DNA of 64,000 nucleotides from Bacillota bacterium (GCA_023381695.1 JAMCQP010000104.1:1-64000); one strand, 5' to 3'. Counted from the first letter of the stretch, positions 1 through 64,000 are shown. Notes: generated by a model not told the origin, from the letters alone. Translations and numbers: made by a program.

Positions 1-1
1 G

Positions 2-91
2 ATTTTTACACGAGCAGATCTGGGCCGTTTGTGCTCCAAGCTGTCATGTGAAAAACCAGAGATAAAGGAACTGGTTAGCGCGGCTTGCTAA
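2..91 (+). CDS. Possible C-terminal end of an unknown protein (partial)
   Basis: An open frame enters from the left window edge and runs 29 codons to TAA at 89-91. The residue mix (charged and helical, with Lys-Pro-Glu-Ile-Lys-Glu near the end) looks protein-like, and the other two forward frames close earlier. Nothing recognisable remains, so no function is offered. It could equally be non-coding sequence next to the mobile-element cluster. Confidence 0.25.
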   Translation: MFTRADLGRLCSKLSCEKPEIKELVSAAC

Positions 92-115
92 AAATACGTC
101 ACCGTAATTATGTTT

Positions 116-358
116 TTAACCACTAAGTTCCCGCCTCAGACTGGCCGGCGACGGGTGCTGATACACCACCCCAGCTAAAACCGAGTTCCACACCGCTCGA
201 ACCGGATAGTCGTCTCGGCCATTAGCCCGCTCTCTTTCCAAATCCCTCATCAATTCTTCGTCCGGCAGCCATTCCATTACCAACCGAAGTCTTTCCAGGT
301 CTCCTAATTCCTCAATTTCTTTCCACCCAAAGAGTTGTTGTTGTGGTATAATAGCCAT
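116..358 (-). pseudogene. Truncated DDE transposase, N-terminal 80 residues
   Basis: The sequence opens with MAIIPQQQLFGW and contains a WLPDEELMRDL segment and a HPSPASLRREL segment, which match the N-terminal domain of multi-hundred-residue IS4/IS5/IS1182-like DDE transposases. It stops right after the RREL stretch, where intact relatives continue into the catalytic domain, so only the N-terminus survives. The ATG at 358 has a purine-rich GGAGGG upstream. It is a dead remnant; the family assignment is by appearance only and the exact IS family is uncertain. Confidence 0.6.
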
Positions 359-668
359 GGATGACCCTCCATCTCTTTTGTTGTCCTTCTAAACAACAGA
401 TTCGAGATTGGCCAGGGTCATCCTCCTTTTCTGGGGTCAATTTCTCCTGATTACCCCCTCCATGCTACTCTATCCCCCTTAATTGGCCTCTTCCTTGGGG
501 TAAAAAGATTCTGCCGCCTATTCATTCCCCTGTCGTATCCTTTATTTCAGCACAACGCAAATGCCTCTGAAAAATAGATCAAACTCCCATGTAAACCCCG
601 TTTGTATTCCGACAAACTGTCAAAGCACCTAAGCTGCAGGTTCTACCGTAACCTTGTAACCAAGCTTC
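359..668. other. Intergenic gap between two transposase genes
   Basis: About 310 bases without a convincing gene. The left part holds the ribosome-binding site and upstream end of the truncated transposase; the right part would contain the end of the IS110-family element beyond the transposase stop. I see no clear terminal inverted repeat, which is expected for IS110 elements that lack one. Confidence 0.5.
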
Positions 669-1847
669 TCAATGCGCTTTAACCGCCCGATGTACCGTTG
701 CGTTCTTGTCGCGCTCATCAAAGTAGTTTACTCCCAGATCTTGGTAGATCGTCCCGTGCTTAAGCATCTGGTAAATAATAACCAGGATCGTATGTCCCGC
801 CGCTACGGCAGCCCGGTTTGCTCCCCGTCGGGCGGCGATGCGGTGGTATTGGGAAGCAAGATAAGTGTTTTTGGTTCGCCCCGCCGCCCGTGCTGCTTCG
901 GTAAGTGCTTCGCGCAGCCAAGGACTGCCCTTGCGGGTTTTACCGCTCTTGCGTTTACCGGCGCTTTCGTTGTTCCCTGGACACATCCCCGCCCACGACG
1001 CCAAATGCCCTGCTGTCGGAAATCGGTCCATGTCGGACCCGATCTCCGCCATCACTACTTCGGCGGTGCGACGGCCCACCCCCGCGATGGTCTCCAGACG
1101 TGCCAGGGCCTCCTCAAAAGGGCGCATCCGCTCCTCAATCTCCAGGCTCAGAACTTGGATCTGTTGATCCAGGAAATCTATGTGCCTTAGCTGGGCGGAA
1201 AGGAGCAGCTGTTGGTGCTTGCCCACCAAGCCCTCCAGCGCTTGCTCCAGTTGTGGTTGCTTGCTTTGTAAACGCCCTTTGGCCATGGCTGCTAAAACCT
1301 GGGGGTCGCTTGTTCCGGAAATGAGAGCTTCCAACATGGCCCGGCCAGACTTCCCCATTACGTTCGTAGCCACCGATGATAGCTTAATGTTGGCTCCTTC
1401 CAGAGTCTTTTGGAGGCGGTTAACTTCGGCAGAGCGCTCCCGAATCAACGATTTACGGTAGCGAACCAACTCCCGCAACTCACGTTGCTCGCGGTTGGAA
1501 ATATAGCTGCCACGTAATAGCCCATGGCGCAACAGGTCAGCAATCCACTCCGCGTCTTTAACATCGGTCTTACGGCCCGGGACAGCCTTGATGTGTTGAG
1601 CATTGACCACCAGCAACTCCAGCTCATGGCTCTCCAAAAGGTTGTAAATTGGCTTCCAGTAGACCCCGGTGCTTTCCATCGCCACATGGGTAACTTCCTG
1701 GCTTATCAGCCAATCCGCCAACTCCAAAAGATCGGAGGTCATCGTTCCAAAACTCCGGATCTCCTTGCCTTCTGGAGTAATGACACAAGCTACCACCGTT
1801 TGTTTGTGAACGTCCAAACCGCAACACCGTTCGTAAACAATCTGCAT
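669..1847 (-). mobile_element. IS110-family transposase (DEDD recombinase)
   Basis: This 392-residue protein is the recombinase of an IS110-family insertion sequence. The N-terminal RuvC-like DEDD domain shows GLDVHK (Asp12) and a [14 protein letters not shown] stretch; the C-terminal Transposase_20 domain shows IAGVGRRTAEVV and an NNESAGK segment that should carry the catalytic serine. Start: ATG at 1845-1847, preceded by GGAGGAAACC; the frame stays open a further 31 codons upstream, but those residues do not belong to the family. Length is typical and there is no frameshift, so the protein may be active. IS110 recombinases are now known to be guided by a structured bridge RNA encoded in a non-coding end of the element; the stretch upstream of this gene is the place to look. 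Confidence 0.9.
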
Positions 1848-2085
1848 CCTGGTTTCCTCCCATGAACAGTGATGTAGCAGCAAGTGCGGCGGTCTCGCGA
1901 TTAGAAATCTACCCTTCGTGCTTGCCATAATGGGCAGCAACAGTCAGTGGTGCTCCAGACCGCCGGGGTCCGTCTATTTGTCGGGCTCTTTGCACCAAGC
2001 AGAGCCGACCTCTCTTCGCCCGCTGCTCATGGGGGTATTCGACATCAAGACTCATTTTTCATTCTCTGTGGCGCCGCGTTAGCGG
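1848..2085 (-). ncRNA. Candidate IS110 bridge-RNA region
   Basis: This is the non-coding end just upstream of the IS110 transposase, where IS110-group elements encode the guide (bridge) RNA. It can form local stems: an 8-bp stem with one bulged G between 1981-1989 and 2001-2008 (11-nt loop), nested GACC/GGTC and AGAC/GTCT pairs around 1957-1975, and GCCGC/GCGGC at 2072-2085. The exact RNA ends and the target- and donor-binding loops cannot be set by eye. If the element belongs to the IS1111 group, the RNA would instead lie downstream of the transposase. Confidence 0.4.
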
Positions 2086-2086
2086 C

Positions 2087-2659
2087 ATGATCGTCTATTT
2101 GCATAATTATCCCGCCGCATTGGCGGATAGGGATCTACAATGCCCCATCTGCGGGGGCCGCTGCCACTGCCACGGCTGGTACCGGCATTGGGTGTATGAC
2201 GGGGCCGAAAGAGCCCAGGTTCCGATCTTACGAGTTATCTGCCTCAACTGCGGCCGGACTCACGCGGTGTTGCCGGACTTCCTCCGCCCTTACGGACGCT
2301 ACAGCCAGCAAGTGTGAGAGAAGGTCGTCACGGCAGTACTCGCCACCCCCGTCTCTAGCGAGAAAGCTGGCCAGGCTAGCTTTGTGGATACCGAAACAGT
2401 GCGGCGCTGGGTGAGAGAATTTGGTCAGCGCGTGGAGCAGGTTGGAGCAGGCCTGATGAGCATCCTGGCGCGTTACTATCCAGAGAAGGTGGGGGCAGGA
2501 GTTGCCAAAAGAGGGGAAGAGTTGGGCCATCCCTTGTGCCGGATGGTAGCACAGTGCCGAAGGTTGGCCCAAGCCCTGCCCTTCTTTCCCAGAAGCGGCA
2601 GCTTTTTTGGTCTGGTGAACATCTTGCTTACCTGGGGTGGATTACGCATCTGGGTCTGA
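2087..2659 (+). pseudogene. DUF6431-like zinc-binding transposition accessory gene with in-frame TGA
   Basis: The first 76 codons encode a small domain with two CxxC-type pairs (CPICGG near residue 19, CLNCG near residue 53) resembling the DUF6431 proteins found beside DDE transposases. A TGA at 2315-2317 ends it, but the same frame continues open without a frameshift to 2659 and adds a helix-turn-helix-like stretch (TETVRRWVREFGQRVEQ) and a tail that looks like the normal end of the family. A single CGA-to-TGA change would explain the break. No ribosome-binding site precedes 2087. The truncated DDE transposase follows about 100 bases on, as expected for a two-gene unit. Confidence 0.55.
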
Positions 2660-2765
2660 ACACCCAACCGTCTCCCACAAATCCCACACAGTTCATCCTG
2701 GCATCCGGGAGGTTGATGGATTAAGGTAGGACCAGAACCCATCAACCAACACGGGAGGGATGACC

Positions 2766-3515
2766 ATGAAGGAAGAGCAGCGGCCAAGGGCAAAGGTGGA
2801 CAAGCAGCAAGAGGTGGCCCTGGAGCGATACCCGTTGATCGCGCCACTTTTAGAGCCAGGGGTAGAACCTGGGGAGATGGCGGCCAGGCGGCGGGAGATC
2901 CTGCTTAAGGAGCGTACCAGAGAGGGGAACCCCGTCTCGGAACGAACGCTGCGCCGGTATCTGTCAGCTTACCAAAAAGAAGGTTTTGCGGGGCTATACC
3001 CCAAAACCAGGAGGGACAACGGCTGCCCACGGGTACTGCCCCAGGAGCTTTTGGAGCAGGCCATGGTTCTCAAAAGCGAGCTGCCCCAAAGGAGCGTCCG
3101 CAAGATCGTGGAGATCCTGGAAGGGGAAGGGCGCGTGAAAGAAGGCCAGGCCAAAGCGTCCACCCTGGCGCGGCATTTTGCCCGGGCGGGGCTGATGCAA
3201 TTGCCCAAGAAACCTTCGCAAAAAAGCTTGCGCCGGTTCCAGAGGGAACATCGCAATGACCTGTGGCAGGCCGACCTCAAGTATGGCCCCTCTCTGCCGG
3301 ATCCGGACAATCCCAAAAAGAAGATAAAAACCTTTCTGATCGCCTTTTTGGATGATTATTCGAGGCTGGTGGTGCATGCCCAGTTCTATCCGGAGCAAAA
3401 ACAGCCGGCGCTGGAAGATTGCTTTCGCAAGGCGATGATCAAGCGGAGGATCCCCAAAAACGTCTTTGTGGATTATGTGCCGCGGCACATAATCCACATT
3501 ATGTTGCCAGCTTAG
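2766..3515 (+). pseudogene. Truncated Mu/IS481-type DDE transposase
   Basis: N-terminal helix-turn-helix region (about residues 1-130) is followed by an rve-type integrase core with NDLWQADLKYGP and AFLDDYSRLVVHAQFY. The protein should reach its second catalytic Asp at NVFVDNG and continue for some 200 residues, but after VFVD it runs into YVPRHIIH and stops. That break coincides with the 32-bp palindrome, so a recombination event removed the C-terminal half and part of the catalytic triad. Start: the ATG at 2766 sits 8 bases after GGGAGGG; another ATG at 2760 lies too close to it. Nonfunctional. Confidence 0.75.
3467..3498. repeat. 32-bp perfect palindrome with TTATGTGCC motifs
   Basis: The two 16-base halves are exact reverse complements, centred on CCGCGG. 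The half-site motif TTATGTGCC occurs at 3474-3482, inverted at 3484-3492, and again directly at 3516-3524. A second exact 10-bp inverted pair, ATTATGTTGC (3498-3507) and GCAACATAAT (3573-3582), follows. The cluster lies exactly where the DDE transposase is broken and just before a tyrosine recombinase gene, which suits a recombinase binding and crossover site at the end of that element. Confidence 0.7.
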
Positions 3516-3581
3516 TTATGTGCCCACCAGCTAGGTTTGTGGCCTAAATAAACGATCTTTGATTGGAAAGTAGCAACATAA

Positions 3582-3610
3582 TTTTCATGGTGTCAGCTTT
3601 ACGTTATAAT
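3582..3610 (+). promoter_or_regulatory. Putative sigma-70 promoter of the tyrosine recombinase
   Basis: A -35-like TTTTCA (3582-3587) and a perfect -10 TATAAT (3605-3610) are separated by 17 bases, 38 bases before the recombinase ATG. The right arm of the 10-bp inverted repeat touches the -35, so recombinase binding there could repress its own gene. Confidence 0.5.
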
Positions 3611-3648
3611 AGCCTCAAACATCCATTTTGGAGAAGGAGGTTGTTCAA

Positions 3649-4308
3649 ATGCTGGAGCTTTACTATGTCTGTCCGGATTCGTGGGATCGTGTGAGAGCCT
3701 CGTGGATTGGTGGCCCCATAGAAAAGTACGTTGAATGGCTTACAGAAAACCGCTATACAGCTACCACTGTACTAAAACGCGTACCCATCTTGATGGAATT
3801 CGGGGAATTCACCCGGCGGCAAGGAGCGACGACTATTGAAGAGTTATCCGGGCACATTGAAGGGTTTGCGCAGTACTGGCTACAGAAACATGGTCAGGGG
3901 TGTAAAACCGAAAAAGCTCGTCATGCCGTGCTAGGGGAAGCGCGACGCCCTGTAATGCAAATGCTGGTATTGGTGATGCCGGAATTAAAAGAAAAGATTA
4001 GAATAGAGCCATTTCAGGAGCTTGCCCCCGGGCTATTCGACTACCTGAGAAACGAGAGGGGTCTTAAGGAAAGTACACTCAACCATTACAGAAGTAACCT
4101 CTACGCTTTCGAAAGATATCTCCAAAATATCGGCCTCAAAGAACTCCGTGATCTTTCGCCCGTTATTCTGAGCGGCTTTGTAACCAGCAGCAGCGGATTG
4201 TGCAAGAATAGCCTTGGCATCAGATGTACAGCGGTACGAATATTACTTCAATATCTTTATCGCGAACGAATCATAGCGAACGATCTTAGCGGCACCCTAG
4301 ATGTCTGA
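3649..4308 (+). pseudogene. Tyrosine recombinase, truncated before the catalytic domain
   Basis: The 219 residues begin MLELYYVCPDSWDRVRASWI, the typical opening of one member of the trio of site-specific tyrosine recombinases found side by side in some mobile elements. Two SAM-like core-binding segments are visible (about 10-90 and 110-215; the second shows LNHYRSNLYAFERYLQ). The Arg...His-x-x-Arg...Tyr catalytic domain is absent: the frame stops just after LSGTLDV where relatives continue. Start ATG 3649 follows GGAGAAGGAGG at 3630-3640. No partner recombinases are present, so the unit is dead. The truncation point meets the left end of the neighbouring unknown element. Confidence 0.75.
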
Positions 4309-4316
4309 AAGACATC
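4300..4316. repeat. Small hairpin at the left end of the 539-residue-protein unit
   Basis: GATGTC (4300-4305) and GACATC (4311-4316) form a 6-bp stem with loop TGAAA, followed by AAAACTTTACG. It lies exactly where recombinase homology ends. The A-rich stretch ending TTACG recurs, inverted, at the other side of the unit (6050-6066), so these may be the element ends. Confidence 0.4.
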
Positions 4317-4367
4317 AAAACTTTACGAATGAGGCAAGTTTTTGGTTGAGTCAAAAGCAAAGCTAAG

Positions 4368-5987
4368 CTAAGCCGCAGTACGAGGCACTGTCCGCAATAC
4401 AGAATCACGCAAAAGATCGTCAATGGCCAAGTCGACCTGATGCAGGGCACGGGTAAGAGACTTCGGCATTGCAGACTCAGGCTTTGCATCAATAGCCCAG
4501 GAGGCTTGGCCGAAAATGCGTCCATCCAGCTTGGCAAAGAAAAGCGCGACTCTTCGCCCATGCGTGGTAAGAATGTAACGATTCGTTCCAGGTAGCCGCA
4601 CGATAAGTCCTTTCAGTCTGAGACGACGAAGATCGTAAGTCATCTGATTGGCCTTGTAGGAGGTGACGGTCGTTCCCAAGAATGTCGCCACCTGAGAACG
4701 TAAACTGGAGTTGGTGAACCCCTGGACCACATGGATAAACAGCACGAGCGCCAAGAAGAGTGCCCGCGTCCGCGAGTCTCCTAAGCGAAGGCCTGGAGCC
4801 CGCTGTCCGTCATGGGTGACGGTAGGCTGTACGACATGATCCACAGTAGCCTGTGACAGTCCGCACGGCGAGGCGGTCTGTTGGGCGTCCAAAAGACGTC
4901 GATTGATGTTACGACCGATCTTTTGCAGATAGTCAAAGTTGCTCAGGCCTTTGTTGATGTGAAAGTCACCCGGGTCGTTAATCGTGGTTTCGGTTCGCAG
5001 AGCATGATTTTCTTTGAAGTACTGCTTAACTTGGGAGTGCTTGTACTCGAGATGTAGGCTGGGCAACACCCCATGCTGGATGACGCGCGTCCGGAACCTG
5101 CTGGGCGTATTCTTCCTGATCTGCTGGCCGAAGACCAGTTGCACGTGGTCCGGCCGCCCCAAATCGAGATTATCGCGGAGCACGTTCTCGAAGAACTGCC
5201 TGCCTTGGGTTGGTTTAGCGAAAACCTGCGTCAGGCTGATCTCCATCTGCCAGATGGACAGCTTCGGCTGGTAGCCGGCGGCTCTGTCTTGCGGTGTTAA
5301 AGGATAAGGCAGGCGCGGCAGCCAGCGGTCGAAGAAGTCCTGGATTTGTTCTGGACCCAAAGAATCGCAGATCGCTTGCAGCCGTTCGGGGTCCGCGCAG
5401 CTCTTGAAGCCATTATCTAAAGATTCAAAGGGAATGCCGGCGTGCGCCAACTGCTTCTTAGCCCATTCGTGCCCATTCAGATAGACTCGGATTCCGTATG
5501 GCGCATAGCTGCAGACCTTGATAAAAGCCGGACCGAACTCCCGGTCCTCAAGGTAGTAATAGTAATGGTTGACGGCTACGCTCTGTCGGTCCCAGTGGAA
5601 GTTGATGAAACCGCCTTCGGTTTTCTTCTTAGTTGCTTTGAAGGCAGAAGACTTTTCCTGGGCCACGCCGATAAAGACGACTCCTTCATGGGCCGTAAAT
5701 TCACGGCGGCGTTCCAAAGCGATCTCATCTTTGCGTTGTCCGCGTTTGAACTCGATGATGGGGATAGAGTTTTCCGTGGCGAATTGCTTAACGTCGGCGC
5801 GAAATTCTTCGCTGATTTTACCAAGTAAAGCGGGTGAAGGGATCGGTTGCTCTCTATGTTTGGTGAGAAATGTGACGAGGTTACCACCCGTTTGAAGGGA
5901 TGGAATATAACCGTTAAGGTAGATACGGTCTATACACTCCACTTCCAATGTAACGTGGTCTTTAAGTAGTTCTGCTACGGTTGGCAT
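4368..5987 (-). CDS. Conserved protein of unknown function, possible mobile-element protein
   Basis: This 539-residue protein belongs to a family I recognise as widespread in bacteria but without an assigned function. Conserved-looking stretches are MPTVAELLKDHVTLEVECID at the start, EFKRGQRKDEIA near 90, FIGVAQEKSSAFKA near 115, an NHYYYYLEDREFGPAFIKV block near 150, and ALRTETTIND near 345. The last 120 residues (MTYDLRRLRLKGLI...) look like a winged-helix DNA-binding domain. No signal peptide or membrane segment is seen. Start: ATG at 5985-5987, 8 bases after GGAGG; an in-frame GTG at 5996 lies inside that site. It is the only intact gene of the unit and sits between two broken genes, so I infer a transposable or integrative element, with a nuclease or DNA-binding role possible. 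No catalytic motif was identified. Confidence 0.7.
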   Translation of the reverse strand: MPTVAELLKDHVTLEVECIDRIYLNGYIPSLQTGGNLVTFLTKHREQPIPSPALLGKISEEFRADVKQFATENSIPIIEFKRGQRKDEIALERRREFTAHEGVVFIGVAQEKSSAFKATKKKTEGGFINFHWDRQSVAVNHYYYYLEDREFGPAFIKVCSYAPYGIRVYLNGHEWAKKQLAHAGIPFESLDNGFKSCADPERLQAICDSLGPEQIQDFFDRWLPRLPYPLTPQDRAAGYQPKLSIWQMEISLTQVFAKPTQGRQFFENVLRDNLDLGRPDHVQLVFGQQIRKNTPSRFRTRVIQHGVLPSLHLEYKHSQVKQYFKENHALRTETTINDPGDFHINKGLSNFDYLQKIGRNINRRLLDAQQTASPCGLSQATVDHVVQPTVTHDGQRAPGLRLGDSRTRALFLALVLFIHVVQGFTNSSLRSQVATFLGTTVTSYKANQMTYDLRRLRLKGLIVRLPGTNRYILTTHGRRVALFFAKLDGRIFGQASWAIDAKPESAMPKSLTRALHQVDLAIDDLLRDSVLRTVPRTAA

Positions 5988-6025
5988 CGGCCGCACCTCC
6001 TTAATTCGATTTTGTTTTCTGCATT

Positions 6026-6059
6026 ATCCCTTAAGTTTCCTGCTGCGATCCCGTAAGTT
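6026..6059. repeat. 12-bp direct repeat upstream of the unknown gene
   Basis: ATCCCTTAAGTT (6026-6037) and ATCCCGTAAGTT (6048-6059) differ at one base and are spaced 22 bases apart. They lie between the unknown gene's start and the point where the epimerase homology breaks. They could be terminal binding sites for the 539-residue protein or an operator. Confidence 0.5.
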
Positions 6060-6061
6060 TT

Positions 6062-6856
6062 TTATTTATTGACTACTCCTATGACTCTCGTCGGTTTGAG
6101 GCGAAGCTTCGCTAGATGATAAAGCGAGTTTATAGAAATGCTCTGGTTTGAACTGATATTGACAAAGTGACTCCCGGTGCTTTCCAACGCTAATAAGTTC
6201 GCCCTGGCCACGTCCTTTACATATACAAAATCCCGCGTCTGCTCGCCGTCGCCATAGATAAACGGTTGCACCCCATCCAGAAGTCGATCGATGAAAATGC
6301 CAATTACTCCGCCTTCCCCCGTGGCATCCTGCCTTGGGCCATATACATTTGCATAGCACAAAGACGTGTATTCCAGGCCGTACATTGCTTCGTAAACCTC
6401 CAGGTAATGCTGAACCGTATGTTTGCTGATCCCGTAGTGGGAATGAGCACAGATCGGATGCTCTTCGTCAACCGGGAGGTAACTGGGCGAACCGTAGATC
6501 GCCGCCGACGTGGCATAGACAACCCTCTTCACCTTGAACTCGCGACAACATTCCAGGACATTTAGCGTCCCCAAAATGTTCGTTCGCGCATCACCAAACG
6601 GATCCTTTGTGGATTGGGTAACACTGATCTGAGCGGCATGATGGATGACATAGTCCGGCCTTTCCTTTGCAAAGATTCGATGCAAGCCGACTGCATCCAT
6701 AATATCCACCATCTCAAATTCTGCGTCCGGGTGAAGGTTCTCCCGGTGACCCGTGGAAAGGTTATCTATGGCAACTACCTCATAGTTGTTCGTGATCAAT
6801 GCTTCCATAATATGGGACCCGATAAAACCAGCTCCCCCCGTGACCAGAACCTTCAA
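6062..6856 (-). pseudogene. NAD-dependent sugar epimerase (GalE-like), 3'-truncated
   Basis: Short-chain dehydrogenase fold with the NAD motif TGGAGFIGSH near the start, the YxxxK pair in SHYGISK, and a YGDGEQTRDFVYVKDVARA block, as in UDP-glucose 4-epimerases. Relatives have about 310 residues; this has 264. Homology fails after about INSLYHLAKL, and the last residues (ending GVVNK) are unlike the family, which loses the C-terminal substrate-binding part. The break coincides with the end of the neighbouring mobile unit. The best start is TTG at 6854-6856 after AAGGGGGAAG; the frame is open 49 more codons upstream without a match. Probably inactive, though a partially folded protein cannot be excluded. 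Confidence 0.7.
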
Positions 6857-6974
6857 CTCACTTCCCCCTTGAGAAGCTCTTATGCAGTTTTTCGAACAAA
6901 CGACGCCAACAACTCTAACACGCTTATTTTCGGCTGTTTTGACCCGGCCATAAAGATAAAAATGTCGCCACACG

Positions 6975-8372
6975 TCAACGACGCGCTGGAACAGCACCGG
7001 CATTATGATGCTTTAAAGCTGAGATCTGGCGGAGGATCTCTTCGCTGGTTCCGGATACCCCTCTGGCTTTTTCTGGCATTAAAACAACCCGTAACGTCTG
7101 AAAAACAATCTGTAGATCAAGTAGCAGCGAATAGTTGCGTATGTACATCAGGTCATAGCGCAGCTTATCGCGGGGGGTAGTGTTGTAATTGCCCAATACC
7201 TGGGCGAGCCCGGTAATCCCCGGTTTTAGTTTTAGACGATGCTTATATTCAGGGATCTCTTCCGCAAATTGCTCCACGAAAAAAGGGCGTTCCGGGCGCG
7301 GCCCCACAAAGCTCATCTCCCCTTTAATCACGTTAACAAGTTGTGGTAACTCGTCCAGCCTTGTGGCCCGCAATATCCGGCCCACTACGGTAATCCTGGG
7401 ATCCTTTTTCCCTGCCAGTACCGGCCCTGTCTTTTTTTCCGCATGGTCAACCATGGTTCGAAATTTGATAAGGCCGAATATCTTGCCGTTTTGGCCTACC
7501 CGGTTCTGTACATAAAAGATCGGTCCTGGAGAAGAAAGAAAAATGGCCAGGCCAATAATTGGGGTGAGCAGCACCAACACCACCGACCCTGTCAACGCAA
7601 GCACCAGATCAAGAAAACGCTTGCCAGGGGCCTCTGCACCCGATAACGGCAAACCTTCAATCTGAAAAAGCGGAAGATCGCCAATCTGGCTCAGTTTTGC
7701 ATTTTGAAGAAGGATTTCGTAAAGCTCAGGAAGCAGGAATACCTCCTTTCCTTCTTCGATGCACCTTATAATTGCTGTTTCCTTAATGTCGTTCGGGACT
7801 TTTGAACCAAAGCAAACTGCAGCTGTTTCGGATATTTTTTGTATAACTAGATAGATATCTTTGGCCTCGTAAACTGCCTGAACAACGTAATCGCGTCCAT
7901 GGTAAGCCAAAAATTTAGCCGCTATTTCTTCAGCATCGCCATTTAAGCCCACAATGATTATGTTTTTCTTTTCTTGCAATCTCCGTTTAAAAAATACTAG
8001 AGAAAATCGCCAGGTTGAAAGCACGATTATTTGCGTTATAACCGAACCAAACAACACAGTCCGTGGAAAAGCAAAACCATAGGAGACAAAAGCCAGCACT
8101 GTTGTGGCCAAAGAAGTCACTACACTACCCCAAATTATCCCGTTCAGGATTTCTCGAAACCTCTTCAAAGGCCACCCGTAGAGGTCGAAAAGCCATAGAG
8201 ATCCCAAAGCAGCTAAACTGATCCACGGAATAAGATTGAGGAAAGGCTGTAAGTTCTCCCCTGGTATGTCTCCGCCAAATTTCAACCAAAAGGTGCCAAA
8301 AAAAGCCGCATTGACAGATAGAATATCGCCAAACGCAATTAGAAAAGTTAACGGTTTGCTTGTTCTTCTCAT
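6975..8372 (-). CDS. Initiating sugar transferase (polyprenyl glycosylphosphotransferase)
   Basis: A 465-residue WbaP/EpsL-type membrane enzyme that moves a sugar-1-phosphate from a nucleotide sugar onto undecaprenyl phosphate, the first committed step of exopolysaccharide assembly. The first 120 residues hold four hydrophobic segments, the middle is a CoA-binding-like domain, and after a fifth membrane helix (LALTGSVVLVLLTPIIGLAI) comes the catalytic bac_transf domain with KFRTMV, LDELPQLVNV and the hallmark SFVGPRPERP. Start ATG 8372 follows AGGGGATACCC. It reads away from the divergent glycosyltransferase at 8578 and is the only initiating transferase visible in the locus. Confidence 0.9.
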   Translation of the reverse strand: MRRTSKPLTFLIAFGDILSVNAAFFGTFWLKFGGDIPGENLQPFLNLIPWISLAALGSLWLFDLYGWPLKRFREILNGIIWGSVVTSLATTVLAFVSYGFAFPRTVLFGSVITQIIVLSTWRFSLVFFKRRLQEKKNIIIVGLNGDAEEIAAKFLAYHGRDYVVQAVYEAKDIYLVIQKISETAAVCFGSKVPNDIKETAIIRCIEEGKEVFLLPELYEILLQNAKLSQIGDLPLFQIEGLPLSGAEAPGKRFLDLVLALTGSVVLVLLTPIIGLAIFLSSPGPIFYVQNRVGQNGKIFGLIKFRTMVDHAEKKTGPVLAGKKDPRITVVGRILRATRLDELPQLVNVIKGEMSFVGPRPERPFFVEQFAEEIPEYKHRLKLKPGITGLAQVLGNYNTTPRDKLRYDLMYIRNYSLLLDLQIVFQTLRVVLMPEKARGVSGTSEEILRQISALKHHNAGAVPARR

Positions 8373-8489
8373 GGGTATCCCCTACTTATGCGTTGGCAGT
8401 TGTTGCCTTTCACTACGCCTTTCGGTAAAAACCCGTGAGGATATAAGAACCAAAAAAGGGATCCATACCGGGAGGGGAAAATCATCTTC

Positions 8490-8495
8490 ATTATA
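8490..8495 (-). promoter_or_regulatory. Possible -10 element for the sugar transferase
   Basis: On the minus strand a TATAAT hexamer lies 118 bases before the sugar transferase start in the 205-bp divergent gap. The matching -35 is weak (TTTTTA at 16 bases). Nothing else stands out in this gap. Confidence 0.3.
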
Positions 8496-8577
8496 GTCGA
8501 ACTGCTGCCGATAAAAAGGTTGATTACTAAAAATTAACTGATTCACTGCTTTACTTATTCTCGTAAGGGGTATACGG

Positions 8578-9519
8578 ATGAAATACTATTTGATTGGGCC
8601 TTATCCGCCACCTCTAGGTGGTGTCAGCGTTTACGTTTACCGCTATGTCAGAATCCTCAACGCTCGCGGCCAGGAAGCGGAAATAATTGATCTCAGTAAA
8701 AAATCAAAGCTTGGGCGGCTATTTTACTTGTTGAAATGGATCTTCGACCCGCGTGAGGCAATCTTTCACCTCAACGTTTTTGATTTCTATGCCATGATCG
8801 CCCTTACGTTACGGCCGTTTAAAGGAAAGATCATTTTTCAGGACCACTCCGCCTATTTTCTGGAAAGCATCGGCGGTATGAAAAGAATCATTCTGAAGTT
8901 TTTTCTCAAAAAGGTGGATGAGTGCGTCCTTGTTGGGGAGCACTTACGGGCCTATTACCAGCAGTACGGCTACAAACTGCCGGATAAAACCCACATCCGT
9001 CACGCCTTCCTGCCCCCGCCATTGGAAGATGAATCTCGAATCTGGCGGACTTACGATGCTGAGACCTTGCGGTTTGTAGAGAGTCACAAGCCCTTGATCA
9101 TAGCCAACGCCTTTCAAATCACATTTTACCGCGGCGTTGACCTATACGGCCTGGATATGTGCATTGCCCTTGTCGCTGCGCTAAAAAAAGAGCACCCAAA
9201 AATTGGGCTGCTATTCGCCCTGGCTGCCGTTGGAAATGAAAAATACTTCGACGCAATGAATCGGAGAATTTATGAACTTGGCATCCAAGAAAACTTCCAC
9301 TTCATGACCGGGCAGAAAGAGCTCTGGCCGTTATTCAGAAAGGCGGATCTGATGGTGCGACCGACATGCACTGACGGATATGGCATCAGCGTCGCCGAAG
9401 CGCTCTATTTTAAATGCCCCGCCGTGGCGAGTAACGTATGCCAGAGAGCGGAAGGGACAGTGCTATTTGAATCACGAAATCAAAAAGATTTTCTGGACAA
9501 GGTCAGGGAACTGTTATGA
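8578..9519 (+). CDS. Glycosyltransferase, GT4/GT1-like
   Basis: A 313-residue GT-B fold glycosyltransferase. The opening YLIGPYPPPLGGVSVYVYRY carries the Gly-Gly-Val nucleotide-sugar loop, and the C-terminal half shows the family's acceptor/donor region around LMVRPTCTDGYGISVAEAL, equivalent to the E-x7-E motif. It should add one sugar to the lipid-linked repeat in the cytoplasm. Start ATG 8578 follows AAGGGG. Its stop overlaps the next gene's ATG by 4 bases, so the two are translationally coupled. It is somewhat short for the family (usually 350-400) but ends in a natural helix. Confidence 0.8.
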   Translation: MKYYLIGPYPPPLGGVSVYVYRYVRILNARGQEAEIIDLSKKSKLGRLFYLLKWIFDPREAIFHLNVFDFYAMIALTLRPFKGKIIFQDHSAYFLESIGGMKRIILKFFLKKVDECVLVGEHLRAYYQQYGYKLPDKTHIRHAFLPPPLEDESRIWRTYDAETLRFVESHKPLIIANAFQITFYRGVDLYGLDMCIALVAALKKEHPKIGLLFALAAVGNEKYFDAMNRRIYELGIQENFHFMTGQKELWPLFRKADLMVRPTCTDGYGISVAEALYFKCPAVASNVCQRAEGTVLFESRNQKDFLDKVRELL

Positions 9520-10364
9520 AGCAAACATGCAGCATATGCCTATCTCAAGATTTAACCAGCATCCGAATAATTAAGAGCCCTTACACGTTTGACGACTACA
9601 CGCTCTATGAGTGTGGCACATGCCACTCGAGAGTTTTCGATATTGAAGAACATCCGTTTGACATCGATGCTTTTTATAATTCTCGTCCGGAAAGCCGGGA
9701 AAATTTGCAGCCCGATTTCACTCTTTCCCCTTACTGGTTGCATGAAACAAAGCTGATCAAAAAAACCTTTGGCGGCCGTCCCGGGTCCATCCTGGATGTT
9801 GGATGCCGCACCGGTGATTTTTTGCTGCATTGGCCGCAAGATATCACCCGATTTGGTGTCGAACTCTCGGCTCAATCAGCTTCTGTCGCCGCCGGGAGAG
9901 GCTTGCATGTTATACAGGAGTCTGTGGAAAAAATTGAGTTTGACAGGAAGTTCGATGTAGTAACCTGTTATGCGATTCTTGAGCATTTGTCGGAACCGCG
10001 AAAATTTCTTGAAAAAATTGCCGGCCTCGTAAATGATCATGGCGTTCTGGTGATTGAGATCCCGAGTTATCAGACCCTGAAAGCCAGGATTTTGGAACGC
10101 TTGCGGGTACGCTGGCACATGTATTGCCCACCGGAGCACTTGAATCTGTATTCCCGGAGTTTTTTGGATCATTATTTCGCGTTACAAGGGTTCTCCTTAC
10201 AGAAAAGAAGTTATACCTCCGGAGGGATGTTCAACCCGTTTGCCAGAGTGCCGGTGCTGCGCAGTGTCTGGAGCCGGTTGATGTGGTGGCGGGACGCTTA
10301 TAGTCCCCTCAACCGGCTGCCCATCTTCGATCACATGTATTCGTATTACGTGAAGAGACGGTGA
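9516..10364 (+). CDS. SAM-dependent methyltransferase with N-terminal zinc ribbon
   Basis: 282 residues. An N-terminal zinc-ribbon-like part has CSIC (residues 5-8) and CGTC (near 33). It is followed by a class I methyltransferase core with the SAM-binding motif ILDVGCRTGDFLL and the later CYAILEHLSEP segment. This arrangement is common in polysaccharide loci, where such enzymes methylate nucleotide-linked sugars or lipid-linked glycans. It overlaps the upstream glycosyltransferase by ATGA and ends 26 bases from the convergent dehydrogenase gene. The acceptor is not predictable. Confidence 0.8.
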   Translation: MKQTCSICLSQDLTSIRIIKSPYTFDDYTLYECGTCHSRVFDIEEHPFDIDAFYNSRPESRENLQPDFTLSPYWLHETKLIKKTFGGRPGSILDVGCRTGDFLLHWPQDITRFGVELSAQSASVAAGRGLHVIQESVEKIEFDRKFDVVTCYAILEHLSEPRKFLEKIAGLVNDHGVLVIEIPSYQTLKARILERLRVRWHMYCPPEHLNLYSRSFLDHYFALQGFSLQKRSYTSGGMFNPFARVPVLRSVWSRLMWWRDAYSPLNRLPIFDHMYSYYVKRR

Positions 10365-10389
10365 GCTGTGCCTTCAGTTCACTCCGCGT

Positions 10390-11721
10390 TCACAAAGCCC
10401 TTGCACTGGCCTGGGGCCGGCCGTCCGGCATCCTTTGGGCATCTCCCAGGATCTTTACCACAAACCCCGCCTCGCGCCATGTCTCGTGATCAATGCAATT
10501 GCGGGTATCCACTAGAAACCTATGGCGCATTAACGGTCCAACCTGCTCCGGTCCAATCTCTTTAAACCGGTCGTGGTCGGTGACCACCAGAATGCAATCC
10601 GCCCCCCGCACACTGTTCCTGAGCCCCGACAACCCCGGCGTCCCCCTCAGACGAGGATCGACGGCGGAGAGATGGACATAAGGATCATACAGGGAGACAC
10701 CGGCCCCCGCCTCCTGCAGATGCCTGATCACCTCCCAGGCCGGGCTTTCTCGCACATCGTCCACATTTCCTTTGTAGGCCAGTCCCCATACGGCTACCTT
10801 CGGCCTTCTCACGCCGGCATGCCGTAATTCCCCGAGCACATGCTTTGCGACAATGGCAGGCCTCCCATCGTTGATCCGGCGGGCAGTGGCAATCAATTCT
10901 GTTGCCTCCGGCGCTACCTCGATGATGAACCAGGGGTCGATCGCCAGGCAGTGCCCCCCTACTCCCGGTCCCGGCCTGTGGATATTTACCCGGGGGTGCC
11001 GGTTGGCTAGATCTATGGCTTCCCAGATATTGATGCCGATCTCTTCCGCCACCCTGGCAAATTCGTTGGCCAGCGCCACATTCACATCCCGGTAGGTATT
11101 CTCCATCAACTTGACAATCTCGGCCGTCCTGGCGTCGGCAAGGTGAATCTCCCCCTCCACAAAAGCGCTGTACAGTTCCTTCGCCGCACTGGCCGCTTGC
11201 CTCGTAACGCCACCGATCACCCGATCATTGTGGCGGAGTTCATGCAAGATATTCCCCGGCAAGACCCTCTCCGGACAGTGGGCTACAAAGAAGTCCCTCC
11301 CGGCGGAAAGCCCGGATTCTTCCAAAATGGCCCGAAAAAGCCCGTCTGTCGTCCCCGGTGGAACCGTGGACTCCAGAATTACCAGATTTCCTTTCCGCAA
11401 ATACGGGACAAGGGAACTGGCCGCTGCTTTCACATAGCTCAAATCTGCCTTTTTGCCGGCGGCCAGCGGAGTGGGCACCGCCACAATAAAGACGTCGGCG
11501 GGTGCGGGAGCGCCTTGTGCAACCAAACGTCCCTCCCGCACCGAAGACGCCGCCAGTTCGGACAACCCCGGCTCCAGAACACCCGCCATCCCCTTGTTCA
11601 CGGCATCCACAATTCCCGGATCGACGTCCACGCCGGTAACCCGATATCCATGGGCGGCCAGCATACACGCGGTGGGCAAGCCGATATATCCGAGTCCGAG
11701 CACACACGCCTTTTTCATCAT
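10390..11721 (-). CDS. UDP-N-acetylmannosamine dehydrogenase-type nucleotide-sugar dehydrogenase
   Basis: 443 residues; oxidises the C6 of a UDP-sugar to a carboxylate with NAD. N-terminal NAD fold (VLGLGYIGLPTA), middle domain with LESTVPPGTTD and AHCPERVLPGN, and the catalytic cysteine in GVGGHCLAIDPWF (Cys258), where WecC-type enzymes have exactly this IDPWF ending. Most likely product UDP-ManNAcA, though UDP-glucose/GalNAc dehydrogenation is not ruled out. A WecB-type 2-epimerase is not in the window. Two adjacent ATGs (11721 and 11718) both follow AAGGAGG; spacing slightly favours the second. It is the last gene of the leftward exopolysaccharide operon. Confidence 0.88.
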   Translation of the reverse strand: MMKKACVLGLGYIGLPTACMLAAHGYRVTGVDVDPGIVDAVNKGMAGVLEPGLSELAASSVREGRLVAQGAPAPADVFIVAVPTPLAAGKKADLSYVKAAASSLVPYLRKGNLVILESTVPPGTTDGLFRAILEESGLSAGRDFFVAHCPERVLPGNILHELRHNDRVIGGVTRQAASAAKELYSAFVEGEIHLADARTAEIVKLMENTYRDVNVALANEFARVAEEIGINIWEAIDLANRHPRVNIHRPGPGVGGHCLAIDPWFIIEVAPEATELIATARRINDGRPAIVAKHVLGELRHAGVRRPKVAVWGLAYKGNVDDVRESPAWEVIRHLQEAGAGVSLYDPYVHLSAVDPRLRGTPGLSGLRNSVRGADCILVVTDHDRFKEIGPEQVGPLMRHRFLVDTRNCIDHETWREAGFVVKILGDAQRMPDGRPQASARAL

Positions 11722-11767
11722 TCCGGCCTCCTTGCCTGTAGTTCGTTTATTGCCTTAACTGTGAACG

Positions 11768-12679
11768 CTATAACTGGTAAGCGTGCCGCATCCATTCGAT
11801 GGTCCCCGGGATCCCTTCCTCAAGGGTTACTCGCGGGGAGTGCCCTAAATCCCGGGCCGCCTTGGAGGTGTCGATCTGCTTATCCGCAGTCGTAAAGGGT
11901 TCAGACTTCTGGTAAATAACCTTGTCATCGCTCTTGCCCAGATATTTGAGGATCAGATCGGAAACGTATTTCATGTCATGGTGTTGTGTCCCGCCGATAT
12001 TGTAGACCTCGCCCGGTTTGAAATTCTCCGGGATATTGGCCAGCGTCCGCACGGTGTCATCGATATAGGACGAAGTCCGGTGGTGGCCCAGGTAAACCGT
12101 GTAAGGCTGATCCGTCAGCGCTCTGTAGACGAACCTGCAGATGGCGCTCCGGTACTCGCTGTAGTACTCCCCGGGGCCGTAAGTGTTGAAAAGCCTGACC
12201 CGGACTGTTTCGGCGCCGGATTGAGCCGCCGAATTCATGATCTGCTGTTCATTCACCCATTTGGTGATGGCGTAGTCATTAAGCTGCCGGACCGGCCGGG
12301 TGTCCATCACCTCTTCGCTCATGACTCCCTGGTAATCCCCGTACACTTCGGAACTGCTGAAAAAGATCATCCGGAAGCGCAACTCTTCCTGGAGGCGAAT
12401 GAGATTTTTCGTGCCGATCACGTTGGTGTTCCAGAGCGTCTCGTAGAAGTCCTCGCCATTCCAGCGCCCGAATTCAGCGGCCAGGTGGTATACATAATCA
12501 AACATATTCTGGCTGAAAAGCTTTGCCAGCTGACGGAACTGGCTTACATCGCAGCGGTAATAATCCGGCCCTTCCGCGTGCTTCAAATCACAGACCCAAA
12601 CCCTATGACCGCGCCCGCGCAACTCCTGGGCCAGCGGCGCACCGACGGCTCCTAAACCGCCTGTTACAAGGATCTCCAT
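11768..12679 (-). CDS. NAD-dependent sugar epimerase/dehydratase
   Basis: 303-residue extended short-chain dehydrogenase: NAD motif TGGLGAVGAPLAQ at the start, catalytic Ser/Tyr-x-x-x-Lys in FFSSSEVYG and YAITKWVNEQ, and a late NTYGPGEYYSEYRSAICRF block. Such enzymes change nucleotide-sugar stereochemistry or dehydrate them; the exact substrate is unclear. ATG 12679 is preferred over an in-frame TTG at 12706 because MEILVTGG is the natural start. It overlaps the upstream glycosyltransferase by 77 bases, which is unusually long. Confidence 0.8.
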   Translation of the reverse strand: MEILVTGGLGAVGAPLAQELRGRGHRVWVCDLKHAEGPDYYRCDVSQFRQLAKLFSQNMFDYVYHLAAEFGRWNGEDFYETLWNTNVIGTKNLIRLQEELRFRMIFFSSSEVYGDYQGVMSEEVMDTRPVRQLNDYAITKWVNEQQIMNSAAQSGAETVRVRLFNTYGPGEYYSEYRSAICRFVYRALTDQPYTVYLGHHRTSSYIDDTVRTLANIPENFKPGEVYNIGGTQHHDMKYVSDLILKYLGKSDDKVIYQKSEPFTTADKQIDTSKAARDLGHSPRVTLEEGIPGTIEWMRHAYQL

Positions 12680-13949
12680 TTCTTTGCTTCCCGCCTTTTC
12701 CAACAAGGTCTCCGGTCAGCGGCTCCCCGGCCATTGACTCCAGGAGTTCTATATAATCAGCCGTGACCTTTCCTTTGCTGAACTTTTCCGCCACGTACCG
12801 ACGGCCATTCTCCCCCAGCCGGGCAAGGTCCCCCCGATTTTCGTAAAGCTGCAAAAGCGCTTCTACCAGCCTCTCGGGGTTCTCCGGCTCAAAGGCCAAC
12901 CCGCATTGCGCCTCTTCCACCAGATTTTTGCCCTCACCGGACGCCCCCATGAGAATCGGCTTTCCGGCTGCCATATACTCATAAGTCTTGCATGGTATTG
13001 TAATCTTACCCAGGGGGTTCTTGTGCAGATGCACCAGGCAGACATCCGCCGCCGCCAGCAACGCCGGCATCTCCACGTGGGGACGGCCGGGCAGAAAGGT
13101 TACGTTCTTTAAGTTGTACGCCCCGCTTAACTGGACCAGCCTCTCCTTCTCAACCCCTTCGCCGGCCAATACGAACTGTATGTCGGTATATTTCCGGAGT
13201 GTTCGGGCCGCTTCGATGACCGTCCGCAGCCGCTGCGCCAGGCCGATATTGCCTGCAAACATAACCACAAATTTCCCCTGCAACCCGTGTGCTCTTTTGA
13301 ATCCGTCCCCTCGCATGGGCCTGAAAATTTCCGTGTCGGCCCAGTTGGGAATAACCGCTACTTTATCGGCGGAGATACCTTTCTGTTGCGTAATATCGGC
13401 CCTGAACCCCTGTGAGATAACCACAATTTTGGCCGCCGCCTGGTAGATAAACCTCTCCAGCCATCGCGCCATGCGGATGAGAGTCTTGTTCTTCAACACC
13501 CCCAGTTGGACAGCCGTCTCAGGATATATGTCCTGCACGTCAAAAATAAACGGAATTCTTCTGAGCCCGCTGACTATAGAGGCAGACACGCCACTGAACA
13601 TCGATGGTGAGATCGTAACCAAAAGGTCGTATCTCCCCCGAAGGCGGAGTGCACCGAAAGGCGAGGACAGGGCAAAAGACAAAACCCCCAGCAACCGCCG
13701 GAAGAAAGTCTTCTTTGCCGGTTCGTACATAAAGGTACGAACAATCTTTATCCCGTGATCATCCACCTCCCTGCCTCCAGGCGCGCCAGGGGATATCGCC
13801 GGGAAAGCTCCCCGCTGCCGGTGCAAAGGCGCGGCAACCACCGCCACCTCATGTCCCCGGCTCGCCAGAGCTTCCGCCAGGTCCGTCATCCGTTTGGCGT
13901 TGGCCGCAATTTCCGGGTAAAATAGCGAGCTGAGAATGATCACTCTCAT
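12603..13949 (-). CDS. Glycosyltransferase, WbuB-like GT4
   Basis: 448 residues. The start MRVIILSSLFYPEIAANAKR with a Rossmann-like opening and the later FVVMFAGNIGLAQ plus PCKTYEYMAAGKPIL segments are typical of GT4 enzymes close to WbuB (fucosamine or N-acetylhexosamine transfer). ATG 13949 follows AGGTGA; six extra in-frame codons upstream are ignored. The last 25-odd residues are basic and Arg/Gly-rich, overlap the next gene, and look unlike the family end, so the natural stop may have been lost by a late frameshift. Confidence 0.82.
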   Translation of the reverse strand: MRVIILSSLFYPEIAANAKRMTDLAEALASRGHEVAVVAAPLHRQRGAFPAISPGAPGGREVDDHGIKIVRTFMYEPAKKTFFRRLLGVLSFALSSPFGALRLRGRYDLLVTISPSMFSGVSASIVSGLRRIPFIFDVQDIYPETAVQLGVLKNKTLIRMARWLERFIYQAAAKIVVISQGFRADITQQKGISADKVAVIPNWADTEIFRPMRGDGFKRAHGLQGKFVVMFAGNIGLAQRLRTVIEAARTLRKYTDIQFVLAGEGVEKERLVQLSGAYNLKNVTFLPGRPHVEMPALLAAADVCLVHLHKNPLGKITIPCKTYEYMAAGKPILMGASGEGKNLVEEAQCGLAFEPENPERLVEALLQLYENRGDLARLGENGRRYVAEKFSKGKVTADYIELLESMAGEPLTGDLVGKGGKQRNGDPCNRRFRSRRCAAGPGVARARS

Positions 13950-13998
13950 GCTTTCACCTGCCCCCACAGTTCGTTACCATCAGGCGCTCCCGTCGCGC

Positions 13999-15486
13999 TC
14001 AGATTCTGGCCAGCCATCGCAACGCTTTCCGGCCGTCGCTCCACAGCAACCGGGGTTCCCTGGTGTAAGCTTTTCGTCTGGCCCAGGCCCGCCGGAAGAC
14101 GTTCCTCAACCTGGTATTGTGTTTGTGAAAGGCACTCATCATGAACCGGGCAAGTTCGGCGAATCTGGCCGGTTCCAGATTCCTGACCCGCCTGGCAGGG
14201 TCAACAAAGAAATAATCCTTCGGGTTGGTGGTGTAAAAATGCTCCGGTTGGACGTCCGGCTGAAGCAACCCCATCTCGACCCCCTGCGCAAAGAGCGGGG
14301 TGTTTGGAAAGGGGTTGTAAACCCCCAACCCACAGTAGTATGGGTTGAGTTCTTTCATGAAGCGGTGGGTGGCCAGAATATCCTCTTCGGTCTCCGTCGG
14401 CAGGCCGATCATAAAGTAGGCGCTCCAAAAGACACCCTGCCTGTTGAGCAATCTGGCCGCCCGGCGGATATCGTCAAGGCTTACCCCTTTACTGGTCTCC
14501 CGCAAGATGCGTTCACTGCCGGTCTCTACCCCAATCTTGATGCTGTTGCATCCGGCCTTCACCATCAGCTCCAGGAGAGCATCATCCAGCAGGTTGGCGC
14601 GGGTTGTACAGTCCCAGTTGATCTGGAGATCCTCCCTGATTATCGCCTCACAAAGCGCTGCCACTCGCTCTCTGTTTACCGTGAAGGAATCGTCTTTAAA
14701 AGCAAACTGGCGAGTGCCGTAAACATCACGCACGTGCCTGAGTTCTGCAATGACATTATCCACCGACCGGTAACGAACCCGGCGGTCAAACATGTGAAAG
14801 CAGTACGTGCAACCAAAGGGACATCCGCGGGAACTCATGATCACGCCCATATCTTCGGAAGTGTAATTTTGAGGATTCATCAATAGATCCCTGGCTGGAA
14901 AAGGTACCGTATCCAGATCTTCTATGGGATTCGGCTGGCCGGTGTGGATTACCTGGCCATCTTTTTGGAAGGTCAATCCCCGGACACTGGCCGGGTCCTT
15001 GCCTTCCTGAAGCACGGAAAGCAGTTCAGGGAAGATTTTTTCTCCTTCCCCCCGCACCACATAATCAATCTGGGGAATGGCTATGGCCTGCCCGGGGTTA
15101 GCAGTAGCGTGCGGTCCTCCGACAACGATGAAGGCGTCCGGCAGCGCTTCTTTGCATACCTGGGCGGTCTTGAGCACCGAGCCGAATTTGGTGGTAATGG
15201 CCGTAATCCCGACCACGTCGGGACGGTACTGCTCAAGTACGCGGGCAATTTCCGCCCAGACTGGATGCCCGGCTTCTTGCAAGCCTTTGACGTACAATTC
15301 CAGCCGGAGATACTCGTCGCTAAAATCGATGTCACTGCCCTTTTGGGCGGCATCCACATCAAAAATCCTGACCTTATGTCCCCTTTGCCGGAGGACCGCC
15401 GCCAGATAACCCAGGCCGACTGGAAAGTAAAAATTTGTGAAGCCGGTAAATCGTTTGAAGGGTGGATCAATCAGCAGGACTTTCAT
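13999..15486 (-). CDS. B12-binding radical SAM enzyme
   Basis: 495 residues. An N-terminal cobalamin-binding domain (about 1-150, with VVGITAITTKFG and IVVGGPHATAN) precedes a radical SAM core whose iron-sulfur cluster cysteines are Cys222, Cys226 and Cys229 (GCPFGCTYC). Enzymes of this class methylate unreactive carbons or remodel lipids and sugars; within a polysaccharide operon, C-methylation of a sugar or modification of the lipid carrier is a reasonable inference. The ATG overlaps the upstream DUF362 stop by 4 bases (ATGA), suggesting the two act together. Confidence 0.88.
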   Translation of the reverse strand: MKVLLIDPPFKRFTGFTNFYFPVGLGYLAAVLRQRGHKVRIFDVDAAQKGSDIDFSDEYLRLELYVKGLQEAGHPVWAEIARVLEQYRPDVVGITAITTKFGSVLKTAQVCKEALPDAFIVVGGPHATANPGQAIAIPQIDYVVRGEGEKIFPELLSVLQEGKDPASVRGLTFQKDGQVIHTGQPNPIEDLDTVPFPARDLLMNPQNYTSEDMGVIMSSRGCPFGCTYCFHMFDRRVRYRSVDNVIAELRHVRDVYGTRQFAFKDDSFTVNRERVAALCEAIIREDLQINWDCTTRANLLDDALLELMVKAGCNSIKIGVETGSERILRETSKGVSLDDIRRAARLLNRQGVFWSAYFMIGLPTETEEDILATHRFMKELNPYYCGLGVYNPFPNTPLFAQGVEMGLLQPDVQPEHFYTTNPKDYFFVDPARRVRNLEPARFAELARFMMSAFHKHNTRLRNVFRRAWARRKAYTREPRLLWSDGRKALRWLARI

Positions 15487-16487
15487 GAAGTTGTCTCCCC
15501 GCTTCTCCGTAAATTCCTACGCGCACTCCGCCACCAATCCCGCAGCTTGTAAACTGGCCCGGTCAGCGGCGAATCATAGAGCAGTTTCGAAGTAAACCGG
15601 GTTTTGGCGACCATTATGACGACCCAGTTGATTGGTTTGCGTTTGACCAGAAATCGCCTGCTTTGAAAAGTTTCCAGGTCCGTGTTGAGGAGAATATCCC
15701 CCCTGGCTGGCATCAACCCGTCTTTTGAAGCGATCACCTGGTGCATGATCCGGCCCGGATTAACCTGCATCAACTCGCACGCTACCCGGTCTCCGGCAAA
15801 AACGTTGTCACTGGCAATGATCAGGTTCATGCGCACAGGCTCGCCGTAAAGCGGTCCATTGCCGTCCTGGGCGACCAACCCATCGATAATGGAAAGCCCG
15901 GGTCGCAGGATCTTGTTGATCGCCACAATCCCCCGATCCAGGATTGGGTGCTGCAACAGGCGCATGGCATCCGGAATGCAGCCCCACTGATTCTTGAGGC
16001 CCAGGCTCACCCCGGTCATTATATGTGTCTTGAGCACCGGCACGGTAATAAACGTGTCCACCTCTTCCAGTAGCAAAAGCGGGAGTTCGACCATTGTCAG
16101 CCGGCCTGCTACTTCGATACTGACTAACTTAGACGGTCCTTTGGAGAGGTTGACCAGTTCCACGCCGTTTGCCCGGCACAATTCGTACATGCCGTGGCCG
16201 GCAAAAGCCTCCTCTGCCGCAAACGACCTCCGGCCGCCGTCCGACTCCCCCAGGATGATCCGTCCAGGCTCAAGTTGCATCCTGAGTACCTTAAAAAGCG
16301 CCTCCAATAGCCTGGGCGAGGTAGTCACACCTGGTATATACTTCGGCCAGGTGAAATTCGGCTTAATGAAAATAGTAGCCCTATTTTTTATAGAACCACA
16401 CCAATCCAGCCATTTCAGTGATCTGGATAACAGATCTTCCAGGTCCCCTTCATCTCTCCCGATAAAGACCTTAAAGACATCCGGCAT
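15483..16487 (-). CDS. DUF362 family protein
   Basis: 334 residues matching the DUF362 family: early IFIKPNFTWPKY, GRIILGESDGGRR, a VPVLKTHIMTGVSLGLKNQWGC block and DRVACELM later. Family function is unproven; some members accompany iron-sulfur proteins, but no 4Fe-4S cysteine motif is seen here. ATG 16487 is 6 bases after GAGG; the in-frame GTG at 16499 lies in that site. Tight coupling to the radical SAM gene (4-base overlap) and to the upstream glycosyltransferase (17-base overlap) says it works in polysaccharide synthesis. Confidence 0.82.
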   Translation of the reverse strand: MPDVFKVFIGRDEGDLEDLLSRSLKWLDWCGSIKNRATIFIKPNFTWPKYIPGVTTSPRLLEALFKVLRMQLEPGRIILGESDGGRRSFAAEEAFAGHGMYELCRANGVELVNLSKGPSKLVSIEVAGRLTMVELPLLLLEEVDTFITVPVLKTHIMTGVSLGLKNQWGCIPDAMRLLQHPILDRGIVAINKILRPGLSIIDGLVAQDGNGPLYGEPVRMNLIIASDNVFAGDRVACELMQVNPGRIMHQVIASKDGLMPARGDILLNTDLETFQSRRFLVKRKPINWVVIMVAKTRFTSKLLYDSPLTGPVYKLRDWWRSARRNLRRSGETTS

Positions 16488-17628
16488 GTCTTTCCTCACC
16501 GTCCTTTTTTAAGACTGCGCCGGTCTGGCGCGCTGTTTCCTCCCACGAAAAGAGTGCTGCCCGGTTCAGTCCTCTGGCCACTAATTCTTTCCGGAAGATC
16601 TCATCCTGCAGAACTTTCCGCATCGCCTCCGCCAACATCCCGGTATCTTCCGGGTTTACAGCAAGCGACGCTTCCCCTGCCACCTCGGGCATGGCTGTCC
16701 TGTCCGAGGCAATCACCGGCACGCCGCAGGCCATGGCTTCCAGGATGGGAAGGCCGAAACTTTCCCCAAAGGAAGGAAAGACCAGCAGGGCCGCCCCCCG
16801 GTATAAATCAGGCATCTCCTCGTGGGGTACATAGCCAGGCAGAACCACTTGCCCTGCTAATCCCAGGTTCTTGATCAACTGTAAGAGTTCTGTGTGCTGG
16901 GTTCCCGCCAACCCCACATGTACAAGATGCAAGGAAAAATCTTCGGGCAGCCGCGATTTGAGAAGAGCAAAGGCCGAAACCAGACCTGCAATGTTTTTCC
17001 AACTGTGCGAGGTGCCAACACTCAGAATGTACTTGCCCTGCCTGTCCATCCCTAATTTTTGGAAGATCGCCCCATTGGCGCCTGGCAGCGGCCTGAAGAG
17101 TTTGCGGTCAACCCCATGGTAGATGGTGACCACCCGGCCCTCCGGAAGGCCAAAATACTTGCAAACGCCTCGTTTTGTATACTCGGAGATCGCAATAACC
17201 AGGCTCGCCTTCCGGCAGGAACCCTGCATCAAGGATCTCAACAGGTATCCTCTGAGTCTCGGAAAAAGTTGCGGCTGGTCAAAATAGGTCAGATACTGTA
17301 CGGTCAGCACCGCCCGGCACGGCAGAAACGGCGAAAGGATGCTGCCTGAATGAATCACATCCAACCTGTAACGCCAGGCCAATACCGGCAAGGCGAAATA
17401 CTGATAAAAGAGCCGGTATGCGCTGGGGCGCCGCAGCACTCTGCAAAGCAGGGTGTGGAAATTCCCTTGCGTCGTCTCGAACAGCCCCCGATTTTCAGGA
17501 GTAGCAAAGATGAAATACTCATTTTCTTTGTCAATTTCGGCCAGGTTCCGGACAAGGTTTTGGAGATAGATCTCTCCGCCCCCGATCCGGTTGGGGACCA
17601 CCGATAGTGTATCAATGCCGATGCGCAT
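16471..17628 (-). CDS. Glycosyltransferase, GT4
   Basis: 385 residues. Opens MRIGIDTLSVVPNRIGGGEIY with the GGxE-type donor loop, continues with ISEYTKRGVCKYFGLPEGRVVTI and ends with the GT4 signature FPSFGESFGLPILEAMACGVPVI (E-x7-E). Typical length and natural termini. GT-B enzymes like this commonly transfer mannose, galactose or rhamnose; donor unknown. ATG 17628 follows GGAGA. It overlaps the flanking genes at both ends, so it is within the same transcript. Confidence 0.88.
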   Translation of the reverse strand: MRIGIDTLSVVPNRIGGGEIYLQNLVRNLAEIDKENEYFIFATPENRGLFETTQGNFHTLLCRVLRRPSAYRLFYQYFALPVLAWRYRLDVIHSGSILSPFLPCRAVLTVQYLTYFDQPQLFPRLRGYLLRSLMQGSCRKASLVIAISEYTKRGVCKYFGLPEGRVVTIYHGVDRKLFRPLPGANGAIFQKLGMDRQGKYILSVGTSHSWKNIAGLVSAFALLKSRLPEDFSLHLVHVGLAGTQHTELLQLIKNLGLAGQVVLPGYVPHEEMPDLYRGAALLVFPSFGESFGLPILEAMACGVPVIASDRTAMPEVAGEASLAVNPEDTGMLAEAMRKVLQDEIFRKELVARGLNRAALFSWEETARQTGAVLKKDGEERHAGCL

Positions 17629-18799
17629 GAAGAGTCTCCTCCATGACCTGCTCTACCACCTGCTCCTCCTGGACAAATCGTGCTTCCCATGAGTGCCGGC
17701 GTGCCTCTTCCATCCGGCGCCGCACCAGTCCGGGATCGTCTTCGGCAACAGCCGCTGCCAATGCCTGCAAAAATTCCTCTCTCCCTCCGGCGATCCGCAC
17801 CAGACCCTCAAACTGCGCCGCCTCGGGCATATCCACGGATACCACAGGCTTACCGGCCGCCAGGTACTCATATAGTTTGAGAGGGCTGGCCCCTTTGGCG
17901 ACATCATCCGGAACATACGGCACAATGCAGGCGTCAAATGCCTTCAGATACCCTGGGAGTTTTTCGTAGGGCTGCCTGCCCATAAAATGCACGTTCTTCA
18001 AGCCACTTACCGCGTTAATATTGGCCAGGCGCCCCACGGGACCCACGAGGACAAAACTCCATTCGGGCCGCGCCACGGCCAGGTAGCGCACCAGATCCAG
18101 GTCCACCCAGTAGTGAATCGAACCCAAAAAGCCCACCCGCGGTTGCGGAACACTATGCAACTCCTCGGGGATTCTGGTCTCTGGAGCCATTGCTTTCGCA
18201 AAATGCTCAACGTCGGCGCCGTTGGGAATCAAGGCCAGCCGGGAAACCTTCCCTCGTTTGAGGTCGTACAGGTGCTGTGAGGTCACGATTACCAGATCGG
18301 CCTTTTTTTCAAGAGCGTCCTCCAGTTGCCCGACGACCTCTCGTTTCACCAGGCCCCGTGCCGCTCGAAAATCATCGACGCACTCATAGATCACCAGGCT
18401 TTCGCCAAGCGCCCCTGCCAGCCTGGCTGCTGTCGGCACATAGGTCCATAATATGGGGTTCCGCATACCAAGGCGTGCCGTCTCCCTCCGTAATGACCTG
18501 GCAATAACCGCGTAGTTCAACCTGTTTGCCGCCAAGGACATCATGTCTCCCGGCCAGAGGATCGGGAGGGTGTAAATGTACAGGTTTTCTTCCACTCTCC
18601 TGGAGTCCGCCATCGAGATGAACGGTCTTCGCCATTGTGCCCGGAACTGGCGTAGATACCCGGCCAGATGCAACTGTTGCTGAACATAGAGCACCCGGTT
18701 CCCCTGGCGCGCCAGGCGCAACATAAACCGCTGTTTGCGGGTCCATAGATCATCCCAGTCCTGCGTGGACAGGCAGATGGTGTCATACCCCCTGAGCAT
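17612..18799 (-). CDS. Glycosyltransferase family 1/4
   Basis: 395 residues resembling glycosyltransferases that begin with a short domain of the kind TICLSTQDWDDLWTRKQRFM. Mid-protein VYECVDDFRAARG and the later LKLYEYLAAGKPVVSVDMPEAAQF block mark the donor-binding half. ATG 18799 is 8 bases after GGAGG; an in-frame upstream start at 18835 would lie deep in the previous gene. Overlaps the polymerase gene by 17 bases. Confidence 0.85.
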   Translation of the reverse strand: MLRGYDTICLSTQDWDDLWTRKQRFMLRLARQGNRVLYVQQQLHLAGYLRQFRAQWRRPFISMADSRRVEENLYIYTLPILWPGDMMSLAANRLNYAVIARSLRRETARLGMRNPILWTYVPTAARLAGALGESLVIYECVDDFRAARGLVKREVVGQLEDALEKKADLVIVTSQHLYDLKRGKVSRLALIPNGADVEHFAKAMAPETRIPEELHSVPQPRVGFLGSIHYWVDLDLVRYLAVARPEWSFVLVGPVGRLANINAVSGLKNVHFMGRQPYEKLPGYLKAFDACIVPYVPDDVAKGASPLKLYEYLAAGKPVVSVDMPEAAQFEGLVRIAGGREEFLQALAAAVAEDDPGLVRRRMEEARRHSWEARFVQEEQVVEQVMEETLHAHRH

Positions 18800-20264
18800 T
18801 GGACAGTCCTCCTCTGTCTTTTCTTTCAGCCCCAACCATCTTTGTGACCGCGACAGCCATCCCCATCACAAACCAGACATACATGCTCAGCCTGTCCCCG
18901 AAGGAAAAGTATTGCACCAGCATCCCTGTCAGGCTGGCAATAAAGCCCAATATATAAAAATACCAGTCCGTCCCGCGTACCCTGGAAAGGGTCCGCAGCA
19001 TCGTCAGATACCACGCTCCGACCACCCAGCACAAGACGACAAATCCGAGAATGCCGCTCTCCCCGAGCGCCTGCCACCAGACGCCATGGGCGCTGACCAG
19101 GACTGGTAACCCCAGCCGGTTTGCCAGTTGCAAGGGAAGGTTGCCCCAGCCAACCCCCAAGAGCAAGTGGTCCTTAAGCAACTCAAACATGGTGGTTATA
19201 TATGTAACCCTTGCCATATCAGCCGGGACAATATCAAAGCGGTTAAAAATCAGTTGTGAGATCCCCAGAGTGGATCCCTTTGAGACCACCAGGCGAAAGA
19301 CCGCCATGCCTGCGGCGCCGACACCTAGCATGAGTAAAGCAATCCGGCCGATCTCTTTCTTTGCCGGGACACCCACGGCCAAAACGGCCAGAGCTGCCAG
19401 AAAACCGAGCCAGCCCCCCCGCGCAAAGGTAAAGAACAAGGCCAGAAACAAAGTACCAGCAATTGCGGCCAGCCGAACCCTTTCCTTTCCACGACCGGCC
19501 CCCAGATAAAGAGCCAAAACCACGGGTAACACCGATAAAAGGAAATTGGCCAGGTTTAAGGGCTCCTGAAAAGTCGAGCGAACCCGGTAGATCCCTATCC
19601 GGTTTGTTTCCCAGAAAGGCAGGATCTCTCCCCTGCCGACTCCCCCGGTAATCAAGGCATTGTTGATATCCCGAAAAGGGAGGTCCAAATAGATCGCGGG
19701 AATCTGGTAGATCCCATAGATCGCCGCTATAGTTGCGGCAGTCAGATAAATCCCAAAAGACCGTCTCCACGCCTGCGGCTGCCGGTTGAACAACACGGTC
19801 AGGTAAAATGTCAACAGCATCAAGCCCAGAATGAAAAGCTGAACCATCCCTCTGCCGCTCATTCCTCGCAAGATCTGGCTGGATAACAATCCAACCTCGT
19901 CGGGAGGAAAAAAGATGGTCTGAACCACGGAAAAAGCCGCCACCGACAGGTAGGCCACCAGAGGCATGTCCAAAGGAGTATTTGGCAATGCCAGGCTCTT
20001 CGTCGCGGTCATCACAAACAACGTTAAAATCAGAAACAGATATGCCATGCGCACCGTGAAGCCAATCTCCAACACAAACGCTGCTTCCAGCGGAAGGGTG
20101 GCAATGACCAACTGAAATGCATTAAAAGGTGAACGTAGGGCATACGGAACCAGGACAATCCCCAGGGCAAACCCCATCGCAACCCAATACCCGAATACTG
20201 AAACCCCAAAACCTGCTATAAGCGCTGCCAGACTCAATTTCACGATCCGCTTGCCCTGGTTCAT
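18783..20264 (-). CDS. O-antigen ligase/Wzy-type polymerase membrane protein
   Basis: 493 residues with about a dozen hydrophobic segments and a large loop between residues 170 and 230, the layout of the O-antigen ligase (Wzy_C) family. A GVGWGNLPLQLANRLG stretch and the following VSAHGVWWQALGESG His-containing loop are the expected conserved region. In a Wzy-dependent locus with Wza and Wzz this is most likely the repeat-unit polymerase rather than a lipid-A ligase. It starts at an ATG 7 bases from the methyltransferase stop. Confidence 0.85.
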   Translation of the reverse strand: MNQGKRIVKLSLAALIAGFGVSVFGYWVAMGFALGIVLVPYALRSPFNAFQLVIATLPLEAAFVLEIGFTVRMAYLFLILTLFVMTATKSLALPNTPLDMPLVAYLSVAAFSVVQTIFFPPDEVGLLSSQILRGMSGRGMVQLFILGLMLLTFYLTVLFNRQPQAWRRSFGIYLTAATIAAIYGIYQIPAIYLDLPFRDINNALITGGVGRGEILPFWETNRIGIYRVRSTFQEPLNLANFLLSVLPVVLALYLGAGRGKERVRLAAIAGTLFLALFFTFARGGWLGFLAALAVLAVGVPAKKEIGRIALLMLGVGAAGMAVFRLVVSKGSTLGISQLIFNRFDIVPADMARVTYITTMFELLKDHLLLGVGWGNLPLQLANRLGLPVLVSAHGVWWQALGESGILGFVVLCWVVGAWYLTMLRTLSRVRGTDWYFYILGFIASLTGMLVQYFSFGDRLSMYVWFVMGMAVAVTKMVGAERKDRGGLSNAQGV

Positions 20265-20271
20265 ATCCTTA

Positions 20272-21249
20272 TTAATCCTTCCTCACATGGACCAGAATTC
20301 CGGTGGCCTGGTCAAAGTCCAAAAACCGGTTGAGAAAATCCGTAGCTACCCCGCTCAAAAGGGAGACCGCCGCCTTTAGCAGCCAGAATCGGTTTACCAC
20401 CTTGCTCGCGCCAACCAGGGCTCTGATCACCAGGGATTTACTTTTGTATTCATTGTCAAAGGTGATCAGGTAGCCCGCTGGTTCCCAGATCAAAGTGTAA
20501 TGCATCTGCGCCTTGAGGACAGTGAACCCGTAATCCACAAACCGCGCTAGAGCACGTCTTGGCAACTCCAGGCCGAAATGCCCACCGATCTCTTCGACAA
20601 AATACCTTTGAAACAATTCAGGATACCGTTTGCCAAACCGCCAGAAGATGTTTTCACTGTCCGTTTCAATGCCGTGGACCATCTCCCCGCCCTTCTTCAA
20701 AACCCGGTGCATCTCCCGAAAAACTTGCTCCTTTTCCCTGGCCGGGATATGCCCCAACACATCAAAACTCACAATCATGTCGAAAGTTTCATCAGGAAAC
20801 GGCAAGCAAGTAGCATCGCACTGGATCGCCGCAGTATAGATCTTCTGAGCGTTTTTTAAACTTGCCAGGGATAGATCCACTCCGACCACAGAGCCAATCT
20901 GGGTCAAAAGCTGGTTCCCCCCGCCGCACCCCAGATCCAAAACTACATGGCCGCTTTTCTTCGCAAGCCTTCTCCCGTGGCGAAGCGCCAAAATGAGGAA
21001 ACGATCTCGCCGAAAGGTAAGGCTGACCACCTGGAACCCTTTAAAGAAGGCTTTGAAGATCGGGTTTTGGATATTGCGGTAGACCGCCGGGTGAGTGGCG
21101 GTAAAACGGCCTTCGTACCAGGTATCGGCGGCGGTGAAACAGGGGATTCCGTCCACAATAGGATATATCGCGTTACACGCAGTGCACCTGAGTTGGTTAT
21201 TCTCCTGTGCCAATCGGCCCCGACAATGGGGACAGCAGAGTTCAACCAT
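20272..21249 (-). CDS. SAM-dependent methyltransferase with Trm112-like zinc finger
   Basis: 325 residues. The N-terminal 45 residues form a zinc-ribbon (CPHC and CTAC), similar to Trm112-type fingers, followed by a methyltransferase core with LDLGCGGGNQLL and FDMIVSFDVLGHI. Likely methylates a sugar or a lipid-linked intermediate in this locus. ATG 21249 chosen; its first bases overlap the upstream oxidoreductase stop by 8. The C-terminal 80 residues are more hydrophobic and may contact the membrane. Confidence 0.82.
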   Translation of the reverse strand: MVELCCPHCRGRLAQENNQLRCTACNAIYPIVDGIPCFTAADTWYEGRFTATHPAVYRNIQNPIFKAFFKGFQVVSLTFRRDRFLILALRHGRRLAKKSGHVVLDLGCGGGNQLLTQIGSVVGVDLSLASLKNAQKIYTAAIQCDATCLPFPDETFDMIVSFDVLGHIPAREKEQVFREMHRVLKKGGEMVHGIETDSENIFWRFGKRYPELFQRYFVEEIGGHFGLELPRRALARFVDYGFTVLKAQMHYTLIWEPAGYLITFDNEYKSKSLVIRALVGASKVVNRFWLLKAAVSLLSGVATDFLNRFLDFDQATGILVHVRKD

Positions 21250-23482
21250 GCTTCTCACCGGATTTTAAAGCCTCTAGAGCACACCACGTCGCAAGAGCGC
21301 CCTCAGCTACTCCTGCCAATTGTCCCAGCCCCTCGTCATTTTGAGCCCCCCTGCATAAGTCAAGCACCGCCTTCAACTCCTCGAAATGTCCTTTATCGGC
21401 CCTCCGCAAAACCAGCCCTTCTGCCGGCGCACTGCTTACACTTAATTGTTTGAAGTCGTCCAGGACCAGTACCTTTCCCGCCGAAAAGATCTCGAGCCGT
21501 TCCTTGGGGAAACTGCTGTCGCCAAGGCACGAATAGAGAAGGTTTGCCACCGAACCTCGCGCAAACTGGATCGTCACCGCCAGGTTGTCGGCATTCACTA
21601 CGCCGGCGCGATCGGTCTGGATGCTCCGGGCATGAATCTCCACCGGTTCCTCTCCAAAAAGCCAGGTAAGCAGATCGAAAAAGTGCACCGCTTCCCCGAG
21701 GATCCTTCCCCCGCCCTCCACAGGGTCCAGCGTCCAGTGCCCTGGGGGTACCGGGCCCGCATTCACCCGGTAAACCGCCATCTTTGGCCCGGTATCTCTG
21801 GCCAGAAGTACCCTTGCCCGTACCGCCAGGGGTGAGAACCGCCGGTTAAACCCGACCACCAGTTTCACCTTGCTGGATTTAACAGCGTTGTCCACCGCCG
21901 CACACTCATCAAGGGTCATGCCTAACGGCTTTTCCACAAAAATATCCTTGCCCGCGGCTGCGGCTGCGATGGCCAAAGGTGCATGCAGGTTGTGAGGGGT
22001 GGCAATGCATACCTGATCCACCTGCTCGTCCCCCAATACTTCCTGGTAATCGGTTGTGCAATAGTCCGCCCCAAACCTCCTGGCGGCCTGTTTCGCCTTG
22101 TAGCCAGTCGTACTCACCACCGCTCTGAGATGACATCGGTCGAGCCGCCTCAGGTTTGGAAGTAACACCCCGGTGGCAAATGCCCCTGCCCCGATCACGG
22201 CTACGTTTACCTGGCCTTTAACCGCGCCTTTTACCGACCGGCCGGTGCCTGCTGCCGCTTTCGAGCTTGCCGTGGCGGCTATTGCCTCGGGATCGGCTGA
22301 CACCGCTATCCGGCCATTTTTCCCGGCAGGTAAACCATTCCCGCTATCCGGAAACCCCCGACCCGCCGGCAGGTCATACTCCAGAAGGACCGCCAGCCTG
22401 CCCTGGCCGCCTGTCACTTCGGCATATGCTCTTTCTGCCTCATGGATCGGGTAGACCCCGGTAATTAACCCCGCGGCATCAAGCTTTCCTTCGCCGAGCA
22501 TCCGTAAAAATTCCGCGATGTTGCGGTTTTCGGTCCAGCGTACATAACCGATGGGATAGTCGTGTCCGCCTTCCTCGTAGTCCGGATCATAGCGACCGGG
22601 GCCATACGAAGTCGACATCAAAAGGTCGGCCTCCCGGGCATAGATCTCCTGCCTTTCCAGATGCATCCCCACTGCTCCCACAACTACCACGCGGCCCTTG
22701 CGGCGAACCATCCGGAAGGCATTGTTCAGGGGTTCGTCGCTGGCGGTTGCCGCACAGATGAGGACTGCGTCCGCCCCCACCCCGTCTGTGTATTCCCTCA
22801 CCGCCTCGAGCGCTTCCGCCGGTTCCCATATCCCTTTTTCCAGCCGGAATTTGTTCAGAGCCAGCTCAACCCGCTCCCGCACCGGATCGATACCGACCGA
22901 CCGGCACCCGGCGGCATGGAGCAACTGGACCGTTAACTGCCCGATGAGCCCCAGACCGATGACCACCACCGTCTCCCCCAACCCAACACCGGCCCGCCGT
23001 ACTCCGTGCATTGCGATGGCCCCGACGGTGGCAAACGCCGCGTCGCGCAGCTCTACGCCATCTGGCACCCTGGCCGCCAAGTTCCGGGGTACAAAGATCA
23101 CCTCGGCGTGGTTTGCGTAACCGGCGCCCGCACAGGCCACCCGGTCACCTATTTCCAGTCCCTGCACATCTTTCCCCCTGGCGACGACGATCCCGGCCGC
23201 GCTGTATCCCGCTGGTGTATACTGTTCCAGCTTGTACTTGGCCATTTCCACTGTCCCGGCAATCCCCTGGGAGGCAATGGCGCCGGCAACCTTTTTCAAA
23301 GCCTCGGGTTTGGCGGCAATCTTCCGCAGAAGGCTTCCACCGCCTCTCAGTGCAGCCGTCTCGGTTCCGGAACTGATCAACGAGTAACCTACACGGACAA
23401 GCACACCGTTATCGCCAGGGAGCGGTTCGGGTACCTCTTCCACGACCACCTGCCCCTTCTGGTTGAATAAAACCTGCTTCAT
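21242..23482 (-). CDS. Two-domain oxidoreductase: zinc-alcohol dehydrogenase plus Gfo/Idh/MocA
   Basis: 746 residues joining two enzymes. Residues 1-370 are a medium-chain dehydrogenase (VVVIGLGLIGQLTVQLL NAD motif); residues 420-740 are a Gfo/Idh/MocA dehydrogenase (VAVIGAGAFATGVLLPN, then DIFVEKPLGMTL with the catalytic-type EKP). A Gly/Ala/Pro-rich linker of about 50 residues lies between. This fusion recurs in polysaccharide loci next to heparinase-like genes; a role in making or oxidising an uncommon sugar is likely, substrate unknown. ATG 23482 follows GGAGGTGACAGTAG; it overlaps the heparinase-like gene by 74 bases. Confidence 0.88.
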   Translation of the reverse strand: MKQVLFNQKGQVVVEEVPEPLPGDNGVLVRVGYSLISSGTETAALRGGGSLLRKIAAKPEALKKVAGAIASQGIAGTVEMAKYKLEQYTPAGYSAAGIVVARGKDVQGLEIGDRVACAGAGYANHAEVIFVPRNLAARVPDGVELRDAAFATVGAIAMHGVRRAGVGLGETVVVIGLGLIGQLTVQLLHAAGCRSVGIDPVRERVELALNKFRLEKGIWEPAEALEAVREYTDGVGADAVLICAATASDEPLNNAFRMVRRKGRVVVVGAVGMHLERQEIYAREADLLMSTSYGPGRYDPDYEEGGHDYPIGYVRWTENRNIAEFLRMLGEGKLDAAGLITGVYPIHEAERAYAEVTGGQGRLAVLLEYDLPAGRGFPDSGNGLPAGKNGRIAVSADPEAIAATASSKAAAGTGRSVKGAVKGQVNVAVIGAGAFATGVLLPNLRRLDRCHLRAVVSTTGYKAKQAARRFGADYCTTDYQEVLGDEQVDQVCIATPHNLHAPLAIAAAAAGKDIFVEKPLGMTLDECAAVDNAVKSSKVKLVVGFNRRFSPLAVRARVLLARDTGPKMAVYRVNAGPVPPGHWTLDPVEGGGRILGEAVHFFDLLTWLFGEEPVEIHARSIQTDRAGVVNADNLAVTIQFARGSVANLLYSCLGDSSFPKERLEIFSAGKVLVLDDFKQLSVSSAPAEGLVLRRADKGHFEELKAVLDLCRGAQNDEGLGQLAGVAEGALATWCALEALKSGEKHG

Positions 23483-25589
23483 CTACTGTCACCTCCTTCG
23501 GCAAAAGCTCTTGCAAAAGCTCCCGGGCCAAAGCCTCCACTTCCCCGGTAGGTCGCCTATAACCGGCCTGGTACGGATAAAGCACCGTGGCAAACCGGAT
23601 CGGCGTATTCCCTTCCTGGCGATAACAGATCACCGGGGCACGAACCCTCTTCCCGTAGCCGGGAGAGACCCAGTCCTCCGTGATCGCCAGCCGGAGCTCC
23701 CGGGTCATCAGGGGTAAGACGAGAAGGTTTGCCCCAATCTCATTTCTGGTGCGCACCGCCAGGGTTTCACCCGCGTCCTGCGCAACAACCATCGGCGCCA
23801 GATGAAAGATCTGCTCACACCTGTGGGGCCCCTGGCCTTCAACCTCGTCGAAGATTACCCAGAAGCCAGCAGTTTTGTCAAAAACAATCATTCTCTGGTG
23901 CGAAACCGGTTCGGCCAGGCGCATATAGCCCGAATGCCGGGCCGAAAGAATATCCAGCCTTTCGCTTATTTCCCATCTGGATACCTCCGGCACGGCATCG
24001 TTATGGATCGTCCACAGCTTCTCTCCTTCGCCGAGCCTCGCCATTTCCATCCCATCGATAAGTACCGTGTTGTGTGCGGCCGTACCGCGAAAGTGATTGC
24101 GGCTGGCCGGATCAGCCGTATAGACGTAAGTGCCCGGGTCAACGATCCACGACCTGTCATAAGCATACAATTCAAAGCTCAAAAGATCGTTGTGCCCGTG
24201 GCCCCCATGGCCTCCCATACCTGACTCTCCGCAATCGGCGTACAGGTAAAGCGCATCATGCTTCATGATGTATTGGCCGCTGGCGGGAAAGCCTCTCGAA
24301 CCGGCCTGCGATTGGGCTTGCGGCAGATCCCGGAACTCTTCCAACCCCTTTGGCCCCAAAAGCCAGAAGGCTTCTTCGCTGAAAGCACCCGCCTTCTCTT
24401 TAAAATCCGGCCTCTGGAAAACCACCGCGGCCAAAGACAACAGGTACCGGTGATCCGTGGAGTTCTGCCGCGTATCCTCGCTGAGGATGTGCAACCGCCC
24501 GTCATCATTATCCCCTATCCATGGCGCAGTCCCGTCAGGTTTGGTATAGCCGGCGATAAACTCGCACATCTTCTCGACCTTCCGCCAAGCTGCCTCCGGC
24601 AGTGCCAGGCCATTTATCCGGCCCAGCAAAAACGCCGAAAAGAAAAACTCTGTAACCAGCCGGTGGTACGCCACGGAACCCTCATAATCCACCCCGTCCG
24701 AATAGACCTGGGTTTCGAGTTCGCCAAGCAAAATTTTCATGCCTCTCTTCAGCCAGCCCGCCGCCTGTCTTGCGCCGGGAAATGCCAGAGCCAGATAGAC
24801 AAGCCCGGCTCCGTCGGCAAGGTAATGATTACCTCGCGGTGGCGCATCTTCCAGATTGCGCGCGATAAACTTGCCATGCAGGAGGAGATTTGCCACAAAC
24901 CTTTGTTTTGCTTCTCCGGAAAAGCTCGGCGAACCGGCAAAGAAGCGATATGCCCAGATCCAGTTTACCGCCCGGATTGCCATATCCATGGGACAGGCCC
25001 AATTGACGCCGAACCCGGGCGGGTTTTTCTCAATCCAGGCATCGACCTGGGCGGTAAACTCTTTAGCATATCTTTCGTCTCCGGTGTACCAGTAGGCCTT
25101 TCCAAGAACAATCGAATGTTGGAACCGGCTGAGTTCCCAGGGCACCTTGACATCATATGGCACCTGTTTTTGGAGATCCATGAAATTAATCCCGGTATGA
25201 AGAACGAGGGGCCACCGGTATCCCGTCTTAAAATCGCAGTGCCAATCAATCTCTCCCCCCAGACTGATCTCCCCGGAACCTAAAAGATCGAACCGGTGCG
25301 CGCAGATCCTGTCTGCCTCGGCAATCGTCGCAGGTATGGTCTCGGGGTAAACCTGCCTGATCCAACGTATCAAAGTGTCTCTGTCGTGTGGATCGAAAAA
25401 AAAGCTCCCCCCCGGCCTGCGTGGCGCCGGGCGAATCGTCCCCGATCCCAAGTCAATTGCCCGAGACAGTTCCCGGACTGTAAGCCTCAAGGGTAAGAAT
25501 CTAGCCCGCCACTGTTTGACTTCCCGTTTCAGGCGGTTAAAGACCTTAACCGATATCTCCCCTGGTTTTGTGGCCTCTACTTGCCGCAC
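23409..25589 (-). CDS. Heparinase II/III-like polysaccharide lyase
   Basis: 726 residues: an N-terminal alpha/alpha toroid (Hepar_II_III_N, about 90-390; PMDMAIRAVNWIW, PPRGNHYLADGAGL) and a C-terminal beta-sandwich with GGHGHNDLLSFELYAYDRSWIVDPGTYVYT, matching heparinase and alginate lyase relatives that cleave uronate-containing glycans by elimination. No signal peptide is seen, so it either acts inside on lipid-linked or misassembled chains or is exported another way. GTG start at 25587-25589 after AAGGTGAT. The last 25 residues overlap the next gene and look like run-on. Confidence 0.85.
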   Translation of the reverse strand: MRQVEATKPGEISVKVFNRLKREVKQWRARFLPLRLTVRELSRAIDLGSGTIRPAPRRPGGSFFFDPHDRDTLIRWIRQVYPETIPATIAEADRICAHRFDLLGSGEISLGGEIDWHCDFKTGYRWPLVLHTGINFMDLQKQVPYDVKVPWELSRFQHSIVLGKAYWYTGDERYAKEFTAQVDAWIEKNPPGFGVNWACPMDMAIRAVNWIWAYRFFAGSPSFSGEAKQRFVANLLLHGKFIARNLEDAPPRGNHYLADGAGLVYLALAFPGARQAAGWLKRGMKILLGELETQVYSDGVDYEGSVAYHRLVTEFFFSAFLLGRINGLALPEAAWRKVEKMCEFIAGYTKPDGTAPWIGDNDDGRLHILSEDTRQNSTDHRYLLSLAAVVFQRPDFKEKAGAFSEEAFWLLGPKGLEEFRDLPQAQSQAGSRGFPASGQYIMKHDALYLYADCGESGMGGHGGHGHNDLLSFELYAYDRSWIVDPGTYVYTADPASRNHFRGTAAHNTVLIDGMEMARLGEGEKLWTIHNDAVPEVSRWEISERLDILSARHSGYMRLAEPVSHQRMIVFDKTAGFWVIFDEVEGQGPHRCEQIFHLAPMVVAQDAGETLAVRTRNEIGANLLVLPLMTRELRLAITEDWVSPGYGKRVRAPVICYRQEGNTPIRFATVLYPYQAGYRRPTGEVEALARELLQELLPKEVTVDEAGFIQPEGAGGRGRGTRTAPWR

Positions 25590-25595
25590 TCACTA

Positions 25596-27569
25596 TCACC
25601 TTGCATTACTTTTTTGCACGAGATAAGGAAAAGGTAAAGGGTCCTTTTCAATCCAGTAGTCATACCACAGCGCCAGGGTAAAAAGGTTCCAGAGCGCAAA
25701 GCTGGAATCTCTCCGCCCTTCCCGGTGCCATTGGAGTAACTGGCTGACATACTTGTAATCAAAAAAGTCTCTCTCCCGGATCCGGGAACGGGTTAGAACA
25801 GCCTCAATCTGGCCGGTCAGTTCACCTTTGAACCACTCTTTGACCGGTACGCCGAAACCAAGTTTTTTACGGTGGATCACCTCGTCAGGCAAAACTCCGG
25901 CCAGGGCTCTTTTGAGGATATGCTTGGGCCCGCCCTTGATCTTGAAGCCGGTCGGGATATTCAGCGCAAATTCCACAAGCTTGTGGTCCAGAAATGGCAC
26001 CCGGGCCTCAACAGAAGTGGCCATGGTCATCTTGTCCACCCGCATTAAAAGAAGTTCGGGCAGGCGGAGTTTCAACTCCAGATAGGTCATCCTTTGCAAG
26101 AAATCTCCGTCGGGATTCTGACGATCAAACCGTTCATAGTACTCCTTCACCACATCAAATGACGAAAGACCGGCACTTCTTCTCTTGAAACCTTCCGAGA
26201 GCAACAACCTTTTTTCGGTTTCAGAGAAGGCAATGGCACCGCCCCAGAATAACTCCTCATTTTCCACGGCACGCCGGATGGTATCGAGTTTGTGATATTC
26301 CCGCCGGCTCCCTAAAGCCGCCCTCCCGGTCTGATACACCGCTTGCTGCAAAAAAGCCGGCCACCGGCGAAACCGTTCCCAGCCACCGGCCTGAAAACGG
26401 AGAAACTTGATAAAGTGTTCGTAGCCGCAAAATAGTTCATCACTGCCCTCACCCACCTGCGCTACCACCACTCCCGAATCCCGCGCGAGTTTTGCCACAT
26501 GGTAAAGGGGCACATTGACCGGATCGGCCACCGGCTCATCCTGCTGGTAGACAAGCTGCGGCAAACACCCGATCAGCTCATCCGATGAGATGATCACTTC
26601 ATGGTGGCGCGCCCCGAAGAGCCCGGCCACATGCCGGGCGTGGTCAAGCTCATTGTACCCTTCCGTCTCGTCTCCCCGGTAACCGACGGTAAAAGTCTCC
26701 ACCGGACGATCTAATGCTTTTGCCATCAGGGCTACATTGGAGCTTGAATCTATCCCTCCGCTCAAAAAAACCCCGAACGGCACGTCGCTCATCATCCGCA
26801 ACCTGATCGACTCTTCCAGAAGCTCCAGGAGTCTTTCGGCATACTCCTCTTCGGAAGAATATGTATTCACTAGATCCTTCGCCACAACCGCATCCCAGTA
26901 TACCGATTCGGTAATCCGTCCACTACTCTCCACCACCAGGAAATGCCCGGCGGCAAGCTTCTGGATTCCATTAAAAAGGGTCCTGGGTGGAGGGGTGGCC
27001 ACAAAAGTCAAATAATGATAGAGAGCAACCGGATCCACATCCCTCGAGATCCCGGGATATTCCAGGATCGCCTTGATCTCCGAAGCAAATAGAAACTTTC
27101 CATCATGCCACGCGTAATACAGTGGTTTGACGCCGATTCTGTCCCGGGCCAGAAACAGCCGCCTTTGGCGGGAATCCCAGATCGCGAAGGCAAACATTCC
27201 CCTCAGGCCCTGGAGACAGTCAGTGCCTTTCTCTTCATAGAGGTGGATGATCGTTTCAGTGTCGCTCCTGGTCCGATACTTATGGCCGGTCTTTTCCAGA
27301 TCCCGCCGAAGTTCCGCGTGGTTGTAAATCTCCCCGTTGAAAACAATCCAGATACTGCCGTCCTCGTTGCCCATCGGTTGCCCGCCCCCGGCGAGATCCA
27401 CAATGCTCAACCGCCGGTGGCCAAGGCCGATCACCCGGTCTTCCGAAATATACAGGCCGGCATCGTCAGGACCCCGGTGCACCATGCTATCGCGCATTTT
27501 AAGCAGGCGGGGCCGGCTTACCTCTCCCTTGCCGCCGGCATGACTAAAAATGCCGCAAATCCCGCACAA
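25596..27569 (-). CDS. asnB: Asparagine synthase (glutamine-hydrolysing) family amidotransferase
   Basis: 657 residues with the class II glutamine amidotransferase nucleophile Cys2 (CGICGIF), PPi-loop SGGIDSS at 270-276 and the later LDHKLVEFALNIPT region. Canonical enzymes make asparagine, but copies inside exopolysaccharide operons are thought to amidate uronic acid carboxyls on the glycan, which fits the neighbouring sugar dehydrogenase. TTG start (27567-27569) because Cys must be residue 2; AGGAG lies upstream. Seven bases separate it from the kinase gene. Confidence 0.9.
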   Translation of the reverse strand: MCGICGIFSHAGGKGEVSRPRLLKMRDSMVHRGPDDAGLYISEDRVIGLGHRRLSIVDLAGGGQPMGNEDGSIWIVFNGEIYNHAELRRDLEKTGHKYRTRSDTETIIHLYEEKGTDCLQGLRGMFAFAIWDSRQRRLFLARDRIGVKPLYYAWHDGKFLFASEIKAILEYPGISRDVDPVALYHYLTFVATPPPRTLFNGIQKLAAGHFLVVESSGRITESVYWDAVVAKDLVNTYSSEEEYAERLLELLEESIRLRMMSDVPFGVFLSGGIDSSSNVALMAKALDRPVETFTVGYRGDETEGYNELDHARHVAGLFGARHHEVIISSDELIGCLPQLVYQQDEPVADPVNVPLYHVAKLARDSGVVVAQVGEGSDELFCGYEHFIKFLRFQAGGWERFRRWPAFLQQAVYQTGRAALGSRREYHKLDTIRRAVENEELFWGGAIAFSETEKRLLLSEGFKRRSAGLSSFDVVKEYYERFDRQNPDGDFLQRMTYLELKLRLPELLLMRVDKMTMATSVEARVPFLDHKLVEFALNIPTGFKIKGGPKHILKRALAGVLPDEVIHRKKLGFGVPVKEWFKGELTGQIEAVLTRSRIRERDFFDYKYVSQLLQWHREGRRDSSFALWNLFTLALWYDYWIEKDPLPFPYLVQKSNAR

Positions 27570-27575
27570 GCTATT

Positions 27576-28277
27576 TTATCTCCTTCCTCCCTGATAGTAG
27601 CTGTGGTAGTAAGCATAGCCTCCCTGCAATTCTGCTTTGTTCAAGACAATCCCCAATATGCGGGCATTAACTTTTTCCAGGGTTTGTTTGGCCTGTACCA
27701 CCGCTTCTCGTGAGACATCCCCAACGTTAATCACAAGCAAAACACCGTCTACCTTTGCCGCCAAAACGGAAGCGTCGGTAACCGGCAATACCGGGGGAGT
27801 GTCAAAGAAGATCAGGTCTGCGGCAGATCTTAGAAATTCGATCAGGTCCGCCATTCCAGGCGATCCAAGTAGTTCAGCCTGGTTGGGCGGAACCGGGCCG
27901 CTTGACAAAAGCCGGAGGCCCGAAACTGGCGTCTCCTGGAGCGCTTTTCCGGGTTCAACTCGCCCGAGGAGAACATCGGTCAGTCCAATTTTGTTATGGC
28001 ACTTTAAGATCTCATGTTGAGTTGGCATGCGCAGGTCGGAATCGACAATGATGCATTTTTTGCCATCGGCGGCACAAACCGAGGCCAGATTGGCGATGAT
28101 CGTCGATTTTCCCTCGGCGGGGCCAGGACTGGTCACCAGGATTGTCCTGGACGAATAGTTCATGGTTGCAAACTGCAGGTTCGTGCGCAGAACCCGGTAG
28201 GCTTCTACTACCGGAGACCCCGGAGAGAGCTGACTGACTAAAGTTCTTTTGACTTGAGTCCTTTTTTGCATGTCCAT
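27576..28277 (-). CDS. Capsule-type bacterial tyrosine kinase (BY-kinase, CpsD/CapB-like)
   Basis: 233 residues. Walker A variant SPGPAEGKST (52-59), Walker A' IIVDSDLRMPTQH, and a FFDTPPVLP Walker B-like stretch identify a P-loop BY-kinase. The C-terminal tyrosine cluster YAYYHSYY is the autophosphorylation tail. It pairs with the separate Wzz protein just upstream, the split arrangement usual in Bacillota rather than the Wzc fusion of proteobacteria. ATG 28277 sits just past the Wzz stop; a GTG at 28283 or ATG at 28271 are possible alternatives. Activity controls chain length and polymerase output. Confidence 0.9.
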   Translation of the reverse strand: MDMQKRTQVKRTLVSQLSPGSPVVEAYRVLRTNLQFATMNYSSRTILVTSPGPAEGKSTIIANLASVCAADGKKCIIVDSDLRMPTQHEILKCHNKIGLTDVLLGRVEPGKALQETPVSGLRLLSSGPVPPNQAELLGSPGMADLIEFLRSAADLIFFDTPPVLPVTDASVLAAKVDGVLLVINVGDVSREAVVQAKQTLEKVNARILGIVLNKAELQGGYAYYHSYYQGGRR

Positions 28278-28279
28278 CT

Positions 28280-29680
28280 TCACCAACCATGTTTTTTGCG
28301 TTCATTGCCGGGAATCACCGGGATCCGGCCCAGGACCGGTAGCCCGGTGGCCTCTTCGGCATCCTTGCTGGTTTTAATCGTGGTATCCAGGTACTCCAGG
28401 AGAAATACCCCCCAGACACCGAGAAATGCTCCCAGAAACGCGGCAATAATCAGATTTAGTCCGATCCTCGGCTTGATTGGCTTTTCCGGCAGGGTTGCGG
28501 AATCAACCACTCGGACACCGGAAGTACGCGTTGCTTCAGTAATCCGAACCTCTTCGTACTTTTCTTTGAGCATCGAAAAGATATTCTCGGCCGTCTTGGC
28601 TTCTCGCGAGAGCCTGGCAAATTTGAGCTCCTTTTCGGATAACCCTGCAAAAGCGCTTTCGTTTTCGGAAATCGTCCTGGTTAACGTATCATACCTGACC
28701 TTCAACATAACTCTTTCGGTCTCCCAGCGTACAGCTTCCTGCATAAGCTGTTGATATACCGGATTGACCGACCTGGTCTCAGAACTGACAACCTGCCGCA
28801 TTTCTTCTCCCATTCTTTTTTTGGTTTGATCGATCTGAGTACGAAGGGCCAGCACCGCCGGGTGTTTTTCCGTGTATTTTTCCAGCGCGGCCGCCAGTTC
28901 AACTTCCAGATTCGCCAGTTTCAAACTGAATTGCTCCACCACGGGGTTACTGGTTAAAGTGGTTGAAGAGCGGATATCCTGGCTCTGCCGGCCAAGTTCT
29001 ATCTGGATCTTGGCCAGCCGTGCTTCGGCTTCCTTGAGTGCCACCCCGGTTTCCAGCCGTGAAGTTTCCAATCTGGCGATTCTATCGACGGCTGCCCTGA
29101 TCTCGTCCGCTGGAGAATAAAGAGATTCTTTCTCTTTGAATCTGGCCAGCTCGTTTTCACTCTTAAGCAGTTCTTGTTCACTGATCTCCAGTTGCTCCTT
29201 GATGAACTCCCTGGCGCTTCTGGCCTCCTCCCTGTTGACCATTTGCGTCTGCCTTTCGAAGGCCTCCACCAAGACATTAGCCACATCCCGAGCCAATTTG
29301 GGGTCGGAAAGATCCACCTGGATCCGGAAGAGCCCCGCATCAGGCACCTGTTGCACCGAAATAGCCTTTCGCAGAGCAGTAAATCTTTTTGAAGCAGTGT
29401 CAAAGGGCAACTGCAGGTCTTTTACCACCTGGGCCATGAGAGTTCGACTCTTCAGGACTTCCAAATTACTCAACTCTTCTTTCTTGCTCCATTCCGGCAT
29501 AATCTGCCTGAAAGGATTGGCAGCCTGGGTGTTGTCTTCGACAACAATGGTGGTGGTCGCCCTGTAAACCGGCACCATCAACTTGCTTCCAATATAAGTC
29601 GCCGATATGGTGATTAAAAAAATCAGAATCGCCACACCCTTGCGCCGGCGCAGGATGGTCAAGTAATCCCGGAGTTCCAT
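28280..29680 (-). CDS. Wzz/GNVR-type chain-length and export co-polymerase
   Basis: 466 residues. N-terminal Wzz domain with membrane helix 1 (VAILIFLITISATYIG), a long coiled-coil periplasmic region from about 150 to 390, and C-terminal helix 2 (LNLIIAAFLGAFLGVWGVFLLEYL), then a short cytoplasmic tail that would contact the kinase. No P-loop is present, so the ATPase is the separate kinase. ATG 29680 chosen; AGGGGG lies upstream. It controls polymer length and links Wzy to Wza. Confidence 0.9.
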   Translation of the reverse strand: MELRDYLTILRRRKGVAILIFLITISATYIGSKLMVPVYRATTTIVVEDNTQAANPFRQIMPEWSKKEELSNLEVLKSRTLMAQVVKDLQLPFDTASKRFTALRKAISVQQVPDAGLFRIQVDLSDPKLARDVANVLVEAFERQTQMVNREEARSAREFIKEQLEISEQELLKSENELARFKEKESLYSPADEIRAAVDRIARLETSRLETGVALKEAEARLAKIQIELGRQSQDIRSSTTLTSNPVVEQFSLKLANLEVELAAALEKYTEKHPAVLALRTQIDQTKKRMGEEMRQVVSSETRSVNPVYQQLMQEAVRWETERVMLKVRYDTLTRTISENESAFAGLSEKELKFARLSREAKTAENIFSMLKEKYEEVRITEATRTSGVRVVDSATLPEKPIKPRIGLNLIIAAFLGAFLGVWGVFLLEYLDTTIKTSKDAEEATGLPVLGRIPVIPGNERKKHGW

Positions 29681-29752
29681 CCCCCTGCTGTCCCCCTTGC
29701 TTCGGAACAAGTACCTTTATGTCTTTGCTTTCACCAGGCCTAAATCTTGTTC

Positions 29753-30499
29753 CTACCAGCCGGTTAATAACCGCCGCAAGATTTCGGCTACCGAAACGAT
29801 GGTCAGAAGCTTACCCCAGTCTATCATCTTCCGGTAAGGGATATATAGTCTGTCGCCCTCCGCCAGCAATAAATCATGACCTGTCTCCCCCCGGGCCAAC
29901 AACTTTTGCAGGTCAAGAGTTTGAATCTGCCCTTCCTGTGCTGCACCGCCGGTTTTCCGCGTGAACCGTGCATGAGAGGAGTCGGCCTCTGCCGTAGTAC
30001 CCCCCGCCAGCGCCAGTCCCTCGGTGATCCGTGCGCCATAATGTACCGTGTACGCACCAGGTTGTCTGACAGCCCCGAGAACTTCTACGACAATCATATG
30101 GTAATCTTTGACTGTCACCATCGTGCGGGGATTCCTTACATAATCCGACAGTTTTCCCGAGATTACATCCGCCAACCGTTGAGGGGAAAGGCCCGCCGCC
30201 GCGACACTACCGATTAAGGGGTAGCTTATCCCCCCATCAGGCCGAACCTTTGCCACAGCAGTGAGTTCATCGTAGCCCCACACTGTAATCTCCAGAGTAT
30301 CTCCGGGGGAAATCACATAATTGGCGACGGGTGCTTCCTGATTTGAAATTTGCGCATTTGATACTTCGGCAGAAGCCACTGGTGACATTAGCAAGAAACT
30401 CAGGATCAACAAGAAATCTAATAGCTTGGCTGTTCGCCGTTTCATGCCTCTGCTCTTTTGATTGATCCTATTTTGATTAATTTTGCTTTGAACATTCAT
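29753..30499 (-). CDS. Polysaccharide export protein, Wza-like with SLBB domain
   Basis: 248 residues. After an N-terminal signal region (FLLILSFLLMSPVASAE) comes the Poly_export domain (NYVISPGDTLEITVWGYDEL) and one SLBB segment (VVEVLGAVRQPGAYTV). It forms the periplasmic/outer-membrane channel through which capsule or slime leaves. Having this protein implies an outer membrane. ATG 30499 is 8 bases after GGAG; an ATG at 30445 is inside and lacks a clear site. It is shorter than Escherichia coli Wza (about 380), with one SLBB instead of two, and no lipobox Cys is seen. First gene of the large operon. Confidence 0.85.
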   Translation of the reverse strand: MNVQSKINQNRINQKSRGMKRRTAKLLDFLLILSFLLMSPVASAEVSNAQISNQEAPVANYVISPGDTLEITVWGYDELTAVAKVRPDGGISYPLIGSVAAAGLSPQRLADVISGKLSDYVRNPRTMVTVKDYHMIVVEVLGAVRQPGAYTVHYGARITEGLALAGGTTAEADSSHARFTRKTGGAAQEGQIQTLDLQKLLARGETGHDLLLAEGDRLYIPYRKMIDWGKLLTIVSVAEILRRLLTGW

Positions 30500-30523
30500 G
30501 AATACCACTCCAACTGTCGAAAT

Positions 30524-30537
30524 CGCCAAAATTGGCG
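30524..30537. promoter_or_regulatory. Dyad upstream of the export gene
   Basis: CGCCAA and TTGGCG arms (30524-30529, 30532-30537) with a 2-bp centre lie about 25 bases before the Wza start, a plausible operator. No convincing promoter hexamers could be placed around it. Confidence 0.3.
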
Positions 30538-30561
30538 CTCTGTGCAGACTATATATGACGG

Positions 30562-30606
30562 AAAAAAGGCCGGGATCCATTGCATCACAATAGATCTCGG
30601 CCTTTT
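30562..30606 (-). terminator. Intrinsic terminator after the OstA/LptD-like gene
   Basis: A 14-bp stem (30564-30577 with 30593-30606, one G-T wobble), 15-base loop, and a run of six T on the minus strand (30562-30567) just downstream of the stop at 30627. It separates the outer-membrane gene from the exopolysaccharide operon. Confidence 0.75.
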
Positions 30607-30626
30607 ATAAAAAAACTTATAGGTTT

Positions 30627-32318
30627 TTATTTGAACCTGAACCCGAACCCTGCCTGGTGGCTCAACTGCTTGTAGTAAAACCGCACGTCAAAGCAGTGCA
30701 GGATCGGTTTTAAAGTGTAGGTCACCTCCGTGATTTTCTTCTGCGGCAGATCGTACTCGGCGGTCACCTGCCCCTGCCACCGGGGATTCAACTGCGCGGT
30801 GACCCCGCCGTTAATTTTTTCGCCGGGGGCGGGCCGATCAAATTCAAAGGGAGTGGTCCCGTTGACCCTCGACAGGCTGTAGCTCAGGCTCGTCTGGATG
30901 GCCGGGCTTACCTCAAGCGCCATGGAAACCGATGTGGATGTCCCGCGCAGCGATTCTCCGGTGCTATAGGCGGAAACCCTGGCGTTCCCCCCAATATTTA
31001 ACCTGAGCTTCTCGACCGGAGAGAGCGCCGGCAACTGCCAGGCCAGCTCCAGATCCGCCCGGTTGGCGCGAGCCCGGGGAGCCAGGCCCTGCGCGCCATT
31101 TTTTCCTTCCTCAAACCTGCCGAGGCTGGCTTGCGGCGTGATGCTCAAGAGGTTTATGCCCCGGGGGGCGCTAGCCGTGGAAAACCCGCGGATGTTCAGG
31201 GCCGGCCCATTCCAGCCCAGTTGCGGCAAGGTTCGGAGGTAACCGCCATTGGTCGGCCGGTGCGACAGATCCAGCGTCCACCTGGACCCCGCAAAAGCCT
31301 GTTGCGCCAAAACCCCCGCGGACAGGCCGTTCTTCAAGTAATAGCCGATATCCCCGTTGACAAATAGATTGGGCGAGACCTGGTAACTGTCCGAAACGCC
31401 AATCCCGGCCCCACGCGTTGCGGAGTATTCCCCCTTGACTTGAAGCTCCTGGCCGGGGGTTGGCTGGTAAAGGTACGAAACGCCGATCTGCCCTCCCTGC
31501 TTCATGGAATACTCCGTCTGCAGCCGGATCTCGTTCTTTTCATCAATCGAGTACGGGTAGGTGATGCCAAAGTACATGCCCTTCTCTTCCGTCTCATCGA
31601 TCACCGGAATCGGCAATTCCCCGCGGAGGTAACGATCCACGGCCTGTTTTGTAAGGGACAACCTCAGCACGGGCAAGGGCAGCACCGGCACCCCCAGGAT
31701 CTTCACGATCACCCCGCGGGCTTCCAGATACTTACCCGGATACACATCGATGCGCCTGGCCTGGATCACGTAGTCCGGCCGCGGCAGCGGGCAGGTGGTG
31801 AGGGCGCCCTCCGACATCCGGTAAAACCCGTCGCCGAGATCCACGGCGCCGGCGTTAAAGATGAACCTGTTTTCGGTGGTGGCCAGGTTATGGAATCTTC
31901 CCTGGCCGGTCTTCAGATTGTAATGGAGATCCTCGCCGGTCAGCAACCGGTCCTTTTCTGCCATGGCATCTTTATTCTGATCCCCCGCGGCAACCTGCTC
32001 GCCCGCGGTTCCCCCCTTGACGAGGATCTGCACCTTCCCGCCGGCGACCACCTCGCTTGCGTCCATGTGGACCTCCAGGCCGTCGGTAAAAAGCTCAAGA
32101 TTGCCGATCATGGCGTGGACGCCGCCGCTGGCCCGCCAGAGGTTCTGCTCGGGCAGGTTTTCCACGGTCTGGGCGTCCAGGATCACCACATTGGCCGCGG
32201 CGGAGACGCCCGGCCAGGCCGCCATCATCAATGCAGCCACGACGACCACCATCAGAGCAACCCCTGCCGCCCTGATGCTTGTCTTCCTGCCAGTACCGTG
32301 CTGATTCTTTCTGTCCAT
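30627..32318 (-). CDS. OstA/LptD-like outer-membrane beta-barrel
   Basis: 563 residues with a signal sequence (VVVVAALMMAAWPGVSAA), an OstA-like jellyroll (VVILDAQTVENL...RASGGVHAMIGNLEL) and ENRFIFNAG followed by a YVIQARRIDVYPG segment, then from about residue 235 alternating hydrophobic strands. It ends GFGFRFK, near the terminal aromatic of barrel proteins. LptD relatives insert glycolipid into the outer membrane; the Cys-bridged LptD plug is not seen and this barrel is short, so the cargo is uncertain. ATG 32318 has only a poor ribosome-binding site, so the start is tentative. Confidence 0.65.
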   Translation of the reverse strand: MDRKNQHGTGRKTSIRAAGVALMVVVVAALMMAAWPGVSAAANVVILDAQTVENLPEQNLWRASGGVHAMIGNLELFTDGLEVHMDASEVVAGGKVQILVKGGTAGEQVAAGDQNKDAMAEKDRLLTGEDLHYNLKTGQGRFHNLATTENRFIFNAGAVDLGDGFYRMSEGALTTCPLPRPDYVIQARRIDVYPGKYLEARGVIVKILGVPVLPLPVLRLSLTKQAVDRYLRGELPIPVIDETEEKGMYFGITYPYSIDEKNEIRLQTEYSMKQGGQIGVSYLYQPTPGQELQVKGEYSATRGAGIGVSDSYQVSPNLFVNGDIGYYLKNGLSAGVLAQQAFAGSRWTLDLSHRPTNGGYLRTLPQLGWNGPALNIRGFSTASAPRGINLLSITPQASLGRFEEGKNGAQGLAPRARANRADLELAWQLPALSPVEKLRLNIGGNARVSAYSTGESLRGTSTSVSMALEVSPAIQTSLSYSLSRVNGTTPFEFDRPAPGEKINGGVTAQLNPRWQGQVTAEYDLPQKKITEVTYTLKPILHCFDVRFYYKQLSHQAGFGFRFK

Positions 32319-32684
32319 ACCGTATTGATTCGACGCGGGCGCTGCTCTTCCTCCGGCCGGGAATGGGCAAATCCTAGCTTAGATCCCATCTCCTGGCTGA
32401 TGAAGATCTCTTGCCTGATGTTCTCCATTTTGCATGAGACGCCATGGAGGGGGTATTTACCGTACCTTGCCACACCGTAGATGATGTTGTAACTTTATGT
32501 ACAACATCGCCTATAGGTCGGAGGTGTATCTCATTGCGCAGAGGAAAAGTGGTCAAAGCGATGGTTTCCGAGAAGTACAAAGTTTAAAGGGAGGCGCTCC
32601 TTTCGCACCTCCCCATTCTTTGCAAGACCCCCGGTAAACCACGTAACCTTCGAGCAACCCGGAACCCGCGCGTAACCAGGGCGC
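32319..32684. other. Intergenic gap with dyad and micro-ORF
   Basis: About 365 bases between two leftward genes. A perfect 9-bp dyad, GATGTTGTA (32483-32491) with TACAACATC (32500-32508), lies after a possible promoter (TTGCCA, 17 bases, TAACTT). Downstream on the plus strand a GGAGG site precedes a TTG-started 17-codon frame, 32534-32587, which ends TAA just before a hairpin. The peptide (RRGKVVKAM then VSEKYKV) is not a recognised family. It could be a regulator remnant or a leader peptide. Confidence 0.3.
32589..32613 (-). terminator. Possible terminator hairpin downstream of the 322-residue secreted-protein gene
   Basis: GGGAGGTGCG pairs with CGCCTCCC around an AAAGGAG loop on the minus strand, followed only by TTTAAACTTT, so termination strength is uncertain. 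Confidence 0.35.
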
Positions 32685-33653
32685 CTACTTCCCGCCCACC
32701 TTGAGCCCCGTCACCGTCGCCGGTTTGGCCACCTCCACGAAAAACTCGGTGCCTACCGGGATGATGATCTCCTTGCCCTTGACAAAGTAGGCTCCCAGGA
32801 GCCCCACGGGCCCCAGCAGCAGCACCCCGGCCATGCTGGCCCCCGCCGCCAGCTCCAGGGAACGGTTCATCTCGGTGGACTTCTCATCCACCTTGAGGGG
32901 AACCGGCTTTCCGTCAAGCGCCGGCACGTCCCCGAAATCCACCTGCACACGGCCGTCCTTGCCAAACTGCCCCGAGGTCCCCACCTCCACCACGGTCCCG
33001 CGCCCGGTGGTTCCGGAAGGGATGACGGTCCGCCCATCCAGGACCACGTCCTGGATCACGCGGTACTGGACGCTGTCGCCCTGCTTGCTGGTTTTGGAAT
33101 TCAGCTCGGTGAGGAGTCTGATCTTCACCAGGGTGGACTGTGGCACCTCCACCGGAGCTGAATCAAGGTTCCCCCCCGGCCAGGTCAGCTTCACCAGCCT
33201 GTCGACCCGGTCCAGGAGGCTGGCGTTCTGGCCGTCCTGGGGCGCGCCGTACAGGAGGAGCTCGATATTCTTCACCCTGGTCGCCAGGGGATCGCGGGTG
33301 ATGGCCTGGGTGACAAACCACTCCAGGACGTTGAGTTTCATGGCCAGGGACGGCCCCGGCCCGGTGTTGCCGGAAAGAAAGAGCTGGACGTTGTCAATCC
33401 TGGCAATCAGGGCGCCGGGTTGCGTCCGCCCAAAGAGGTCTTTCTCCAGGCGATCCACCCTCTGCAGCAGAGAGCCCCCCTGTTCCTGCCCGTAGACCGT
33501 CTTTTCCGCGGCGCCGAGGCCGGCCAGCGGCGATACCACCCCCAGAGCAAGAGCGGGAGCCTCAAACGCCGGCAAAAGTGTGATCGACAGTGTGACGGCC
33601 AGCGCCGTCACCAGCCCAATTGCCGCCCGCAGCCTTCTTTGCAGGAATACCAT
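32685..33653 (-). CDS. Secreted protein with repeated RLExxLFG-type motifs, unknown function
   Basis: 322 residues starting with an export signal (LRAAIGLVTALAVTLSITLLPAF). The middle holds three degenerate 35-45-residue units of the form leucine-rich helix, RVDRLEKDLFG, ...KNIELLLYG, ...LLDRVDRLVKLTW. The second half is a beta-rich region with GTVVEVGTSGQFGKDGRVQVDFG. A final hydrophobic stretch (AGASMAGVLLLGPVGLLGAYFV) may be a membrane hairpin. I know similar repeats from outer-envelope proteins but cannot name a function. ATG 33653 has AGGGGG 8 bases away; an ATG at 33659 is the alternative. Neighbours are outer-membrane genes. Confidence 0.55.
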   Translation of the reverse strand: MVFLQRRLRAAIGLVTALAVTLSITLLPAFEAPALALGVVSPLAGLGAAEKTVYGQEQGGSLLQRVDRLEKDLFGRTQPGALIARIDNVQLFLSGNTGPGPSLAMKLNVLEWFVTQAITRDPLATRVKNIELLLYGAPQDGQNASLLDRVDRLVKLTWPGGNLDSAPVEVPQSTLVKIRLLTELNSKTSKQGDSVQYRVIQDVVLDGRTVIPSGTTGRGTVVEVGTSGQFGKDGRVQVDFGDVPALDGKPVPLKVDEKSTEMNRSLELAAGASMAGVLLLGPVGLLGAYFVKGKEIIIPVGTEFFVEVAKPATVTGLKVGGK

Positions 33654-33665
33654 GCTCATTCCCCC

Positions 33666-33702
33666 TCGAATCACTTGATTGCTTCTTCGAATCACTTGAT
33701 TG
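33666..33702. repeat. Two copies of a 16-bp repeat containing an AATCA-N2-TGATT dyad
   Basis: TCGAATCACTTGATTG occurs at 33666-33681 and 33687-33702, two helical turns apart (21 bases). Each copy includes an inverted pair AATCA/TGATT. It lies just upstream of the 322-residue gene start and could be a tandem operator. Confidence 0.5.
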
Positions 33703-33745
33703 GTTCTGCCCGCCCGGGCTCAGCCGGGCCGTCATTGGAAACCGG

Positions 33746-33768
33746 GCCGTGGTTTTAAAAGCCACGGC
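33746..33768 (-). terminator. Hairpin right after the barrel-protein stop
   Basis: GCCGTGG/CCACGGC 7-bp stem with a TTTTAAAAG loop immediately follows the TAA of the gene ending at 33770. No T-run follows, so it may be a weak terminator or a stabilising 3' end. Confidence 0.4.
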
Positions 33769-33769
33769 T

Positions 33770-35368
33770 TTAAAACTGGATGGACAGCTCCGCTCCCGCC
33801 ATATTGGATGGCTCCTTCTCCAGGTCGGCCATCCCCGGGATGGTGATGAGCTTATAATAGAGCAGCAATGAACTGTTCGGCGAAAAGTCATAGCCCAATC
33901 CCAGCGTGGCCCCGGCGCCGGTGGTAATGTTGGGCGTCCCCGGCGGGGTACCTGCAGTACTGCCTGTATTGCCTGGAGAGCCGTTGGAATTCGTATTCGG
34001 AGCCGGCTTCTCCACGCTCAACCCGCCCCGGAGCTTCTGTTCGTTGGGGAGCCGCAGATCCAGGGAGATCGAGGCTTTGCCCGCCATCAAGGTCTTGCCT
34101 GAAAGAGTGTCCTTGCCTGTGGCGCCGGCCTTGCTGGCGGCGCCCACCGCGTCGCTGTCCACAAAACGGAAGTTGTCAATGCCGGTGGAAACCGCGACCT
34201 TTCCAAACCTGAACGAGATGTTGTATCCGGCGGGATTTTTTTTGTCGCCCGGGGTGTTTCTGAGCCCGGCGCCCACCTCCACCTCGCCAACCTTGACGGC
34301 CGCCCCGACCTTGATGGCCCCGCTATTGGGGGATGCCGCCCTGGCGTCTCCGGAAAACTCCCCGGTCACCGCCCATCTCTCGCCCAGCCAGTACCGCCCC
34401 TTCACCGTGGTCAACGGCCGTCCGAAGGAGTCCGCCTCGATCCCCAGGGCCTCATCCAGAAGAAGATTTCTGGGCAGGATCCCCTGACCGTCCTGGAAGC
34501 CCATGGTTCCACCGTTGAGCCCCACCTTTGGCGCCAGGCCGGCAATTGCCAGGCGTTCCATCCCGGTGTAGCTGGATTGAAACAGGGGGGGCGGATCCAC
34601 CGCCGGCAGCAAGGCCCGGGATGCCTCCGCGTCGATTTCATCAATATCTTTAAAACCAATATCGCTGAAACCGCTGACGTCCTGCGACGCAACCTTTTCC
34701 ATCCGCTCTCTTCCGGCCGCATCCCGTTTCAGGGCCAATACGCCGGCGGCGCTGGCTTCCAGCTTATGCAGCCCTGTGCCGGAAATGAGGGGAAACTTTT
34801 CGCCGAGGATGGCCAGTTCCCCGGCATATTCGCGCACCAGCCGTTCCAGAGCGGAAATCTGCGTCAGGGTTAACGGCCTTTTCCCCGCGTTTACGGCGTT
34901 ATAGCTGGTGAAAATCTTGGCCAGCTCACCCGCGGCCGCCGTGCCGGTGGGGTGAACCAGCACCTCCCCTACCCTGACCTGCCCGAGTTCACTCAGCCGA
35001 ACCACAAACCTGGCAGTCAGGATCGCCATCTCCAGCCGCGTGATCACCCGGTGGCCCACGGAGGATCCGGACGGCACATAGGTGCCCGGGGCCAGATCGG
35101 GCAAGATCCCGGTGGTGGAAAGGGTTTCCAGCGCGCGGTACGACCAGTCCCCGGCGGGAACCTCGTCAAACGGGTTGGCTGGCTGGCCGGCAACGGACCC
35201 GCCAGCGACAAACTGGCCAGCGGCGTACTCGCCAGCCGCCCCGGCGGATGGGATTTCCAGGGCAAAGCCCGCCGGCGCGAAAAACACCAGCCGGACGGCC
35301 GGCGCCGGCGCCGACAGCAAGACAACCCCCCAGAACACCCCTGCCAGGACCACGCGATGCAACCTCAT
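33770..35368 (-). CDS. SLH-like outer-membrane barrel protein
   Basis: 532 residues: signal peptide (VVLAGVFWGVVLLSAPAPA), a degenerate SLH-like domain (about 65-115, FDEVPAGDWSYRALETL), a helical part, then a Gly-rich beta-strand region with terminal Phe (GAELSIQF), the outer-membrane barrel signature. SLH domains tie such barrels to the cell wall in diderm Bacillota. A low-complexity Asn/Gly/Thr/Pro-rich loop near residues 470-500 is probably an extracellular loop. ATG 35368 follows GGTGGTG. No substrate can be assigned. Confidence 0.65.
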   Translation of the reverse strand: MRLHRVVLAGVFWGVVLLSAPAPAVRLVFFAPAGFALEIPSAGAAGEYAAGQFVAGGSVAGQPANPFDEVPAGDWSYRALETLSTTGILPDLAPGTYVPSGSSVGHRVITRLEMAILTARFVVRLSELGQVRVGEVLVHPTGTAAAGELAKIFTSYNAVNAGKRPLTLTQISALERLVREYAGELAILGEKFPLISGTGLHKLEASAAGVLALKRDAAGRERMEKVASQDVSGFSDIGFKDIDEIDAEASRALLPAVDPPPLFQSSYTGMERLAIAGLAPKVGLNGGTMGFQDGQGILPRNLLLDEALGIEADSFGRPLTTVKGRYWLGERWAVTGEFSGDARAASPNSGAIKVGAAVKVGEVEVGAGLRNTPGDKKNPAGYNISFRFGKVAVSTGIDNFRFVDSDAVGAASKAGATGKDTLSGKTLMAGKASISLDLRLPNEQKLRGGLSVEKPAPNTNSNGSPGNTGSTAGTPPGTPNITTGAGATLGLGYDFSPNSSLLLYYKLITIPGMADLEKEPSNMAGAELSIQF

Positions 35369-35440
35369 AAACACCACCAGTTCTGTTATTCTCTACTGGT
35401 CCCGGAAAAACCTGCAATAAAATAAATTCGTTCCCAGGCG

Positions 35441-35479
35441 GTAGAATAAGCGGGTGGAAAGTAGAATAGCGGGTGGAAA
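35441..35479. repeat. Tandem 19/20-bp repeat
   Basis: GTAGAATAAGCGGGTGGAAA (35441-35460) is followed directly by a copy lacking one A (35461-35479). It lies between the ATP synthase terminator and the barrel-protein gene. No function assigned. Confidence 0.5.
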
Positions 35480-35493
35480 AAGTGGGCGGAAAC

Positions 35494-35522
35494 AAAAAGG
35501 TGGGTTGCGCCCGGCCCCCACC
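35494..35522 (-). terminator. Intrinsic terminator of the F1 ATP synthase operon
   Basis: On the minus strand a GGTGGG/CCCACC stem with a GC-rich 12-base loop is followed by five T (35494-35498), 58 bases past the epsilon stop. The stem is short but complete, with the T-run in place. Confidence 0.55.
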
Positions 35523-35579
35523 ATCGGATCTCCTCAAAATCTCTCGAATTTCCCTGGAATTTCTAGTTTCTTGGAATCT

Positions 35580-36014
35580 CTAATGCGGATCGCCCTCGCG
35601 CCCCGCCGCCTTCAACCGGGCGGCGGCCCGCCGCAGCGCGGCCTCGGCGCGTACCATGTCAATGCTCTCTCCTCTGGCGGTTAGCCGCTTCAACGCCCGC
35701 TCCCGGGCCGCCATTGCCCTCTCCACGTCGATCTCCTCGGCCCGTTCGGCGGCGTCCGCCAGTACCACGGTCTTATGGGGCTTGACGACAATAAAGCCGC
35801 TGCTCACCGCCATTCTTACCTCGGCGCCGTGCTGCCGCACCCGCAGAACCCCCGGCTCCAGCGCCGATACCAGCGGGGCGTGGAGCGGCAGAATGCCCAG
35901 AGATCCTTCCGTCCCCGGCGCGACGATCATTTCGGCATCGGAGGCAAAGACCACCTCCCGCGTGGTAACCACCTCGAGCCGCATCATCCTTTTGGCCACC
36001 GCCTTCTCGGCCAT
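35580..36014 (-). CDS. atpC: ATP synthase F1 epsilon subunit
   Basis: 144 residues: N-terminal beta-sandwich (RLEVVTTREVVFASDAEMIVAPGTEGSLGILPLHAPLVSAL) and a C-terminal two-helix domain (VERAMAARERALKRL). It sits in the central stalk and inhibits hydrolysis in its extended form. ATG 36014 (MAEKAV) chosen over an in-frame GTG at 36023. Last gene of the operon, 27 bases after the beta stop. Confidence 0.92.
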   Translation of the reverse strand: MAEKAVAKRMMRLEVVTTREVVFASDAEMIVAPGTEGSLGILPLHAPLVSALEPGVLRVRQHGAEVRMAVSSGFIVVKPHKTVVLADAAERAEEIDVERAMAARERALKRLTARGESIDMVRAEAALRRAAARLKAAGREGDPH

Positions 36015-36041
36015 CCCACCCACGCTCCAGTCTACGGATAA

Positions 36042-38452
<2,411 letters not shown>

Positions 38453-38468
38453 CCGCCGTCACCCCTTG

Positions 38469-40572
<2,104 letters not shown>

Positions 40573-40909
40573 GCTGGATCTCCCGCCTCGCAATAGATTC
40601 AATCTCGCAATAGAGTCAATGTCGAACTTCTTGGGGAAGGGGCGTCAAACCTTCGAAAAGAAGAACCCCCTGCTTATCAGCAAAAATGCACCCCAGGGTG
40701 CTTGCTCTCGAACACCGGGTGCCAATAATCGGTTTATAAGCAAGATTACTTCCGGAATTAAATGTCTGAAGATGTTGAAAAGGATGAACCTGTAAACCGC
40801 AAGCAAGGCGCGGCACATCGTAATTGTTTCGACAAGAATGGACAATTTCCTCCTGAAAAAAACAAGATCTCTTCTATTTTAACAGAAGCCTGGATGGAAT
40901 CAGAAGGCA
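40573..40909. other. Gap upstream of the F1 genes
   Basis: About 340 bases between atpH and the YqgF-like gene. On the minus strand, a GGAGG then AAA then TTG at 40845 starts a 66-codon hydrophobic frame to 40645 (starting MSILVETITMCRALL), but the spacing is only 3 bases and no family is recognised. A TAAAAT about 300 bases before atpH could be a -10, with no clear -35. Probably holds the operon promoter; nothing firm was found. Confidence 0.35.
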
Positions 40910-41416
40910 TCAGGGGAGTTTTGGCGGAGCGGTTTTGGAAGAGGCGGAACCATGCAGGTACCTTTCTGCGAGAATCTCGGCCACATAGTCGTCGAAGGGC
41001 TCGGCGGGCACGCGCAGGGAATCGGGGAGCAGGCGCGCCAGGCCCCGGCCGGGGTGATCCTTCAGGTAGCGGCGGCGGCCCTCCTGGCTTGAGAGATGCT
41101 CATCCACCAGGACAACCGGACAATCGCCGGCGATAAAGCCCGCATGCTCCAATTCTCTGGCGAAAGCCTTTCCGCCGGTGCGATCCCCCACCACGATGGT
41201 CCGGATCGGGTACTTTTCCACCAGAGACTGGACCCGGCTCAGCGCTTCGCCGGCCGGGATCACTTCCTTCAAAATGGTGCGTTGATTCCCGCCAACAACC
41301 GCGCCATTGGCAACGCCCCCGGCAGCGCCCTCGGCCGCGTCAACGACCGCGATCCCGCATTTGTCGCTCCCCGGATCGACAGCCAGGAGATGTCCGGGCA
41401 TTCGGGCTTCAGACAC
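40910..41416 (-). CDS. YqgF/RuvX-like ribonuclease H-fold protein
   Basis: 168 residues. GHLLAVDPGSDKCGIAVVD contains the first acidic residue of the RNase H-like fold, VLVDEHLSSQEGRRRYL resembles the conserved DExxTS region (here DEHLSS), and FDDYVAEILAERYL near the end supplies the final aspartates. YqgF/RuvX processes pre-16S rRNA in model bacteria. GTG start at 41414-41416 after AAGGGGGG. It may be a divergent member; an in-frame ATG six codons on is an alternative. Confidence 0.7.
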   Translation of the reverse strand: MSEARMPGHLLAVDPGSDKCGIAVVDAAEGAAGGVANGAVVGGNQRTILKEVIPAGEALSRVQSLVEKYPIRTIVVGDRTGGKAFARELEHAGFIAGDCPVVLVDEHLSSQEGRRRYLKDHPGRGLARLLPDSLRVPAEPFDDYVAEILAERYLHGSASSKTAPPKLP

Positions 41417-41462
41417 CTGGGTCCCCCCTTTCTTAAGCGGATCTTTAAACGCTCTTTTTCCC

Positions 41463-43196
41463 CTAGATCGTTTGTATATCCCTGATCTTCATGGCCATGC
41501 GTAGATTGAGGACCACCTCGGGATCCGAGAGGTTTACGCCAAGTATTTCCTGGATTTGACGCAGACGGTACTTGAGGGAATTAACGTGGATAAAGAGACT
41601 GCCGGCCGCGTCCGCAAGACAGCTGTTTGCCTTGAGGTAGGCATCGAGGGTTTTGATCATGGCGGTTTTGTGAGCTTTGTCATATTCGACAAGCCTGCCG
41701 AGATACTCCTGGACGAAAACCCTCACCTCATTCGGATCGGCGCACTTGAGAAGTAGCCGGTAAACGCCAAGATCGTCGTAGTGGACCACGCTCTCGCCTC
41801 CCCACACCCTCTTCCCTAATAAGAGAGCCTCGCGGGCCTCAGCGTAGCTTCGTCGAAGGTCGAGCACGTCAGGATAAAATCGCCCGATCCCAACAGATAC
41901 TGTGAGGGGTTTGAGTTTTTCACACACCTTTTGCTTTAGCGTCCTTCCAAGCATCATGGCCATGCCCTTGGCGTCTTCCGCCGCGCCCCCTGGTTTTACA
42001 GGGCAAAGGACGGCCACGCTATCACTTCTATCGACAACGATGAAGGATTCGGCGCCCTCGATCTCCCTGCTGCTTACGATGTTCAGCATCCGATCCTTGA
42101 TACGTTGGATGTCCTTTTCAAATTCATCGACATGTTCGAGGTAGTACTTTTCAAAATTGTCAATATCCAGGATCAGCAAAACATGGGGCGGCGTAAAGTC
42201 CCAACCCAGCGATTTAGCACGCCGGATCACCGCCTCCCGTGTCTCAAAATTGCCCTGAAGGAGATCATCGACAAAGTTAAACCTGTATCGTCTTTCAACC
42301 TCCTCGGTCGCGCGTTGTTTGATGATCTCGAGAGCGGTCACGGTGGCCGCCTGTTCTATGGCAATAATATCCGTTTGAGTAAGGGGTGTCGCAGGTTGGA
42401 CGGCTGGCGCCGACTCACCGGTCGCGGGTGACTCACCGGACACGAGGGGTGAATCGGCAAGGGCCTCCTCCACCAGGATATACCCATAAACATCCCCTTT
42501 CACCCGTACCTCCGTGAGGAAAGCGCCTTGTCCCCCTTCAAACGGAATGAACTTGAACATCCCTGGCCCGTTTAACTTTTCTGCCAGGATAGCCTCTATA
42601 TCCTCCGTGGCCTCCGGATTCTGGGTGGCATCGAGATCTGGCACGGCCCGCGCAAGCACCTTGAAATTAGTATCCAGTATCAATACGGGGCGACGTATGA
42701 GTTCAGCGAGCGTGACCGCGACCGACGTGGTGCTCCCGCCGTTAAGCACCGAATCAAGGAAACGCCTGTGCACCTCCCATGATTGTTGCAACACCCGAGT
42801 CTGCCGATCCATCACGTCGCCCAAAATCGGATTGATGATGTCAATCCAGGCGAGCTCAAACGGGATCTGAATGATGGGAAGCTGCTCCTCATCGGCCTTT
42901 GCAATAGCGTCGTTGGAGAGTGAATCCAGAAACCTCCGGAGTTTGATGCCAAGGCATGCCGCCTTCTTCCTCGACAGGGCTTCCACGAGCCTCACCTGAG
43001 CGTCAGGGTCGTCTTTAATGGAGTAGGCGGTAGTGAGGACGAATTCGCCTCCCCTGAGCCATTCTACCGCGTCAGGTGCGTCTATCACCGTCACATACCT
43101 GATGACGTTATCGAGTCCGTCTTGCCCGGACAATAACCTCGCCTGCTTCAAACATGAAAAGCCAAGTGCTTCCTTGACCGTTAGATCCACTAGCAT
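41463..43196 (-). CDS. PucR-family transcriptional regulator
   Basis: 577 residues: N-terminal PucR sensory domain (about 8-125, VTVIDAPDAVEWLRGGEFVLTTAY), a middle GAF/GGDEF-like region, and the C-terminal PucR-type helix-turn-helix (AAGSLFIHVNSLKYRLRQIQEILG). The family activates purine, amino-acid and related catabolic genes. Its ATG shares a base with the phosphate acyltransferase stop (TGATG), so it is co-transcribed with the catabolic operon as the last gene, suggesting an activator or repressor of that operon that senses an intermediate. Confidence 0.88.
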   Translation of the reverse strand: MLVDLTVKEALGFSCLKQARLLSGQDGLDNVIRYVTVIDAPDAVEWLRGGEFVLTTAYSIKDDPDAQVRLVEALSRKKAACLGIKLRRFLDSLSNDAIAKADEEQLPIIQIPFELAWIDIINPILGDVMDRQTRVLQQSWEVHRRFLDSVLNGGSTTSVAVTLAELIRRPVLILDTNFKVLARAVPDLDATQNPEATEDIEAILAEKLNGPGMFKFIPFEGGQGAFLTEVRVKGDVYGYILVEEALADSPLVSGESPATGESAPAVQPATPLTQTDIIAIEQAATVTALEIIKQRATEEVERRYRFNFVDDLLQGNFETREAVIRRAKSLGWDFTPPHVLLILDIDNFEKYYLEHVDEFEKDIQRIKDRMLNIVSSREIEGAESFIVVDRSDSVAVLCPVKPGGAAEDAKGMAMMLGRTLKQKVCEKLKPLTVSVGIGRFYPDVLDLRRSYAEAREALLLGKRVWGGESVVHYDDLGVYRLLLKCADPNEVRVFVQEYLGRLVEYDKAHKTAMIKTLDAYLKANSCLADAAGSLFIHVNSLKYRLRQIQEILGVNLSDPEVVLNLRMAMKIRDIQTI

Positions 43197-44143
43197 CAAC
43201 TCACAAATTGATTTTCGCTGCTCATCAGCCTTGCAACCGCGATAGAGTTCAACTTGCTCTCGGCGGGATCCGACCGCGATGTAAGGACTATAGGCACCCG
43301 GGCGCCCACCACCACACCCGCCGATCTCGCATGAGCAATATAAAGGAGCGATTTCGCGAATATATTGCCTGAGTGGAGGTCGGGCATGATCAGGATGTCG
43401 GCCCGGCCCGCCACCGGACTGACGATACCCTTGTGGGCCGCGGCCTCCTGGGAAACGGCATTGTCTAACGCCAGGGGCCCATCGATAATTACGCCCTTTA
43501 TCTGGCCCCTGTCGCCCATCTTGGCAAGGGCGGCCGCGTCCACCGTGGCAGGAATGGCTGGATCCACGAACTCGGCAAAAGACAGGAGAGCCACTCCGGG
43601 TTCCTCTATTTGGAGAGCCCGGGCAACATCTGCCGCGTTCTCGAGAATCTGCTTCTTTTGGGCCAGGTCCGGAGCCACGACTATCCCCACATCGGCAACG
43701 AGGATCAGGCGGTCGAATCCTTGAATCTCGTAAATGCCAACCTGCGATAGCAGGCGATCCCCCCGGAGCCCCTTCTCCCGGTCAAGCACGGCCCGCATGA
43801 ATGTAGCTGTGTCTACGAAACCCTTGATCAAGATGGAGGCTTCGCCGGATGCAGCCGCGGCGACAGCCCTGGCGGAGGCGTCAGCAGGATTCGCCGCGCC
43901 CACCAATTGGATTTTCTTGGCCTCTAACTCGGAATCAATTCCAATTTGCCTCAAAGCCTTACTCATCTCAGAGAGCTTGCCAGTAAGAACGGCACGGTGC
44001 ACCAGCCCGGATTGCATCGCATGACTGAGCGCCGTAAGCACTTTGCTGTCACTTGCGCCGGCGACTGCCACCGCGACGGGCCCAGCATCCCGGGCCGCCT
44101 GAATGATCGCTTCAAAAGAATGGAATGCCCTGGCGCTATTCAT
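43196..44143 (-). CDS. ptb: Phosphate acetyl/butyryltransferase family protein (Ptb-like)
   Basis: 315 residues of the PTA_PTB fold: VAVAGASDSKVLTALSHA near the start, RLILVADVGIVVAPDL in the middle, DGPLALDNAVS and ADILIMPDLHSGNIFAKSLLY near the end. Converts an acyl-CoA to an acyl-phosphate. Overlaps buk by 8 bases, the usual ptb-buk pairing. The acyl specificity is not necessarily butyryl in this operon. Confidence 0.9.
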   Translation of the reverse strand: MNSARAFHSFEAIIQAARDAGPVAVAVAGASDSKVLTALSHAMQSGLVHRAVLTGKLSEMSKALRQIGIDSELEAKKIQLVGAANPADASARAVAAAASGEASILIKGFVDTATFMRAVLDREKGLRGDRLLSQVGIYEIQGFDRLILVADVGIVVAPDLAQKKQILENAADVARALQIEEPGVALLSFAEFVDPAIPATVDAAALAKMGDRGQIKGVIIDGPLALDNAVSQEAAAHKGIVSPVAGRADILIMPDLHSGNIFAKSLLYIAHARSAGVVVGARVPIVLTSRSDPAESKLNSIAVARLMSSENQFVS

Positions 44144-45212
44144 ACACCCTCGGCACCTCTTCCCCTGTCAATACCCTGAACACGCCCAGGGCAAGCGCCT
44201 CCATCTCTCCCTCTCCAGGAAACACCAGTATTGGGGCAATAAAACTCACCCGCTCAATTATCCACTCCACCAGCATCTTGGAATGGGCCATGCCGCCTGT
44301 CAACACGATGGCATCGACCTTGCCCTTCAGGACGGTTGCAAGCGCCCCGATGTATTTTGCAAATTGGTAGGCCATGGCCTCAAAGATAAGCCTGGCCCCA
44401 TCTTCCCCGTCGTGAATCCTCCCTTCCACCTCGGTGGCATCCTTGGTCCCAAGGTAGGAAGTGATCCCTCCCCCCCCGACCAGTTTCTTTACCACTTCGT
44501 CCCTGGCATACCTGCCCGAAAAGCACATGTCCACAAGCTCGAGCGTGGGGATCCCGCCAGCCCGCTCTGCCGTGAAAGGCCCTTCCTTATCCGAATTATA
44601 CAGGTCTATCATCCGGCCTCCCATGTGGGCGCTGATCGATCCGCCGCCCCCCATATGGGCGACGACAAGGTTGGCCTCTGCATAGGTGATTCCAAGTTGC
44701 AAGGCAGCCTTTCGGGCCACGGCTTTCATATTAAGGGCATGAGACAGGCTATTTCTCTGAATCTCCCGGATGCCTGACACTCTCGCTATGTCGTCAAGCT
44801 CATCAACAGCGACCGGGTCAACGACAAAGACCGGTATGTTGAGTGGCGCCGCCAGATCCTTTCCTATAAGACAAGCGAGGTTGGAGGCATGTTCGCCCTG
44901 AAGGCTCCTGCGAGAATCCTGCATCATCCGCTCATTTGCCAGGTAGGTGCCGCTTGGAATGGGTTTTAGCCGTCCCCCTCTGGCGGCTACGGCATGAATA
45001 GCATTCAGTGCTATCCCATTTTCCCCGAGTGCGCGCAACACCAGGCCCTTACGCCATTCCAGCTGGTCCAGGATCTTCGGATACCGTGAAAGCTCTTCAA
45101 CGCCGTGAGAGTATGATTTCGTGAAAAGGCAGTCGGAATTCCTGTAGACTGCGACCCTGGTTGATGTGGAACCGGGATTGATGACCAGGATGTTAAAGGC
45201 TTTTGATTCCAA
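44136..45212 (-). CDS. buk: Butyrate/branched-chain acyl kinase
   Basis: 358 residues with VINPGSTSTRVAVY (P-loop-like start of the acetate/butyrate kinase fold), VVAHMGGGGSISAHMGGRMIDLYN and AIVLTGGMAHSKMLVEWI. Makes ATP from acyl-phosphate, completing substrate-level phosphorylation with Ptb. TTG start (45210-45212) follows AAGGGGG. Butyrate kinase naming is by fold; branched or hydroxylated acids are possible substrates here. Confidence 0.93.
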   Translation of the reverse strand: MESKAFNILVINPGSTSTRVAVYRNSDCLFTKSYSHGVEELSRYPKILDQLEWRKGLVLRALGENGIALNAIHAVAARGGRLKPIPSGTYLANERMMQDSRRSLQGEHASNLACLIGKDLAAPLNIPVFVVDPVAVDELDDIARVSGIREIQRNSLSHALNMKAVARKAALQLGITYAEANLVVAHMGGGGSISAHMGGRMIDLYNSDKEGPFTAERAGGIPTLELVDMCFSGRYARDEVVKKLVGGGGITSYLGTKDATEVEGRIHDGEDGARLIFEAMAYQFAKYIGALATVLKGKVDAIVLTGGMAHSKMLVEWIIERVSFIAPILVFPGEGEMEALALGVFRVLTGEEVPRVYE

Positions 45213-45237
45213 CGGCTAAACCCCCTTGAGATTAAAC

Positions 45238-46848
45238 TTAGTAGAGGGTGCATGCGGTGCCGTAGCGCCTTATTGCGAATTCTCGGTGACCCGCCCGTTC
45301 TGACCAGGTCGGCTTGCCGGACGCCACATCAAGCAATTCTCGAAATATCTTTTGGCCGGCTACGCTCAAGGTCAGATTTCCAGTGACTATCCCTCCAACA
45401 TCTACATCGATCACATCCGGCATCCACCGCAGCACTTCTGAGTTGCTGGAAACCTTGATTACCGGCGCAATCGGACTTCCGGTAGGTGTTCCAAGGCCGG
45501 TGGAAAACACAATGATCTGGGCGCCCCCTGCCACCACACCGGTCATGGACTCGATATCGTGACCCGGGGTATTCATGATCACAAGCCCACTGGAGGTAGG
45601 AGAAGATGCATAGTCGACTACTTCCTGAATCGGTGTGAAACCAGCCTTGCGGATACATCCAAGCGATTTTTCCTCGATGGTGGAGAGCCCACCGGCAATG
45701 TTACCCGGGGTAATATCGCCAAGGGAGTTTCCCCCAATTAGCGCCAGTTCCTGCTCGGTCCGGCGCACAATCTCCAATACTGCCTGCCCGACAGTTTGAT
45801 CTCGAGCCTGGCCCGCGAGGATGTGTTCGGCCCCGATCATTTCCGTGGTTTCGGAAAGGACTACGGTACCCCCATAGCCTACCACCAGGTCACCCATGAC
45901 CCCGATGGCGGGGTTGGCCGAGAGTCCCGAAAACGCATCCGACGCCCCACACTCTACCGCGACTGTGAGACGGCTTGCCTGAACCTCCTCCCGGGCCTCG
46001 GAGGCCAGTTGCCGCGATAAAACCTCCGCGATCTGCCGCCCCCTTTCGATGCTCCGGTTCACACCGCCATCTCGCTGGATGACCACATCTTTGACAGGCT
46101 TTCCCGAGCGCCTGATCTCTTCTGCAATGCGCTCGATGGAGACAGTCTCGCACCCCAGGCCAACCAGAATCACGGCCCCCACGTTGGGGTTGCGACCGAA
46201 TCCCCCAAAGACCTTCTCGACGTCCGCATTGGTTGCTGGATCGAGGTTGCACCCGTATTGATGGTAGATATTGACGGCTCCAGAAATCCCCGCGGCGATG
46301 GCCTCCGCAACGGCAGCAGCGCAGATAACTACGGGGAGCACTAAAAGATGGTTGCGCACCCCGACCAGGCCGTCGGGGCGAACAAATCCCATAAAGGTAG
46401 GAATCTCTCCTGGTCTATTCTGATCGGGGTGGAACGATATTTGATTGGTCGCCATTTCGGATGCCAAAATTCCTTGCGCCATCGGGCTTGCGACCTCTGC
46501 ATCCTTAGATTGAGCCGTATACTTCTCAAGGAATTTGCCTCTGACGCTGTTTAAGTTATGCACATGGACATGCGAGCCGCGCTTGATAGGTACGGCAGCG
46601 ACCCCGATCGGCGCGCCGTACTTTACCACTGCCTCACCCTGGGAAATATCCGATAGAGCCACCTTATGTCTGATGGGTAGATCTTCCACGAGTTCAAGGA
46701 GGGACGGCGCCGATTCTGTGCTGTCGGAGGAACCGCGCGCCTCCAGGGGGTTGACTGCCCCGATCAACTCTACGCGCTCGCCGCGGCCGGCAGCTTCAAG
46801 AAGTGTTGCCACGTTGTCGTTATGGTTCTGGATTATTGCCCGTTTCAA
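45238..46848 (-). CDS. UxaA-type altronate/galactarate dehydratase-like hydro-lyase
   Basis: 536 residues. An N-terminal SAF domain (ending RGSHVHVHNL) is fused to the large D-galactarate/altronate dehydratase domain: FVRPDGLVGVRNHLLVLP, HQYGCNLDP with an iron-binding-type Cys, VGLGCETVS, VECGASDAFSG and NTPGHDIESMTGVVAGGAQI. It likely removes water from a sugar-acid or beta-hydroxy acid. TTG start 46846-46848 after GGAGG, overlapping the lyase gene by 29 bases. No uronate isomerase or reductase accompanies it, so altronate itself is doubtful. Confidence 0.88.
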   Translation of the reverse strand: MKRAIIQNHNDNVATLLEAAGRGERVELIGAVNPLEARGSSDSTESAPSLLELVEDLPIRHKVALSDISQGEAVVKYGAPIGVAAVPIKRGSHVHVHNLNSVRGKFLEKYTAQSKDAEVASPMAQGILASEMATNQISFHPDQNRPGEIPTFMGFVRPDGLVGVRNHLLVLPVVICAAAVAEAIAAGISGAVNIYHQYGCNLDPATNADVEKVFGGFGRNPNVGAVILVGLGCETVSIERIAEEIRRSGKPVKDVVIQRDGGVNRSIERGRQIAEVLSRQLASEAREEVQASRLTVAVECGASDAFSGLSANPAIGVMGDLVVGYGGTVVLSETTEMIGAEHILAGQARDQTVGQAVLEIVRRTEQELALIGGNSLGDITPGNIAGGLSTIEEKSLGCIRKAGFTPIQEVVDYASSPTSSGLVIMNTPGHDIESMTGVVAGGAQIIVFSTGLGTPTGSPIAPVIKVSSNSEVLRWMPDVIDVDVGGIVTGNLTLSVAGQKIFRELLDVASGKPTWSERAGHREFAIRRYGTACTLY

Positions 46849-48103
46849 CGCAGGACGCCTCCCTAACCCGGTCGATTATCTCCTTGAGTTCTTCCTCCGA
46901 AACAATATCCCGTTTTGCCCTCCCGAGCGCCTTGACCTTTTCCAAAATAGCCTCGGCTTCTTCTTCGGTGCACCCGATGCCAAGTTTGTCCAAAAAATAG
47001 CTTACGCTGGCCTTCCCGCTTGAACCCCCGAAGACAACCTGCAGTTCTTCGTGCCCAACTATCTCCGGGAGATAAGGCATCATTGCCGCCTTAATTCCTT
47101 GGGCCTCCAGCTTTTGTTTCGCATGGATCACGACGCCGGATTCCGCCATAAACAATCGCTTGCCCATTACAGGTTTGTTGCGCCATACAGGCACCCCGGA
47201 GATATCCTCGACGAGACGGGAAACGGCTGCGAGCTTCTCCAGCTTTATCCCCGTGTGGATATTTAAAAGAAGCTCCAGCGCCGTCACCACCTCCTCGGTG
47301 GGGACGTTTCCCGTCCGCTCCCCGAGGCCGTTTATCGAAGCATGAATCCCGTCCACCCCGGCATACGCAGCGGCGACAACAGAACCCATGGCCATTCCAA
47401 ATTCATTATGAATATGGAGCTCAACCCGCACCCCGGGCAGATCTTCTTTCAGTGCCTTTATGGCGCGGTAGATAGCCAGGGGAGAGGCCACACCAAAACT
47501 ATCGGTAAACACGACCGCCTCTGGGTGAGATTTCTCCACTACGGCCTTATATACCTTTCTCACGTAGTCGAGTGTCGCCCGTGTCACGTCCCACCCCATA
47601 AAGGTGGTCTTAAGGCCTAAACTCCTGGCATACTCTATAGCTCCCGCAATCCGGTCAATCAACTGTTCAGTATCCACATCATATGCATACTTGCACAGGT
47701 ATGGATTGACCGCATGTTCGACAACAATCGAGCGCACCCCGGTCTCAGCCGAAGCATCAATATCGCCTTTCAACGCCCTGGCAAACGGAATGATCTCAGC
47801 CCCAAGGCCCATCTTGACAAGCCTCTCAATGGCGCTGCGAATATCCTCGGATACTACGGGCATTCCCACCTCGATTCGCTGCACCCCGATTTCGTCAAGG
47901 GCTACGGCTATTCTGATTCTTTCGTCTTCCGTCCAGTTGAGCCCACACGTCTGCTCGCCATCCCGTAGGGTCACATCGTGTATGTAGATATCCTTGGATA
48001 TTTCACCCGTCATCACCTCGGGCGCGAAATTCTGCGGCGAAACCCACTTCTTTGCGTTGAAGTAGGGCGCCCCCGCTAACTGCATGTTTTCGAGAATCTC
48101 CAT
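46820..48103 (-). CDS. DRE-TIM metallolyase (homocitrate/isopropylmalate synthase or HMG-CoA-lyase-like)
   Basis: 427 residues. The HMGL-like barrel carries the metal-binding VTLRDGEQ (44-51) and HIHNEFG (His230, His232, Asn233) motifs. An N-terminal extension of about 38 residues (FNAKKWVSPQNFAPEV) precedes the barrel. The C-terminal regulatory LeuA domain is absent, so leucine feedback is not expected. It either condenses acetyl-CoA with a 2-oxo acid or cleaves an acyl-CoA; in this operon cleavage or retro-Claisen release of an acyl-CoA for Ptb is the inference. Confidence 0.85.
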   Translation of the reverse strand: MEILENMQLAGAPYFNAKKWVSPQNFAPEVMTGEISKDIYIHDVTLRDGEQTCGLNWTEDERIRIAVALDEIGVQRIEVGMPVVSEDIRSAIERLVKMGLGAEIIPFARALKGDIDASAETGVRSIVVEHAVNPYLCKYAYDVDTEQLIDRIAGAIEYARSLGLKTTFMGWDVTRATLDYVRKVYKAVVEKSHPEAVVFTDSFGVASPLAIYRAIKALKEDLPGVRVELHIHNEFGMAMGSVVAAAYAGVDGIHASINGLGERTGNVPTEEVVTALELLLNIHTGIKLEKLAAVSRLVEDISGVPVWRNKPVMGKRLFMAESGVVIHAKQKLEAQGIKAAMMPYLPEIVGHEELQVVFGGSSGKASVSYFLDKLGIGCTEEEAEAILEKVKALGRAKRDIVSEEELKEIIDRVREASCVETGNNPEP

Positions 48104-48133
48104 GGGATCTGCTCTCCCTCCATTTCACGCAAA

Positions 48134-49132
48134 TTAGGTACGCCGTTTTTTCATTTGTCGATCAAGAACCACCGCAAACACGATCACGCTCCCTATTACT
48201 GCCTGATGCAGAAATGACGATACATTCAACAGATTAAGCCCATTGCCAATTATTCCGATAAGAATAACCCCGGCTACCGTGCCGTAAATCGTCCCCTCGC
48301 CTCCGAAGAACGATGCCCCGCCTACAACTGCTGCCGCAATGGAATTAAGTTCCATGCCAACCCCCGCGGATGGTTGCCCTGATATCAGTCTGGAGGCTAA
48401 CATGACGCCGGCCAGTCCAGCGAGCAGCCCGGAAATAACATACGCCCACGATATCATCCGATCCACATCAATCCCCGACACTTTCGCAGCCTTGGGATTC
48501 CCGCCGACGGCGTAAAGGTGTCTGCCAAAGACCGTGTGCGAGACCATAAAATGGGCAAGAATCGCCACCACCGCAACAACGAGGATAGGGACGGGCAACC
48601 ACCCCAAATAGCCCCGTCCCAGGAAAGAAAAAGAATCATTATTAAAGGGGACTATGGGGACCCCTTGAGTGGCGTAGAGTATAGTCCCCGCCCCAATAAT
48701 TTGCGTGGATAGGGTGGCCAAAAAAGGTTCCATCCGTCCGATTGTGATGAGAAAAGCATTAAGCACTCCGACTAATCCCCCTGATACGACACCCGCAAGG
48801 AAAGCCAGATTCAGATCAATCCCTTTTAGCAATAGAAAGGTAGTCAGACATCCCGAAATACTGATGACAGAGCTAACTGACAGGTCTATTCCAGCCGTAA
48901 TGATGACAAGGGTTTGTCCGATTGCAATCAATAGTAAGAAGCTGCTTTGACGTATTACGTTGAGAATATTTTCAGAAGTAAGGAACCACGGACTCAGTAA
49001 AGATAATACCACCCCAACCAAAAGAGTGATGGCGATTATTCCAAAGCTACGGACAAATGCTTGATAGTCAATTTTGGACTGGGCCTTTTCCGCAGTGATA
49101 TGATCTGAAGTGGTTTCTGGCTTATTTATCAT
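48134..49132 (-). CDS. Sugar-type ABC transporter permease (RbsC-like)
   Basis: 332 residues, eight to ten hydrophobic segments, and the BPD_transp_2 features LLIAIGQTLVIITAGIDLSVSS and GNPKAAKVSGIDVDRM. Carries the solute across the inner membrane with the RbsA-type ATPase, whose stop it overlaps by 11 bases. Ribose is not implied; this family carries many sugars, autoinducer-2 and sugar acids. Confidence 0.93.
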   Translation of the reverse strand: MINKPETTSDHITAEKAQSKIDYQAFVRSFGIIAITLLVGVVLSLLSPWFLTSENILNVIRQSSFLLLIAIGQTLVIITAGIDLSVSSVISISGCLTTFLLLKGIDLNLAFLAGVVSGGLVGVLNAFLITIGRMEPFLATLSTQIIGAGTILYATQGVPIVPFNNDSFSFLGRGYLGWLPVPILVVAVVAILAHFMVSHTVFGRHLYAVGGNPKAAKVSGIDVDRMISWAYVISGLLAGLAGVMLASRLISGQPSAGVGMELNSIAAAVVGGASFFGGEGTIYGTVAGVILIGIIGNGLNLLNVSSFLHQAVIGSVIVFAVVLDRQMKKRRT

Positions 49133-50627
49133 CTCGACTTCCTCCCGTCATAATCTCGAGAATAGACCGATAGCTGATCTCCGCCGGGTTAAGTTCCGCG
49201 ACGATTTCTCCTTTCCGCATTGCCAGGATTCGATCGCTAACTCTAAGGGCTTCGAGAACGTCAGACGTCAGTACAATGATTCCTACGCCCTCGCTAGCAA
49301 TTCCCTCTAGAATGGTATAAAACTCCTGGCGCGTCCCCACATCAATCCCACGAGTAGGTTCATCGAGAATCAGGATCGTTGGCCGTCGGGCCAGCCATTT
49401 GCTAAGAACGACCTTCTGCTGATTGCCTCCACTGAGAAATTCTACTTTTTGACTGAGACCAGCTGTCTTGATATCGAGCCCCTGGACAAACTTTTGAGCT
49501 ACAGATTTCTCTGGCGCCCTGCTCACCAGTCCGAGCCAGCGAGCTAACTGCCGGACAATAACCAGGCAGATATTCTCTTGTACGCCCAGCATCAACACCA
49601 GTCCATCATCGCGACGGCTTTCCGTAACATACCCCAACCCGTTCCTTATAGCATTCAACGGAGATCCGAATTTGACGTGTCTGCCCTGAACAAATAGTTC
49701 TCCACCCTCAATCCTATCGAGACCGAACAGGGCCCTTGCCAGTTCTGTTTTCCCGGAACCGACCAAACCCACGACCCCCAGGATCTCCCCTTTGCCAAGC
49801 TCGAGGTTAATGTTGTTTAACCGGTGGTTCGATAAGGCTTTCGCAGTAAGTAACTCAGGTAGAGCTTTTTCCTTCAGGGTCTTCTTCGAAGCCATGTATT
49901 CCACTTCACGCCCAACCATCATCTTTACGAGCTCTTTGGGCGTCGTTCCAGTTTTTGAAACTGTAGCCACATTTTCTCCGTTGCGAAAAACGGTTATCCT
50001 ATCGGCCATTTCAAATATTTCTTCCATCTCATGGGAAACATATATGATACTGATTCCTTTCTCTTTCAGCCCGGCGATGATGCCAAACAGCTTCTGCACT
50101 TCCGCCCGGCTAAGAGAAGACGTTGGTTCGTCCATAATGAGGATCCTGGAATCGGCCGAGACATTGCGGGCGATCTCTACCATCTGCTGCTCCGCGATAG
50201 AGAGTGTTCCTACCCGACGACGCGGATCGATCTGATATCCAATTGCTTCGAGAACTTGACTGCTTTGCTCAAAAAGACTTTCTTTATCTAATAACCTCAG
50301 CCGACCGCGCGGTTCACGCCCCAAGAAAATATTCTCGGCAACCGTCAATTGCGGAACGACACTGAGCTCCTGGTATACCGTGCTTATCCCCATCCGACGC
50401 GCCTGAAGCGGATTTTCGATCTCCACTTTATTTCCAATTAGAAAAATCTCCCCCGAATCCGGCTTGATCACACCCGACAAGATATTGATTAAAGTAGACT
50501 TCCCGGCGCCGTTTTCTCCTACCAGGGCATGCACCTCCCCGGGAAGCACCTCAAGACTGACGCTATTTAAGGCTTGAACGCCAGGAAATTTTTTTGATAC
50601 ATCTTTAACGAGAAGAGCCGTATCCAT
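49122..50627 (-). CDS. Sugar-type ABC transporter ATPase, duplicated (RbsA-like)
   Basis: 501 residues with two ABC domains. First Walker A GENGAGKST (37-45); second domain has the usual degenerate GLVGSGKTEL and an intact LSGGNQQKVVLSKWL signature. ATG 50627 follows AGGTGG; an upstream in-frame start at 50660 lacks support. Powers import with the permease next door. Confidence 0.95.
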   Translation of the reverse strand: MDTALLVKDVSKKFPGVQALNSVSLEVLPGEVHALVGENGAGKSTLINILSGVIKPDSGEIFLIGNKVEIENPLQARRMGISTVYQELSVVPQLTVAENIFLGREPRGRLRLLDKESLFEQSSQVLEAIGYQIDPRRRVGTLSIAEQQMVEIARNVSADSRILIMDEPTSSLSRAEVQKLFGIIAGLKEKGISIIYVSHEMEEIFEMADRITVFRNGENVATVSKTGTTPKELVKMMVGREVEYMASKKTLKEKALPELLTAKALSNHRLNNINLELGKGEILGVVGLVGSGKTELARALFGLDRIEGGELFVQGRHVKFGSPLNAIRNGLGYVTESRRDDGLVLMLGVQENICLVIVRQLARWLGLVSRAPEKSVAQKFVQGLDIKTAGLSQKVEFLSGGNQQKVVLSKWLARRPTILILDEPTRGIDVGTRQEFYTILEGIASEGVGIIVLTSDVLEALRVSDRILAMRKGEIVAELNPAEISYRSILEIMTGGSRDDK

Positions 50628-50684
50628 CGTCTTGTCCACCTGCCTTCCCACCGCCCTCACCGGGGTACATGTTGCCGAATCGGT

Positions 50685-51518
50685 CTAAACGATAGCAATG
50701 GCCCTGCCGGGCGCACCCGTGCCCCCTTTGACTTTAATGCCCAGGAAGATGTAAAATGCACCCCGCGGCGGTAATTTACCGAGATTGCACAGCTTTTCCG
50801 TAAACACTAATCCGTGCTCAAGGCCGGCCCAATGGGGCGAATTGTCATCTTGAATGAGGCCCATGCTTGGAGTGTCAATACCGACATGCCTGACCCCCTT
50901 TTCGACCAGGTATTCCATCGTTCTTGCCGAAGGTGCAGGAAAGCCGATCGTGCGTTCCCTTCCCCAAAGAGGTGTCCAGAATCTGCAGTCCTGGTCCAGC
51001 TTATACCCTTCCGGAAATTGGCGAAAGAATCTATCGGTCCAGCCAGTATAAAGGAGGACGACATCGTCGGGCCTGATATCCCCGTGCCTTGCCTCCCATT
51101 GTTTGATTCTTTCAGGTTCAATCACCGGACTTACTCCGGGTTTTTCGGTGCCGACCAGGTCTGTACAGTCTACGACGAGAGCGGGGCCCATTGTTTGAGT
51201 AACCGGGATCTTCTCTACGGTGGTATTTCCCTCAGGGCCGGCATGAGGTAAATTGGTGTCCGGTGGAGGGATCATGTGCGCGGGTGCATCACAGTGAGTC
51301 CCAGTATGTTCTTCCATTATGAGAACATAATCGAAAAAAGGAGCCCTTGACAAAGAGCCTTCGAACCAGTTGAACTTCGCCTTAAGAAACGGCTGCCCGC
51401 CTGGACACCAGGCCGGGGTATCTTCAGAGATCAACACCGATAGATCAATCACTTGGGCTTGCTCAGATCGGATCAAGCGCGCGATTTCGGTCCCCACGGG
51501 GCTAACTGATTTTTCCAT
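50685..51518 (-). CDS. Cyclase-family (kynurenine-formamidase-like) metal-dependent hydrolase
   Basis: 277 residues with the diagnostic metal motif HTGTHCDAPAH (71-81) and the later GVRHVGIDTPSMGL block. Relatives open cyclic amides, lactones or cleave formamides with Zn or Mn. It sits between the transporter's binding-protein and ATPase genes, so it should act on the imported compound or its first product. ATG 51518 follows GGAGA. Confidence 0.88.
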   Translation of the reverse strand: MEKSVSPVGTEIARLIRSEQAQVIDLSVLISEDTPAWCPGGQPFLKAKFNWFEGSLSRAPFFDYVLIMEEHTGTHCDAPAHMIPPPDTNLPHAGPEGNTTVEKIPVTQTMGPALVVDCTDLVGTEKPGVSPVIEPERIKQWEARHGDIRPDDVVLLYTGWTDRFFRQFPEGYKLDQDCRFWTPLWGRERTIGFPAPSARTMEYLVEKGVRHVGIDTPSMGLIQDDNSPHWAGLEHGLVFTEKLCNLGKLPPRGAFYIFLGIKVKGGTGAPGRAIAIV

Positions 51519-51617
51519 AACAGGTTATCTCCTTCCTTTTCCTTGTCTCCCTGTCTAGCTGACACCCGATGTCAAAGTGCCAGCCAGACAAGGAAATTCT
51601 CTCACGTCGAATCCTCT

Positions 51618-52562
51618 CTACTTGAAGCTTTCAAGATACTCTGACGCATTCTGTGGAGTTATGTCTGCGATCCATGTTGAGACAGCAATCGGTACTCGCT
51701 CACCAGTGGCAGCCTCGTAGGCTACTCGCGCAGCATACCGGGCCATCATGGCTGGATCCTGAGCAACCGTAACAACTATAGGTGTCTTGCCAGCTTTCAT
51801 CAGCTGCGCGGTTTCTTTTAAACCGTCTATGCTTCCGATGATTATGCCCTTTTGTTTTCCCCGAGCGATTATGGCATCAGATGCCCCCAGGGCGTTAAAG
51901 TCACTGAATGTCAGGACTGCATCAACTTTTGGAAATCGTGTTAAAATATCTTCCATATTGGTCATATTGACCGCCCGGTCTGATGAACCCCACTTCTGAG
52001 TCAGAATCTTAATCTTAGGATATTCTTTAAGGCCTTCCATGAAGCCAGCATTTCTTAAACGCGCTACCATCGTTTGTGGTGGCCCGTTCAGAATTACTAC
52101 GTTTCCTTTCCCTCCGAGCTTTTCGGCGATGTAAGTAGCCGCCATGCGCCCGGCGAGAGTGTTATCCGTTCCCACATAACAAGCAACCGTCGCTTTCGGG
52201 GAGATTGCTCTATCAATGGTGACGACGGAAATGCCTTGCTGAGCCGCCTTATTCACGATTGGGACAACAGCCTCGGAATCCACAGCGTTCAGCACAATGG
52301 CATCGACCTTCTTGGCGATAAGATCCTCAAGCTGAGCCATCTGCTTGGTGATGTTGTTTGCTGCATCTACCGCGGTAGTTTCGGCGCCAAGTTTGTGAGC
52401 AGTGTCCTCCGTAGTATGTAGAAGGCTCTGCCAGAACTCTGATTCCAGGGTCGAAAAAGCAATGCCAATCATAACTTTTTCCTTGGAAGCACCAAAAGCA
52501 GAAACACTCACCGAGACCACCATAACGGCAACCGCTACTAAAACGACCAATAGCCTTTTCAT
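51618..52562 (-). CDS. Sugar-type ABC substrate-binding protein (RbsB-like)
   Basis: 314 residues. Signal peptide LLVVLVAVAVMVVSVSVSAFGA, then a Peripla_BP_4 fold: MIGIAFSTLESEFWQSLL, VDAIVLNAVDSEAVVPIVNKA, YVGTDNTLAGRMAATYI and VDAVLTFSDFNALGA. No lipobox Cys follows the signal, as expected for a soluble periplasmic binder in a diderm. ATG 52562 follows GGAGGTCAGCAGT. It defines the substrate of this operon; its pocket (Phe/Trp/Asp) cannot be read by eye. Confidence 0.93.
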   Translation of the reverse strand: MKRLLVVLVAVAVMVVSVSVSAFGASKEKVMIGIAFSTLESEFWQSLLHTTEDTAHKLGAETTAVDAANNITKQMAQLEDLIAKKVDAIVLNAVDSEAVVPIVNKAAQQGISVVTIDRAISPKATVACYVGTDNTLAGRMAATYIAEKLGGKGNVVILNGPPQTMVARLRNAGFMEGLKEYPKIKILTQKWGSSDRAVNMTNMEDILTRFPKVDAVLTFSDFNALGASDAIIARGKQKGIIIGSIDGLKETAQLMKAGKTPIVVTVAQDPAMMARYAARVAYEAATGERVPIAVSTWIADITPQNASEYLESFK

Positions 52563-52707
52563 ACTGCTGACCTCCTTAGTAATCAATAATGTGGAGATTG
52601 CTCTTTTCTTGATTGCCAGCGCACGATACAGGATGTAGAGAACTCTCACCCCCCATCAATTTCCTGACGATTTCCCCAGGATAAGAGATGGCGAACTGGT
52701 AAGCCAA

Positions 52708-54009
52708 CTATCCACTGGAATGCCATGACCGTGTTAGAAAATCTATCACCAGTTCCACCATCCCCCGAACCCCTATCCTTAACACATCTTCGTCAAACCC
52801 AAAGAGGGAATGGTGTAAAGGATAAGTGCTCTCTCCCGGTGCTTTCCCTGTGCCGATAAGAAACATCGCGCCCGGAACCTTCTCGAGATAGTAAGCAAAG
52901 TCCTCTCCAACCATGGAAGGTTTAGTCATGGTTGCCACCTTGTCTGGTCCCAAGATCGATGAACACACATCACGAACGAATTCAGCCATTCTCGCATCAT
53001 TTATGACTGGCGGATAACCAAAAGTGTATTCAAAGTCGTACTCTGCTCCTGCGCTCTCGGCAATACCTTTGACCTTTCTCTCAATCAACCCTGGCATGAC
53101 GCTGCGCAAGGCGGGGTCCAGGGTTCTCACGGTACCCTTCAATTCTGCCAGATCGGCGATAGCGTTGTAAGCGCGCCCAGCCTTAAAGTCCCCGATACTC
53201 AGGACCATGGGCTCCACAGGGTCGGTTTCCTTGCTTACTATGGCCTGCAGAGCGAGTACCAGCTGGCTTGCAGCAACGATCGCATCAGAACTCTTATGCG
53301 GTGTCGCAACATGGCCGCCGCGGCCGCGAAGGGTTATGGAGACCTTATCGAGAGCCGCCATAGCGGGACCATGGTGTACCCCGATTTGCCCATGAGAGAG
53401 ATCAGGCCACAGATGCAGAGCAAATATTCCATCTACCGGCGGGCTGTCGAGAACCCCTTGAGCGATCATCTCACGGGCCCCTCCGAGGCTTTCTTCGGCA
53501 GGTTGGAAGATGAATTTCACACTGCCTTCAAAAGTATCCCTGAGTTTCGAGAGGACCATGGCGGTGCCCAGGAGTATGGCCACATGACCATCATGGCCAC
53601 ACGCGTGCATGAGGCCCGGTACCCGCGAGCTAAACTCAAGGCCGGTATCCTCCGGAATGGGCAAGGCGTCCATGTCGGCCCTGAGCGCCACGGTGCGACC
53701 GTCCCCCCGCCCCCGGAGTAAACCGACCACTCCGGTGCGGGCGATGCCTGTCATCGGCTCCACGCCAAGACTGGCGAGCGTCTCCGCACAGAGAGCGCCG
53801 GTCTGCCTTTCCTCAAACCCAAGCTCAGGGTGGGAGTGAATCTGCCGGCGTATTCTGATTACCTCGGGCATCGTGCGGTTGACGAGATCATCCAGAAGTT
53901 GCGATGAAATACCAGGTCCTGATCGCATCGTTGCCGGCGCAGAAAGATTATCGTTATGCAAAGATTCACTGATCTTGCCTGAGACTCGTAACAAAGCGTC
54001 TTCTGACAT
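52708..54009 (-). CDS. M20 family metallo-amidohydrolase
   Basis: 433 residues. Peptidase M20 features: QIHSHPELGFEE, ALRADMDALPI, HACGHDGH with metal ligands His135, Cys137 and His139, IFQPAEE near 170, and a later GRGGHVATPHKSSD dimerisation lid. Removes an acyl or carbamoyl group from an amino-acid-like amide. First gene of the operon; the promoter lies in 54010-54190. ATG 54009 has AAGGAAAGGG upstream. N-terminal 30 residues are an unusual extension. Confidence 0.9.
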   Translation of the reverse strand: MSEDALLRVSGKISESLHNDNLSAPATMRSGPGISSQLLDDLVNRTMPEVIRIRRQIHSHPELGFEERQTGALCAETLASLGVEPMTGIARTGVVGLLRGRGDGRTVALRADMDALPIPEDTGLEFSSRVPGLMHACGHDGHVAILLGTAMVLSKLRDTFEGSVKFIFQPAEESLGGAREMIAQGVLDSPPVDGIFALHLWPDLSHGQIGVHHGPAMAALDKVSITLRGRGGHVATPHKSSDAIVAASQLVLALQAIVSKETDPVEPMVLSIGDFKAGRAYNAIADLAELKGTVRTLDPALRSVMPGLIERKVKGIAESAGAEYDFEYTFGYPPVINDARMAEFVRDVCSSILGPDKVATMTKPSMVGEDFAYYLEKVPGAMFLIGTGKAPGESTYPLHHSLFGFDEDVLRIGVRGMVELVIDFLTRSWHSSG

Positions 54010-54190
54010 GTCTACCCTTTCCTTTTTGCTTGTTCAATGGTAATAAACTTCGTTACGGGGAAACCAAATCCTTTGTTGATAAGCGCCAAATGTGGATGGA
54101 AATATTGTGGGTAGGATACAAAAAGCTGGGTTTCATCCTGCGGGTTAAGAGGCTATTGAAAGAGTAGAATGGAAACTTTTTATCGCAAGG

Positions 54191-56899
54191 TCAAAACCGG
54201 TAACCGGCCGAGGCGGAGATCCGGCTGGCCAGGTAGTCATCCGGCGACGCAGCCGCGGATTCCTGGGCGACCAGGCGCCCGTCCAGCTTCAGATCCAGCC
54301 CGCTCACCGGGTAGACCAGGACAAAGTCGGCGTATCTTCTCGTGGACGCGGGCTCCCTGGCAAACAGATCCGCTGCCTGCTCCTGCCGCATCCCGATGGC
54401 CAGCCTGGCGATCTTCCAGCCAAAATTCAGATCCGCCCCCAATGTAAAAGTCCCCTCTTTGGAGTCCTGCTTTCCGGGGGTTGCCGATGTTGCGCTGACC
54501 ACTTTGTCAAAATCCCGATCGGTGGCCCTGTACCGGTAGCCTCCCAGGATGCTCAGCCACTTGCGCAACCGGAATGCCGCCTGGAAATCCGCGATGTCGC
54601 TGTCGTCGGTGGTCCACTCGCCGTCCAACTCCACCAGGTTGTCGGTAATATCGTTGCGGGTCTTTTCGTAGGAGGCGTTAATCGTGACTCCCTCCACCAT
54701 CCGCCAGTCCTGGATGGCCACCCTGGCCAGCGCATGCTGCAGGTTCCCCTCGAGTCTCCGGCCGTATTCCGCGGCCCCCACCAGCGGCAGGGAGCCCAGC
54801 TTGACCTCCCCCCGCCCGTCCACCCAGAAGGTGCGCTTTTCGGCCTCGCCCGTGCCGGCGGCGAGAATCTCGGTCAATCGCCAGTTCATCCGGGAGCCGA
54901 GGATGAACGGGTGTGAAAGCGCATACTTGCGGCCGGACGTCCCCTTTTGCCAGTCCACCAGCCGGCCCTCCAGGTCCCAGGCCTTGTGGAAGAGGGGTTC
55001 AAAACCATCGTCGATCCCGAAGAGATCCACGCCAAGCTTCATGCCGGCCCATTGGCCCTCGAATAAACCCTCCCGGGCCCCCGCCCCGCTGTCCGGATCG
55101 GACGCAAACTCCAGCCGGTAAGTGAGGGAAGGGTCACCGGCGCTGGTCAACCGGCCGCTCAGATCGAGGCCGTAAACCCGGTCCCGCCCCGGCGTGATGG
55201 GCAGAATCCCCCCGGAACCCGCGCTCCCCCCGGCTCCCACCGCCGGAGACCCGGCCGGAGAATCCAGGCTCGTCCCGTTGAGGCCCCCTACAAAGACGCC
55301 GCCCAGTTTGAGCGCCTCCCCGAGATCCACCACGGAACGCAGCGCGTAAAAACCGGCCTCCCCATCTCTGGGAAGGATCCCATCCGGGTGAAGACTGTAT
55401 CGCGAGGGGCTGAACCGCAGGCGCCCCACGATGGCCCTGGCGCTTACATTGCCGGCGCCAAGCATCAAAAGCCCCCCCTGGCGCCTCACTTCTTCCACAT
55501 CGGTCCCCACAACGGCGGTGGGATCCAGGGTGAACCGCGAAAAACCTTCCGCCAGCGCCTCGGGCTTCATCTCGCCAATGTGCAGCGACCGCAGCGCGCT
55601 TTGAGTAATCATATCCAGATCCACCCGGAAATTATCCCCGCTCGTGGGGCTCCCTGCCGTGCTTCCGCCAGGGCTCCCCCCGGAACTCCCCGCCGGGAGG
55701 CCAAGCAGGTCCTGGATCAGGGTGACCCCGGCTCTGGTATTGACCCCCTGGGCCGGGCTGTACTCCAGGTTCAAACCCAAACTGGTCTGAAATTTGGAGG
55801 TCGTCAAAAAGATATCGTCGAGATCCCGCTCCACGTCCCAGGTATGCATGTCCCCGTCGTAGTCGCGCTTCTGGGGGTCCCGGTAGGGAACGCCCGGGCC
55901 GGCCGTGCGGGCGTCCTCAAAGACGGTCTCCACCGCGCCGCCAATCTTGAGCTTTCCGGCCCGTCCCCGGCTTTCGGGATCGGCGTCCTGCAGGGCCGTC
56001 ACCTTCTCCTGGAGGCTGTCCACCTTCTTCCCCAGGCCGCCGACCTCCTCTTTCAGGCCGCCCATCTGCTGGTCGATCCCCGCCACTTTTTCATCCAACC
56101 CGCTCACCTTTTGCTGGAGGGTATCCAGGAGAGCCTCCAGATTGGCAACCCTGACCCCCATCTGCTCCAGCTCGGGCCGGAACTCTTTGACGAGATCCTG
56201 CACCGCCCTGGAGACCTCGTCGACCTGCCAGGCAATCTCCGCCGGAGGCAGCTTGAGAGCCGCCAGCCTGTCCGTCACCAGCTTTTCAATCGCGGTTCCC
56301 AGAAGCGAAGAGGCCAGGTTGCCCGCCCCGTCCAGTAGTCCGGCTCCGTCCAGCCCGGTCCCGCCCTCCTGGGGTTTGCCGGAAGCCGGCGCCACGGCGT
56401 TTAGCGCCTGCTGGGCGAGCCGCACGGCGTTGTCCGCCGCTTCCTGCGTGCGTTTGATGTTCTCCCCGCTGGTCTCCACGACCTGGCGCGCTTCCTCCGC
56501 GGCCTTGACCGCCGCCTCGGCTTTAGCGAGAGCATCCCGCGCCATCTTCTGCGTTTCGGAGGTTGAAGCCTTGAGCGTGTCCCTGGCGGTGGCCTGGGCT
56601 TTTTGGGCGGCCTTCAGCGCCGCCGCGACCTGCGTCTTCGCCTCGGCCTTGACCAGGGACTCCAGTTTTTCCATCACCCGCCCGGTGTAGATGGCGAATT
56701 CATAACGGGTCAAGGGCTGATCCCCCCGGAAAGTGCCGTCGGAGTACCCCTGGACGATTCCCACCGCCGCCAGTTTTTTGATCGCGTCATAGGCCCAGTT
56801 GTCCACCGGGACGTCAGGAAAGACCCCGGCCGCCGCCGGAGCCGCAACAAGCAGGATCAAGGCGCCGCATAAAAGAAGCGCTGCTGCCTTTCGGTACAT
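54191..56899 (-). CDS. OmpM-like outer-membrane protein: SLH, coiled coil, beta-barrel
   Basis: 902 residues. Signal peptide (ALLLCGALILLVAAPAAA), one SLH domain (about 25-70, FPDVPVDNWAYDAIKKLAAVGIVQGYSDGTFRGDQPLTRYEF split as usual), an Ala/Lys/Glu-rich coiled coil (80-165), a second heptad-repeat region (225-310), then about 590 residues of alternating strands ending ASAGYRF with terminal Phe. In Negativicutes, OmpM-type proteins tether the outer membrane to peptidoglycan and form porin pores. This is the strongest outer-membrane marker in the window. ATG 56899; no lipobox. Confidence 0.85.
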   Translation of the reverse strand: MYRKAAALLLCGALILLVAAPAAAGVFPDVPVDNWAYDAIKKLAAVGIVQGYSDGTFRGDQPLTRYEFAIYTGRVMEKLESLVKAEAKTQVAAALKAAQKAQATARDTLKASTSETQKMARDALAKAEAAVKAAEEARQVVETSGENIKRTQEAADNAVRLAQQALNAVAPASGKPQEGGTGLDGAGLLDGAGNLASSLLGTAIEKLVTDRLAALKLPPAEIAWQVDEVSRAVQDLVKEFRPELEQMGVRVANLEALLDTLQQKVSGLDEKVAGIDQQMGGLKEEVGGLGKKVDSLQEKVTALQDADPESRGRAGKLKIGGAVETVFEDARTAGPGVPYRDPQKRDYDGDMHTWDVERDLDDIFLTTSKFQTSLGLNLEYSPAQGVNTRAGVTLIQDLLGLPAGSSGGSPGGSTAGSPTSGDNFRVDLDMITQSALRSLHIGEMKPEALAEGFSRFTLDPTAVVGTDVEEVRRQGGLLMLGAGNVSARAIVGRLRFSPSRYSLHPDGILPRDGEAGFYALRSVVDLGEALKLGGVFVGGLNGTSLDSPAGSPAVGAGGSAGSGGILPITPGRDRVYGLDLSGRLTSAGDPSLTYRLEFASDPDSGAGAREGLFEGQWAGMKLGVDLFGIDDGFEPLFHKAWDLEGRLVDWQKGTSGRKYALSHPFILGSRMNWRLTEILAAGTGEAEKRTFWVDGRGEVKLGSLPLVGAAEYGRRLEGNLQHALARVAIQDWRMVEGVTINASYEKTRNDITDNLVELDGEWTTDDSDIADFQAAFRLRKWLSILGGYRYRATDRDFDKVVSATSATPGKQDSKEGTFTLGADLNFGWKIARLAIGMRQEQAADLFAREPASTRRYADFVLVYPVSGLDLKLDGRLVAQESAAASPDDYLASRISASAGYRF

Positions 56900-57215
56900 C
56901 CTGCACTACCCCCAACCTCTCCCTGAAAGTCAAATCAAAGGCAAGCCGATAAAGCTGGCAATTTCTCGCCCATTAAGCTGGCTATGTATTCGTCCGGGTT
57001 GAGGAAATTCCTCCCCGCGGTCTAAATCCCCATCAATGTCCGCGGCTTCAATCCCTGTTTATGGCTTAGTCTCCGCTTGTAACTTCTCTCCCTGTTTATG
57101 TACGTTAATGTGGCCTTCTGTCGGGTTAAATCGGCTACCAACTGATTCGGCGGGAAGCAGAAAAACTTTAGGGTTAAATCGCGGTTACCCCGATAAAAAA
57201 GCCATCCCGCGATAT

Positions 57216-57242
57216 AAAAAAACCGTCCCGGACGGGGAACGG
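57216..57242 (-). terminator. Intrinsic terminator after the FadL-like gene
   Basis: On the minus strand CCGTTCCC pairs with GGGACGG (one bulged T, loop CGTCC), followed by seven T (57216-57222). It lies 52 bases past the stop at 57294. The remaining 316 bases of the gap up to 56900 show no other gene. Confidence 0.6.
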
Positions 57243-57293
57243 CTCCGACATGCCATTTCAAGATATAAGAGGGTTCAACGGCAAGCAGGAGGA

Positions 57294-58706
57294 TTAAAAC
57301 CTGGTGCTGATGCTGAACCTGGCCTGGTACCTGACGGAACTGGTGAACTCCGCCGGCAGGCCGGTAAGCGAGTCTTTCGTGGTCTGCGCGTCAGCCAGGA
57401 GGATGGGGACCGCCAGATCAAAGATAAAATTGTCGATGGTGTAGCCCAGCCCCAGGGTCGTCTGAAAAGATGGGGTCGGGGGTGGAGCTGCTGGATCTTG
57501 ATAAGGGTCCCGTAAAGCATCAAGACCCACGCCGGCCCTGAAACAGAGCGCGCTGGTTATCCGGTACTCGCCGCCCAGGTTGAAGTAAGTCCGCACCATG
57601 CCGCCCAAATCCGGGATGTCGCCTTTTTGCACGGTTTCCATCGCCTGGCCGGTTACCCTGGCGTTGCCCGCCAGGGTCCAGCGCTCCGTGCGCGTTCTAA
57701 ACCCGCCGGCCAGTTCCAGCGCCTGATCTTTTTCGTCCAGGATGGTTTTTTTCTCCTGACTTTCCACCTTTGTTGTGCTGGCGCTTCCGGTCAGAGCCAG
57801 GAGAACGCTGGTGTTTTCGGTGGGATCGTGACGAAACCCTAGTCGGACCCTTCCCGCGCCAAAGTCCTGGGAAAAGGGCGTTTTGAGACTGACCCCGGGC
57901 AAGGGGTTGACAATGATCTTGTCTATTATTTCATAATCGCCGCTCCGTTTATCGTAGGAAACCGCCAGATCCAGGGTGTTTTTCTGATCAAAACGGTAGG
58001 CCAGTCCAGCCTGGTAACTGTTCAGCGCCTGCTTATCTTCGTAAGTTTCCTCAAACGTTGCCGAACCCCCGCTCGAATCCGCAATCTCCGCATGGAAGGC
58101 TTGCGCCAGCGGAGCAGGTTTCAAGGTGTACCCAAATCCCAGCGCCAGGCGCTGGTTGGCCTTCCACCCGTCAAGGATCGTGATGGCCTGCCTTGACATC
58201 TCAAACGAGCTTTTGGTGTTGACAGTCGGGAGGCCTTTCTCCTCCTTCTCCCCGGCGTAGGAGAAGAGATCCCTGGCATAGCGAACGGCAAAAGTATTTC
58301 CCGCCGCGTTCTTCTCCGGGAACGGGAGCACCGTGGTAAAGATCAGGCTCTGAGGTATTGTCAGGGCGAAGATGGGCGGGGTCGGGCCAAAAGGGTCAAA
58401 AGGATCCCCACCCCAGAGGATCAGCCCATCAAGCGTTTCCCCGGTATTAATTACCCCCCCGGCGCCTGACGTCGCCGTCTTCCTGGAATCCACCCTCCCC
58501 GTGCCATAGGTCAGATCCAGGACCTTGTCCTCAACCCCTCCCAAAAAGGCGGGGTTAAGGAACCAGTCCTCATCGTCGCCCAAAAAGCCGTAAAGGTCCC
58601 CCATCGCATCCACTCTGGCGCCGGACGCCCGCGCCACCGGCGGAAAGAGCATCAAGACTGCAACAGCCGCGATTAGAATGGCCGCATATCCAAGGCTCCT
58701 GCCCAT
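57294..58706 (-). CDS. FadL/OmpP1-like outer-membrane barrel protein
   Basis: 470 residues with a signal peptide (LGYAAILIAAVAVLMLFPPVARA) and a long series of amphipathic strands ending RFSISTRF, terminal Phe. Segments such as RLALGFGYTLKP and VRLGFRHDPTENTSVLLALTG resemble FadL/TodX-type hydrophobic-compound channels, but no FadL N-terminal hatch motif is certain, so the assignment is provisional. ATG 58706 follows AAGGAGG. Neighbour of the OmpM-like gene, in the same direction but with its own terminator. Confidence 0.55.
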   Translation of the reverse strand: MGRSLGYAAILIAAVAVLMLFPPVARASGARVDAMGDLYGFLGDDEDWFLNPAFLGGVEDKVLDLTYGTGRVDSRKTATSGAGGVINTGETLDGLILWGGDPFDPFGPTPPIFALTIPQSLIFTTVLPFPEKNAAGNTFAVRYARDLFSYAGEKEEKGLPTVNTKSSFEMSRQAITILDGWKANQRLALGFGYTLKPAPLAQAFHAEIADSSGGSATFEETYEDKQALNSYQAGLAYRFDQKNTLDLAVSYDKRSGDYEIIDKIIVNPLPGVSLKTPFSQDFGAGRVRLGFRHDPTENTSVLLALTGSASTTKVESQEKKTILDEKDQALELAGGFRTRTERWTLAGNARVTGQAMETVQKGDIPDLGGMVRTYFNLGGEYRITSALCFRAGVGLDALRDPYQDPAAPPPTPSFQTTLGLGYTIDNFIFDLAVPILLADAQTTKDSLTGLPAEFTSSVRYQARFSISTRF

Positions 58707-58940
58707 GGTGCCTACCTCCTTGTAGTACCCATGCCTCCTCGTAGACAGAAAGAAAATGCCGACTAATATCTGATTCGGCCGGACGCGAAAAAACTTTAGA
58801 ATCAATCGGGACCTTGCCGGCTCCAGAACTTTTGCCGGCTTTGAAACGCGATCTTCATTTTTTTCCTTCCCGGGCGATGACGCAAATTTAGCTGCCCGAT
58901 GTCGCTCAAATATACACCCTTTTTCTCTTCTTTATGCATC

Positions 58941-58969
58941 TTTACAGAAACCGTGTAGGGAGATATAAT
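58941..58969 (+). promoter_or_regulatory. Sigma-70-type promoter for the tandem coiled-coil genes
   Basis: TTTACA (58941-58946), 17-base spacer, TATAAT (58964-58969). The start codon at 59057 lies 88 bases on, after a GGAGG. Best promoter match in the window. Confidence 0.7.
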
Positions 58970-59056
58970 TGGGGCAAGGGGAGGGGGTAGATGGTGGTTT
59001 CAAACAAGGCGGTTCTAAGAGAACAAGCAGCTACTTCCGAAGGGGAGGATGATCGA

Positions 59057-59296
59057 ATGGATTGGCAGGAAAAGTATTTCCAAAAGCTTGACGAAAACGT
59101 CAATGATCTAAAAATCGGGTTGCAACAACTTGGCCAGCGTGTTGATGCGGTTTATCAAAGAATCGACACCGTAAATCAACGGTTGGACTCCGTGATCCAA
59201 CAACTCAGCGAAACCAACAAGTGGGTTATGGCGCTGGTGGTTACCACCATTTTGAGCGTGGTGGGCCTGGCCACCGGCCTTTTGCCGGTGCGCTGA
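59057..59296 (+). CDS. Small coiled-coil membrane protein, copy A
   Basis: 79 residues: MDWQEKYFQKLDENVNDLKI start, a heptad coiled coil (about 15-50), then one C-terminal membrane helix (VMALVVTTILSVVGLATGLL). Architecture resembles holin- or XhlA-type anchors and other small membrane scaffolds; no function is known to me. ATG 59057 is 8 bases after GGAGG; the frame opens 22 codons earlier without support. Followed by a longer paralogue. Confidence 0.7.
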   Translation: MDWQEKYFQKLDENVNDLKIGLQQLGQRVDAVYQRIDTVNQRLDSVIQQLSETNKWVMALVVTTILSVVGLATGLLPVR

Positions 59297-59376
59297 GCGC
59301 GAAAGGGGGACGGATTTTGCCGGAGATCGGTCTGCCTTTGCAGGAGGAAGCCGCTTCCAGGGAGAGTGATGATCAG

Positions 59377-59751
59377 ATGGACTGGCAGGAAAAATACTTT
59401 CAAAAGATTGGAGAGGGCATCGCCGATCTTAAAGCGGCCTTGCTGCGGCTGGAAGACAGGTTTGACGCCAGGTTTGAGCAATCCGAGAACAAGGTCAACG
59501 CCAGGTTTGGGCAGTCCGAAAGCAAAGTCAACGCCAGGTTCGACCAGCTCGAAAACAGGTTTGAAAACCGGCTCCGGCAGACAGAAACCCGCCTGGAAAA
59601 GTATATCGGAGAACGGGACGCCCAGAGACATCAAGAATTTCTAGCCCTCAACCAGCGGATGGACGAGATGAACAAATGGCTCATCGCCCTGGTGATTACC
59701 ATCATTCTTGGTGTGATGGGCCTGGCCACCGGCCTTCTACCGGTGCGCTGA
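59377..59751 (+). CDS. Small coiled-coil membrane protein, copy B (expanded)
   Basis: 124 residues. Shares the MDWQEKYFQK start and the GLATGLLPVR end with copy A, but carries extra helical repeats (units near FDARFEQSENK, VNARFGQSESK, VNARFDQLENR), about 11 residues each. ATG 59377 sits about 12 bases after GGAG. The gene pair arose by duplication with repeat expansion, likely a length-adjustable coiled-coil membrane anchor. It ends 70 bases from the convergent dehydrogenase gene. Confidence 0.7.
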   Translation: MDWQEKYFQKIGEGIADLKAALLRLEDRFDARFEQSENKVNARFGQSESKVNARFDQLENRFENRLRQTETRLEKYIGERDAQRHQEFLALNQRMDEMNKWLIALVITIILGVMGLATGLLPVR

Positions 59752-59764
59752 GCGATAGAGCAAA

Positions 59765-59812
59765 GCGCGGCAAAAGAAATCCCCTGCTACTTCTGGCCAT
59801 CCTCTGCCGCGC
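59765..59812. terminator. Possible bidirectional hairpin between convergent genes
   Basis: GCGCGGCA (59765-59772) pairs exactly with TGCCGCGC (59805-59812) with a 32-base loop. No T-run on either side, so termination is doubtful. Confidence 0.25.
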
Positions 59813-59821
59813 ACTACCCGT

Positions 59822-60781
59822 CTACGGCCTGATGATCACCTTTACCGCCCTGGGATCCGTATTGGCCGTCTCCACCGCCTCCTGGATCTTCTCCAGGGGG
59901 AATTCGTGAGTGATTAACGAGGTAAAATCCACACTCCCACGGGTCATGGCCGCCAGAATCCTGGGCACCCAGACGTGCCGCTCCTCGTTGGTATGGTGCA
60001 CCAGCCCCGTCGCCCGGATGTCAAAGCTGTCCTGGTGCCAGCGGGAGATGTTGAGGGTCACCGGCCGGGTGATCCAGCTGTAGAGCACCAGCTTGCCGTT
60101 ATGGCGCAAGGAAGCGGTCGCCCAGTTCATGGTGTCTTCGGCCCCCGCCGCCTCCACCGCCACCTCGACCCCTTTTCCTTCCGTCTTGTCCATGATGGCG
60201 GAAACCACATCCACCTTTCCCGGGTTGATGAGCACGTCGGCGCCCATCTTCCCGGCCATCTCCAGCCGCCCGTCGATCAGGTCCACGGCGATCATCCGGC
60301 TGGCGCCCATCTTCTTCAGGCACTGGATCATCACCAGCCCGGCAAAGCCCGTTCCAAAGACCGCCACCCGATCTCCCAGGGTAAGGCCGGATTGCATCGC
60401 CGAAAACATCGCGCAACCCAGCGGTTCCCCCAGGGAAGCCACGGTCATGTCCAGCCCGTCGGGGACGGGCTGAAGGCTGATCGCCGGCGCTGCAAAGTAG
60501 TCCGCAAAGGTGTTGTGCCAGCCGAAGCAGATCACCCTGTCACCCGGCTTGTACCCGCTTACGCGGCTTCCGACCTCCGCCACCGTCCCCCCGCCCTCAT
60601 GCCCGAGATAAAAGGGAAGCTTCGTGCCCGGCGGGTACTTGCCCTCAAAGTACATCTTATCCGAGCCGCACACTCCGGCGATGTGGGTCTTGACCAGAAC
60701 CTCGTCTTCATGCAATTCCAGCCGCCGTTCCGCGAGCTCAAGCCGTCCCGGCGCCTTCAAGACTGCAGAACGTGTTAACAT
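59822..60781 (-). CDS. Zinc-type medium-chain dehydrogenase lacking the structural-zinc loop
   Basis: 319 residues. Catalytic zinc ligands Cys38, His61-Glu62 and Glu119 are present (VCGSDK, LGHEGGG, SLGEPLGC), and FGTGFAGLVMIQCL is the NAD fold. The usual four-cysteine structural-zinc loop after the GDRV motif is missing: GDRVICFGWHNTFADYF runs straight on, which accounts for the short length. Probably oxidises a sugar alcohol or hydroxy acid brought by the adjacent Tct transporter. ATG 60781 follows GGAGG. Confidence 0.88.
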   Translation of the reverse strand: MLTRSAVLKAPGRLELAERRLELHEDEVLVKTHIAGVCGSDKMYFEGKYPPGTKLPFYLGHEGGGTVAEVGSRVSGYKPGDRVICFGWHNTFADYFAAPAISLQPVPDGLDMTVASLGEPLGCAMFSAMQSGLTLGDRVAVFGTGFAGLVMIQCLKKMGASRMIAVDLIDGRLEMAGKMGADVLINPGKVDVVSAIMDKTEGKGVEVAVEAAGAEDTMNWATASLRHNGKLVLYSWITRPVTLNISRWHQDSFDIRATGLVHHTNEERHVWVPRILAAMTRGSVDFTSLITHEFPLEKIQEAVETANTDPRAVKVIIRP

Positions 60782-60843
60782 CCGCTTCCTCCGTATTGTC
60801 CACCTTGTTCAGATGAGGTACACATCCCGAATTCCGCGGGCTC

Positions 60844-62385
60844 TCAAGCCTCGCCCGTTCCACCGCCGGCCTGAGCGCCGCCCGGGGTCCGCCGGTTCCG
60901 CGCATATTTCATCACCATGCCGATCACCGGGGCAATCAGGATGACCAGCGTGACCGTCATCAACGTTACCACAATCGGTTCACTGAAGAAGATCCCCAGG
61001 CTACCCCTGGACATCATCAGGGACTGGCGCAGGGTACGTTCGGTGTTCGAACCCAGCACCAGAGCCAGCACGATGGGCGCCGGCGGGTAGCCAAACTTCC
61101 TCATGAAGTAGCCGGCAATCCCAAAGCCCAGCATCACCCAGACGTCAAAGAGGTTGTTATTGGCGCTGTAGGAGCCCACCAGCGTGAAGACCACGATTAA
61201 CGGCATCAAGATGCTGATGGGGGTGCGCAGCACTGATACAAAGGCCGGGATCATCCCAATGTTCATGATCACCAAAATCACATTGCCGATATACATGCTG
61301 GCAATCAGGCCCCAGACCAGATCCGGGTTGGTGTCGAAGAGCAGTGGCCCCGGGCGCAGCCCGTACATCATCATGGCACCCATCAGGATGGCCGTGGTGG
61401 CCGAACTGGGAATCCCGAGCGTCAGAAGCGGGACCATGGCGGCCGCGGAAGCCGAGTTGTTGGCTGATTCCGGGCCGGCCACGCCCTCAATGGCGCCGTG
61501 TCCAAACTCCTCCGGGTGCTTGGAGAATTTCTTCTCCACCGCATAAGAGCCAAATGAGGCTAAAGTGGCGCCGGCGCCGGGCAGGATGCCAATAGCGAAG
61601 CCCACTACCGTCCCTCTGACGATCGCCCATTTGGAAGCCGCCCAGTCCGCGGCTTTCGGCCAGACATCCTTGAACTTCAGGCTGGCTTTCTGCATCTCCA
61701 TCTTCATCGGCCCCTCCATGGTCACCAGCACCTCGCTGATGCCAAAGAGGCCCATGGCCGCCGGCAGGAAATCGAAGCCGTTCAAAAGCTGCAGATTCCC
61801 CATGATGAACCGCGGCCGGCCGGTGATGGAATCCATGCCCACCATGGCCAGAAGCAGGCCGATGAGCGTCATCATGAAACCTTTCACCGAGTTGCCGCCG
61901 GAAAGGCTGGTCAGGGTCACCAGCCCCAGGAACATCAGGGCGAAATACTGGGGCGGGCCGAATTTCAGGGCAAATTCCGCCAGGATGGGCGAGATCAGGG
62001 TCAACAAGATCACCCCGAAGGTCCCCGCCACAAAGGAACCGATGGTGGCGATCCCCAGCGCCACGCCCGCCCTGCCCTTCAACGCCATCTGGTAGCCTTC
62101 CACCGCGGTCATTACCGAGGAGGATTCCCCGGGAACGTTGATCAGCACCGAGGTGATGGTCCCGCCGTACATGGCGCCGTAGTAGATCCCCGCCAGCATG
62201 ATCATGGCCGTGGTGGGGTTCATCCCGAAGGTCAGCGGCATCAGGATCGCCACGCCCGTCGGTGGCCCGATGCCGGGCAGAGCTCCGATAATCGTCCCCG
62301 CCAGCACCCCAAAGAGCGCAAACAGCAAGTTGAGAGGGGTGATGGCGATGGAAAAGCCCATTAACAGGTTATGGAAAACTTCCAC
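60844..62385 (-). CDS. Tripartite tricarboxylate transporter large permease (TctA)
   Basis: 513 residues with about a dozen hydrophobic segments and the family hallmarks GALPGIGPPTGVAILMPLTFGM and GILPGAGATLASFGSYAVEKKFSKHPEEFGHGAIEGVAGPESANN. Moves a carboxylate by a cation gradient using the TctC binding protein. GTG start (62383-62385) follows AGGGGTGATATA. The substrate may be citrate, another di/tricarboxylate or a hydroxy acid. Confidence 0.95.
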   Translation of the reverse strand: MEVFHNLLMGFSIAITPLNLLFALFGVLAGTIIGALPGIGPPTGVAILMPLTFGMNPTTAMIMLAGIYYGAMYGGTITSVLINVPGESSSVMTAVEGYQMALKGRAGVALGIATIGSFVAGTFGVILLTLISPILAEFALKFGPPQYFALMFLGLVTLTSLSGGNSVKGFMMTLIGLLLAMVGMDSITGRPRFIMGNLQLLNGFDFLPAAMGLFGISEVLVTMEGPMKMEMQKASLKFKDVWPKAADWAASKWAIVRGTVVGFAIGILPGAGATLASFGSYAVEKKFSKHPEEFGHGAIEGVAGPESANNSASAAAMVPLLTLGIPSSATTAILMGAMMMYGLRPGPLLFDTNPDLVWGLIASMYIGNVILVIMNIGMIPAFVSVLRTPISILMPLIVVFTLVGSYSANNNLFDVWVMLGFGIAGYFMRKFGYPPAPIVLALVLGSNTERTLRQSLMMSRGSLGIFFSEPIVVTLMTVTLVILIAPVIGMVMKYARNRRTPGGAQAGGGTGEA

Positions 62386-62397
62386 TATATCACCCCT

Positions 62398-62847
62398 CTA
62401 AAATCCGAATACCCCCATGGGCAAGGGGACGAGCAGCCAGCGCTGGAAGATCAGGTAGACCGCCACCGGCGTGAGCAGCGATACCCCGATGACCCCCAGC
62501 CAGCTGTGTTTTTCTATGGTGAGCATCAGAAAGAGCATAAACAGGCCGATTGATAGCAGTATACCGGTGTACGGGATAATGAACACCGATATAACGGTAG
62601 CCCCTGCCATGGAAAGCACGCGTTTCAGCCCTTCCCGGCCGGGCAGCCACGCCCCGTTCTCCTGGCGCAAGATGGCCTGCGCCAGGAGGATCAGGGACGC
62701 TATGGCCAGCGCGATGGCCAGCCATAGCGGAAAGAACCCTGAACCGGGGGTAAACTCGGCCATATAGCCGAGCTTTAGCGACCCGGCCGCGAACGCGCCT
62801 GAAATGAACAGGCAGAGGGCAGCGATGATCATGTCCGCTGTTTTCAT
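62398..62847 (-). CDS. Tripartite tricarboxylate transporter small subunit (TctB)
   Basis: 149 residues with four hydrophobic segments (IIAALCLFISGAFAAGSL, WLAIALAIASLILLAQAIL and two later). Typical TctB size and position between TctC and TctA, 12 bases before the latter. ATG 62847 with GGAGG upstream. Confidence 0.88.
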   Translation of the reverse strand: MKTADMIIAALCLFISGAFAAGSLKLGYMAEFTPGSGFFPLWLAIALAIASLILLAQAILRQENGAWLPGREGLKRVLSMAGATVISVFIIPYTGILLSIGLFMLFLMLTIEKHSWLGVIGVSLLTPVAVYLIFQRWLLVPLPMGVFGF

Positions 62848-62867
62848 GTCGCGGCCCTACCTCCGTC

Positions 62868-63854
62868 CTACTTCAAAACTCCCAGATTCTTGAGGATCGC
62901 CTTGTACTCCGCTTCCTTGTCCTTCAGGAACTGAGCGTAAGCCTTGGAATCCATGTACTTCGGGGTCAGGAAATTGGCCTCGATGAAGTCCTTCTTCCAG
63001 GTGGGAGAATCGGTGAGCTTCTTCATGGCCTTTTCCAGAACCTTGCGCTCCGCATCCTTGATGCCGGGCGCCGCAAAGATGCCGCGCAGCATCTGCCAGT
63101 GCACATCGATCCCGTTCTCCTTCAGGGTGGGGATGTTGGGAGCCCCTTTAAGCCGCTCTCTGTTGGCCACCGCCAGAACGCGGACCTTCTTGGCCTCCAT
63201 CTGAGACATCGCCTCGTTGGGGTTGGCCCACACCACATCCAGATGACCGCCCAAAAGCGCGGTCATCACCTCGCCGCCGCTCTTGAAGGGGATGTAGTTG
63301 AACTGCACGCCGGCCTTTTGCGCAAAGATATCGGTCAGGATGCTGTCCTCGGAACCCACTTCGCTGCCGCCGAACTTGATGGTCTTGGGGGCGGCTTTGG
63401 CGGCGTTGACCAGTTCCTTGACGTTCTGGTACGGCGAGTCGTACCGGACCACCAGCATAAACTCATCCAGCGCCAGAAGCGCAATCGGGGTCAGTTTGGT
63501 CCAGTGCAGCACATCGGTGGAGCCCGTGGTGAGAGGCACGGTCAGCACCTGCGGCACCGCGGTCATGATCACGTAGGGATCGCCATTTTTGGTCTGGACA
63601 TAGCTCATCCCCACCGAACCGCTCCCGCCCGCCTTGTTGACCACCACCAGCGGCTGGGGAAGAATCCTCTCCTTGTCGTAGATGGCCGCGATCATTCTGG
63701 CCATATTGTCAGAACCGCCGCCCGGGTTAAAAGGCACCACAAATTCAATGGGCCGGGACGGATAGTCTGATTTGGCAAGGACACCACCGGCGAACATTCC
63801 GATGAAAAGCGCCACGAGAGTCAAGCCTGCCACTAAAAACCGCGACTTCTTCAA
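62868..63854 (-). CDS. Tripartite tricarboxylate transporter substrate-binding protein (TctC/Bug)
   Basis: 328 residues. Signal peptide (FLVAGLTLVALFIGMFAGGVLA), then Bug-family features: YPSRPIEFVVPFNPGGGSDNMAR, VNKAGGSGSVG, and IKFGGSEVGSEDSIL. Binds a carboxylate in the periplasm. TTG start (63852-63854) follows GGGAGG. First gene of this transporter cluster in the window. Confidence 0.92.
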   Translation of the reverse strand: MKKSRFLVAGLTLVALFIGMFAGGVLAKSDYPSRPIEFVVPFNPGGGSDNMARMIAAIYDKERILPQPLVVVNKAGGSGSVGMSYVQTKNGDPYVIMTAVPQVLTVPLTTGSTDVLHWTKLTPIALLALDEFMLVVRYDSPYQNVKELVNAAKAAPKTIKFGGSEVGSEDSILTDIFAQKAGVQFNYIPFKSGGEVMTALLGGHLDVVWANPNEAMSQMEAKKVRVLAVANRERLKGAPNIPTLKENGIDVHWQMLRGIFAAPGIKDAERKVLEKAMKKLTDSPTWKKDFIEANFLTPKYMDSKAYAQFLKDKEAEYKAILKNLGVLK

Positions 63855-63935
63855 AATTAAATCCTCCCTTCGTTTTTCCAGCGATCTCTTTCCAGCTATT
63901 TCATCATCAAACGCTGTGCGCGCGGACTTCCCGGC

Positions 63936-64000
63936 CTACGCCACCTCGTGCCGCCCCCTGGCGGCCAAAGCCTTGAGAAGTTGTTCCGCGCGAACAGGGT
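63936..64000 (-). CDS. C-terminal end of an unknown protein (partial)
   Basis: A minus-strand frame enters from the right edge and ends TAG at 63936-63938 after 20 codons (ending KALAARGRHEVA), with normal-looking composition. It is upstream of the Tct cluster and may belong to the same operon. No family can be named. Confidence 0.4.
   Translation of the reverse strand, partial: PVRAEQLLKALAARGRHEVA

Follow-up and report, generated by a model that had tools for sequence, protein, structure and literature searches.

A ten-gene run in a Bacillota bacterium that probably makes ATP by importing and degrading a sugar-like hydroxy acid

A tightly packed gene run on one strand

The window analysed here is a 64,000-nucleotide stretch from a Bacillota bacterium (GCA_023381695.1, JAMCQP010000104.1:1-64000). 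Positions 41463-54009 hold ten tightly packed open reading frames, all on the minus strand. A first-pass annotation had placed ten one-strand genes here and named a family for each; all are present at those coordinates, and profile searches against Pfam and NCBIfam confirmed every family assignment. In order of transcription, the genes are:

52708..54009, minus strand: M20D amidohydrolase (433 aa), which opens the run (TIGR01891, 373 bits, cut-off 154)
51618..52649, minus strand: RbsB-type substrate-binding protein, Peripla_BP_4 (PF13407, 224 bits)
50685..51518, minus strand: cyclase-family metal hydrolase with the motif HTGTHCDAPAH (PF04199, 118 bits)
49122..50660, minus strand: RbsA-type sugar ABC ATPase (two ABC_tran domains)
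48134..49132, minus strand: RbsC-type permease, BPD_transp_2 (PF02653, 145 bits)
46820..48103, minus strand: DRE-TIM metallolyase of a new subfamily (HMGL-like; residue motifs and clade)
45238..46848, minus strand: UxaA/GarD-type hydro-lyase, SAF and GD_AH domains fused (PF20629, 300 bits; PF04295; PF08666)
44136..45212, minus strand: butyrate-kinase family acid kinase, Buk (TIGR02707, 492 bits, cut-off 289)
43196..44143, minus strand: phosphotransbutyrylase family protein, Ptb (PF01515, PTA_PTB, 160 bits; PRK05805, 337 bits)
41463..43199, minus strand: PucR-family regulator, which closes the conserved run (PF07905, PF17853, PF13556)

Overlaps of 1, 8, 11 and 29 bases had been described, and our measurements agree: RbsC/RbsA overlap by 11 bases, UxaA/DRE by 29, Ptb/Buk by 8 and PucR/Ptb by 4, or by 1 when PucR is counted from its second Met. 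The remaining intergenic gaps are 24-99 bp, and a purine-rich stretch resembling a ribosome-binding site precedes most starts (25 bases upstream of each were read). An Rfam scan of the run gave no match, and a promoter and terminator scan gave no signal clearly above the shuffled background.

The core of the run recurs in uncultured anaerobes

The core of the DRE-TIM protein, UxaA-type dehydratase, Buk and Ptb, often accompanied by PucR and M20, was found in the same or a similar order at about 14 non-redundant loci spanning Bacillota MAGs, Cryosericum and one Spirochaetales MAG. Among 399 genomes of the phylum, 6 encode close relatives of the DRE-TIM protein (63-70% identity); further loci came from a genome contig collection, mostly from records titled as MAGs, and matches in a plasmid collection were all below 60% identity. 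Six Bacillota clusters with these close relatives (L066, L067, L068, L069, L070 and L072) have the DRE-UxaA-Buk-Ptb-PucR order of the window, with PucR after Ptb, and the Buk proteins of close relatives are 59-64% identical to that of the window. M20 genes 53-55% identical to ours open the clusters L067-L070, and another (58% identity, L127) lies upstream of the L066 cluster. In more distant clusters, with DRE-TIM proteins of 50-59% identity, the four core genes stay linked in another order, either Buk-Ptb-DRE-UxaA or DRE-Buk-Ptb-isomerase-UxaA; these clusters come from Tissierellia (L093), Clostridiaceae (L092) and Candidatus Cryosericum (L096). Near the DRE-TIM genes of three loci (L088, L089 and the Spirochaetales locus L097) no Ptb was found, which counts against the explanation we favour below.

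Because the order of the core genes recurs in unrelated genomes, the run is not a chance arrangement, and the synteny check proposed with the first-pass annotation is passed. That check had included the cyclase, which among the core clusters is found in the window only; the part that holds is the DRE-UxaA-Buk-Ptb core. The window cluster is a variant of a recurring cluster family in uncultured anaerobes. The earlier reading as a complete pathway from uptake to ATP is supported in part. The combination had also been called undescribed, and no described pathway with these genes appeared in the literature searched, a body that misses many subscription journals. Overall, it is very likely that the core represents a conserved module of hydroxy-acid catabolism coupled to the interconversion of acyl-CoA, acid and ATP.

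The importer appears exchanged and the substrate is likely a hydroxy acid

The RbsB-cyclase-RbsA-RbsC block is flanked by M20 and DRE and occupies precisely the place that Liv-(IlvD)-LarA-LarA takes in relatives, and its third-position GC is 0.50-0.56 versus 0.62-0.66 for DRE through PucR. Given this position and lower third-position GC, the block looks like an exchanged import cassette. Importers differ among the clusters: the Rbs type occurs in the window only, most relatives have a Liv type, and TRAP-type and NMT1-type systems are found in L093 and L092, respectively. L093 also carries, by sequence, an adenine-deaminase-like gene.

Most relative clusters encode one or two LarA-type nickel racemases, for which the closest solved structure is the malate racemase Mar2 and the closest models are malate-racemase and LarAH10. 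Some also encode an IlvD enzyme (above the ilvD equivalog cut-off), an IolO-like TIM-barrel isomerase, or 2-hydroxyacid dehydrogenases (GlcD/EtfA or Ldh_2). Reported epimerisation substrates of LarA enzymes include 2,3-dihydroxybutyrate and 2,3-dihydroxyisovalerate (PMC11770544). Together, these families and reports suggest that the substrates are likely 2-hydroxy and 2,3-dihydroxy acids, that is, acid sugars. Unlike most relatives, the window operon has no LarA gene, and this counts against our favoured explanation; one strong LarA match in the same genome, from a family search, lies on another contig (C120), unlinked to the run.

The closest relative of the cyclase (57% identity) adjoins RbsC, RbsB and RbsA at a single locus, L104, which also carries a D-threonate-kinase-like gene, a PdxA-family gene and an iron alcohol dehydrogenase; the kinase and PdxA proteins score below the threonate-specific cut-offs (317 against 450 and 331 against 583). 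These neighbours at one locus suggest that the cyclase may open an acid-sugar lactone (or amide). A distant match (25%) lies beside the DRE gene of L074. The nearest PDB entries to the cyclase are isatin hydrolases, and it scores 42 bits against a cut-off of 223 for kynurenine formamidase (TIGR03035); with such distant scores only, we rejected kynurenine or isatin breakdown. Purine or allantoin degradation, raised by PucR, M20 and the L093 gene, was set aside as purine genes are absent from the other clusters. Pantothenate or pantoate, suggested by M20, LarA and the branched-chain-like genes, was also discarded, because pantoate lacks the beta-hydroxyl that a UxaA-type dehydration needs. A pure acid-sugar route would leave the M20 enzyme without a role, a further point against the explanation we favour.

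The dehydratase and a probably dedicated Ptb-Buk pair

UxaA-type enzymes dehydrate 2,3-dihydroxy acids to 2-oxo-3-deoxy acids. In the window protein an N-terminal SAF small domain is fused to the GD_AH large domains, all three domains scoring above the Pfam gathering cut-offs; L066, L070 and L096 have separate genes for the small and large subunits. Its nearest PDB entry is GarD (6u7l), and it reaches 282 of the 731 bits set for the galactarate dehydratase equivalog. The first-pass annotation had pointed out that partners of the altronate route are missing, and indeed the run has no uronate isomerase, reductase or KDG kinase/aldolase. With partner enzymes absent and the score under the cut-off, we rejected the altronate/galactarate route.

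Ptb and Buk convert acyl-CoA to an acyl phosphate and then to an acid plus ATP. The window Buk lies well above the butyrate kinase equivalog cut-off, while Ptb belongs to the PF01515 family and falls below the cut-offs of both the Ptb subfamily model PRK05805 (399 bits) and the phosphate butyryltransferase equivalog TIGR02706 (325 against 410.5 bits). Family searches of the same genome found AckA on contig C111 and a second Buk-Ptb pair on C71 (L123), beside an apparent leucine dehydrogenase gene. Since the genome has this separate AckA and another Buk-Ptb pair, the window pair is probably dedicated to the pathway rather than housekeeping, and the data support a role in making or consuming a pathway-specific acyl-CoA.

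The DRE-TIM protein probably departs from known synthases

In a tree in which two rows of the same genome were disregarded as wrong-frame ORFs, the window DRE-TIM protein falls in a 28-sequence clade (support 0.97) apart from NifV and isopropylmalate-synthase-like references. The metal and arginine motifs LRDGEQ, HxHN (HxHNE) and GERxGN (GERTGN) are invariant in an alignment of 11 members. The general-base His of the SGIH motif (His388 of BjMAMS), present in 6/6 reference synthases, is replaced throughout the clade (VV[DHQ]A and others), and all clade members have a Glu (window Glu129) that the references lack. Trp171 (GWD) stands throughout the clade at the Glu of the xxEDxxR motif; some references also lack this Glu, so this position is less telling. 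The protein falls under the cut-offs of curated synthase models (326 versus 517, 266 versus 463 and 303 versus 485 bits). The quality of its AlphaFold model is moderate (mean pLDDT 72, pTM 0.68), and the best fold matches are homocitrate, methylthioalkylmalate and isopropylmalate synthases. Because the general-base His is absent and a clade-specific Glu present, the residues suggest that this is probably not an isopropylmalate or homocitrate synthase but a protein of the same fold with different chemistry.

The fold and sequence proximity to homocitrate and isopropylmalate synthases would suit a conventional condensing synthase of unusual specificity that joins a 2-oxo acid to acetyl-CoA as part of a biosynthetic or overflow pathway. 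This seems quite improbable to us, as the DRE genes are linked to importers and dehydratases and the His388 equivalent is replaced in the whole clade; the H388A, H388D and H388E variants of methylthioalkylmalate synthase are inactive (PMC11532901).

Loss of the synthase general base would also fit a metal-dependent aldolase that splits 2-oxo-3-deoxy (4-hydroxy-2-oxo) acids into pyruvate and an aldehyde without CoA, leaving Ptb-Buk to use acyl-CoA from an unlinked 2-oxoacid:ferredoxin oxidoreductase. The 4-hydroxy-2-oxovalerate aldolases belong to the DRE-TIM superfamily, and a related acid-sugar cluster (L125/L113) reads as linking a putative oxidoreductase of this kind to SucCD, IlvD and UxaA. 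We nonetheless regard the aldolase reading as rather doubtful: the closest sequence and fold matches are synthases and not aldolases, the protein sequence still has the C-terminal subdomain usual in Claisen enzymes that use CoA (it aligns with the synthases, with a weak match to the homocitrate-synthase post-HMGL domain HCS_D2), and the window run has no oxidoreductase.

More distant members of the clade adjoin a SucCD-like CoA ligase (L077) or acetate kinase (L079); steps linking ATP and acyl-CoA are thus found repeatedly next to this lyase family. Such a ligase, which also neighbours DRE in L083 and L084, would agree with Ptb-Buk running toward acyl-CoA, with ATP activating a malate-type hydroxy acid and the DRE-TIM enzyme cleaving the hydroxyacyl-CoA to acyl-CoA and a 2-oxo acid, as in the malate thiokinase/malyl-CoA lyase pair. 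LarA1 is nearest to malate racemases, and HMG-CoA lyase belongs to the superfamily of the DRE protein. The ATP cost in apparent fermenters argues against this direction, as does a UxaA enzyme left unexplained, and we consider it improbable.

A proposed pathway

We propose that the cluster probably imports and breaks down a sugar-like hydroxy acid, making ATP. RbsABC would import a short acid sugar (a 2,3-dihydroxy acid) or its lactone or amide, the cyclase-family enzyme may open the lactone, and M20 may split an amide-linked form. The UxaA-type enzyme would then yield a 2-oxo-3-deoxy acid, the DRE-TIM protein would break a C-C bond of this acid or a derivative to give an acyl-CoA, and Ptb followed by Buk would convert it through the acyl phosphate to an acid and ATP, with PucR as the presumed regulator. 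As a complete mechanism, an operon that degrades a short acid sugar or its lactone or amide and ends in substrate-level phosphorylation is plausible though short of probable.

The probably dedicated Ptb-Buk pair and the recurring ATP/acyl-CoA step lead us to favour acyl-CoA formation by the DRE-TIM protein, followed by ATP formation, over the alternatives above. In its most specific form, a DRE-TIM subfamily with new catalytic residues would use CoA to cleave the dehydrated acid sugar directly to acyl-CoA, so that redox-neutral hydrolysis, dehydration and C-C thiolysis feed ATP formation via Ptb-Buk; this is a speculative step that we hold to be unlikely as it stands. We know of no precedent for CoA-dependent cleavage by a DRE-TIM enzyme when the substrate is neither a beta-dicarbonyl nor a CoA ester, and that the clade could act as an aldolase or condensing enzyme counts against our explanation. 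An energy-yielding reversal of the isopropylmalate-synthase reaction was rejected, being thermodynamically unattractive as an energy source.

If the proposal is true, the cluster defines an acid-sugar fermentation route recurring in uncultured anaerobes, and its DRE-TIM subfamily, with altered catalytic residues, is likely annotated as isopropylmalate or homocitrate synthase.

Comparison with known systems

The acid-sugar theme is shared with the pathways for the four-carbon acid sugars D-threonate and D-erythronate, and the nearest cyclase and Rbs relative lies beside such genes in L104. However, the DUF1537 kinase and PdxA2 of those pathways are absent from the window run, which has the dehydratase, DRE-TIM protein and Ptb-Buk instead. 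Altronate and galactarate dehydration (UxaA, GarD) relies on the same dehydratase family of SAF and large domains, but the window run lacks the accompanying enzymes and its dehydratase stays far below the GarD cut-off. With isopropylmalate, homocitrate and citramalate synthases the DRE-TIM protein shares the fold, metal motif and C-terminal subdomain, whereas it lacks their general-base His, has Trp for the Glu of many synthases and carries its own Glu129; we rejected leucine or homocitrate biosynthesis because of the residues, the model scores and the gene context. Finally, branched-chain amino-acid fermentation employs the same Ptb-Buk enzymes from acyl-CoA to ATP, and the second such set of this genome is the one on C71, but the window run has neither leucine dehydrogenase nor a 2-oxoacid oxidoreductase.

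Genes flanking the run

The M20 gene, first of the run, is separated by 181 bases from an S-layer-like gene upstream. The region downstream (window 37523-41416) has ATP synthase-like ORFs and a RuvX-type resolvase-like ORF. These flanking genes were read by eye:

54191-56899, same strand as the run, SLH-domain S-layer protein-like, 902 aa
37523-40602, downstream of the run, three ORFs resembling ATP synthase gamma, alpha and delta subunits
40910-41416, RuvX-type resolvase-like ORF

Acid-sugar-like clusters and DRE-clade loci

The window's own genome holds another acid-sugar-like cluster (L106, G000:C17, 3379-12644), comprising GlcD, IlvD, a split UxaA, Ldh_2 and a weak LarA-like protein. At the acid-sugar cluster L125/L113 (G387:C91), where no DRE-TIM metallolyase (DRE) gene was found, a SucCD-like ligase adjoins genes reading as 2-oxoacid:ferredoxin oxidoreductase, together with 2-hydroxyacid dehydrogenase, IlvD, UxaA and GlcD.

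Near the DRE-clade genes of L080, L081 and L082 we observed glycyl-radical enzymes and TRAP transporters, and L082 additionally carries LarA and UxaA. Finally, the DRE-clade gene of L077, L083 and L084 (37-39%) has SucCD-like and creatininase-like genes as neighbours, along with cupin and 2-hydroxyacid dehydrogenase genes; these three loci are a parallel variant in which Ptb-Buk is replaced by a CoA ligase.
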